Shown here: positions 1 through 39,055 of the stretch, one piece after another
How positions within the stretch are numbered: position 1 is the stretch's first letter
How the letters are laid out: the number at the start of each line of letters is the position of its first letter
IMG/VR virus record: IMGVR_UViG_3300025592_001620
Location: 1 to 39,055 of that record
From: a virus
Reading direction: 5' to 3' (one strand)
DNA: 39,055 nucleotides
Program-made: the position numbers and the translations under genes
The notes under the pieces: model-generated
Database searches by the model: none
What the model was told of the DNA's origin: nothing
Seen by the model: only the letters and a program-made list of their open reading frames with translations

Positions 1-324
1 TTGAGTACTTGTAATATTACAGAAGATAAATTCATTGAGGTTATTAATGGACTAGCTAAATACGAGGCCGTTGATGTAAGTATGTTCGAGCCAATTACTT
101 CATTAGATCAGGACATACTATTAACTAATATAGACAGTTTAGGTATTATGATGATGTTTATTTGGTTATCAGCTATTTTTGGTATTGGGGATGAGGAAGG
201 TAAAGAATTACTAGGTCAAGGGGATGTACTCACTGGGCATGTTATTGTTACCTTTGTCAAAGCATACCAAACAAAAAGTTACACTGATGAAGAAGTTGAT
301 TTCCATGTAAGGTCTTTACTGTAA
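1..324 (+). CDS. Acyl carrier protein (phage-encoded)
   Basis: A 107-residue acidic helical protein that reads as an acyl carrier protein. The 4'-phosphopantetheine site is the D45-S46-L47 triad, followed by a hydrophobic helix (GIMMMFIWLSAIFGI) like helix II of ACPs, where 'DSL-x-hydrophobic...EEFG' is typical. An N-terminal helix (about residues 7-24) and an acidic linker precede it. Family members are about 80 residues, so this one has a longer C-terminal helix. S46 would need a host phosphopantetheinyl transferase. The stop is directly followed by the ATG of a ketoacyl-ACP synthase, a natural partner, which strongly supports the call. The reading frame begins with TTG at the first base of the window. 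The first residues look like an ACP N-terminus, but the true start could lie upstream. It is not a standard N4 core gene as far as I know. Confidence 0.8.
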   Translation: MSTCNITEDKFIEVINGLAKYEAVDVSMFEPITSLDQDILLTNIDSLGIMMMFIWLSAIFGIGDEEGKELLGQGDVLTGHVIVTFVKAYQTKSYTDEEVDFHVRSLL

Positions 325-1356
325 ATGTATATTACCCACCTCAATTCTATATACTCTAATGAAACTACATTAATAGATTATGTTCCCTACCCTCAACGTG
401 TACATCAAGTATCAGATGGGGGGATACGGGTAGCTCAGGGAATTAAAATACTTCCTTCTGAATTTGTAGAGTATCTACTAGCAGGCTCTCAGGGGGCTAC
501 TACAAGGTCTTTAGATATTCTTAGGGGGATTGTAGCAGCTAGGGGGAAGACAGGGCTAATACTGGCTACAGGAGGCTCTGTATGGACAGGATATGGCACT
601 ACGATACCATTAACTAATAAGTACCCTAAACATCGTATGTTACCATTAGGTATGACTCAGATATATGCTGGGCAGCTAGCAAATAAGTTAGGTGGTGTTG
701 ACTATGTATCTACAGATACTACTTCCTGTATCTCTGCTCATTCTGCCTTGCATCATGCTAAACTATTAATTGATAGTAGTAGGTTAGATAGGGTAATTGT
801 AGTATCTAGCGACAATGGGGCTAGTGAGGAGTATATGCATTTCTTTGGCGAGCAGGGGCTATGTTTATTAGAATCAGATGGCGTAGATGCTAATAAATTT
901 AGGTTAGGCCAGGGAGCTAATATCACAGTAGTGGAATCCCCCACATCCTTAAAACAAACTAAAAATACACCATTAGCTAAAGTACATGATATTAATATAG
1001 TATCCGAGACACACAGTAATCCTTTAGGTATTGCTCCTACAGGTATTGGATATAGAAAAGCTATTACTAGTATTTTAACTCCAGCTATGGTATCCTCAAT
1101 TAACTTTGTTAAAACACATTCGACTTACTCAGATGATAATCAAGTGGAATGTGAGGTTGTTAAGGAGCTATTAGGTAATATGCCAACAGTAAACTATAAA
1201 AAGAAGATCGGACATACAATGGGACCTAGTGCAGCTATAGAGATGCACTTAGCTATGGGAGACCGTAAGGGTACCTTTCTGAGTTTAGGTGCTGGTATGG
1301 GTAATGTATTCGCAGCTGCTATTGTGGAGACCCTCGATGCCTTTACCGAAGAATGA
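325..1356 (+). CDS. Beta-ketoacyl-ACP synthase (FabF/FabB-like)
   Basis: A 343-residue thiolase-fold condensing enzyme, expected to join an acyl group to malonyl-ACP. The nucleophile is C135 in TTSCISAHSAL, matching the 'TxCxSxxxAL' elbow. The two catalytic histidines are H265 (KTHSTYSDDN, as in the 'HGTxTxxND' motif) and H297 (KKIGHTMGPSAAIE, as in 'KxxxGHxxGAAG'), with the conserved Lys at 293-294. The Cys-His-His set is complete, so an active enzyme is likely rather than a decayed copy or a chain-length factor. It is shorter than FabF (about 410 residues). ATG follows the ACP stop with no gap, so the two are probably translationally coupled. Its 3' end overlaps the next gene by 20 bp. It lies upstream of the portal gene on the same strand and so is probably expressed late. 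Substrate and product cannot be told from sequence. Confidence 0.82.
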   Translation: MYITHLNSIYSNETTLIDYVPYPQRVHQVSDGGIRVAQGIKILPSEFVEYLLAGSQGATTRSLDILRGIVAARGKTGLILATGGSVWTGYGTTIPLTNKYPKHRMLPLGMTQIYAGQLANKLGGVDYVSTDTTSCISAHSALHHAKLLIDSSRLDRVIVVSSDNGASEEYMHFFGEQGLCLLESDGVDANKFRLGQGANITVVESPTSLKQTKNTPLAKVHDINIVSETHSNPLGIAPTGIGYRKAITSILTPAMVSSINFVKTHSTYSDDNQVECEVVKELLGNMPTVNYKKKIGHTMGPSAAIEMHLAMGDRKGTFLSLGAGMGNVFAAAIVETLDAFTEE

Positions 1357-1669
1357 AATATTGTTTGCTTCGGCTTCTGTTATACAGAAAGGGGAGGCTA
1401 TGCTATTCTACCAGTATAGGAAAGATATACCAGGATACCTAATAGCAGCAATTATATGTGCCCCTAATACATACGCTCGTATAGATCTCGTAGGAGTAAT
1501 GAATTACTTTTTTAAAGAAATAGTTAGAGATAGGGAAGCATACTGCTCCTTATTTCTAGATGGCATAACGGATATATTTCCAGGGCAATTGTCGTATAAA
1601 CAAGAGCTAAATGGTTTATCAATATTTAAGATAGACCATTCTAAATTTAAAATACTTATAGGCACATAA
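1337..1669 (+). CDS. Hypothetical protein between ketosynthase and portal
   Basis: A 110-residue protein I do not recognise. The frame is open from 1289, but the ATG at 1337 is preceded by GGAG at a good spacing, so I chose that start. It overlaps the ketosynthase 3' end by 20 bp in another frame. The predicted fold is mixed alpha/beta with a hydrophobic strand (YLIAAIICAP), an amphipathic helix with FFKEIVRDREAYC, and a final strand pair. Size and strand pattern are loosely reminiscent of the GNAT-like small proteins found next to head genes in several podoviruses, but no acetyl-CoA loop is evident. It sits 3 bp before the portal ATG and in an operon with the ACP and ketosynthase, so an acyl-transfer or virion role is possible but unproven. 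Confidence 0.6.
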   Translation: MPLPKNEILFASASVIQKGEAMLFYQYRKDIPGYLIAAIICAPNTYARIDLVGVMNYFFKEIVRDREAYCSLFLDGITDIFPGQLSYKQELNGLSIFKIDHSKFKILIGT

Positions 1670-1672
1670 AGC

Positions 1673-3847
1673 ATGATTGAAGAGAAAGCAGATATCATAT
1701 CACCAGAATCAGATCAGATAGTAGACTGGGAGAATCCCCCTACTTTAGAAGACCTAAAGCAAGACTTAACAGAGGCTACTTCTTCCCACAGTGCACACGA
1801 AGTAGAAGTAGATACTTGGCTGAATGCCCTTAATGGCAATCAGGTAATCAAAGCTAAGAAGGGTAGATCGAAGATTGTACCTAAACTTATACGTAAACAA
1901 GCCGAATGGAGATACTCTAGTTTAAGTGACCCTTTCCTTAATACAGATGAACTATTCAATACTTACCCTAGAACCTTTGAGGATAAAGCTAATGCCTCAC
2001 AGAATGGGCAAGTACTTAATTACCAATTTAGCTCTAAACTAAATAAGACTAAGTTTATAGATGAGTATGTACGTACTGGCGTAGATGAAGGTACTGTTGT
2101 TATCAAGTTAGGTTGGGAGTATGCGGATGAGACTATAGAGGTGCCAGTACCTGACTTTGAGTTTCAACAAACACCAGATGCAGGGCAGATACATCAACAG
2201 CTACATGGGATGATGCAACAGAGTCCTGAACAGTTCCAGACTGAAGTGCCACCTGAGATGCAGCAAGCACACCAGATGACTATGCAGGGAGGAGTACCTG
2301 TCGTACCGGTACAGGTAGGCTCTCATATGGAAGAGCAGACCAAGATTGTAAGGAACCAACCTACTATTGATGTATGTGACTATCGGAATGTAGTGATAGA
2401 CCCTACCTGTAAAGGGGATCTAGATAGAGCAGAGTTTATTATATATAGCTTTGATACCTCTATGTCTGAACTAGAGAAAGATGGTAGGTATATTAATTTA
2501 GATCATGTAAACCTAGAGTCTGGTAGTGCGTTAGCTCAGGAGGATCATTCTATAGAGGATGACTCTAACTTCACTTTTAAAGATAAACCCCGTAAGAAGA
2601 TAGTAGCCTATGAGTACTGGGGATACTGGGATATCAATGATACAGGTGTTGTAGAACCTATAGTAGCTACTTGGATAGGTGATACTTTAATTAGGATGGA
2701 AGAGAACCCATTCCCAGATAAGAAACTACCATTCGTATTAGTTCAGTATTTACCTAAGCGTAATAGCGTATATGGTGAACCTGATGGTGTATTGATTGAA
2801 GACAATCAGAAGATCGTAGGTGCTGTCACTAGAGGTATGATAGATATTATCGGTAGATCAGCTAATGGTCAGGTAGGCTCTAGGAAGGATGCCTTAGATA
2901 CCGTTAATGCTAGGAAGTTTAAGAATGGTGAAGACTACACTTTCAATAGTAATGTAGATCCTCGTCAGGCTTTCCATATGGGTACATACCCTGAGATACC
3001 TAATAGTGCAATGAATATGCTCAGTCTTCAGAATAACGAAGCAGAGAGTCTTACAGGGGTGAAAGCATTTAGTAGTGGTATTAGTGGGGCAGCTCTCGGA
3101 GACACTGCTACGGGCATTAGGAGCGCCTTAGATGCCACTTCTAAGAGAGAGCTTGGTATACTCCGTAGACTAGCTAACGGTATTACTCAGGTAGGTAGAA
3201 AGATTATATCTATGAATGCTGAGTTCTTAGATGACCAAGAGATTATCCGCATTACTAATGATGAGATGGTAGAGATCAATAGAGATGATCTAGGTGGTGA
3301 TTATGATATTAAGTTATCTATATCTACCCCAGAAGAAGATAACCAGAGAGCAGAACAGTTAGCATTCATGTTACAGACTATGGGTAACAGCATGCCTCAG
3401 GATATGTCTCAAATGATTCTAGCTGATATAGCTAAGTTACGGAATATGCCTACTCTCGCACATAAGATTGAGAACTTCCAACCTCAGCCTGATCCTATGC
3501 AGCAGCAGAAGGTACAGCTAGAGATGCAGTTACTACAAGCACAGATAGCTAATGAGACTGCTAAGGCACAAGAGAATCAAGTTGATGTTGGACTTAAACA
3601 AGCTAAGACTGTCACTGAGGAAGCTAAGGCAAGAGCAATGCACAGTGGAGCTGACCTACAAGACTTGGACTTTGTAAGTAAGGAATCCGGTGTAGATGAC
3701 GTTAACCAAGAAGAGAGAATGAAGCTAGGTCACCAACAAGCTATGGAACAGAAGGAGTTCGATAGAAGGAAGGACTTGGATTCTAAGACATTTGATGCTA
3801 TGCTTAACAAAGAATCAGAGGTACCTCAACAGTACCCAGGTTTATAA
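1673..3847 (+). CDS. Portal protein (N4 gp59-like)
   Basis: A 724-residue head-tail connector that would form the dodecameric DNA channel at one capsid vertex. The N-terminal third carries the stretch typical of N4-type portals (KKGRSKIVPKLIRKQAEWRY followed by SSLSDPFLNT), with the order 'RS-(I/V)VPKLIRKQAEW' recognisable. A Gln/Met-rich insertion lies at about residues 165-220. The last ~120 residues are long charged helices rich in Gln, Glu and Lys, as in the portal barrel. The length is close to N4 gp59 (about 760 residues, from memory). It is the first core structural gene in the window and is followed by gp58-, gp57- and gp56-like genes in N4 order. The ribosome-binding site in front of ATG 1673 is weak, so coupling to the upstream stop at 1669 is likely. 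Confidence 0.88.
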   Translation: MIEEKADIISPESDQIVDWENPPTLEDLKQDLTEATSSHSAHEVEVDTWLNALNGNQVIKAKKGRSKIVPKLIRKQAEWRYSSLSDPFLNTDELFNTYPRTFEDKANASQNGQVLNYQFSSKLNKTKFIDEYVRTGVDEGTVVIKLGWEYADETIEVPVPDFEFQQTPDAGQIHQQLHGMMQQSPEQFQTEVPPEMQQAHQMTMQGGVPVVPVQVGSHMEEQTKIVRNQPTIDVCDYRNVVIDPTCKGDLDRAEFIIYSFDTSMSELEKDGRYINLDHVNLESGSALAQEDHSIEDDSNFTFKDKPRKKIVAYEYWGYWDINDTGVVEPIVATWIGDTLIRMEENPFPDKKLPFVLVQYLPKRNSVYGEPDGVLIEDNQKIVGAVTRGMIDIIGRSANGQVGSRKDALDTVNARKFKNGEDYTFNSNVDPRQAFHMGTYPEIPNSAMNMLSLQNNEAESLTGVKAFSSGISGAALGDTATGIRSALDATSKRELGILRRLANGITQVGRKIISMNAEFLDDQEIIRITNDEMVEINRDDLGGDYDIKLSISTPEEDNQRAEQLAFMLQTMGNSMPQDMSQMILADIAKLRNMPTLAHKIENFQPQPDPMQQQKVQLEMQLLQAQIANETAKAQENQVDVGLKQAKTVTEEAKARAMHSGADLQDLDFVSKESGVDDVNQEERMKLGHQQAMEQKEFDRRKDLDSKTFDAMLNKESEVPQQYPGL

Positions 3848-3885
3848 TTTAACTAACTTTTTAACTAACCACATAAGGATTTACC

Positions 3886-4227
3886 ATGACTAGACAGGAT
3901 CAAGCTATACAAGAAATAGAAGTAGGGATTGAAGAAGCTAAAGAAATTATAGCTTTGAGGGACAGCCTAGATAAGTTAAGGAGCAATCCAGACTTTAAGA
4001 AAGTAATCAATAAAGCTTACTTTCAGGACGAAGCAGTCAGACTAGTTATGGCTAAAAGTTCTCCTATGGAAGAAGCACAGCTTGCAAACATAGATAAAAT
4101 GATGTACGGTATAGGTAGTTTAGCTCAGTTCTTAGATACTATACTACGTAATGGGGATGCAATGGAGCAGTCAGTTAAGGAAAGTGAACAAGCTAGAGAA
4201 GAGATACTTAGAGAGGGACTTGATTAA
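3886..4227 (+). CDS. Small helical protein (N4 gp58 position)
   Basis: A 113-residue, almost wholly helical, acidic protein with heptad-like stretches (IQEIEVGIEEAKEIIALRDSL and a C-terminal EQSVKESEQAREEIL). It has no catalytic motif. It has a clear ribosome-binding site (ATAAGGATTTACC before ATG) within a leader that resembles the one before the gene at 6653 (shared TAACTAAC...ACATAAGGA). Its TAA shares one base with the next ATG (TAATG at 4225-4229), indicating translational coupling. Position between portal and the acidic gp57-like protein suggests a head-assembly or minor virion role. The function is not known to me. Confidence 0.7.
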   Translation: MTRQDQAIQEIEVGIEEAKEIIALRDSLDKLRSNPDFKKVINKAYFQDEAVRLVMAKSSPMEEAQLANIDKMMYGIGSLAQFLDTILRNGDAMEQSVKESEQAREEILREGLD

Positions 4228-5387
4228 TGAATACTATAAATGATAGCAGTTTAGGGATGACAGATGAAGAGTTCCTAAAACAAGACCCTAGTACCTTTGA
4301 AACAGATGATATAGATACTGCTGGAGATACAGAAGCAGTATTAGAAGAGAATACAGATACTGAGGCAGAGCATACTGCTGATGTGGAAGTAGAGGATGAG
4401 AATCCTCAAGATGTAGAAGCCCAAGAGCAACTTGATCCATCAAGTGAAGATGACGAAGTAAGCCAACCAGAAGGGGATACCCAGACGGAGCATGAAACTG
4501 AATCTAAAGTTAATGAGGAAGAGTCTCTTGATACAGAAGCCGAAACTAGTGACACAAATGGGGATACTCAGGAAACACAAGAGGTAGACTTCCAAGGAGC
4601 GTATAAGAGGATCTTTGCACCGTTTAAAGCCAATGGTAAAGAGATGCAGGTAGACAATGTCGAGGACGTTGTTAAGCTTATGCAGATGGGTGCTAATTAC
4701 AATAAGAAGATGTCGGCTATTAAGCCGCAGCTAAAGATTGTGAAGATGCTAGAGAATAACGGTTTACTTCATGAAGGTAAACTTAATAATCTCATTGACC
4801 TATCTAAGAAAGACCCTGCAGCTGTAGCCAAGCTTATTAAAGATAGTGGTATAGATCCTTTAGATATTGATACTGATAAGGATGTTGATTACAACCCAAC
4901 CGAGTATAGTGTATCAGATAAAGAGTATGAGCTAGACCAAGCCCTGAATGATATTAGGGATAGTAGCACTTTTAATAAAACACTAGACGTTATGAGTCAA
5001 CAGTGGGACACTAAGAGTAAAACTATTATTTCAGATAGTCCTGCGATAATTGGTATTATTGACCAGCATATGCAGAATGGTGTATATGAACAAGTCAGTA
5101 GTCTTGTTGAAAGAGAGAAAGCATTAGGCCACCTTGATGGGGTGGCTGATGTGGAAGCTTATAGACAAGCAGCAGAGTACTTAGCATCTACCGGTGTACT
5201 AGTTGGGGGGACACAAACACAACAACCAGCTACCAGTGTATCAGAGACTAAAGCAAAACCGGATACAGCAGAGCTAAATAAGAAACGTAAAGCTGCTGCA
5301 TCCAGCAAGTCTAAGCAGGCTGCTTCTAAACCTAAGGAAGACTTCCTAGGGTTGTCAGATGAAGAGTTTATGAAGCAGTACGCTTAG
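4227..5387 (+). CDS. Acidic scaffold-like head protein (N4 gp57-like)
   Basis: A 386-residue protein in the slot directly before the major capsid gene. Residues 1-125 are extremely acidic and low-complexity (Asp/Glu/Thr). The middle (about 130-320) is helical and includes an ordered segment around FQGAYKRIFAPFKANGKEMQ. The C-terminal 40 residues are basic (KKRKAAASSKSKQAASKPK). An acidic head, helical body and basic tail are usual for capsid scaffolding proteins, so I infer a scaffold or capsid-assembly role. It begins with LGMTDEEFLKQ (residues 9-19) and ends with LGLSDEEFMKQ, the same short motif at both termini. It is coupled to the previous gene by TAATG. An annotation as a tape-measure or minor structural protein would be the main alternative. 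Confidence 0.7.
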   Translation: MNTINDSSLGMTDEEFLKQDPSTFETDDIDTAGDTEAVLEENTDTEAEHTADVEVEDENPQDVEAQEQLDPSSEDDEVSQPEGDTQTEHETESKVNEEESLDTEAETSDTNGDTQETQEVDFQGAYKRIFAPFKANGKEMQVDNVEDVVKLMQMGANYNKKMSAIKPQLKIVKMLENNGLLHEGKLNNLIDLSKKDPAAVAKLIKDSGIDPLDIDTDKDVDYNPTEYSVSDKEYELDQALNDIRDSSTFNKTLDVMSQQWDTKSKTIISDSPAIIGIIDQHMQNGVYEQVSSLVEREKALGHLDGVADVEAYRQAAEYLASTGVLVGGTQTQQPATSVSETKAKPDTAELNKKRKAAASSKSKQAASKPKEDFLGLSDEEFMKQYA

Positions 5388-5422
5388 ATTAATTTAACTT
5401 TAATTTATAAGGATATATTATT

Positions 5423-6553
5423 ATGGCTACAAATTACAATGACCCACTAGGTGGGACAGCTTCAACTATCGGGTCTCAGGCACGTACTGATTACTACCAC
5501 AAGAAAGCACTTATCGCTGTACGTGATAAGCAGTACTTTATGCCTTTGGCTAATGTACGTGCTATGCCTAAGCATATGGGCAAGAAGATTAAGCAAGATG
5601 TCTACATCCCATTGCTTGATGACCGTAACGTAAATGACCAAGGTTTGAGTGCTGCAGGTGCAGTAATCGCAGACGGTAACCTATATGGCTCTAGTAAGGA
5701 TACTGGAGTTATCGGTACTAAGATCCCTACTCTTACTGAGAATGGTGGACGAGTTAACCGTGTAGGTTTCACACGTCTACAGATTGAGGGTGATATCCAC
5801 AAACGTGGTTTCTTCACTGAGTATACTCAAGAGTCTTTAGACTTTGATAGTGATGCAGAGCTTCTATCCCATATTACTGAGGAAGCTTTAGTAGGTGCTA
5901 ATGAGCTTACTGAGGCAGAGCTTCAGTCGGACCTTATTACTACTGCTTCTGCAGATGGTACTGTTTACTACATCGGTGGTACAGCTAAGGATGAGGTTAC
6001 TGGTGTAGTTACTTATACTGATCTTATGAACTTGTCTATTGCATTAGATAATAACAAGACTCCTAAGCAGACTAAAGTAATTGCAGGTTCACGTATGATT
6101 GATACTAAAACTATCAATGGTGGGCGAGTAATGTACATTGGTTCTGAGATGATTCCTGCTATCCGTGCTATGACTGATTTGCATAGTAACCCAGCATTTG
6201 TTTCAGTAGAGAAATATGCTAATGCAGGTAACATCCTAAACGGTGAGATTGGTTCAGTAGATCAGTTCCGTCTAGTAGTCGTTCCTGAGATGCAATCATC
6301 TGTAGGTGCTGGTGCTGCTGGAGTAGATATCTACCCAATGCTTGTTGTTGGTGATGGTTCATTTACTACTATCGGTTTCCAGACTGACGGTAAGACTGTG
6401 AAGTTCACTATTAACCACAAGAAACCTGGGAAAGAGATTGCAGATCGTACTGACCCTTATGGTGAGACTGGCTTCTATTCTATCAAGTACTACTATGGCT
6501 TCATGGCTCTACGCCCTGAACGTCTTGGTATTGTTTGGACAGAAGACGCATAG
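5423..6553 (+). CDS. Major capsid protein (N4 gp56-like)
   Basis: A 376-residue coat subunit with probable HK97 fold. The N-terminal region has the N4-type signature ([20 protein letters not shown] and then a [12 protein letters not shown] segment), which I recognise from N4-like coat proteins of about 400 residues. A long basic/aromatic segment ([19 protein letters not shown]) near the C-terminus is also typical. Codon choice differs from its neighbours: many CGT, GGT and AAC codons, consistent with high expression. The ribosome-binding site is AAGGA in an AT-rich 35-bp leader. A strong hairpin pair after the stop (6570-6622) would reduce read-through into the rest of the late operon, giving the coat gene a higher yield. 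Confidence 0.9.
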
Positions 6554-6569
6554 GTAGAAGTGTAATAGT

Positions 6570-6622
6570 GTAGCCCTCTAGTTTGTATTGTAGAGGGCTA
6601 CCATATGAAAACTTCTTTCATA
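6570..6622 (+). terminator. Double hairpin after the capsid gene
   Basis: Two adjacent perfect stems follow the capsid stop. The first is an 11-bp stem (GTAGCCCTCTA at 6570-6580 with TAGAGGGCTAC at 6591-6601; 10-nt loop). The second is a 7-bp stem (TATGAAA at 6604-6610 with TTTCATA at 6616-6622; 5-nt loop). An outer AGAAGT/ACTTCT pair (6556-6561 with 6611-6616) could form instead of the second. There is no long T run, so it may be a partial terminator or an RNA-stabilising 3' structure that sets capsid mRNA abundance. Confidence 0.7.
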
Positions 6623-6652
6623 GATAACTAACTAAACACATAAGGACACAAC

Positions 6653-7192
6653 ATGGATATTGACAATATGGATATTGAGGATGTAAAAGCAGAACTAGAA
6701 GTAGCTGGTGTTAAACTCCACCATAAGACAGGTGAAGCCAAATACCGTCAAGTGCTCTCAGAGGTCGTAGCAGGGACTTATAACAATAAGCCTGATAATA
6801 CTCCTCCTGTAGCCGTAAGCAGCCCGACAGAGCTTACAGTAGAGCAGAAAGCTATGAAGCTATCACGTATTGTAGTATCTCCAAATGATCCACTGCAATC
6901 TACGTATACAGGCCTAATCTTTACAGTCAGTAGCTCTATCATTAATAGAGGTAAAGCTATTAAGAAGTTTGTACCATTCAATAATGATGAAGGGTGGCAT
7001 GTACCTAATATCTTAGTTAAGCAAATTCAGAATGCTGAGATGCAGAAGTTTAAAACTATTAAAGCAGCGAACGGTGAGAAGCAACTAGTACCGTATATCA
7101 CTAAAAAATATAATGTACAAACTCTTCCTGACCTAACTCAACCAGAGCTAGATAAACTAGCAGACCAACAAAAAGCTAGAGGAGATACCTAA
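6653..7192 (+). CDS. Virion-associated protein (N4 gp55 position)
   Basis: A 179-residue protein. The N-terminus (residues 1-45, DIEDVKAELEVAGVKLHHKTGEAKYRQVL) looks like a SAP/LEM-type helix-extension-helix, a small nucleic-acid or protein-binding unit found in several phage head and internal proteins. A Pro-rich linker follows, then an unrecognised mixed domain. The last 25 residues are a charged helix. It is preceded by an ACACATAAGGA leader, and its stop abuts the next ATG. By position it corresponds to N4 gp55. The exact role is unknown. Confidence 0.6.
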   Translation: MDIDNMDIEDVKAELEVAGVKLHHKTGEAKYRQVLSEVVAGTYNNKPDNTPPVAVSSPTELTVEQKAMKLSRIVVSPNDPLQSTYTGLIFTVSSSIINRGKAIKKFVPFNNDEGWHVPNILVKQIQNAEMQKFKTIKAANGEKQLVPYITKKYNVQTLPDLTQPELDKLADQQKARGDT

Positions 7193-9028
7193 ATGGCGAT
7201 AACTATAGCAGATCTTACAAGTAACGTAGCTACAGTAGACGGTGTAGTTACTGGTGATGGCGTATTTGATGAACTAATGGAAGCAGTCAATTCACAGCTA
7301 GAAAACCAGTACGCTTTAGGTAGAATAACTGGTGGAGATTTTGCAACTGTTTATTTAGGAGCAATGCAAAGTGCCTTACAATCTTCAGTTAGTTATACAC
7401 TTGATCAAGAAAAAACAAATGCTGATGTAGTATTAATAGGTAAACAAGGTTTAAAAATAGATGCAGATAAATTATTAGTTGATGCTCAAGAATTACTAAC
7501 AGATGCACAAAAATTAAAAGTAGATGCAGATATAGTTTTAAGTGGTAAACAAGGTGCAAAAGTTGATGCTGATAAATTACTAGTAGATGCTAATGAATTA
7601 TTAACTGATGCGCAGAAATTAAAAGTTGATAGTGATGTAGCATTAAATACTAAACAAGGGGCTTTACTTGATGCTCAAGAATTAAAAGTTGATGCAGATG
7701 TAGTATTAGTAGGTAAACAGGGCTTAAAAGTTGATGCAGATAAATTATTAACTGATAAACAGGTAGTTAAACTAACAGCAGATGTTGCATTAGGTGTTAA
7801 ACAAGGTACATTAACTGATAATCAAGCAGCAACAGAACTAAAGAAAGCTCTTGATATTGTTAATACAACTACTAATAGAAGTGCGTCACAAGCTACATCA
7901 GAAAATACAGCAATAAAACAAAGATTATTACTTGTTAATCAAACTGCGACTGAACTTAAACAAGCTTTAGACATAGTTGCTGCTACTTCACTTAAAGATA
8001 AGCAAGCATTGACTGAAGTCAAACAAGCACTAGATATAGTAGGTGCCACTACACTCAAAGGTAAACAAGGTTCATTAACTGATAACCAAGCAGCATCAGA
8101 GTTGAAAAAAGCTCTTGATATTGTATCAACTACAAGTGTTCGTGATACACAATCTACTAAAGATGGTTTACTTAAGACTGCTCAAACTTCAGTGGCAACT
8201 AATCAAGCCGCTACTGAACTTAAACAAGCACTAGATATAGTAAGTGCTACTTCACTCAAAGGTAAACAAGGAAGTTTAGTAGATAATCAATCTGCTACTG
8301 AACTTAAAAAAGCTTTAGATTTAATTGGAGCTACTTCACTTAAAGGATCACAGAAAGAATTAGCAGACAAACAAGCATTAACCGAAGTTAAACAGACATT
8401 AGATGTAATAGGTGCTACTGCACTCAAAACTAAACAAGGAAGTTTAATTGATAATCAAGCAGCAACTGAACTTAAAGTAGCATTAACTGAAGTTAAAAAA
8501 GCACTAGATGTAGTTGCTTCTAGTTCACTTAAAGATAAACAAGCATTAACTGAAGTTAAGAAAGCTTTAGATTTGGTTTCTAGTCAAGAAGTTCGTGATG
8601 CACAATCTGGTGCTGATATTACATTGAAAGGTAAACAAGGAGGATTAGTTGATAATCAATCAGCAACTCAAGTTAAACAAGCTTTAGATTTAATTGGTGC
8701 TACTGCACTTAAAAATGCTCAAGAAGAAAAAACAGATGCTGAAAAAGCTTTATTAGGACAGAAAGAAATTACTGAGTATGCACAAACACAAAAAAGTACT
8801 AAAGCTGCTCCTGATGCTGGTAGTATTATGGGTAAACAAGCTACCTTATATGGTGAACAATCTAAAGGGTTTAAATGGAACGCTGACCAGAAGTATTTAG
8901 ATACTCTCCTTAAAGCTTGGCAGATGAATGTTAATACTGCTGGTATCCCTAGTACAGGTGTGGATGCACTAAACGCTACAGGTACACCAAATATCAATAC
9001 AATTATCTCAGACTCTAAACCTACATAA
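7193..9028 (+). CDS. N4 gp54-like internal virion protein, expanded by repeats
   Basis: A 611-residue protein whose ends are recognisably gp54-like. The N-terminal ~75 residues hold GDGVFDELMEAVNSQLENQY followed by LGRITGGDFATVYLGAMQSA. The C-terminal ~70 residues hold EQSKGFKWNADQKYLDTLLK. N4 gp54 is about 270 residues from memory, so this copy is more than twice as long. The excess is a tandem-repeat rod (about residues 75-520) built on 7-residue multiples, described as a separate repeat feature. gp54-type proteins are packaged inside the capsid and are thought to be ejected with the vRNAP. The body is almost free of aromatics and Cys, and codons in it are strongly A/T-ending compared with the flanking ends. 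This suggests later internal expansion. Confidence 0.78.
   Translation: MAITIADLTSNVATVDGVVTGDGVFDELMEAVNSQLENQYALGRITGGDFATVYLGAMQSALQSSVSYTLDQEKTNADVVLIGKQGLKIDADKLLVDAQELLTDAQKLKVDADIVLSGKQGAKVDADKLLVDANELLTDAQKLKVDSDVALNTKQGALLDAQELKVDADVVLVGKQGLKVDADKLLTDKQVVKLTADVALGVKQGTLTDNQAATELKKALDIVNTTTNRSASQATSENTAIKQRLLLVNQTATELKQALDIVAATSLKDKQALTEVKQALDIVGATTLKGKQGSLTDNQAASELKKALDIVSTTSVRDTQSTKDGLLKTAQTSVATNQAATELKQALDIVSATSLKGKQGSLVDNQSATELKKALDLIGATSLKGSQKELADKQALTEVKQTLDVIGATALKTKQGSLIDNQAATELKVALTEVKKALDVVASSSLKDKQALTEVKKALDLVSSQEVRDAQSGADITLKGKQGGLVDNQSATQVKQALDLIGATALKNAQEEKTDAEKALLGQKEITEYAQTQKSTKAAPDAGSIMGKQATLYGEQSKGFKWNADQKYLDTLLKAWQMNVNTAGIPSTGVDALNATGTPNINTIISDSKPT
7415..8750 (+). 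repeat. In-frame degenerate tandem repeats, two unit types
   Basis: Inside the gp54-like gene, the first block (about 7415-7816) repeats a 35-residue unit of the form DADKLLVDAxELLTDAQKLKV plus a DADVxLxGKQG spacer, with shortened copies after it. The second block (about 7817-8750) repeats TELKxALDIVxATSLKgKQG with a SLxDNQAA extension, in 21- and 28-residue versions. All spacings are multiples of seven, as in a heptad coiled coil. Codons vary between copies, so the repeats are diverged at DNA level and kept at protein level. Confidence 0.85.
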
Positions 9029-9041
9029 GGGGTAATCTGCT

Positions 9042-11897
9042 ATGGCTTTTGTAGTAGCTTGGGTAGCAGCAGCCACAGTAGTGACGATAATAGTGGCAGT
9101 GGTAGTTATTGTCGCTGTTGTACTAGTTGTCACGGATCTGTTGGGAATGCTGGATGACCAAGTCATTGAGCTATTTGATGTACATAATCAACCTCTGTTC
9201 GCATCCGATACCATCGAACAGAGTAATCAAAATGTAGCTACTGCATTATTTAATGATATACCATTAGCTGATTACCTACTAATACACGCAGCCTACGCTC
9301 CCTCAATCTCCGTAGATTTACGTAAGTTTATTACTTATATAGATGATGATAACTACTTTAGTGGTTTCCCTGAAGTAACCTCCTTTATGAATTACGTAGA
9401 TACAGAGGAAGTGTTAGATGTATTAAATACATTAGAAGGTACCCCCTGTTCTCTACAGTCCTCCAAATTAGGGGGATTGTCTATTACAACTTGGATACGT
9501 TATTGGTTACAAGAGAATAAAGGATATGACTATACCACCAACACCTTAATTGAGCCTACGATTAGTGCTCTACCTCTAGTGGTTCAGTATACTGACTACA
9601 CGTACAATGAGGCGACAGATGACTATAGTGTATCCATATCTTTAACCGGAGAGGCTATCCTACTACCTTACGTAATACCTAGTAAACCTATAGGTAGCCA
9701 TTATACAATTGTATATATAAAAGATAATGATCCAGTAGTAGATAAACTCTTTATCTATAAGACGGGTACAGGTACATACCCAGAATTAGATAATCCTACT
9801 ATTGATGTAGATACAGATGCAGATGCATTACAAGTATTACCTGCGATACCCCTCAGAGTAAATAATGTTAATTATAATACTACCCCCTCTACTCGTACAG
9901 ATCAGATAAATGAATTATGTGGATTCCTTAATTTACAGCCTGATGGTATATTAAGTAGTATCCTAGATAATCATGATGGGGATATTAATGATTTAGATCA
10001 TATCTACCTTAACTTTGGGGTACGGATGTGGGATACTACACAAGCGGGTATGACGTATTTATTTAATGTGTTCCAGAATTTATATAGTGGGGGTATATCA
10101 ACTCAAGGGGATTATGATTCTACCTCTAGTTCGGATGATAAACCCTACAATGCGATAGCTATAATATCAGAGGATTATAGGTATGCATTTAAGTTTAGTT
10201 ATATAAATTATACTCATACCCCCTTAGCTGATATTAACTCTAATCCTAGTAGTATAGAAAATGAGGTATATTATTCTCAACCTAAATTCTTTGAGGGTAC
10301 TACGTTAGTAAAGACTTACTACGCCTCTAGTGGGCAGGCTACGTATAATCTTAAATACGCAGCAAGCAATGCTACAGAGGTTCAGGACTTTTTAGATGGT
10401 AATGGCCACCTAGCTCCTGGGGCTACTGCTAGTGAAGCAGGAGAGTGGTTACAAGTAACAGAGAGGTTTGCTTGGTCAGGTAATGTATATGATAAAGACT
10501 TTGAGCTGGTTACTGGTAGTCAGCTACAACCTTTTAAAATATACAGGGGAATGCCTAACACTTCGTTTGGATCCTACAACGCTGAGAGTTGGGGTTATGC
10601 TTATGGGGAGACAGATACCCCTGACAATATTATTAGTATGACACTCACTACCCAGCACTCAAACAGTGTGTGTGCACTAGACCAGTCTTTCGGTATCCTC
10701 GACAGTAACAGCGGTATATGGGCAGATCACGGATGTAGAGGGACATTCTCACTTAGGTTCAGTCAGCCAGGGTACAATGGAGACCTACAGGAGGTCGATA
10801 CAGCTACTGACGCTACATTTATAGGTCAACATATGACTTACTACCAGATTGTCCCTAACGGGCTTAATGCGTACACTGTACAAGCTCCTACAGGAGTATT
10901 TAATGTACGGGATACAGAGTCTAGTAAGTACAAGATGGTTAACTTCAATCTAGCTAATAGAGATGACCTAATGGTTCCTCTATTCTATTCCCAATTGCAG
11001 GGTATTTCTAAAGAAGATGTAGGCAAGTTATGGTTAACTAGTTCCCGTGTAACTGTGATGGTAGCCCACTACGAGGTTATTGAGGTAGACATCTGGTCGC
11101 TGGTATTGATGATTGTACTGATTATTATAATCGTTTATGTGACTATGGGTACTGGAGCTCCAGGATCTACAAACCCAGGGATTACGTCTGTTCTGAAAGG
11201 ATCAAACGTGCAATTAGCTACAATGACTTCTGCTGAAACCGGTGCGCCTATGTTAGTAAATTCTGCTAATGGAATTGGGGTAACAGGGGACGTATTAGTG
11301 ACTAGTAGTTTAGGGATAACCTATACAACACCATACGCTTTAGGTGTAGCTATAGGACCAACTTCAATTGCATGGGCTCCTACAGCAATTAGTTTTGCTA
11401 CTAATTTGATAATCAATCAGATGATTAATTTAGTCGTACAAGAGATAGCAGAGGAGAGTCCTTTAGTAGGATTTATAGTAGCTGTAGGCTTACACATGAA
11501 TTTTGGTATAGGTAAAGATATATCATTTGATAGTATCGACTTAGTGGATGTATTAAAATTAAGTACTATTACTATTGATTCAGTAGCTACTGTGACTACT
11601 GTAGTGGCAAGAATGGAAGCTGAAGAAGAGGCAATTAGACATGAAAAAGCTATAGCCCTAATTGCTGATACTGATTTATTAGTACAAGAAGAACTAGATA
11701 AAATAGCCGCATTGACAAATGACCGTAATACTGATACATTAGAGATGTTAGATGTAGATATACGGGGGGTCATTACCCCCATATACCCTGAGAAGTTTTA
11801 TGCTAAAGTATATGCTAATAAGCTATATGATAATGTCTTTAATATATCAGGACAAATAGATTATAAATTTAAACAAGATTTTAGTAGAATGACTTAG
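9042..11897 (+). CDS. Membrane-spanning internal virion protein (N4 gp53 position)
   Basis: A 951-residue protein that opens with an extremely hydrophobic 35-residue stretch (residues 2-36, almost all Val, Ala, Ile) and has a second strong hydrophobic segment at about residues 683-705 (SLVLMIVLIIIIVYV). Weaker Gly/Ala/Ile-rich helices follow at about 750-820. The segment between the two hydrophobic helices is beta-rich with many Tyr, Asp and Asn, like an extracellular or lumenal domain. The last 80 residues are helical and charged. There is no enzyme motif. By position it matches N4 gp53, and the membrane segments suggest a protein ejected to help form a conduit across the cell envelope. That role is inferred. 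Confidence 0.68.
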   Translation: MAFVVAWVAAATVVTIIVAVVVIVAVVLVVTDLLGMLDDQVIELFDVHNQPLFASDTIEQSNQNVATALFNDIPLADYLLIHAAYAPSISVDLRKFITYIDDDNYFSGFPEVTSFMNYVDTEEVLDVLNTLEGTPCSLQSSKLGGLSITTWIRYWLQENKGYDYTTNTLIEPTISALPLVVQYTDYTYNEATDDYSVSISLTGEAILLPYVIPSKPIGSHYTIVYIKDNDPVVDKLFIYKTGTGTYPELDNPTIDVDTDADALQVLPAIPLRVNNVNYNTTPSTRTDQINELCGFLNLQPDGILSSILDNHDGDINDLDHIYLNFGVRMWDTTQAGMTYLFNVFQNLYSGGISTQGDYDSTSSSDDKPYNAIAIISEDYRYAFKFSYINYTHTPLADINSNPSSIENEVYYSQPKFFEGTTLVKTYYASSGQATYNLKYAASNATEVQDFLDGNGHLAPGATASEAGEWLQVTERFAWSGNVYDKDFELVTGSQLQPFKIYRGMPNTSFGSYNAESWGYAYGETDTPDNIISMTLTTQHSNSVCALDQSFGILDSNSGIWADHGCRGTFSLRFSQPGYNGDLQEVDTATDATFIGQHMTYYQIVPNGLNAYTVQAPTGVFNVRDTESSKYKMVNFNLANRDDLMVPLFYSQLQGISKEDVGKLWLTSSRVTVMVAHYEVIEVDIWSLVLMIVLIIIIVYVTMGTGAPGSTNPGITSVLKGSNVQLATMTSAETGAPMLVNSANGIGVTGDVLVTSSLGITYTTPYALGVAIGPTSIAWAPTAISFATNLIINQMINLVVQEIAEESPLVGFIVAVGLHMNFGIGKDISFDSIDLVDVLKLSTITIDSVATVTTVVARMEAEEEAIRHEKAIALIADTDLLVQEELDKIAALTNDRNTDTLEMLDVDIRGVITPIYPEKFYAKVYANKLYDNVFNISGQIDYKFKQDFSRMT

Positions 11898-11908
11898 GAG
11901 AAATAAAT

Positions 11909-12517
11909 ATGAGTTTAGGTGATAAGAAGAGTACCGCTCAACAAATTAGGGACAAGCGCCTAAAGGCGTTCCAGCAGCTCCAGTCCAGCGACGTAATCCA
12001 ATCCACACGGGACACAGACAATCAAAAGTATGAGACAGCCCTGAATGCAATGTCCGGGTACCAACCAAAAAAGACTAAGCAACCTGTAGTTGCACCAGAA
12101 GTAGTGGAGCCCTCTGCCCAATGGACTCCGGAATACAAAGAATTTTTAACGAATCTTTATACGTTAAATAATAATAACGCAAAAGATTCAGGGTTGTTTG
12201 GGTACTCTAGGAATCAGGTTGGGGCGGCTACTGGATTGTTAGGAGCAGGTGCTAATATCTTTGGTGTATATGACCAATACCGAGCCAATAAAGAAACAGC
12301 TAGACATAACCTCGTTGCAGAAAACCAAGGGTGGCTAAATGCTATTGGGGCAATCCAGCAGGTTGATTATGACATAGCAGCTAATAAACCTATGGCAGTC
12401 GCTATGGGTGGTTGGGCAGATAGTCAAGGTATGCAGGATGTAGCAGCTAATTATGACCAACTATCTAATTATAAATTAGCTGAGCCTATGCAAGCAGCAC
12501 TAACCCGTACAATATAA
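11909..12517 (+). CDS. Small internal virion protein (N4 gp52 position)
   Basis: A 202-residue protein with a polar, helical N-terminus (about residues 1-75) and a Gly/Ala-rich helical segment at about 97-125 (GAATGLLGAGANIFGVYDQYRANK) that resembles the amphipathic, membrane-active helices of small podovirus internal proteins. A typical AGGAGAAATAAAT leader precedes ATG. It lies between the gp53- and gp51-like genes in N4 order. The function is not established here; a partner of the ejected proteins is likely. Confidence 0.6.
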   Translation: MSLGDKKSTAQQIRDKRLKAFQQLQSSDVIQSTRDTDNQKYETALNAMSGYQPKKTKQPVVAPEVVEPSAQWTPEYKEFLTNLYTLNNNNAKDSGLFGYSRNQVGAATGLLGAGANIFGVYDQYRANKETARHNLVAENQGWLNAIGAIQQVDYDIAANKPMAVAMGGWADSQGMQDVAANYDQLSNYKLAEPMQAALTRTI

Positions 12518-12529
12518 AGGAGTATACTC

Positions 12530-14413
12530 ATGGCAGTAGCTACAGCATTTAACATAAGTGACGGGCAATTCAAAGCGCAGGAGTATATCGAGCCTACAGC
12601 ACTTGATGTAGGGGATATCTTCGCACCAATAAGTGACGAATTGGCTGCTGGGAGCACACGAGACTACAGAGGTGCTTTAACTGACCATACTGACGAATTA
12701 GCCCGACAGAAGGCAATCAAAAACTACGTAGCCATAGAAGAGGAGCGTTTACTAAACGCACCGGATCGTGAGTTAGCGAGTGTTCAAGCAGCAGATAGTA
12801 TTGCTGCGTACCTTAGTCCGCAGGCTAAGGCTAATAGGGACGAGGCTCAAAAGCAACTTGAGGCGAAGAAAAGCATAGATTTATATCTAACTGGCAATAC
12901 GATATCTAACAGGAAACAGTATCTCCCAGACGAGATAGTTAGGGCTAACGTCGCTGCAGGGCAAACTGAAACAGTTACCCAAAATAAGGCAGACCTAGAT
13001 ACTCAGTTGTTTAACTTAAGCACAGAACCTAGTGCATTAGAGCAAATGACGAAAATGCAGGAAGATATCTTTAGGACCCAACTAATGCAAGGGGGTCAGA
13101 CTGCTGAACAGGGTTATAATGACATACTGATTAAAAAAGCAATAAATGAGTTCACTAGTCCATTGGCTCGCGATCTGGCCCTACGACAGGCGCAGGTAGC
13201 CCAGCAAACTGCTGAGAACAATATAAGGAAATTGGAGAATGAGGCGAAGATAATAGACACACACCTAACCGCAAGCTTACCAATTGCCCTGGACACAGCT
13301 AATAAGGTAGCTGCAGACAAGACAAAGAATGCAAGTACGATAGTGGCTAATGCTGTCACTGCACAGGCTCAGAAGGTTCGGGAGGAACAGCTGCGTTTGT
13401 CACTTGCTGAAACAACTTTAACTATAGAGGAACAGAAGGCTGCCCTCAAGGTAGTCGAGGGTTTGGGTGAGGAGATAGAAATAGATCAAGCAATAAAGGT
13501 AGCCAAGTATGTCGTCAATGAAACCCCCCACCTAACGGGCGTAATGAATGACCTTAATAATACGACTGAAGATAAATTAACTGCTATAACTAACCTGGCA
13601 CAAGGTATTATTAGTCAAGGGGTAACACCAGAGCAAACAGCTACTCAAATTAAACCATATCTGGATACCCTCACAGCGACACATAAATTCGCTACCGATA
13701 GTAAACAAAGTGTGGATACTCTTATACAAGACCTTGTAGGTGAGGGAGGGGCAGTAACCCTCGCTACCTTGAAAGATGTAAGGAAAAGCCTTACAGCCTT
13801 TCACGGGAAGCGCTTCGTATTTACTCCACTTGCTGATGATTACGCTAAGAAGGTAATGGGGGCATCTAATCTACCTACACAGTATAAACAATTAGCAATT
13901 AGCCATAACCAAAGTATTATCGCTGCGCAAGAACAAGTAGACTTAATGAAAGCGGCTAGCAGTGGTGAGTTATTTACTGCACAACAGTTTGCAGATAGTG
14001 TGGGTATCTCTGTTGAGGAGCTAAGAGATACTGTGTTCGGTGAATCTCCGTATACGGACTTTAAATCAGCTATAATTAATATAGCAGATCAGTTATATGG
14101 TACGGATCCTACTGATATTAGAAGAAGGCAGCTGTACTCTCAGGTGAACCAACGGGTAATCTTTAGTATAAGTGGGTCTAATGAAGGTGGTATAGCTGCA
14201 CTTGGTGGGGTCGATACTCTTGAAGATGGGGTGGGAGATGATGCAGCCAACTGGAATAAAGCTGAGGCAACGTCTTGGCTTAAGGCTACTTTCCCTGATG
14301 GCTTTGGTCCGAATAGCAAGTTCAACAAAAAACTTTTAATAGAGGAAATACGGGCTGCCTCAGAAAAGTTAGACCCTAAGAATTGGAAATCCTTCGTATA
14401 CGGTGAGAACTAA
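12530..14413 (+). CDS. Helical internal virion protein (N4 gp51 position)
   Basis: A 627-residue, largely alpha-helical protein with many Gln, Ala and Glu and several coiled-coil stretches (about residues 215-310, with NNIRKLENEAKIIDTHL and KVREEQLRLSLAETTLTIEE). No catalytic motif is seen. The ribosome-binding site is AAAGGAG. Its TAA shares a base with the ATG of the giant vRNAP gene (TAATG at 14411-14415), so the two are probably made in a fixed ratio. The gene order identifies it with N4 gp51, a capsid-internal protein. Size and helical content also resemble the internal core proteins of other podoviruses. Confidence 0.65.
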   Translation: MAVATAFNISDGQFKAQEYIEPTALDVGDIFAPISDELAAGSTRDYRGALTDHTDELARQKAIKNYVAIEEERLLNAPDRELASVQAADSIAAYLSPQAKANRDEAQKQLEAKKSIDLYLTGNTISNRKQYLPDEIVRANVAAGQTETVTQNKADLDTQLFNLSTEPSALEQMTKMQEDIFRTQLMQGGQTAEQGYNDILIKKAINEFTSPLARDLALRQAQVAQQTAENNIRKLENEAKIIDTHLTASLPIALDTANKVAADKTKNASTIVANAVTAQAQKVREEQLRLSLAETTLTIEEQKAALKVVEGLGEEIEIDQAIKVAKYVVNETPHLTGVMNDLNNTTEDKLTAITNLAQGIISQGVTPEQTATQIKPYLDTLTATHKFATDSKQSVDTLIQDLVGEGGAVTLATLKDVRKSLTAFHGKRFVFTPLADDYAKKVMGASNLPTQYKQLAISHNQSIIAAQEQVDLMKAASSGELFTAQQFADSVGISVEELRDTVFGESPYTDFKSAIINIADQLYGTDPTDIRRRQLYSQVNQRVIFSISGSNEGGIAALGGVDTLEDGVGDDAANWNKAEATSWLKATFPDGFGPNSKFNKKLLIEEIRAASEKLDPKNWKSFVYGEN

Positions 14414-17400
14414 TGACAGGACATGTATTAGACTCTGCAATTGACCGAGCCAAAGCAAATGTAGCACCTGCGTTACTAGCGGAAAAAGCTAGTATAATGG
14501 ATAAAGTACTACAACGTAAAGTCAGTGTATTAGCTCCTACCATCCCAGAGATGGTGGCACCAGTACCAGAAGTGACCCCCGAGATCATGTTAGAAGTGAC
14601 CCCTGCGCTCACACCTGAGATTGTGCCAGAGATCACACCTGCGATTGCGTCAGAGAGCGCAGCTGGGATGTTGGAGCCTGAAGGTACACTAGGAGACCCT
14701 GCAGTTGTAGATATGGCTGTATCGCCTCCTGAGGAGCCTAAGGATAGCTTTACACGTATACCCATCCCAGAATACTTACGCCAGCAAGCAGAACCTCCCA
14801 CTAGGAATGACATACCTGTAGATATTCTACCTAAGGAGGACACAACTCCTGTAGATACTAGTTGGTTGAATGCTTTTAAGGGTATTGGGAGTATGGGTGG
14901 GGCTGCTTCAGTAGATACTGTTAAGGCACTTAGGGATATGTATCAGTATGTCGCAGGAGATGATATTAGTGATTTAGCTAAACAGTTTAATTCACATGCC
15001 CCAGCTGAGGATGTAATTACTGAAGCAGACTTACAGATGTTTGTTGGTACTAAAAAATTAAGTTATACCACTCCACCTTCTAATGAACAAATAACCTTTA
15101 TGCAATCTTCCCAGTATAAGAATCTGAATAAGATGGATACTGACTTAGAGATGCTAGACATGGAATGGAAAGAAGCCAGTATAAACACAAAGGCTGAACT
15201 ACATGAACTATCTGGTTGGGATAACAGGGACTTAAATGAATTAGTACAAGGCAGTAATGTTACCTGGCAGAGCGGGAAGGGCTTTACAGATACTTTTGGT
15301 AAGATGGTGGATTATTACATGGATAACTCAGGAGCTAGTCTCCGATCTGCTATTCCATCATTAGTTCATACTATCCTTTACTCTGGGGGTAAGGCGGTAG
15401 AAGCAGCGTTCTCTACAGTACAAGTACATAAGTATTACAATGAATTTGTAGATGCTAATGAGAAACTGTATGCAGACTTTACTACTGAAGAAAAAGCAGA
15501 GGCTTTTGTATATGCATTAGGAGCTGTAGGGACTGAATGGTTTGGTGAAAAAATATTAGGTAATGTTGGTAAAAAATTAGGTAAAGCAATACCTGGTAAA
15601 TTTAAGAACATGGATTTTGAGATTCCTTCGTTAACCAAAGCAGGACAAGTAGCTGTTAATGCAACTGGGGTAGTATTTGCTTCTGGTGCCTCTGAGGCCT
15701 CTACAGAAACATTTCTACAACTTGGCACAAATGTACGTGACCCAAATTTCAAAGAAGGGGATGTCGCTACAGCATTTGCATTAGGATTAGTTGGTACACC
15801 TACGGTAGTTAGTACAGTAGCAGCAGGGGATACAGCTATCAATACTGTTATAGATAGTACACAATCTACAAATACACAGGTTACTACAGAGCTAGATAGA
15901 TTAACCCAGATTCAGACTGATAATCTGGCGAGTATAGCTAAAGGGGAATCAGATCTAGATATTGATGTAATCCCACATTCTGAGAAAGATACATCTATTA
16001 GTGCAGCGGCACAGACAGTACAAGCTTCAATTGCTGAAGTAGAAGCTAATTTAGCTCAAGCGACGCGTAATCTCAATACAGAGAAAGTGGATGCAAACGA
16101 TCCTGAAGCAATAGCTGAAGCACAAAAGAATATTGACACGTTCACCACTAGACTGAAATTACTAAAAGAACGCCAACAGGGCATAGTCAAATCCTTAGCG
16201 ATAGCCAAGCGAGCACAACTCGCTGTTGGGACAGTAGAAGCTGAAATTGTTAAGAAGCAAGCTCAAATAGACAAGCTAGATACGAAGGTACCTGCTAATG
16301 AAAAAGAGACAGTTAAACTAATCAATCGCAAAGCTAAGATACAGGGGGAGATTGACCAATTAAAACAAAACAAGACGAAGGCAGAGGAGTTAGCTAATGT
16401 TGATTACACAGGCTTAACAGATGCTGATAAAACTACCACTACTACTAAACTCACTGAATCTGTTAAGTCAACAGTCAGGGAGCATCGGGAGGATAGGGCA
16501 CAAGAGCGTGCAGACAAGCAAACTGAAAATGCAGTACGTACCGACCAGGTTAAAGAAGAACTAGACACTGTAAATGAAGAAAGAGAAGTACTGCGTAAGG
16601 AGATCCTAGCAGAGAAAGACCCTACTAAAAAACAGGCACTGAAAGATGACTTATCAATCAAGTATGCCGAGAAACAAACTCTGCTACAAGAGCAGCAGAA
16701 GTTAGCAAAGGAGAAGGATACATACCAACAAAGTTTTGTTAAGAGAAGTGTAGCTAAAACTAAGAATGTAGTATCTAAGGTGGTAGACACAGTTGCCGCT
16801 ACTGCTAAGGGTACAACTAAATTTATCAAAGAACAGTCTAATACCAATAGGGTTATCAAATCTATCGTAGAGGATTTCCAAACCTACGCTGAGGACTTTA
16901 CAGGGATATCTATAGTAATAGATACAGAAGAGAAAGATAACGACAATAAGAATACTCCAATAGATCTAAGTGCAGGCACTACCTCACCAGAACGTGTAAT
17001 GGAGTATATCGTGACTGCAGCGGGGCAGGTTACTACGAAAGTAGAAGATGAATTAGCTAAAATAGAGGAAGGCAGTTCTGAGAAGACGTTATCAGTTGCT
17101 GAATTGAATGAGGCTTTAACTAAAGCCCAAGAAGCATTGCTGCGTGTCACTCGTGCAGAGAATCAACTACCAGCAACTAATCTTGATTCTGGGCGAGTCA
17201 AACAAGATGTGAATACCAGAATAAATAAAGCAGCTAAAAAAATAGATAAATTAGCTAAAGCACAAGGAATACCTGCTACTGCAAAAAAACAAAACAAGAA
17301 ATTAATGAAGTTAATAGAGGCTGTTGAGAAGGCACAAACAGATGAAGAAGTCAGTACAACCCTCGCAGCATTTACTAGTATAGTTGAGTCCACACCGGGA

Positions 17401-20400
17401 AAAGAACTATCCGGTGACTATGGTACTATGCTTGATACATTAGCAGAACGTAGTGGGGTAGCTAAATCAGCAATACAGTCCCTATTTAGTTTAGTAGAGG
17501 TGACTGGCACTGAGCAAGGAGAGCAGTTAATACAGACTCTTCGTAAGAAAGCTAGAGGAGAACGTATATCTGAGTATAGTGATGTTGCCTTAGCTAATGA
17601 AGTAGCCTCTCCATTAATTAAAAGTCTTGTTTCCTTTTTAGATTCTGAACCCACTGCTACATCCTTAGCTGCTGATGTAGAGCAAGCGTACAGCGAGGGT
17701 TTAGATAAAGTATCTACTGATATACTACAAGATGTTGGGCAACACCCTAGATATCAATCAGCAGCAGCCAGGGTTGCCAAGCTATTAACTGCCCTAGAAT
17801 CAAATGAGGATCTAGGTACTGTACTTGAACAGAATAAGAAACTCCGACAGTTTAAAGGACTTCACCAGAAGAAGCTAAATGCTTTTCGGGAAGCAGCACA
17901 ACTACATCAGGAGTTGACTGATACAAGTGCCCTCTCAGCTGATGAAGTAGTATTGATTACAAAAACCTCAGCTGATGGTGGGCGTTTCGATGCTCCTCGT
18001 GTTGTTACACGAGAAGAGTATGCTGAATTAACTGAAAATAAAAAATCAGGAGAACACTACTGGTATTACGATGGGGACAAATCAACTAATTTGGTTAATC
18101 GTATAGCAGCAGAAAATGCATTCTTACGTACTGAATTAGATTTAGCTAATAAGATAGGTTTAGCTATCCAGCAACAACATGCACGAGGCATTGCACGTAA
18201 ATCTCTTGAGGAGTCTTCTGCAAGTGAGACTGAGGACTTTACGGAGGTACCTGAGGCAAAGGTAGAGGGTAAGAAGCCTCCTGAGGCCCCTAAGAAGGGC
18301 AAAGAGGCAGACCTACATACAATAGTAAATAAAGATGGTGCTACTACAGATGCACTTGAGGTATATATTAAAAAGCATGTTGGGGCACCTAAACCAACGG
18401 ATCCCAGTGGAGATACACACCCATCTATTAAGTTTGCTCTCTGGCACCAAATACTATTAGATGCAGTGAATAAACTGAGTATGTCTGCGGAGAATATTAC
18501 TAAAGTAAAACATTTAATAAAAGATGCCAAGAAAGATGAGATACTTGCAGCAGTCAAAGCAGAAGGAATAAATCCAGCTACGTTAGATAGTACTGTAAAA
18601 TATGCTTTGATTAAAGAGTTATACGCTGTGTACGGTGATACTGTCCCTCCTCCTATTTCGGCAGGAGAGATAACAAAAGCGGGCATTGACCAGTTAATAG
18701 CAACAGTAACAGAAGAGAATGCAGAGAGTATGGCTGATATACTGGAATCAGTACCTGAACCTAAAGAAGGAAAAGCTGAACTAATACAGTCCGTAAAAAA
18801 CTTCGCTTCTTTAACTACAAAAGAACAAGCCCAAGTAAATATAGATCTATCTAATTTCTTAGCTGCAGCAAAAGAAGAAGCTTCTAGTAAAGCCCCTCAT
18901 TGGTTGTACAATCAACCTGACCCTTTACGCCTACTCGTAGGTGAGGGAGCTAAATCCCAATCTAAGTTTTTCACTTCGTTAGCGCAACTAAATAACGGGA
19001 AAGGATTTGATATCCATAAGTTGTTTACAGCTGACCCTACCACTGCAGATAAAACTCTTGCTAACTTCCCCTCGATTATCTTCACTAAAGAGAATATACT
19101 ACGAGACCATATTATTGGGCTATTGGCAGATCAGAAGAATGCTCTGCCAGCAGGGAATAAGTTAAGTCAAGAGGAGCATCTGGAGACTTTAACTAAATAT
19201 GCTAAAACCATCGCTCGTAAGTTCTTTGCGTACCGTAAAGCATACGCAGGCATTACTGATCTGCACGTACCTTTGAGTCAGGTGTACCTAACTACGGATT
19301 TAGTGGGTTGGTTTTATAATGTTGAAAAAGTGGATGGGGTAACTAAAATCAACACTACATTACCTGATGCATTGTTATTTAGTATGTTTATGCGTGCGGA
19401 AAATTGGCTAGTAACTGAGGGTACATCGGATCCTTTATCAAATGAACGATTAAGGGAAGCGTTCTTTTATGGTACCTTAGAGCGGAAATTAAATGAGATT
19501 GAGAGGAATGAGTTAACAACCCCTGGGGGACATAAAATAGGTAGAGGGTTTGCTACTGTAGCTAGTAGCATAGGTACTAAGATTATACGTAATACTGGAC
19601 TCAAACCGGTAGCATATAAAAAAGATAAGAACGGAAGTAATAATAAAACTAACATAGCAAATCGTGTGCAGGAAAGTATAACTGAAGCTGTAGGCATGCT
19701 GGCGTTACGTGTAATGGAGGAGATGTATTCAAGTACTGAAGTCGGATCTAATAAATACTTATCTAATAAAAAAGATAGACAATATAAGATTAAAATATTT
19801 AAACATACCTTTGTATTGAAAGGGGATGAGCACAATCCTATACGCACATACAATGGTAAAAGTAAATCACGTAAAGCTGATTCAGCCAGATATATATCTG
19901 TGATAGATAATGCGTATAAAATACTTGCCGATACCCCTCTGAACTCGAAAAGAGAAAGACAACTATATAATACTAATAGTACAAGCAAGAAAGAGATATA
20001 TGACATTAATGTAATGTATGCATTGTTGTCAGGAGATAGGGACTTCAACTATGGGGAACCCTTACAAGAGATACACACTGATGCTGCTAAACCTAAGTTT
20101 AGTCATTTTCCTGTATCTAGTAAGTTGCAGGAAGTGGTACAAGGACTTAATAAAGTACCTTGGGGACCTACGGAAATACTGGATGTAGCATTAGAATTAT
20201 ACCAAGATGATGATAGCCAAGAGGCTATGTTAAATTTAAGTGAGTTTGTCCATGATCCTAATATATTCACACAAGTGGACCAAGGCTCATTAATAGCTCA
20301 AAATGATAATACATTAGCTGTCTTACGTGATCTTATTGCGTATCGGGAAGCTGGGTTATTAGATAAATTCTATATCCCTCATGGGGTAATGAACCAGTAC

Positions 20401-23400
20401 CGTATTATGCAACACGGAAAGGTTAGCCCACAAAGCTCACATATAACTAGGTATCTAGTTAAATCCCATGCCGCTGTTACGTTTACTCCAGACAACATTA
20501 ATTGGTTTAAGTTAGCCGTAGTATTTAATTTACAGCGAAGCCCAGATAAGTTAACACGAGAGCAAGTACTCCTAGAATTTGATAAGATCATGAATGATCC
20601 TGTTATTGTAGATGCTGTACAAACTTTCTCAGCTGAGAGTAGAGCCTCTAACAAAGCGAAAGGGAAGGCCCTACAAAATATTATGGATGCTGGGTATGAT
20701 GCAGATGTCTCCCTACTATCGGGTGTGTTTGCCTTGATGAAGGCAACTGATATGGTGGAGGGTAAGTTGCAGCTTAAAGATACCTTTGTTTCTGATATAG
20801 CTATGGAAGTGGATGGAATCAGTAATGGTATAGCAATGGCTATTATGCAATTCCCATTCTTCAATACAGAAGAGTTACGTCGTAAATTAGAGCAAGTTGG
20901 TAACTTTAATAAAGACCACTTCACCGCAGCAGAATTTGAGCAGCACTTAGTTGGTATTGAGGATATATACGTATCTTTAGCTAACTTGATGACAGATCAA
21001 TTTACTGGGAAAAAAGGTAAAGAGATACTAGGTGCACTACATAATATGTTCGGTTCTTTAATCTCTAAAAATGAGACTGATAAAGGAGTCACTTATCAAA
21101 TTGCACGTAACCTTGTTAAGTATCCTGCTCTAATATTTATATACGGAGGACAAGCTAAACGTATTGCCTCAGAATCTGTACATGAATTACTTACAGCGTT
21201 GCAACGTAATATTGCAATATTAAATGCTGATTCCACTAGTTTATCCAGAAAAATAGCCAAAGTAAAAAAGAAGATAGCAGAAGTAGAGCAGCAACAAAAC
21301 ACAATACAAGCAGAGAAGACCAAGGCACTTGAGGCATTCAGTGCTGCGGATACAACCCTAGCTTTACCTGGAATTTCTAAGCTAGAGTCTGAGCATATAT
21401 TAGCTACTTTAGATAAAGAGAAGGCACTTGCTGTTATTAAGCAAGTCAACAAGAAACTAGAGGAAGCAAAAGTAAGTAAGAATAAAAAACAAGAGAAACT
21501 CTCTACGTTAGATTCAGAATTACAAAGTATTACCAATGAGGCTATACGGATCCAAAAAGGAGTCCGTGCATTTACAAATCTTACTGATATTGCCCCTACA
21601 GATTTACATAAGGTAAGTAAGTTTATAGGTAAAGAGAGGGGGGATATAGAAAAGTTTAGTATAACCGAGAATCTTGAATACAGTGCTTTTAGGGCGAAGC
21701 TAGAAAGTAAATTTGAGACAGCTTACCAAAACTCTCTCCAGACATTATTTAGTGGTGCGGAGGATGGTTTAGGTGGGATATCTGCTGGCCGTGATGCAAT
21801 TAATGAGTCTGTTACATTAGTCTATGCTGTGTTTCAAACTAAACTAAATGCAGAGATAAGTAAATTTGTTAACGCACAAGGATACATCCCAGCTAAAACT
21901 ACTATTAAGCAGATGATACGTGACCAACTACAATCAGTATTTCCTCATTACAAAGGACCTCTTGATGTAGGTAATTCTGCTATTGATATGGCTGGTACGG
22001 CACAACCTAGAATAGTTTCTCGACACTTTAAAGATGACCCTGCATTTACTAAAGCACTCTCTGCGTCACAAATAAATGTGAAGTACAAAGAAGGTACGCC
22101 TACGGATAGGCTATCTCCTATTCTAACTCAATACGAGGCTTCAGGACTCAAAGCAGTTATACGTCAGATTATTAATCTCGATGCAACCATACAAGCTGAG
22201 ACTATAGCTGGTACAGATTTTACAGGTCTCAGTCTGTATGATGCGAAAATGACAGATGCCCTCTCAGCTGCTACACATGCCTTTGCTTATTCAGATAACT
22301 ATATTAATACTAATATGCAAGTAAACTTATCACAGGCAGCGTATGATAATGTAACATCAGTATTTGCAGTTATTAAACCAGTATTAGCTATTGTAGAGCA
22401 ACAAAAAAACACACAACCTAAAAATAGAACGGATATTGATGCTCTAAACAATACTGAGAATTACCTAGATACGTGGAAGAGCTTGAAGCACACGGATAAG
22501 GAATATGCAGGTAACTTTACAACTCTAATAGAATCCTCTCTAGATACCTTGAAATTACATGCTAAGGCGAAAGAGAAGTTCAATAAGATGTTCGATAATT
22601 GGGGGTCGTTGCAAATGCGTATTCCTTTAATGCAAGGGGGGAATGTAGAGGTCGCTCCACAACACTCATTATCACATGAGGTTGCGAGGGCGACGCAGGA
22701 GATAGGGGTACAGCCTAGCATTGACACAGAGGTAGATTTTTCTTTAGATAGCCTTACGCGTGCTAATATCACCCCTAATACAACCTTCCTAGCTGAAGGC
22801 CAGAATGTGGGCCGAATTACAGTTAATAATTTTACTACACTGTACACAGCGTTTGCCGATATAAGTGATGGGTATTATCAGAGTAAAGGGGAACAGCTCG
22901 TACATGAGAAACAGCTTACTACTATACTGGATATTATGGCTCCAGTATTGGAGAACCTTAAAAACATTAAACTAGAGATATCAGATATAGATGGCTTGAC
23001 TCAAGGGGAGGCAGGAAAACACCGTAACATAGTGTCTATGTACCTTGATAGAAAGAGTGTTCCAGATACACTCTTTGCAATGACTCCTGCTGAAGTATAT
23101 GTACATGAGAATGGGCATATACTTCTCACAAGAGCATTTAAGAATGACTATAAGCTGCAGCGTAAAGCACAACGGATGCTCAGTAATCTAAAAGGTTATA
23201 TGAATGATAATGGGAAATACAAAGTATTTCTCAAAGGGGTTAGTAACCCTACCCCTGCTGATATTGCAATGGCTAAAAGATTATATAATTATTTATTAGA
23301 TAATCCAGGCAAAGAGTTAGATGAACTCGCTGAATTTGTAATGCTCGCCACTACGAATAGACAATATATAAGTGCACTTGAAGCATTCAAGAATACACCT

Positions 23401-26196
23401 AAACATGCAGATGCTACTGGTTGGTTCACCCAACTTATGCAGATAATTAATACTGCTATTGATTCTATTATTCGTACTATTAATAATACTGCAGATAATA
23501 AGGCCTACGACGATATATTGGATCTAGCTAAAGAGCTGGTACAAGCACAGACAACGCAGATAGATAAATATGCAATAGCTATGGAGAAAATCTCTAGTGC
23601 ATTGGCTACATCTAATAAAGCTATACAAGCGTATACCTCAAGAGTGCATCGTAAAATTAGATCAATGGAAATTGAGGGTAAATTCCAAATACCATTATCG
23701 ATCTATGTTGGTGCTACAGCAATGCTGAATAAGAATGTCTACATACGTCTAATCCGTGAAGAGTTAATCAGTAAAATAGGGCTTAAAACTATACGGGATA
23801 TACTACATGAATTAGGTAATGGGGTGTTGTCCAATAAGATGACTCTCTTATTACTGAAAAGCAAGCATCAGATTTCTAAGTTACGACGAATGGTTGAAAT
23901 AGCTTATGAAAACCACTTTAAACAGTTGTTGCCAACAGTCACAGAAAGTGAAGAGCGTATGCTTACTAGAATTGTGTTAGATGCTGATTTGAGTGCCCTT
24001 AGTTTATTAGGTATGAGTTCAAGTAAAATTCTAAAAGTATTAGGTGATTCTGCTCTCTCTTCTGCACAACGAGACAAGTTACTTGCAGAGGTTGACTCTA
24101 ACATAGTAAAACAGGTATTGCCTTATTTAGATGAACTAGCTCACTATATGGCTACAGGAGAGGCAGATGTAACAGGGGCAATTAGGGATGGGTATGATAA
24201 CGTATACGCCCTTCTGGTAGATAAGATATATAGACATGAGCAAGTACCTAACAAAGTACTTAAACGGTTAGATGCTTATGTGACTCTCAAAGCACTTGAG
24301 GTATTGGGTCCTCAAGAAATGTCAGTACTAAAGCAGCTTTCTACTGAAAGTCTTAATGACCTATTACAAGAACATTTAATGTATAAGAATGAGGCTCTTG
24401 TTAACTTATTCGATGGGGATAAATATGGAATGAAGAAGGGGTATACTAAAAAACGTATAGACCCATTTATCCATTTTAAGATTGGTACTGCATCAGACAC
24501 AAAGCAGTATCGAGCATTGGGATACACGACAAGAATTGATTTAGGAGTTATTCCGGATGTAAATAATACGGCCTCTGGTAATTTCCAAAAGTCCTATATA
24601 TTTATAGGTAAGTACACCCCTAATGCTAAACTGATTAGTGGGGGAGCTTCATTCACTGAAATGACCCCATCACATAAATTTGATTTACACCGTTTAGGTA
24701 AAGATGGTACAACATTGAATAATCAGGATATTAAGCATATCCAGCAACAGCTACAAAAACATAAGATCAAAACACCAGTTAATATTAGACCTATCCGAAA
24801 GAGATTCGTAACTGCCTCAGGAGATACAGGATTTGGTATTGTTGGTTATCGTGCTATTTTAGGTAATGAGATTGAACATAAAATGCTTAATATTGACCGG
24901 CAATTTTCTGATGTTATGGCTCACATGAAGTCAAACTACCATGACCAAGTGATGTCCCAGAGTATCAATAATAAATGGCTAACATTGTTTGATGAAGAGC
25001 GCAGGAAGCTGTATAAAAATAACAAGTTTAAATTTGTAGATATATTAGCAGCACCTTACAACACATATTATGATCGTCTACCTCGTACAATGCAAAAATC
25101 TATACATGACCGTAAAGATTCTAAGGGAAGGTACATGATTAGGGAAGAGGTTCTAGATAAAACTTTAGGGTTCTTGCAAGATACTGTAGCAGATTTATTA
25201 ATTGATCCCAACGTAAATCCGCAGATGTACAAATGGGTTAATAGGGTTACTCATGCATTGAAAGCATTAATGCAATCAGCAGTAGAGCGTATCGCTCTGG
25301 GTACAGTAGCGGTAATCAAAAGTAATATAATATCTAATATATACCAGCTTACTATACGTGGTATAGATCCTCGTTATATGATTAAGAAAGTCCGTGAAGG
25401 GTATGTAGCATACAAAGAGTATACTACTATGTACGTAGAGGTAGCTAAACTACAGGAGCGTATTAAAAAGTTTAACCTCCCTAGTAAACATAGTACTGTT
25501 AAGCGTACTACAGCTCTTAAATCCCGTATGAAAGTTAACCCTATGCACCAGTTTTTCAAATATGGGCTCAACAGTATGATCGTGGAAGAAGTAAATGAAG
25601 CTTCCCATACAGGATACTACTCCCATGTAATAGAGCAGACACTATTCGGTAAGAAGGTGGCTAAATTACCTCAAGGTATACTTGATGTAGCACAGACAAT
25701 CTCTTTATCCCCTAACAGTAAAGCATTCACTGCATTAAAGCATGTTGTGGCAATGACAGATCTATTAGCTAGGTATGTAATGGTAGAGCACGCAGGGGAT
25801 ACTGCTAAACGTAAAGGTACAAGTATTAAAGCAGCAAAAGATGCTGAGTTAATCGAAGCTCTACGTGCTTTTGTAGTCTTCGATGAAAACCTATCCCCTA
25901 AATTACAGTTGCTTAGTGATTTAGGTTTATGGTGGTTTGCTCGCTACTTCTTCAGAAATCAGCGTGTAGCATTAGATCTTGTGTCCAAATATCCTACTAA
26001 TACAGCAATAGCTGCTGGTATACAGTACACTACTGACTTTGACGCATTAGGTAATCTTAATAGTACCTGGCTAGCAGGTGATGTATCCCCTATGCTAATG
26101 AATCAGCTCACAGGTTGGGAGACAGTATTTGATCCTACTTATGGCCTTTCCCAAGCAGAGGAGATAGCTAAGATATTTGGAGTGACAGGAGATTAA
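14413..26196 (+). CDS. Giant virion RNA polymerase, N4 gp50-like, with HExxH domain
   Basis: A 3927-residue virion protein (N4 vRNAP is 3500). Residues 1-100 hold a Pro/Glu/Thr repeat (PEVTPEI-type). Residues about 270-480 are Gly/Ala-rich hydrophobic helices and about 535-790 are coiled coil. The RNA polymerase domain lies at about 1500-2720. Motif A is EVDGISNG with catalytic D2134. Motif B is R2232-x3-K2236-x7-Y2244-G2245, the N4-type Rx3Kx7YG. Motif C is LYDAKM with D2610. The TxxGR equivalent is probably H2001-G-K2003. Spacing between K2003, D2134 and K2236 is close to that of N4 mini-vRNAP (R424, D559, K670; from memory). Deviations are Tyr for His in motif C, Lys for Arg, and a coiled coil at about 2260-2385. 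H2898-E-N-G-H2902 with DELAEFV (E2971/E2974) is a zinc-peptidase-like site. The C-terminal ~400 residues resemble other phage ejection proteins. It is packaged, then injected to transcribe early genes. Confidence 0.88.
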   Translation: MTGHVLDSAIDRAKANVAPALLAEKASIMDKVLQRKVSVLAPTIPEMVAPVPEVTPEIMLEVTPALTPEIVPEITPAIASESAAGMLEPEGTLGDPAVVDMAVSPPEEPKDSFTRIPIPEYLRQQAEPPTRNDIPVDILPKEDTTPVDTSWLNAFKGIGSMGGAASVDTVKALRDMYQYVAGDDISDLAKQFNSHAPAEDVITEADLQMFVGTKKLSYTTPPSNEQITFMQSSQYKNLNKMDTDLEMLDMEWKEASINTKAELHELSGWDNRDLNELVQGSNVTWQSGKGFTDTFGKMVDYYMDNSGASLRSAIPSLVHTILYSGGKAVEAAFSTVQVHKYYNEFVDANEKLYADFTTEEKAEAFVYALGAVGTEWFGEKILGNVGKKLGKAIPGKFKNMDFEIPSLTKAGQVAVNATGVVFASGASEASTETFLQLGTNVRDPNFKEGDVATAFALGLVGTPTVVSTVAAGDTAINTVIDSTQSTNTQVTTELDRLTQIQTDNLASIAKGESDLDIDVIPHSEKDTSISAAAQTVQASIAEVEANLAQATRNLNTEKVDANDPEAIAEAQKNIDTFTTRLKLLKERQQGIVKSLAIAKRAQLAVGTVEAEIVKKQAQIDKLDTKVPANEKETVKLINRKAKIQGEIDQLKQNKTKAEELANVDYTGLTDADKTTTTTKLTESVKSTVREHREDRAQERADKQTENAVRTDQVKEELDTVNEEREVLRKEILAEKDPTKKQALKDDLSIKYAEKQTLLQEQQKLAKEKDTYQQSFVKRSVAKTKNVVSKVVDTVAATAKGTTKFIKEQSNTNRVIKSIVEDFQTYAEDFTGISIVIDTEEKDNDNKNTPIDLSAGTTSPERVMEYIVTAAGQVTTKVEDELAKIEEGSSEKTLSVAELNEALTKAQEALLRVTRAENQLPATNLDSGRVKQDVNTRINKAAKKIDKLAKAQGIPATAKKQNKKLMKLIEAVEKAQTDEEVSTTLAAFTSIVESTPGKELSGDYGTMLDTLAERSGVAKSAIQSLFSLVEVTGTEQGEQLIQTLRKKARGERISEYSDVALANEVASPLIKSLVSFLDSEPTATSLAADVEQAYSEGLDKVSTDILQDVGQHPRYQSAAARVAKLLTALESNEDLGTVLEQNKKLRQFKGLHQKKLNAFREAAQLHQELTDTSALSADEVVLITKTSADGGRFDAPRVVTREEYAELTENKKSGEHYWYYDGDKSTNLVNRIAAENAFLRTELDLANKIGLAIQQQHARGIARKSLEESSASETEDFTEVPEAKVEGKKPPEAPKKGKEADLHTIVNKDGATTDALEVYIKKHVGAPKPTDPSGDTHPSIKFALWHQILLDAVNKLSMSAENITKVKHLIKDAKKDEILAAVKAEGINPATLDSTVKYALIKELYAVYGDTVPPPISAGEITKAGIDQLIATVTEENAESMADILESVPEPKEGKAELIQSVKNFASLTTKEQAQVNIDLSNFLAAAKEEASSKAPHWLYNQPDPLRLLVGEGAKSQSKFFTSLAQLNNGKGFDIHKLFTADPTTADKTLANFPSIIFTKENILRDHIIGLLADQKNALPAGNKLSQEEHLETLTKYAKTIARKFFAYRKAYAGITDLHVPLSQVYLTTDLVGWFYNVEKVDGVTKINTTLPDALLFSMFMRAENWLVTEGTSDPLSNERLREAFFYGTLERKLNEIERNELTTPGGHKIGRGFATVASSIGTKIIRNTGLKPVAYKKDKNGSNNKTNIANRVQESITEAVGMLALRVMEEMYSSTEVGSNKYLSNKKDRQYKIKIFKHTFVLKGDEHNPIRTYNGKSKSRKADSARYISVIDNAYKILADTPLNSKRERQLYNTNSTSKKEIYDINVMYALLSGDRDFNYGEPLQEIHTDAAKPKFSHFPVSSKLQEVVQGLNKVPWGPTEILDVALELYQDDDSQEAMLNLSEFVHDPNIFTQVDQGSLIAQNDNTLAVLRDLIAYREAGLLDKFYIPHGVMNQYRIMQHGKVSPQSSHITRYLVKSHAAVTFTPDNINWFKLAVVFNLQRSPDKLTREQVLLEFDKIMNDPVIVDAVQTFSAESRASNKAKGKALQNIMDAGYDADVSLLSGVFALMKATDMVEGKLQLKDTFVSDIAMEVDGISNGIAMAIMQFPFFNTEELRRKLEQVGNFNKDHFTAAEFEQHLVGIEDIYVSLANLMTDQFTGKKGKEILGALHNMFGSLISKNETDKGVTYQIARNLVKYPALIFIYGGQAKRIASESVHELLTALQRNIAILNADSTSLSRKIAKVKKKIAEVEQQQNTIQAEKTKALEAFSAADTTLALPGISKLESEHILATLDKEKALAVIKQVNKKLEEAKVSKNKKQEKLSTLDSELQSITNEAIRIQKGVRAFTNLTDIAPTDLHKVSKFIGKERGDIEKFSITENLEYSAFRAKLESKFETAYQNSLQTLFSGAEDGLGGISAGRDAINESVTLVYAVFQTKLNAEISKFVNAQGYIPAKTTIKQMIRDQLQSVFPHYKGPLDVGNSAIDMAGTAQPRIVSRHFKDDPAFTKALSASQINVKYKEGTPTDRLSPILTQYEASGLKAVIRQIINLDATIQAETIAGTDFTGLSLYDAKMTDALSAATHAFAYSDNYINTNMQVNLSQAAYDNVTSVFAVIKPVLAIVEQQKNTQPKNRTDIDALNNTENYLDTWKSLKHTDKEYAGNFTTLIESSLDTLKLHAKAKEKFNKMFDNWGSLQMRIPLMQGGNVEVAPQHSLSHEVARATQEIGVQPSIDTEVDFSLDSLTRANITPNTTFLAEGQNVGRITVNNFTTLYTAFADISDGYYQSKGEQLVHEKQLTTILDIMAPVLENLKNIKLEISDIDGLTQGEAGKHRNIVSMYLDRKSVPDTLFAMTPAEVYVHENGHILLTRAFKNDYKLQRKAQRMLSNLKGYMNDNGKYKVFLKGVSNPTPADIAMAKRLYNYLLDNPGKELDELAEFVMLATTNRQYISALEAFKNTPKHADATGWFTQLMQIINTAIDSIIRTINNTADNKAYDDILDLAKELVQAQTTQIDKYAIAMEKISSALATSNKAIQAYTSRVHRKIRSMEIEGKFQIPLSIYVGATAMLNKNVYIRLIREELISKIGLKTIRDILHELGNGVLSNKMTLLLLKSKHQISKLRRMVEIAYENHFKQLLPTVTESEERMLTRIVLDADLSALSLLGMSSSKILKVLGDSALSSAQRDKLLAEVDSNIVKQVLPYLDELAHYMATGEADVTGAIRDGYDNVYALLVDKIYRHEQVPNKVLKRLDAYVTLKALEVLGPQEMSVLKQLSTESLNDLLQEHLMYKNEALVNLFDGDKYGMKKGYTKKRIDPFIHFKIGTASDTKQYRALGYTTRIDLGVIPDVNNTASGNFQKSYIFIGKYTPNAKLISGGASFTEMTPSHKFDLHRLGKDGTTLNNQDIKHIQQQLQKHKIKTPVNIRPIRKRFVTASGDTGFGIVGYRAILGNEIEHKMLNIDRQFSDVMAHMKSNYHDQVMSQSINNKWLTLFDEERRKLYKNNKFKFVDILAAPYNTYYDRLPRTMQKSIHDRKDSKGRYMIREEVLDKTLGFLQDTVADLLIDPNVNPQMYKWVNRVTHALKALMQSAVERIALGTVAVIKSNIISNIYQLTIRGIDPRYMIKKVREGYVAYKEYTTMYVEVAKLQERIKKFNLPSKHSTVKRTTALKSRMKVNPMHQFFKYGLNSMIVEEVNEASHTGYYSHVIEQTLFGKKVAKLPQGILDVAQTISLSPNSKAFTALKHVVAMTDLLARYVMVEHAGDTAKRKGTSIKAAKDAELIEALRAFVVFDENLSPKLQLLSDLGLWWFARYFFRNQRVALDLVSKYPTNTAIAAGIQYTTDFDALGNLNSTWLAGDVSPMLMNQLTGWETVFDPTYGLSQAEEIAKIFGVTGD

Positions 26197-26699
26197 TTAA
26201 ACAATTGATCGATCCCACCTAAAGGGGTAACTTTCGGTACAGTATCGAGTATTGTTTTCTCTGGTTTAGGTATCGGTTCTAATCTAGTTTCTGCTGCAGC
26301 TTCTGCCACATTCTCAGCAGTTACTTCTCTAGCTATCTCTTCAGCTTTCATTCGCTGCTCTAGCTTTGCTTTAGCTTCCTGAGTTTTCTTATTACGGTTC
26401 TCGAATTGGAACTCTACTTCAGCTTCTTCTTCTGGGGTCATAATACGTTTGAGCGTTAATTCATGATCCCCTTTAGCCATCATTAGAGGATCTCTACGTT
26501 TACCTTTCGCTGGTTGATATATTAGATCTGCTTTCCATCCTAGTGTAGCCTCTTCTTCTGTAAGAGCGTCTGTACGCGTGACATAGGGGAGTTCTTCAGT
26601 AGGGGATGCATCTGTAGCCCTTACAGCTACTTCGTCTATATCCAGCCCTCTGAGGAGCTCTAAAACATCTTTCATTGGTACTTCTATTGTAAGTTTCAT
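26193..26699 (-). CDS. Hypothetical charged protein ending in LFN
   Basis: A 168-residue protein with no recognised family. The first 30 residues could form a beta-alpha unit (MKLTIEVPMKDVLELLRGL). The middle holds a conserved-looking WKADLIYQPAKGKRRDP segment, and residues about 90-145 are a highly charged single helix (EEEAEVEFQFENRNKKTQEA). The tail is Pro-rich and ends GGIDQLFN, the same last three residues as the SSB encoded two genes upstream. It is last in the minus operon, and its stop codon overlaps the stop of the convergent vRNAP gene. A replication- or recombination-accessory role is a guess from context. Confidence 0.62.
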   Translation of the reverse strand: MKLTIEVPMKDVLELLRGLDIDEVAVRATDASPTEELPYVTRTDALTEEEATLGWKADLIYQPAKGKRRDPLMMAKGDHELTLKRIMTPEEEAEVEFQFENRNKKTQEAKAKLEQRMKAEEIAREVTAENVAEAAAETRLEPIPKPEKTILDTVPKVTPLGGIDQLFN

Positions 26700-26708
26700 A
26701 TTATATTC

Positions 26709-27170
26709 CTATATGTTATTTATGGCGTAATGCCCGATAGCTAAACAATCTGATCTACCATCCATCAATCCTCCACGCGGACCTGTGAATGTAGCAGTAG
26801 GGTATAGTTCCCCAATTAGTTGAGCTACTTCTTTCTTTAGTTTCTTGCCCGATGGCTGAGTGCATCCTAAGTATTTCTGCCATACTTTAGGTTGTACTTT
26901 ATGTACAGGTAATTGTGTTAATTCTAGTAATGTAGTCATCACCCCTAAGTTTCTACCAAAGGAGAAATTACTCTTAGCAGACATACCAAATAAGCTATGT
27001 ACATCTTCAATAATACAGTACTCTACTCCTTGTAGAAGTCTCTGTTCTATCCAACGATGTACCTCAACTATATCGTTCTGTTTGTGATCTAAGAATAATA
27101 CATCTCCCCCACTAGAGGGGAGATAACAAGTACTACCACTTTGTCCTGGGTCAGTACTGATGATGCCCAT
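26709..27170 (-). CDS. RuvC-like Holliday junction resolvase
   Basis: A 153-residue RNase H-fold endonuclease. The acidic active-site set is visible: D7 in the first strand (IISTDPGQSGS), E55 at the end of another strand (CIIEDVHSL), and D137 and D141 in the C-terminal helix (GLMDGRSDCLAIG). This D-E-D-D pattern and the 'DPG' start are typical of RuvC-type resolvases. The likely job is to resolve branched replication intermediates before packaging. Its ATG shares one base with the SSB stop (TAATG), so it is coupled to SSB. The length fits the family (about 150-170). Confidence 0.85.
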   Translation of the reverse strand: MGIISTDPGQSGSTCYLPSSGGDVLFLDHKQNDIVEVHRWIEQRLLQGVEYCIIEDVHSLFGMSAKSNFSFGRNLGVMTTLLELTQLPVHKVQPKVWQKYLGCTQPSGKKLKKEVAQLIGELYPTATFTGPRGGLMDGRSDCLAIGHYAINNI

Positions 27171-27889
27171 TAGTTAAACAGTGTAGCTGCAGCAGGCGGG
27201 GTAGCTGCAGGTGTAGCAGCAGCAGTCCCTTTCTTCTTTGCAGCAGTCTTATCTAATACACGATCTGTATTAGCTTCAGCCCATGCAGTAAGTTTTACAG
27301 CAGTCTCAGCTTTACTCTCAATTTCACTTGCAGAGAAGCCTTCAGCATTACCAAAGAACTTAGATTCATTCCCTCTACGGGTATCTCCTGAAGGACGATA
27401 TACTCCATCATCACCCTTAGTGTTCTTATCTTCTAAAGTCTCAAAGACTGCAACTGTAATAGATTTCCCAATTAATACCATTGCTGTTGGTTTCTCTTGA
27501 GGGATTTCCTTTTTAGCTTCGTAGTCATAGATTTTAACCATCTTCTTTTCTAGGCTATCCATGACAGTCGGTAAATCAGTTCCTGTAGCAGCAATACATA
27601 AACTATTAGCTGCAGAGTATCCTGGGAGTGGGAACATCTTACCATCTTTCTCATAGTAGGATTTGTTCCCCTTCTTTGTACCTGAACGAATCCATAAAGC
27701 TTCCTTCATAGTTTGTCCATCAGCATTTTCCATTACTACATTAAGACTAATAGCATCGGATTTAGCTTGGTCTAAGTACGCCATTTTAATAATAGCTTTA
27801 TGTACCCCAGACTTCCAAATATATCCTATACCTCCAGCTCTCTCAATGTCTTGTATTTCTGTATTTTTAGGTAGTGACCATTCACTCAT
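27170..27889 (-). CDS. Single-stranded DNA-binding protein, N4 gp45-like
   Basis: A 239-residue OB-fold-type SSB of the phage N4 class. Recognisable features are the beta-rich core with IWKSGVHKAIIKMAYLDQAK, the ENADGQTMKEALWIRSGTKK strand region, and the PLPGYSAANSLCIAATG segment. The C-terminal ~45 residues are Ala/Pro/Lys-rich and disordered, ending in ATLFN. In N4 this protein is needed for replication and recombination and also activates host sigma-70 RNA polymerase at late promoters, for which its C-terminus matters (established for N4). Whether that holds here is inference. It is the first gene of a minus-strand unit after an AT-rich divergent intergenic region. GGAG sits 7 nt before ATG. 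Confidence 0.85.
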   Translation of the reverse strand: MSEWSLPKNTEIQDIERAGGIGYIWKSGVHKAIIKMAYLDQAKSDAISLNVVMENADGQTMKEALWIRSGTKKGNKSYYEKDGKMFPLPGYSAANSLCIAATGTDLPTVMDSLEKKMVKIYDYEAKKEIPQEKPTAMVLIGKSITVAVFETLEDKNTKGDDGVYRPSGDTRRGNESKFFGNAEGFSASEIESKAETAVKLTAWAEANTDRVLDKTAAKKKGTAAATPAATPPAAATLFN

Positions 27890-27926
27890 AATAATTCTCC
27901 ATATTTCGTCAGTTATAAAATGTAGC

Positions 27927-27950
27927 TAGAGATCTGACGTGACTTCTCTA
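27927..27950. promoter_or_regulatory. Inverted repeat upstream of SSB
   Basis: TAGAGA (27927-27932) and TCTCTA (27945-27950) form a 6-bp inverted repeat 38 bp upstream of the SSB start codon, with an ACGT core between the arms. It could be an operator or a leader hairpin for the SSB transcript. No known regulator can be assigned. Confidence 0.3.
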
Positions 27951-27964
27951 ACTAATAAAAAAGG

Positions 27965-27993
27965 TTGTATTGTACCTAGGTATGTTGTATATT
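27965..27993 (+). promoter_or_regulatory. Candidate sigma-70-like promoter for the lone plus gene
   Basis: TTGTAT (27965-27970), a 17-bp spacer and TATATT (27988-27993) approximate -35 and -10 elements. The -10 matches five of six consensus bases; the -35 is weak, as expected of an activated promoter. The spacer contains a perfect palindrome, TACCTAGGTA (27973-27982). The downstream gene at 28037 has no other upstream plus-strand gene for 1.8 kb, so it needs its own promoter. Confidence 0.4.
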
Positions 27994-27998
27994 GTATG

Positions 27999-28016
27999 TA
28001 TTATTATTATTATTAT
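27999..28016 (+). repeat. TAT trinucleotide repeat, six units
   Basis: Six perfect TAT units lie 20 bp before the start codon of the plus gene at 28037 and just upstream of its GGAG ribosome-binding site. Such tracts can vary in length by slippage and could tune the leader of that gene. Confidence 0.7.
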
Positions 28017-28036
28017 TTAATTACAGGAGATGCGTT

Positions 28037-28600
28037 ATGGCTTTTATAGATTACGTCCCATATGGTAGAGGGTTGTTCGATGCTTCTTTAGAAGCTACGC
28101 AAAATGCAACAGATTCAGGATTAGATAATAGTAGTGATGGTTTACGGGATGCATTTAAGCATCTTACAGCAAGTGCTGCTGCTACTCGTAACGGTGTTCC
28201 TAAATGGGCATCCATGATAGCAGGAGATGCTAAAGAGAATATATACGATAAGTATAAACGGTTACAATTTTTTGATAGGGCTCCTACTATAATGGACACT
28301 AACAATAATCAAGCGTCTTTAGCATTACAGCAACCAGGGGCGAATGCACATAGCACTAACTTAGCTGCTCTGGCTATAATGGCAAATTCAGTGGATCGTA
28401 ATAGAGTGTTGTGGGGAGGTAGTAATAAAGTAAAAGAAACAGACCCTGCTTTACTACAAAGAATGCGCCAAATTGGTGATGGTGCCCCCTTAGCAGGAGT
28501 TACTTGGAATAGCCAGACTACCAAGAAGTCCCCAGAACAGATGAAACAAAATATCTACGAAGCTATGCGTAAATTAACTATGATAAACAATAATCAATAA
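28037..28600 (+). CDS. Isolated plus-strand hypothetical protein
   Basis: A 187-residue protein encoded alone on the plus strand inside the minus-strand replication block. The frame is open from 27992, but ATG 28037 has ACAGGAG just upstream, so I use it. The N-terminal third holds the pattern GLRDAFKHLTASAAATRNG followed by A...G.AKEN. 'DAxxH...A...G...A...KE' patterns occur in small helical proteins of other phages and polymorphic-toxin systems, but the match is too short for a family call. The rest is polar and helical with a conserved-looking NSVDRNRVLWGG. There is no signal peptide or membrane segment. Orientation and a private promoter suggest late expression, perhaps as a virion or lysis-stage protein. 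Confidence 0.65.
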   Translation: MAFIDYVPYGRGLFDASLEATQNATDSGLDNSSDGLRDAFKHLTASAAATRNGVPKWASMIAGDAKENIYDKYKRLQFFDRAPTIMDTNNNQASLALQQPGANAHSTNLAALAIMANSVDRNRVLWGGSNKVKETDPALLQRMRQIGDGAPLAGVTWNSQTTKKSPEQMKQNIYEAMRKLTMINNNQ

Positions 28601-28670
28601 CGCTAAGTGCCATAAATAACGATGCAGCCAGCACAACCACAATAAATGTATATATAGTATGATGTATCAT
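28578..28670 (-). CDS. Possible 30-residue membrane microprotein
   Basis: A short frame starting with ATG that shares one base with the stop of the upstream gene (TAATG), the same coupling used elsewhere in this genome. The product has a short polar start (MIHHTIY), then a single hydrophobic helix (TFIVVVLAASLFMALSVI), and a short tail ending LS. Its last 23 bp overlap the 3' end of the convergent plus gene. It could be a membrane microprotein such as a host-takeover or lysis-timing factor. No family can be assigned at this length, so it remains tentative. Confidence 0.4.
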   Translation of the reverse strand: MIHHTIYTFIVVVLAASLFMALSVIDYCLS

Positions 28671-28834
28671 TATGCAACTCCTGCGTCTTCTAGTCTAATT
28701 TGGTAGTGTAGATGCAGTAATAGTTCTGCATCTAGTATGAATCTCTCTTGGTTAGTTTCGAAGGGTATTCCTTCTTTGTGTGATAGCACTTTGGCTACCT
28801 TCAATATGTTTTCCTCTCTTGGTAAATATCCCAT
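28670..28834 (-). CDS. Small hypothetical protein
   Basis: A 54-residue helical protein (MGYLPREENILKVAKVLSHK start). The frame could begin at 28894 (74 residues), but that start lies deep inside the upstream gene. ATG 28834 follows that gene's stop by one base and has AAGGAG about 12 nt ahead, so I prefer it. It is rich in Leu, Glu and Lys with no Cys or motif. It belongs to the minus-strand small-gene cluster; function unknown. Confidence 0.55.
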   Translation of the reverse strand: MGYLPREENILKVAKVLSHKEGIPFETNQERFILDAELLLHLHYQIRLEDAGVA

Positions 28835-28835
28835 A

Positions 28836-29522
28836 CTAACCACACTCTCCTTCGTATTGGCACCCTTCAGTATCCATACATTTAGTGCATCCACCTATTT
28901 TAGTTAGAGTAAGGCGGTTACATCCGGGACATTCAAGTCCTGTAACCCACTCTGGTTTAGGGGTTTGTTCTGATATAGGTAACTCTGCTTCGGGAAGTTC
29001 CACAGGTTCAAGGGAGGCAGTCTTAGTTCGCTCCACTCTATTGTGCAATGAGATGAGTGTTCTTCCGATATGTTGTACAACTCCATTCTGGTAACTCCCT
29101 TTCTTCTTACCTGCTACCTTTGCAAAGTATCCATCATTAGCGTGTATCTTAGCTAACTCATTACCAATAAATTCTAGGTTGAGTTTAGGATCAGCTGATC
29201 TAAGCATAGCACTAGCTAATCTGGATATCGCTTTTACATAATGTACATTATCTGTATGGCTAGAGTCAATGAATACTTCAAAAGGTTTCCCATCATCTAA
29301 ACAGTTTAGGGTGAGATAACAATTGAATTGATTAGTGGGAGAACCTCCTACTTGAAGTTTAGCTGTTTGACCAGTTAGTATTGCAGGTCTTTTCTTTCTT
29401 GCCTCTTCTGCCTTCTGCGTTGTTTTTGTTTTGATTTTCGTTTGCTCATCTGCTGTATTACTCTCATCAGTAGCGTCTACCACAGATACATTAATTATCT
29501 TCTGGTCTATTTTAGTTGTCAT
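28836..29522 (-). CDS. Stand-alone TSCPD domain plus zinc ribbon protein
   Basis: A 228-residue protein resembling the C-terminal end of adenosylcobalamin-dependent (class II, NrdJ-type) ribonucleotide reductases. Residues about 65-165 match the TSCPD domain: a strand pair LTLNCLDDGKPFEVFIDSS, a helix AISRLASAMLRSA, and the later GVVQHIGRTLISLHNRV. The tail has a Cys-rich zinc ribbon with C198, C201, C212, C215, C221 and C227. The catalytic barrel, the active-site Cys set and the B12 site of the reductase are absent. Residues 1-55 are a Lys/Thr-rich disordered lead. Position next to SSB and after the ATPase suggests a nucleic-acid or replication role rather than a reductase. It sits where N4 has gp44, but homology to gp44 is not shown. 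Confidence 0.7.
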   Translation of the reverse strand: MTTKIDQKIINVSVVDATDESNTADEQTKIKTKTTQKAEEARKKRPAILTGQTAKLQVGGSPTNQFNCYLTLNCLDDGKPFEVFIDSSHTDNVHYVKAISRLASAMLRSADPKLNLEFIGNELAKIHANDGYFAKVAGKKKGSYQNGVVQHIGRTLISLHNRVERTKTASLEPVELPEAELPISEQTPKPEWVTGLECPGCNRLTLTKIGGCTKCMDTEGCQYEGECG

Positions 29523-29811
29523 ACAACTCCCCTTTACTTATTTTTAGTTTTTCAATTATGTCTTCGTAAGTACTCTTCTGCTTCTGGTAGATCTCAATAA
29601 ATTCATTTAGATCTGCTGCCCATACTTCTTGTTGTACTACCCTAGAGATTGCTTGTTCTAGACGAGGGAAGTAATACGCAGGTTTCCATTTACCTTCTAC
29701 AGTAGTAGTAGTAGCTGTCTTCCTTACAGCTTTAGTTGGATCACCCTTACGGTAGATTACCCACTGTACATTATCTGAGCCTATAGCCCAGTCTTTAGTT
29801 AATTCGATCAT
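29512..29811 (-). CDS. Small hypothetical protein (single-domain, 99 aa)
   Basis: A 99-residue protein with an N-terminal beta sheet (DNVQWVIYRKGDP), a WKPAYYFPRLEQAISRVVQQE strand-helix unit and a C-terminal charged helix. The layout, in which a short query-like strand is followed by 'yFp-LeqAi', is common in small phage proteins of unknown function. It overlaps the downstream gene by 11 bp and the upstream 53-residue frame by 17 bp, fitting a coupled operon. Confidence 0.65.
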   Translation of the reverse strand: MIELTKDWAIGSDNVQWVIYRKGDPTKAVRKTATTTTVEGKWKPAYYFPRLEQAISRVVQQEVWAADLNEFIEIYQKQKSTYEDIIEKLKISKGELYDN

Positions 29812-29956
29812 AATAATATTTTCCTCTGTTCTCTAATGCAGTCATTGCCTGCATTGTTAGTTGGTCATCACAAGATATAGTAGCGATCCAGTAATTCATT
29901 ATTAGGTCACTGTCTGATTGTACTGGTATATTGAAATCCAGTTCTAGTTGTTCCAT
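29795..29956 (-). CDS. Short hypothetical protein, 53 aa
   Basis: An acidic 53-residue frame (MEQLELDFNIPVQSDSD start) with no internal stop. GAGGAA lies about 9 nt before its ATG, and it overlaps the next gene by 17 bp. It has a WIATISCDDQLTMQAM helix and a Tyr triplet near the end. The first residues (QLELDF) resemble the short clamp-binding peptides of the QLxLF type seen in proteins that bind the host beta sliding clamp. It is the first gene downstream of the structured intergenic region. Confidence 0.5.
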   Translation of the reverse strand: MEQLELDFNIPVQSDSDLIMNYWIATISCDDQLTMQAMTALENRGKYYYDRIN

Positions 29957-30147
29957 AGGGATTCTTCCTCGTAGTATATAGTTAATACCTACTCAGTTCT
30001 TATTATTGGTAGGAACTAGTAGGATTACAGTTACGTTGTTAGTCGGTGCAAGCTTATAGGTGGAGGTTCATAGATGAAAACCTACTTCCTACACTGGTAG
30101 AAGTTGTTGGTGTCATCTCACTCCTACCTAGAGATGTAATGTTATGT

Positions 30148-30218
30148 GTACTGCTATATACTTACCTACATACTAGCAGTACTTTCTGACATTCCCAGTT
30201 AAAGTTTATGTATGTAGG
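30148..30218. other. Potential H-type pseudoknot
   Basis: Stem 1 is GTACTGCTA (30148-30156) with TAGCAGTAC (30174-30182). Stem 2 is CCTACATAC (30165-30173, the 3' part of the loop of stem 1) with GTATGTAGG (30210-30218). Both stems are 9 bp and perfect. They abut with no nucleotide between 30173 and 30174, so they could stack coaxially. Loops of 8 and 27 nt are long enough to cross the grooves. Stem 2 competes with the neighbouring hairpin 30214-30234. Confidence 0.6.
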
Positions 30219-30264
30219 CTCAATTAATGCCTACCATAAAGATAGGACTAGTTACTCTTCAGTA

Positions 30265-30281
30265 CGGTAAGCCTCTTACTG
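30265..30281. promoter_or_regulatory. Short hairpin resembling N4 vRNAP promoter hairpins
   Basis: GTAAG-CCT-CTTAC (30267-30279) is a 5-bp stem with a 3-nt loop, extended to 7 bp by a G-T and a C-G pair. N4 vRNAP recognises 5-7 bp, 3-nt-loop hairpins in its early promoters (established for N4). This is one hairpin in a middle region, so it is only a candidate. Confidence 0.25.
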
Positions 30282-30394
30282 GAGGAATACAACCCACCAC
30301 ATAAGAGCTGGATCGTGTAAGATCCTACCACTGCTTCAGATATTTAGTGTGCTCTGATGAAGCTTTACACTCCGTCAGTATAGCACAATATTAT

Positions 30395-31108
30395 TTAGTA
30401 GTATTCAATCAAACGGTTAATGACATTTTGAATACTATTATCAATATAGGTTTCATCTGTAGTCCACATTCCCATAGGACTACGTATACGTTCATTAACG
30501 GTTTCTTTAGTTAGTTTAGTTTGGTACACATATTTAAATCCTAGAGCTTCCTCCTCCTCTGAGATGGTGTACAGGGCATTCTCTCCTTTGATCTTAGAGA
30601 GGGGTAACTTCTTACTAGATATTACTGTACTGAAATAAGATTCAATACCTTGGTTCATGAGTGATCCTTTAACTTTAACTAAGGTTTCATTAATCATTTC
30701 TGATTCATTTAGTATATCTGAGGTATGCGCAATGAATACCACACTCTTAGTAGACTTAGCTACATACTGACTCATAAGTATTTTAAAGTATTGGGCATAA
30801 TTACCCCAGGCTTTCATTGTATTTTCAGAAGTAAGTACTTTAGTACTTTCATACATGTCCATTAGATAAGTCAAACTATCAATTACAATGGTATGTATAT
30901 TTTCCATATTTTCTGCTTCAACAAACGCTTGATATACTTGATCGGGGTCAGTTACATTGAACTCTTTAAAAGTATTTTTAAAAGGTAATCTCTTATTGTT
31001 TTCACAGTTTAGGTAGATAACCCCTTCTGGATTATCCATCTGCATCAGTCCTGCTGATTTACCAGTAGCGGATTTACCACTAATTAAAATTAAATGTTGA
31101 TTTTCCAT
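30395..31108 (-). CDS. RecA-like P-loop ATPase, N4 gp43-like
   Basis: A 237-residue AAA/RecA-type ATPase. Walker A is G11KSATGKS18, Walker B is TIVIDSLTYL with D77, and a sensor-like strand VVFIAHTSD follows. The set resembles the Sak4/RecA-like ATPases of phages, which bind single-stranded DNA and work with SSB. N4 has a similar ATPase (gp43) needed for replication. It follows the primase gene with a single base between them and precedes the structured intergenic region, so it ends the first part of the replication operon. Roles in annealing, or as a helicase loader, are both open. Confidence 0.78.
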   Translation of the reverse strand: MENQHLILISGKSATGKSAGLMQMDNPEGVIYLNCENNKRLPFKNTFKEFNVTDPDQVYQAFVEAENMENIHTIVIDSLTYLMDMYESTKVLTSENTMKAWGNYAQYFKILMSQYVAKSTKSVVFIAHTSDILNESEMINETLVKVKGSLMNQGIESYFSTVISSKKLPLSKIKGENALYTISEEEEALGFKYVYQTKLTKETVNERIRSPMGMWTTDETYIDNSIQNVINRLIEYY

Positions 31109-31109
31109 A

Positions 31110-33284
31110 TTATATTCCCTGTAGTTTTTTACTTAATGACTTGATTGTCGAATTTCTTAATTGTTCCTCTGAGATAGGTTCAGTGAGGTTAGCATTGAAG
31201 TTCTCTATACGCTGTATAAGCTCGCCTAGAGCGACTCCAGCATCAATGAGGACACAACCATACCTATACAACATAACTGCTCTGTTCCCTCTCTCAGTGT
31301 GCTGTGTAAACCATCTCTCCATACTAGGTATACTACTAGAGTCTATATGCTTCTTAATTGCTTCTGATTTCCTCGTCTGAGGGATAAACATAGTTGCATC
31401 TATAAGTGCACCTTCGTTGTAACTATACTGTCCTGCATGAGTAGCCCACTTTCTAGCTGCATCTTTAGCAGCAGGATCTACCTCAAAGGGTAACCACTCA
31501 AATACATTTTCCATAAATTTGGAAAACTCAGTAGGAGGTAATTTAAGATGGTGAGACATTGGTAGGATAATACGATATCTATTATCTGTTTCAGTGTGGC
31601 TCTTGGTGGTAGATAGTAGAAATTTATAATCTGCTAATAGTATCTTAGCAGTATCAATACTAGTGCCTCCATCTATATCTAAGATAATGGTGTCTACCCC
31701 CGGTATTGCATTATTATTAGTTCGGTGTCCCCCAATAAAATTATGGGAACAATAATGATATCCTGCTGCTGTAGTTAATTTATGTAATTGGTCGAATGGG
31801 GCATTCCCCGGAGCATAACCTTGAGCTAGATCCTGACTGATACTAAGTGTCAGATTATCCATATTTACTTTCTGTAATGCTTCGCCACTGTAAAATTCAA
31901 TACCATCTTGTATTCTCTTCTTGATTACAATGTTATTACGATAGCCATAACTAATAGCTAAGGTCATCATATCTTTGCGCTGAGGTGCATTTCCTTTATA
32001 GAAAGGTAATTCCTCAAGCATTTCATGTTGAGTTACTTCTCTCCCTGCATCTACTAAGAAGTTAGCTAGTCTTTCATACGCTCCTTTCTTAGCCAACATA
32101 TTATTAAACTGTCTGCCTGATTCTTCAGCAAGATCTATAGCAGCATCTAACTGAGTTCTAGTGATACTTGGAGTATTATCTACAAATGCATATGCACCTG
32201 CAGTCTTGAGGACTTTAAAGTATCTATGTATTAATTCAGCTTGTTGTACTACTTGGTGTTCTTTTAATTTAGAAGCTGCTTTCTCACATTTAATTTGATA
32301 CTCAATTAGGTAGATTGCATCCACCTCATCTATAGTCAATACTCTATTAAATTTCCCTGAAGCAAACTTGGCAAATATCCGCTTGACATCATCCATATCC
32401 TTTTCTAGAGTAGCATCCGTCATTTGCTTATATCTTTCTGCAGCTGATAATTCTGTCATACGTTCGGATTGTAAGTTATACCCAAACAGTAATCTACGTG
32501 CAAATCCTGTCTCTAGGAACTGTTTAAATTCATCTTCAGTCTTACCACCATCTAATAATTTAATGGGAGTACCAAACATCATTAGATTAGTTGGGGTTTC
32601 TCCAGGTATCTCTTTAGATCTAGTATTATCTAAGGTATTCTTAATAAGTTTCTGCTTGACTAAGCCTTTATCATATAGCTCTAAAAATACATTTAGCATG
32701 TCCACATTACTGGACATATTAGAGCCTATCTCATCTAATTCAAGATTCATACTTCCTGCTTTAGCTAAGAGTAATTTCTCTCTCATTTGTTTAACTGCAG
32801 GTGATGTACCAGAGTCAAAACTAAATGCGAGTTCACCTAAAGCTTCAAATTGCTTTTCTAGGAGAGTTAATTTAATATCTTTTAGTTCATCCCTAGGTAG
32901 TGCTGCCGCTACACTAACACTCCCACCAGATTTAGCTATGGCAATATCAGCATCAGCAAGTAGGTAAGCTCTATCTACCAAAGCTGCATTAGCTTTAGTA
33001 GGAAATACATAGTGCAGAAATTCTTCTTTAAACTCTGCGACGAACTCTCTCTCCATAATGTCAGTTGAGTGTCCTTTGCCTTCACCACTTCGTAATAGAT
33101 TTAGTACATACAAGTTAACAGGGATAATTCCCCTATCTTGAGTAGAAATATTACACCGCATCATCGATGCTACTTTACTAAAATAGTAAGCAACCAATAT
33201 CCTAAAATAATGCCTATTCTCGGAATTGACTTTCCTTACTAAGATATCTACAATACGCTCAGATAATGGATGATAGGTACTCAT
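31110..33284 (-). CDS. P-loop/primase replication protein, N4 gp42-like
   Basis: A 724-residue protein in the N4 gp42 slot. The N-terminal ~400 residues resemble the DUF3987-type helicase-like proteins. A P-loop-like LLRSGEGKGHS at 63-73 has Gly in place of the usual Ser/Thr after Lys, and an acidic NLELDEIGS strand lies near residue 178. The C-terminal part looks like an archaeo-eukaryotic primase-type catalytic core: D536-x-D538 (IILDIDGG), a TTKSHTETDNRYRIILP segment matching the 'SH...RxRxxLP' motif, and an acidic/basic helix EVDPAAKDAARKW. This places helicase-like before primase, opposite to many phage primase-helicases. It overlaps the small upstream gene by 4 bp (ATGA). N4 gp42 is essential for replication. 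Confidence 0.72.
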   Translation of the reverse strand: MSTYHPLSERIVDILVRKVNSENRHYFRILVAYYFSKVASMMRCNISTQDRGIIPVNLYVLNLLRSGEGKGHSTDIMEREFVAEFKEEFLHYVFPTKANAALVDRAYLLADADIAIAKSGGSVSVAAALPRDELKDIKLTLLEKQFEALGELAFSFDSGTSPAVKQMREKLLLAKAGSMNLELDEIGSNMSSNVDMLNVFLELYDKGLVKQKLIKNTLDNTRSKEIPGETPTNLMMFGTPIKLLDGGKTEDEFKQFLETGFARRLLFGYNLQSERMTELSAAERYKQMTDATLEKDMDDVKRIFAKFASGKFNRVLTIDEVDAIYLIEYQIKCEKAASKLKEHQVVQQAELIHRYFKVLKTAGAYAFVDNTPSITRTQLDAAIDLAEESGRQFNNMLAKKGAYERLANFLVDAGREVTQHEMLEELPFYKGNAPQRKDMMTLAISYGYRNNIVIKKRIQDGIEFYSGEALQKVNMDNLTLSISQDLAQGYAPGNAPFDQLHKLTTAAGYHYCSHNFIGGHRTNNNAIPGVDTIILDIDGGTSIDTAKILLADYKFLLSTTKSHTETDNRYRIILPMSHHLKLPPTEFSKFMENVFEWLPFEVDPAAKDAARKWATHAGQYSYNEGALIDATMFIPQTRKSEAIKKHIDSSSIPSMERWFTQHTERGNRAVMLYRYGCVLIDAGVALGELIQRIENFNANLTEPISEEQLRNSTIKSLSKKLQGI

Positions 33285-33565
33285 ATGATAAGCTCCTTAG
33301 CATATCTACGATAAGTGGTTTTTGCCATCTGCCAGCTATACTTACTATTGAAGTAGTCAGCAGTAGCTTTCCAATTATGTCTTACTCTCCCATCTGGGAA
33401 ATATCTAAATTCCTTAATTTCTTGTATGATCTCTGGAGTTAGCTTTTTCTTAACCCCTTTTGTCACAAATCTTTTAATCTTTACTTTCTGTTCTGGGGGT
33501 ACTGTGATACCTCCGTTAAATATTGATCTAAACTTCTGTATATACTCGTTGATTAATGTAATCAT
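33281..33565 (-). CDS. Small basic HTH-like protein
   Basis: A 94-residue basic protein. Residues about 40-94 look like a resolvase/homing-endonuclease-type helix-turn-helix (LTPEIIQEIKEFRYFPDGRV, then WKATADYFNSKY and a recognition-helix-like TTYRRYAKEL), in the 'Lxxexv.eI...y...G.s...iA..f' arrangement. It overlaps both neighbours by 4 bp. It may guide a replication protein to DNA or act as a repressor of the operon. N4 has a small gene in a similar place. Confidence 0.6.
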   Translation of the reverse strand: MITLINEYIQKFRSIFNGGITVPPEQKVKIKRFVTKGVKKKLTPEIIQEIKEFRYFPDGRVRHNWKATADYFNSKYSWQMAKTTYRRYAKELII

Positions 33566-34533
33566 TTAATTCTCCCTTCACTTAATAGTTGTTGATACTG
33601 TTCACATATACCTACGACATTACAATAGATACATGCTCCTACATGGCCTTTCACTTCTTTTACTATTCCTACATTACCATCTTGTCCTTGCCGTATAAGT
33701 GCTTCGTCATAACTGTCAAAATTCTTAATAGCTCTAGTCAATTTACTTGGGTTCTTGTAGTATTTATATACTGTAGGACGCGCCCATAATTCTTTACCTG
33801 TACATTCCGGCATTTGTTCTTCGGGTACAGATAAGTTATCTTCTATTGCCTGAATCTTATTAGTGATCCAAGAATCAATCTCCTCTAAGGACAGTAATCT
33901 ATATTCTTTAGTTAATGCTTTTGTCTGAGGGTATTTAGAATCCTGTAATGCTTTCTGTTTACTCCAATCAGTAAAGATATAATGAATATCTAGTTTATCT
34001 TCTGTGATTATTTCTGGATTCAACCAGCGGTATATAGAGCCTTGTAAGATGTAGTCCTGTCCATCTCCGAATTTAAGTTTCCACACACTCGTAGATTTAT
34101 AATCTCCCAGCTTCCCATCAATACATATATCAAATTTACCTGATACTTTTAGATTACCTACTTTACGGATTGACCTCTGCTCCAAGTAGATAGGTATCTC
34201 CCCGGATGTAAGCTCTGTAGGGTTGATTACAATCTTCTTAGTTACATTGCCATACCCAAGAGCTGCAAGCGTCTCAGGGAGCTTCTTAGACAGCCAGGAA
34301 CGCTCTATTGAATCATGTAATGCAGTTCCCATACGAGATGCTACTAAATCACTTAGATCTACTTGTTTACTTAATGTAGTATTCTGTTTTGCTAGACAGA
34401 TAGCTTTAGTAGATTTTAATAGGGTAGTAGCACTAATAATGCTTTCGTCCTTGGCGTAATCATAGTCATCTTGTGCTAACCAAACAGCAAGTGCAACAGA
34501 TAGTTTATGTTTATTGGTGTATAAAAAACTCAT
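33562..34533 (-). CDS. Cas4/RecB-like PD-(D/E)XK nuclease with Fe-S cysteines
   Basis: A 323-residue nuclease. Motifs in order are a GTALHDSIE helix with H73, D135 in SGKFDICIDG, D144-Y-K146 (the D-x-K metal site), and Q164-x3-Y168 (QGSIYRW). These are the RecB/Cas4 family signatures. Four cysteines, C244 and then C301, C304 and C310, match the Fe-S cluster arrangement of Cas4/AddB-type nucleases. It is likely a 5'-3' exonuclease acting in end-processing or host DNA degradation. It overlaps the helicase gene by 4 bp, so a helicase-nuclease pair is likely. Confidence 0.82.
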   Translation of the reverse strand: MSFLYTNKHKLSVALAVWLAQDDYDYAKDESIISATTLLKSTKAICLAKQNTTLSKQVDLSDLVASRMGTALHDSIERSWLSKKLPETLAALGYGNVTKKIVINPTELTSGEIPIYLEQRSIRKVGNLKVSGKFDICIDGKLGDYKSTSVWKLKFGDGQDYILQGSIYRWLNPEIITEDKLDIHYIFTDWSKQKALQDSKYPQTKALTKEYRLLSLEEIDSWITNKIQAIEDNLSVPEEQMPECTGKELWARPTVYKYYKNPSKLTRAIKNFDSYDEALIRQGQDGNVGIVKEVKGHVGACIYCNVVGICEQYQQLLSEGRIK

Positions 34534-35861
34534 TTAATATCCTCTCTAATATAACAGTTAGTTTTAGCTCGTGTGAGGGCTACATATAATAATCTAGCTC
34601 TCAATGTATGTTGTCTACACTTCATAATATCCTGTAGATCTATGTATACAGAATCATGTGTTGCTCCCTGTGCTTTATGGGTAGTCTGTGCATAAGGTGG
34701 ACGGAGATCTCCCATACTACCTTGAGCATTGAACATCTCTTTCCACAGGTCTCGTCTTTGAATATCTTGCTCTGGGGTAATCTTCCCTCGGTTCTTTATA
34801 TTCTGTAATTTTCTAGCTCCTTTAGCAATATTTGAGATATAAGTTTTACCTGCTTCAGGAGTTATGGGAGTGAAGAGTATAATAGGTTTATTTTTACTTG
34901 TCTGTTGTAGGGTTACATCATAGCCTGTAATAGTATTACCAAGAGATGATGTGAGACTACTAGACTTATAATGTTTTACCCTAACAACTGCATTATTTTT
35001 TACTAGTAACTGTTTATTTAATGTAATAGACCCATTACTAATTAATCTTTCATCAGGATAGTAAGGTTCAATATTGGCATTCAGAAAGAACATTGAATTA
35101 CGTATCATTTGATTATATTTATGTGCCCCTACATTAGTATATGTACATAGGGGAGTCTCAATCTCCATATCAGGAGTATAGTCAATATACTGAGTAATGA
35201 ATTGTGATGTAAAGTCCTGTTGGGACATTAGATGAATACCTTCACCATCAGCATTTAGATCTGAAGTAATAGTAGGCATCTCTGGTCTAGTTCCTTCAAT
35301 AAATTCCCTGAACTCCGTAGCCTTATCTAATATAGGATTTATGCCTTGCTGTCTATGTACAGTAGTTAATGTGTATGTTGGGATAGACCCATCAAATACA
35401 TTGCAACGTTCTCCAATAGGAGGTAGCTGGTAGGGGTCACCTACAAACAGAACTTTACTATTTAATTCTTTAATAGTTTTTGCTATCTTCTGTAGTAAGC
35501 GTTCTCCAATCATACTAGACTCATCAATGATAACTAATGCGCCTGATTTTATTTGTATTGAACCTGTCTGATTTAAAGTCTCTTTACCATTGCTATCAAT
35601 AGCAGGGGATAAACCAAATAAATGATGTACTGTCTTGCAGGATACTCCAGTAGCTGTTATCACTATATCTGCTGCCTTATGGGTCATAGCTGCCAGTTCT
35701 ACGTTTAGATTGGCATTTGCAGCTATGTGTAATACCTCTTTCATTAGGACTGTCTTACCACATCCTGCTGCCCCTGTTAATACCCTAGCAGTACCATTAT
35801 CATTATTGAGCCATTCCTCAATACCATCTATTGCTTCAATTTGGTCTTTACTGTATTGCAT
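34530..35861 (-). CDS. SF1 DNA helicase, Dda/RecD-like
   Basis: A 443-residue superfamily 1B helicase of the size of T4 Dda. Motif I is TGAAGCGKT (K36), motif Ia is AAMTHKAA, motif II is IIDESSMIG (D113), motif III is FVGDPYQLPPIG, motif IV/V is around LTTVHRQQG and THKAQGATHDSVYIDL, and motif VI is YVALTRAK (426-433). A 5'-3' polarity is expected from the family. The motif set is complete. It is separated from the polymerase stop by a single base and overlaps the nuclease gene, and it corresponds to the helicase in the N4 replication set. Confidence 0.88.
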   Translation of the reverse strand: MQYSKDQIEAIDGIEEWLNNDNGTARVLTGAAGCGKTVLMKEVLHIAANANLNVELAAMTHKAADIVITATGVSCKTVHHLFGLSPAIDSNGKETLNQTGSIQIKSGALVIIDESSMIGERLLQKIAKTIKELNSKVLFVGDPYQLPPIGERCNVFDGSIPTYTLTTVHRQQGINPILDKATEFREFIEGTRPEMPTITSDLNADGEGIHLMSQQDFTSQFITQYIDYTPDMEIETPLCTYTNVGAHKYNQMIRNSMFFLNANIEPYYPDERLISNGSITLNKQLLVKNNAVVRVKHYKSSSLTSSLGNTITGYDVTLQQTSKNKPIILFTPITPEAGKTYISNIAKGARKLQNIKNRGKITPEQDIQRRDLWKEMFNAQGSMGDLRPPYAQTTHKAQGATHDSVYIDLQDIMKCRQHTLRARLLYVALTRAKTNCYIREDIK

Positions 35862-35862
35862 T

Positions 35863-38307
35863 TTATAATCCTATTAAAATATTCTGTATTTCTGTTTCAG
35901 TTGCTTGATTAGGTAGTTTTACTTGTGTAGCCCAGTCTGGTCCTATTTCCATATTAGCTTTCATTGGTACATCTACAGATGCAATAGTAGGGTGTTCTTG
36001 CCATTGCATCTCTTCAATTAAAATATCATTAAGTATCTTAATAATAGTTGGATCATCCCGAACCATAAAGTAAACTGAGTCATGTATAGTACATACAGGT
36101 AGGATATCCAAGTGTTTACCTAATTGTTCTACCCGTTGATTTGTAGCTATAATAGCTCTATTCATTAGAGTTCCCCATGACTGGGTGACTGCATTATTAG
36201 CTGATCTAACTTCAGCAGTAGCTTCGTAGGGTGTTTTAGTATTACCTAAGATACATTTACTTACTATAGGGGTATGTAACCGCATACCAAAGGCGCACTC
36301 AACATATCCTGTATTTTCCATATGTGTTTGATTAGTCGCCATGAACTCTTCAGATACTTTGTATAACTCTTTAAATGCTTTTTCGATTCTTTCTGCATCC
36401 TCTAATGGGATACCTGCATTTTTATGATGTGTATACGCAGTTCCTCCATATTGACTAGCAAAGGTAATCTGTTTTGACGCTTGTCTTAATACTGGATACT
36501 TCTCCTCTATTGAATTAATACTAATAACACTCTCTGGATTAATATCAGGCATCTGGTCTTGGTAATAAGCATGTGCGTTTACACAATGAGCATCAAAACC
36601 ATCTGTGTATATTTTAATTTTATTAGGGTCTTTAGATAGGATGGCTCCTATACGATCTTCCAAACTAGAGAAGTCAGCTCCTGCCCATAGGAATCCTTTA
36701 GGTGGCACAAAACAAGTTTTAATTAGTTTGCCCATTATACCTTGGGCGGGTAGGTTCTGTAAATTCGGTGAATTTGAAGAGAGACGACAGCTCTGTGTGC
36801 CACCAAGTTTTAAATTACCATGTAACCATTCCCCTCCTTTCTTAAATGCTTTCAGAAATGTACCTGATATTTTAGATGTCTCTGCTATACCTAAGATACA
36901 ATCAATGATCTCAATTATACCTATATTAGTAGTGTGGTTTTTTAAATTCTTGAGTACTTTATTATCTGTAGCAGGATTACCATTCTTTGTGGTATCTAGT
37001 ACAGGTAATTTCAACTCTCCATACAGTAACTGAGCAATCTGTTTACCTGAGTTTGGGTTAAACACTACATCATCAAAATCTGAGAGAGGTCTAACCTTCA
37101 CTTTTAGTTTATTATTGGCTGCTTCCATTGCTGCTTGGCGTAGGAATAAATTAAAGTGTTCTATGATAGGATTATCTAATAACTGTTGCTGTAGTATTTT
37201 CTCTCTAGCTTGTAGTTTATCATCTGCGTTGTTTACCCTCTGAGCGTCCATAGGAAGCCCTACAAGCATCATCTTGAGTAAAGGCTTGATGCTAGGTTGC
37301 ATTATGACTGTATACATCTCAGACGTTAGCTGAGAGCTATACAGCTCATGTACATACCAAGTAGCTAATGTATCCATTAAATTATATTTTAGTAATGCTG
37401 GCCTTGTGTGTTTGTATATATCGGTCACTTCAATAGCGTAATTACCTACATAATCTAAAGCTATATCTTTTAATTTGAGGGATACAGGAGTAGTAGCATT
37501 CTTAGCTAGATATGCTAATAGCATTGTATCTTGTGCATTAGTAAATACATCTAATCCTTTCTGCATTCCACTATAATCAGTAGCATCTTCCATCCACCAA
37601 TTACGTATTAGTAGTTTACAGTCAAATAAGGCATTATGAAATATCATAGTTCCTGTATATTCCTGTAAGAACCTGCGAGTGTGAACATACCCACACTGAT
37701 CTAAATCAATAGCTATACCATTGTGTTTATCCCAAGCAAAGCTAATAGTGGATGGGTGAGAATCATATTCTAATCCTGCTGATTCAATATCTATTGTAAG
37801 TGCTGGGTATTGGTGTAGCTGATCTAATAAACTAATATCTTCTCCCCAAGCAAATGCATAAGTAGCAGTATGTATGACGGCTTCTCTATCTTCTTGGAAC
37901 ATAGCATTCAATCCAGCAGTGATTATACCGTTGTTCTCAGGCTGTTTGAACAGACTCTTGTAATTGGGTACATATACGATAGAAAGGTCTGTATACCCCT
38001 TGTACTGCGCCTGAAGTACCATCCCATACTTGTCTGTGATCTTATTAGACTTAGCTAACCATTTAAAATAGTTTGCGTCTGCTACAATCAGTCGAGTAAT
38101 TGTAGAAGGTATATCCTCTCTCAATTTATCTAACCAAGCTTTACCTGTTTTTGCCTGTACTTTAGAAGGAGTTGAGTATATCAATTTCTTAATAATTATA
38201 GTATTTCTAGGTATACCTAATTTCTCTAAGGGAATTAAATAATACTCTAGTAAGGATGAAGTATCAAATGCAGTATCTCTAATTAGAATAGCTGTGGTGG
38301 GTATCAT
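35863..38307 (-). CDS. Family A DNA polymerase with 3'-5' exonuclease
   Basis: An 814-residue replicative polymerase (N4 gp39 is similar in size). The exonuclease has Exo I D173-x-E175 (TIDIESAG), Exo II N225-x3-D229 (FHNALFDCKLL) and Exo III Y308-x3-D312 (YNLMD). The polymerase has motif A D545FSSLE, motif B R608-x3-K612-x3-F616-x3-Y620-G, and motif C H742-D743-S. All catalytic residues are present, so a proofreading enzyme is expected. The helix-O position that sets dideoxynucleotide discrimination is F616, not Tyr as in T7. There is no obvious thioredoxin-binding insertion, so processivity may come from SSB or another factor. Confidence 0.92.
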   Translation of the reverse strand: MIPTTAILIRDTAFDTSSLLEYYLIPLEKLGIPRNTIIIKKLIYSTPSKVQAKTGKAWLDKLREDIPSTITRLIVADANYFKWLAKSNKITDKYGMVLQAQYKGYTDLSIVYVPNYKSLFKQPENNGIITAGLNAMFQEDREAVIHTATYAFAWGEDISLLDQLHQYPALTIDIESAGLEYDSHPSTISFAWDKHNGIAIDLDQCGYVHTRRFLQEYTGTMIFHNALFDCKLLIRNWWMEDATDYSGMQKGLDVFTNAQDTMLLAYLAKNATTPVSLKLKDIALDYVGNYAIEVTDIYKHTRPALLKYNLMDTLATWYVHELYSSQLTSEMYTVIMQPSIKPLLKMMLVGLPMDAQRVNNADDKLQAREKILQQQLLDNPIIEHFNLFLRQAAMEAANNKLKVKVRPLSDFDDVVFNPNSGKQIAQLLYGELKLPVLDTTKNGNPATDNKVLKNLKNHTTNIGIIEIIDCILGIAETSKISGTFLKAFKKGGEWLHGNLKLGGTQSCRLSSNSPNLQNLPAQGIMGKLIKTCFVPPKGFLWAGADFSSLEDRIGAILSKDPNKIKIYTDGFDAHCVNAHAYYQDQMPDINPESVISINSIEEKYPVLRQASKQITFASQYGGTAYTHHKNAGIPLEDAERIEKAFKELYKVSEEFMATNQTHMENTGYVECAFGMRLHTPIVSKCILGNTKTPYEATAEVRSANNAVTQSWGTLMNRAIIATNQRVEQLGKHLDILPVCTIHDSVYFMVRDDPTIIKILNDILIEEMQWQEHPTIASVDVPMKANMEIGPDWATQVKLPNQATETEIQNILIGL

Positions 38308-38339
38308 GTTACTTCTTCTTATGTGGATTAACGATATTA

Positions 38340-38753
38340 TTATGTTCCTGAGCTACCGAAACCTTTACTACCTCGTTGTGTGTCTGATAACTCATCTACC
38401 TCAACAAGTTCTACTTTGGGTTGTTTGTGTACAGTGAGTTGTAATATTCTCTTACCTATTAGATCTTTTGGATTCTCACAAGCTATAGGAGCTTTGATAT
38501 TACCAGTATACTCATGGTCTATAATTCCAATGGAATTAACTAGATGTGCCTCTTGTTTATACATACTACTTCTCTCACACAGTTGAGTATAATACCCCTC
38601 ATCCGGTTGTACTGAGATACCTGTATCGAATAGATATATATCCTCGAAGTCTGTAGACTTGTAAGATACAACTGCTAGATCAATACCTGCATCGGTATTA
38701 TGGTTTCTCACAAACTGTGCTAGTTTATGGTGTTTCTTATATTTTAGTTTCAT
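38340..38753 (-). CDS. dut: dUTPase (trimeric, Dut-type)
   Basis: A 137-residue dUTP pyrophosphatase that lowers dUTP and supplies dUMP for thymidylate. The five motifs are present: D21AGIDL, E60RSSMYK (Gly is usual before RSS), N73SIGIIDHEYTGNI, G100KRILQLTV, and R127GSKGFGSSG at the C-terminus, which closes over the active site. The beta-hairpin aspartate (D79, IIDHEY) is in place. The length matches bacterial and phage enzymes. It precedes the polymerase by about 30 bp in the operon, fitting a role in keeping uracil out of phage DNA. Confidence 0.92.
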   Translation of the reverse strand: MKLKYKKHHKLAQFVRNHNTDAGIDLAVVSYKSTDFEDIYLFDTGISVQPDEGYYTQLCERSSMYKQEAHLVNSIGIIDHEYTGNIKAPIACENPKDLIGKRILQLTVHKQPKVELVEVDELSDTQRGSKGFGSSGT

Positions 38754-38755
38754 TA

Positions 38756-39052
38756 TTATTTCTCTTCTGGGTTTGTTATGATTTTTGGTATGCTATTAGG
38801 TATTACTTTACCTTTTAGATCACATTCTTTTCTCATATTTATATATGTACCTTGTTTTAAGCGAAAGGTTTTAATTCGTATAAGCTCTGCGTCAGTGTAA
38901 TTTTCTAACGCATCGAGACTATAGGATCCTTGTTTATGCTCATAACTATATTCAGCATCAGGGTTAAGCATTAATTCTAATTTAGCTTCAGGAGTGATCT
39001 TCTTAATCCTCTTATTTATCTCCCGTCTGCGTCTTTTTTCATCTTTACTCAT
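38756..39052 (-). CDS. Small hypothetical protein at the window edge
   Basis: A 98-residue protein with a very basic start (KDEKRRRREINKRIKK), an acidic/aromatic middle (NPDAEYSYEHKQGSYSLDAL) and a basic C-terminal half. The start is 3 bp from the window edge, so an upstream extension cannot be excluded, although the ATG is a natural start. It sits 2 bp before the dUTPase ATG and opens the visible part of the replication operon. No family is recognised. Confidence 0.55.
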   Translation of the reverse strand: MSKDEKRRRREINKRIKKITPEAKLELMLNPDAEYSYEHKQGSYSLDALENYTDAELIRIKTFRLKQGTYINMRKECDLKGKVIPNSIPKIITNPEEK

Positions 39053-39055
39053 TAC

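Follow-up and report, generated by a model that had tools for sequence, protein, structure and literature searches.

The window, i.e., the whole stretch of 39,055 bases that makes up the viral record, begins with the first base of the start codon of a gene for an acyl carrier protein (ACP), which is followed by genes for a ketosynthase (KS), a small protein here designated X3, and a portal protein (Table 1). The portal matched SU10_portal of Pfam with an E-value of 5e-147 and was up to about 55% identical to portals of Schitoviridae, and the virion RNA polymerase of 3,927 amino acids matched its PHROG family with an E-value of 1.3e-129. By this N4-type portal and giant virion RNA polymerase, the window belongs to an N4-like virus of the Schitoviridae type. 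Contigs L002 and L004 were 100% identical to the window over the compared 7.3 kb and continued upstream of its position 1 by 854 and 1,001 bases, respectively, so the ACP gene is complete. In longer contigs of this virus the ribosome-binding-like sequence GGGAGG stands a few bases ahead of the TTG codon, and since the relatives start at the same place with ATG, TTG is very probably the true start of the gene.

Table 1. Features of the cassette, its surroundings and related loci; coordinates refer to the window unless a contig is named.
Feature	Position	Strand	Description	Support
ACP	1..324	+	Acyl carrier protein, 107 aa; TTG start; phosphopantetheine site D45-S46-L47	Profile, model, phrog_28189
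KS	325..1356	+	Ketosynthase/condensing enzyme, 343 aa; C135, H265, K292, H297	Pfam, KAS II profile, phrog_35856
X3	1337..1669	+	Predicted GNAT-like fold, 110 aa; ATG overlaps the end of KS	Alignment, model, structural neighbours
Portal protein	1673..3847	+	N4 gp59-like; constant downstream neighbour of the cassette	SU10_portal; phrog_1216
Virion RNA polymerase	14413..26196	+	N4 hallmark	phrog_2206
TSCPD-domain protein	28836-29522	-		
DUF2269 membrane-protein gene	L004 538-1001; L002		Directly before ACP	PF10027
Genes just upstream of the cassette	L065 4558-4974; L017 1192-1716	-	Peptidase M15 (endolysin-like), dATP/dGTP diphosphohydrolase-like	
Conserved third gene, about 148 aa	L016 21106-21546; L081 7102-7554; L082 6481-6912; L084 9123-9569		After ACP-KS	
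Putative ferritin-like diiron protein	L074 6455-7240; L075 6984-7691		Two ExxH-type motifs; gene after ACP-KS	

Several features of the surroundings were recorded in passing. In the subclade of the window, the gene directly preceding ACP encodes a DUF2269 membrane protein (E-values up to 8e-19). In the virus of the window, this gene is interrupted by an in-frame TAG following codon 130, whereas its reading frame is open in the relatives L006-L008 and L014. Recoding of TAG was considered because of this codon, but is countered by the open reading frame of 3,927 codons without internal stop in the same genome. The TSCPD-domain protein resembles the C-terminal part of the large subunit of ribonucleotide reductase, standing alone. 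Because minus-strand genes sit just upstream of ACP in L065 and L017, the cassette of ACP, KS and X3 appears to open the portal operon beside a divergently read module.

The first-pass annotation, made from the sequence of the two leading genes, had proposed a phage ACP with its DSL site at S46. As a single sequence, the ACP of the window gave no match in Pfam, and PF00550 was matched by 4 of 38 relatives with E-values up to 0.1, the best being 0.001. A profile built from 46 rows retrieved mostly ACPs and peptidyl carrier proteins (PCPs) from PDB, with a best E-value of 0.0019 and with the DSL serines aligned to each other. Both D45 and S46 were invariant in all 69 rows covering them. The AlphaFold2 model, in which ACP was folded on its own and not fused to KS, had a pLDDT of 89 and predicted helices at residues 8-22, 46-60, 64-71 and 79-89, plus an extra one at 96-106. 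S46 is the first residue of helix II in this model, in agreement with the earlier placement of the serine at the start of that helix. The structural neighbours found by VIA were ACPs and PCPs among the matches listed, with Z up to 7.5 over 72-87 residues, a value which for a helical bundle is by itself not decisive. The median dN/dS was 0.14, and the stop codon of the gene (TAA) is in frame with KS. By its conserved site and predicted fold, the product of the first gene is an acyl carrier protein.

The second protein had been placed among condensing enzymes, with C135, H265 and H297 as catalytic residues, and this assignment held. The match to PF00109 (ketoacyl-synt) had an E-value of 5e-4, just under the gathering score, which was exceeded by some of the relatives, and PF02801 was matched at 0.013. 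The profile of the KS family found KAS II structures as its best matches in PDB, 2rjt with an E-value of 8e-22. Cys135, His265, His297 and, in addition, Lys292 were invariant in 64 of 64 distinct rows and aligned with those of KAS II sequences; the median dN/dS was 0.16. Judged by its active-site residues, the gene encodes an intact condensing enzyme, which would be expected to have condensing activity. The identification of ACP and KS is far beyond chance. When the KS profile was run against 289 alphaproteobacterial genomes, the bacterial ketosynthases scored at most 69 bits and one family member scored 546 bits; the latter is located on an N4-like viral contig binned in a Hyphomicrobiales MAG. 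The bit scores from these 289 genomes did not group the KS with bacterial FabF, and given the difference between 546 and 69 bits it was not copied recently from a host fabF. By these comparisons it represents an old virus clade, remote from the bacterial enzymes. L083 and L084, which carry either the cassette or the pair of ACP and KS, were binned in bacterial MAGs (Hyphomicrobiales, Balneolaceae), which is possibly a hint of the host or else a binning error.

The cassette had been described as a pair of genes. ACP and KS were confirmed, but a third member, X3, had been overlooked; it ends just upstream of the portal gene. The model of X3 (pLDDT 83) has the topology beta-beta-beta-alpha-beta-beta-beta, and its VIA neighbours were, among the matches listed, GNAT-type N-acyltransferases or proteins containing such a domain. 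The best of them were a spermine acetyltransferase with Z 8.5 (rmsd 4.1, 101 aligned residues) and the phage GNAT-like anti-CRISPR protein AcrVA5 with Z 7.9; values near 8 are below the safe level of the tool and may mean only a common arrangement. The best Foldseek E-value was 0.019, and the matches in BFVD include many phage acetyltransferases. The acyl-CoA diphosphate loop (Q/R-x-x-G-x-G/A) between the third strand and the helix was absent by eye from X3 of the window and its relatives; in an alignment of 48 rows the position is occupied by an 'APNxxAK'-like sequence with no G-x-G. The acyl donor may be ACP rather than CoA. We use the term GNAT-like because of both the reach of the Z values and the missing loop. 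Y25, Y57 and Y69 were invariant in 71 of 71 rows, no invariant His was seen among the conserved residues, and the median dN/dS was 0.20. No LuxI-type synthase or toxin-activating acyltransferase was among the structural neighbours listed, which is not evidence against either. A function as GNAT-type malonyl-ACP decarboxylase was considered and dropped, as the decarboxylase in MadA is a hot-dog domain and not a GNAT domain (PMC8666670). The model thus suggests, by a weak fold match, that X3 is a GNAT-type acyltransferase-like protein.

The KS profile found 324 encoding stretches in viral contigs, of which the best 80 were read. Wherever a contig had all four genes (68 of 68), they stood in the order ACP-KS-X3-portal, and KS was followed by X3 and then the portal in all 76 loci holding both X3 and portal. 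The earlier placement of the pair upstream of the portal in a late operon agrees with this order. Adjacent genes of the cassette mostly overlap, with medians of 4-10 bases, and by the dN/dS values all three are under purifying selection. In Pollock, a classical N4-like phage, neither ACP nor KS was found upstream of the portal, where lysis genes of the opposite strand are located; this agrees with the suggestion that the pair lies outside the N4 core. AcpS, FabD and FabG were searched for in 12 larger viral records, which are perhaps incomplete, and none was found, the controls being positive. A simple booster of fatty acid synthesis is disfavoured by their absence, and the earlier idea of an altered fatty-acid flux in the host is weakened.

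There were two observations from the loci without KS. Firstly, the scan with X3 showed the order ACP-X3-portal without KS in 9 of the 42 X3 loci whose upstream sequence was long enough (L115, L116, L118, L121, L134, L135, L140, L152, and L161), a variant that the first-pass annotation did not contain. In one record of 73,993 bases with ACP and X3, the KS profile matched nothing anywhere. Secondly, the ACPs of these loci formed one clade with support of 100/99, also when the C-terminal tail was trimmed, in a tree of only about 100 columns. Most of them carry a glycine-rich C-terminal tail (NKGNYKGNYFGG-like), which was not seen in ACPs accompanied by KS. Their portals were scattered over the portal tree, a quick tree with SH-aLRT support, forcing at least 7 label changes. 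Since the ACPs form one clade while the portals scatter, the trees show the type of ACP to be coupled to the presence of KS, with ACP or an ACP-KS unit exchanged before a constant X3-portal. This coupling is the best argument for KS working with the ACP of the cassette and for X3 being the common partner of both ACP types. It also bears out the description of KS as dedicated to its ACP, because the ACP type and the presence of KS go together.

The ACP-KS pair was also present in a second type of phage, comprising MW202545, L081, L082, and L084. MW202545 was the only named phage record in which protein searches found relatives of KS. In this type the pair is flanked on one side by a tail or virion gene and on the other by a gene of about 148 amino acids, after which come large genes, which in MW202545 include a lytic transglycosylase of the internal-virion type. 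The large genes are candidate ejection proteins. The protein of about 148 amino acids was first aligned with X3, but homology was dropped when comparison of profiles gave no support, and a profile search against PDB found nothing. Functionally, it may take the place of X3. In contigs L074 and L075 the gene after ACP-KS encodes the diiron-like protein, which matched rubrerythrin (8e-4) and acyl-ACP desaturase (0.008) weakly and had no credible sequence relative in PDB. These two loci would be consistent with a diiron enzyme whose substrate is a chain bound to ACP, which we mention as a lead only.

Our main reading, to which we give a probability of roughly 0.4, is that the phage ACP, once charged by the host, carries an acyl chain which KS modifies and X3 passes on to an amine, perhaps one of a virion protein. 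The host holo-ACP synthase would add phosphopantetheine to S46, and malonyl or acyl groups would be loaded onto the phage ACP by host enzymes; both steps are ascribed to the host since no AcpS, FabD or FabG turned up in the 12 larger viral records. KS, whose active site is seen, would then react with its own type of ACP in a condensation giving a lengthened or changed chain, a 3-oxoacyl-ACP. If the weak fold match of X3 is taken at face value, this minimal GNAT-like protein would move the chain from ACP to an amine. Judged by position, the acceptor could be a phage product of the same operon, e.g., the portal or an ejected virion protein, where a fatty chain could aid assembly or membrane passage. 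Because the viruses lacking KS retain ACP and X3, we take the transfer from ACP to X3 as the core and KS as an option for tailoring the chain. Both the chemistry and the target are what we infer from the cassette.

In favour of this pathway we counted the fixed overlapping gene order, the invariant residues of KS and ACP, purifying selection, the ACP fold, the neighbours of X3, the position of ACP directly before X3 in KS-less loci, and the coupling of ACP type and KS. Against it we counted the match of X3 to GNAT proteins below the safe level, its lack of an acyl-CoA loop, and the different third gene (the protein of about 148 amino acids or the diiron protein) in other phage types with ACP-KS. 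The adjacency of the cassette to the portal may reflect only a shared timing of expression. As precedents, protein lysines are acylated in an acyl-ACP-dependent manner by toxin-activating acyltransferases (PMC8510554), GNAT proteins adjoin internal virion proteins in T7-like phages (PMC6775973), and a complex of a GNAT and a carrier protein (8zt4) was among the listed structural matches of the phage ACP in PDB. In its more specific form, which we consider speculative and somewhat unlikely, N4-like viruses would have a compact acylation system, made up of their own ACP and KS and a minimal GNAT-like transferase, by which a virion protein of the same operon receives an unusual acyl chain. The system would come in two interchangeable versions, with and without the chain-remodelling KS. 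If true, this would be a virus-encoded lipidation pathway for the particle of a tailed phage.

Other explanations of the cassette were weighed against this pathway. Phage ACP and KS could be auxiliary metabolic genes adding elongation capacity to host fatty acid synthesis, e.g., for the chain length or fluidity of membranes, which we hold to be unlikely. FabF/KAS II structures are the closest to KS, fabG-acpP-fabF occurs in Roseobacter prophages (PMC8224337), an ACP of an Alteromonas schitovirus was interpreted in that way (PMC11705849), and fabF of viral origin has been reported at a depth of 1,000 m (PMC10653327). However, KS is far from the host enzymes in the bit scores, FabG, FabD and AcpS are absent from the larger records, nine loci have no KS, and the cassette is tied to X3 and the portal and not to metabolic genes. 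Distinctly unlikely in our judgement is a small acylated molecule, a signal or lipid, for which KS would make 3-oxoacyl-ACP and X3 would acylate a small amine, as in a LuxI-like route to 3-oxoacyl-homoserine lactones. A maker of 3-oxoacyl-ACP paired with a GNAT-like protein would suit such a route, and acyl-ACP is used by some members of the LuxI family (PMC4234381, PMC8188788). Yet X3 has just 110 residues, with no LuxI-type synthase among its listed structural neighbours, the product would differ in loci without KS, and the location in the portal operon is left unexplained. The first-pass annotation had suggested, among other ideas, that a virion or lysis component is acylated or that an acyl signal of small size is made; as far as position goes, the conserved synteny with the portal favours acylation of a virion component.

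Two further alternatives were considered. In the one, which seems quite improbable, the cassette would sabotage the host: a decoy ACP would draw on host AcpS, CoA and malonate, or together with KS trap the host's fatty-acid enzymes, so as to halt membrane synthesis or withdraw ACP from its other roles in the host at a late stage of infection. This would agree with the absence of other fatty-acid genes from the 12 larger contigs and with phages such as R22Y that have an ACP without a nearby KS, but a decoy would have no need of an ACP type strictly tied to KS, nor of an intact KS under purifying selection with four invariant catalytic residues. In the other, ACP and X3, with KS as scaffold, would be assembly factors of the portal or neck, and their chemistry would play a subordinate part. 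Complex I contains ACP as a structural subunit, the position of the cassette directly before the portal is fixed, and ACP-X3 is retained without KS. The GNAT-like T7 gp13 was also suggested to act in virion morphogenesis (PMC6775973). Given that the catalytic residues of KS are fully conserved, and that ACP or ACP-KS has been exchanged independently of the portal, an uncommon pattern for an assembly partner that fits tightly, such a structural use appears very improbable.

The cassette was compared with known systems. Like FabF and KAS I-II, the phage KS is a condensing enzyme of the thiolase superfamily with Cys-His-His and Lys, but it is about 70 residues shorter than FabF with a weakly alignable N-terminal part, forms its own virus clade, and is linked with an ACP of its own as well as with a GNAT-like protein. 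Prophages of Rhodobacteraceae likewise carry adjacent acpP and fabF, there together with fabG and interpreted as fatty acid synthesis genes (PMC8224337), whereas in the N4-like cassette no fabG was found, KS is remote from host FabF, and the location is the portal operon. The Alteromonas schitovirus R22Y (PMC11705849) is an N4-like phage with an ACP gene matching our ACP profile at 8.8e-5, but this gene and the portal are about 10 kb apart. Neither the KS nor the X3 profile had a match in the first 40 kb of the 68 kb record. Toxin-activating acyltransferases and CdiC perform acyl-ACP-dependent N-acylation of the protein of a neighbouring gene, which is the principle proposed for X3; they use a His/Asp dyad (PMC8510554), in contrast to the 110-residue X3 in which no invariant His was seen. 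T7 gp13 and cobavirus pc40 are GNAT-type proteins beside podovirus virion genes, a position like that of the GNAT-like X3, and no ACP or KS partner is mentioned for them (PMC6775973).

Phage ACPs are already known (PMC5463345, PMC10152775, PMC11705849), and PHROG families of the ACP and the KS exist with no function assigned. A survey of N4-like viruses counted 42 'lipid metabolism' genes in a text without acyl, fabF or acpP (PMC10654107), so a gene of the cassette may be among them. No description of the ACP-KS-X3 cassette or its link to the portal was found in the open-access literature, most subscription papers being outside the search. The cassette is composed of known enzyme families in a virus-specific, virion-linked arrangement. 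ACP and fabF genes of phages are usually filed as helpers of host fatty acid synthesis; here the KS forms a separate viral clade that goes with a particular ACP type and with an acyltransferase-like gene, and dozens of N4-like viruses have this set fixed before the portal. The idea of acyl transfer run by the virus, possibly with the virion as the object of lipidation, thereby becomes directly testable by means of three small genes and mass spectrometry.
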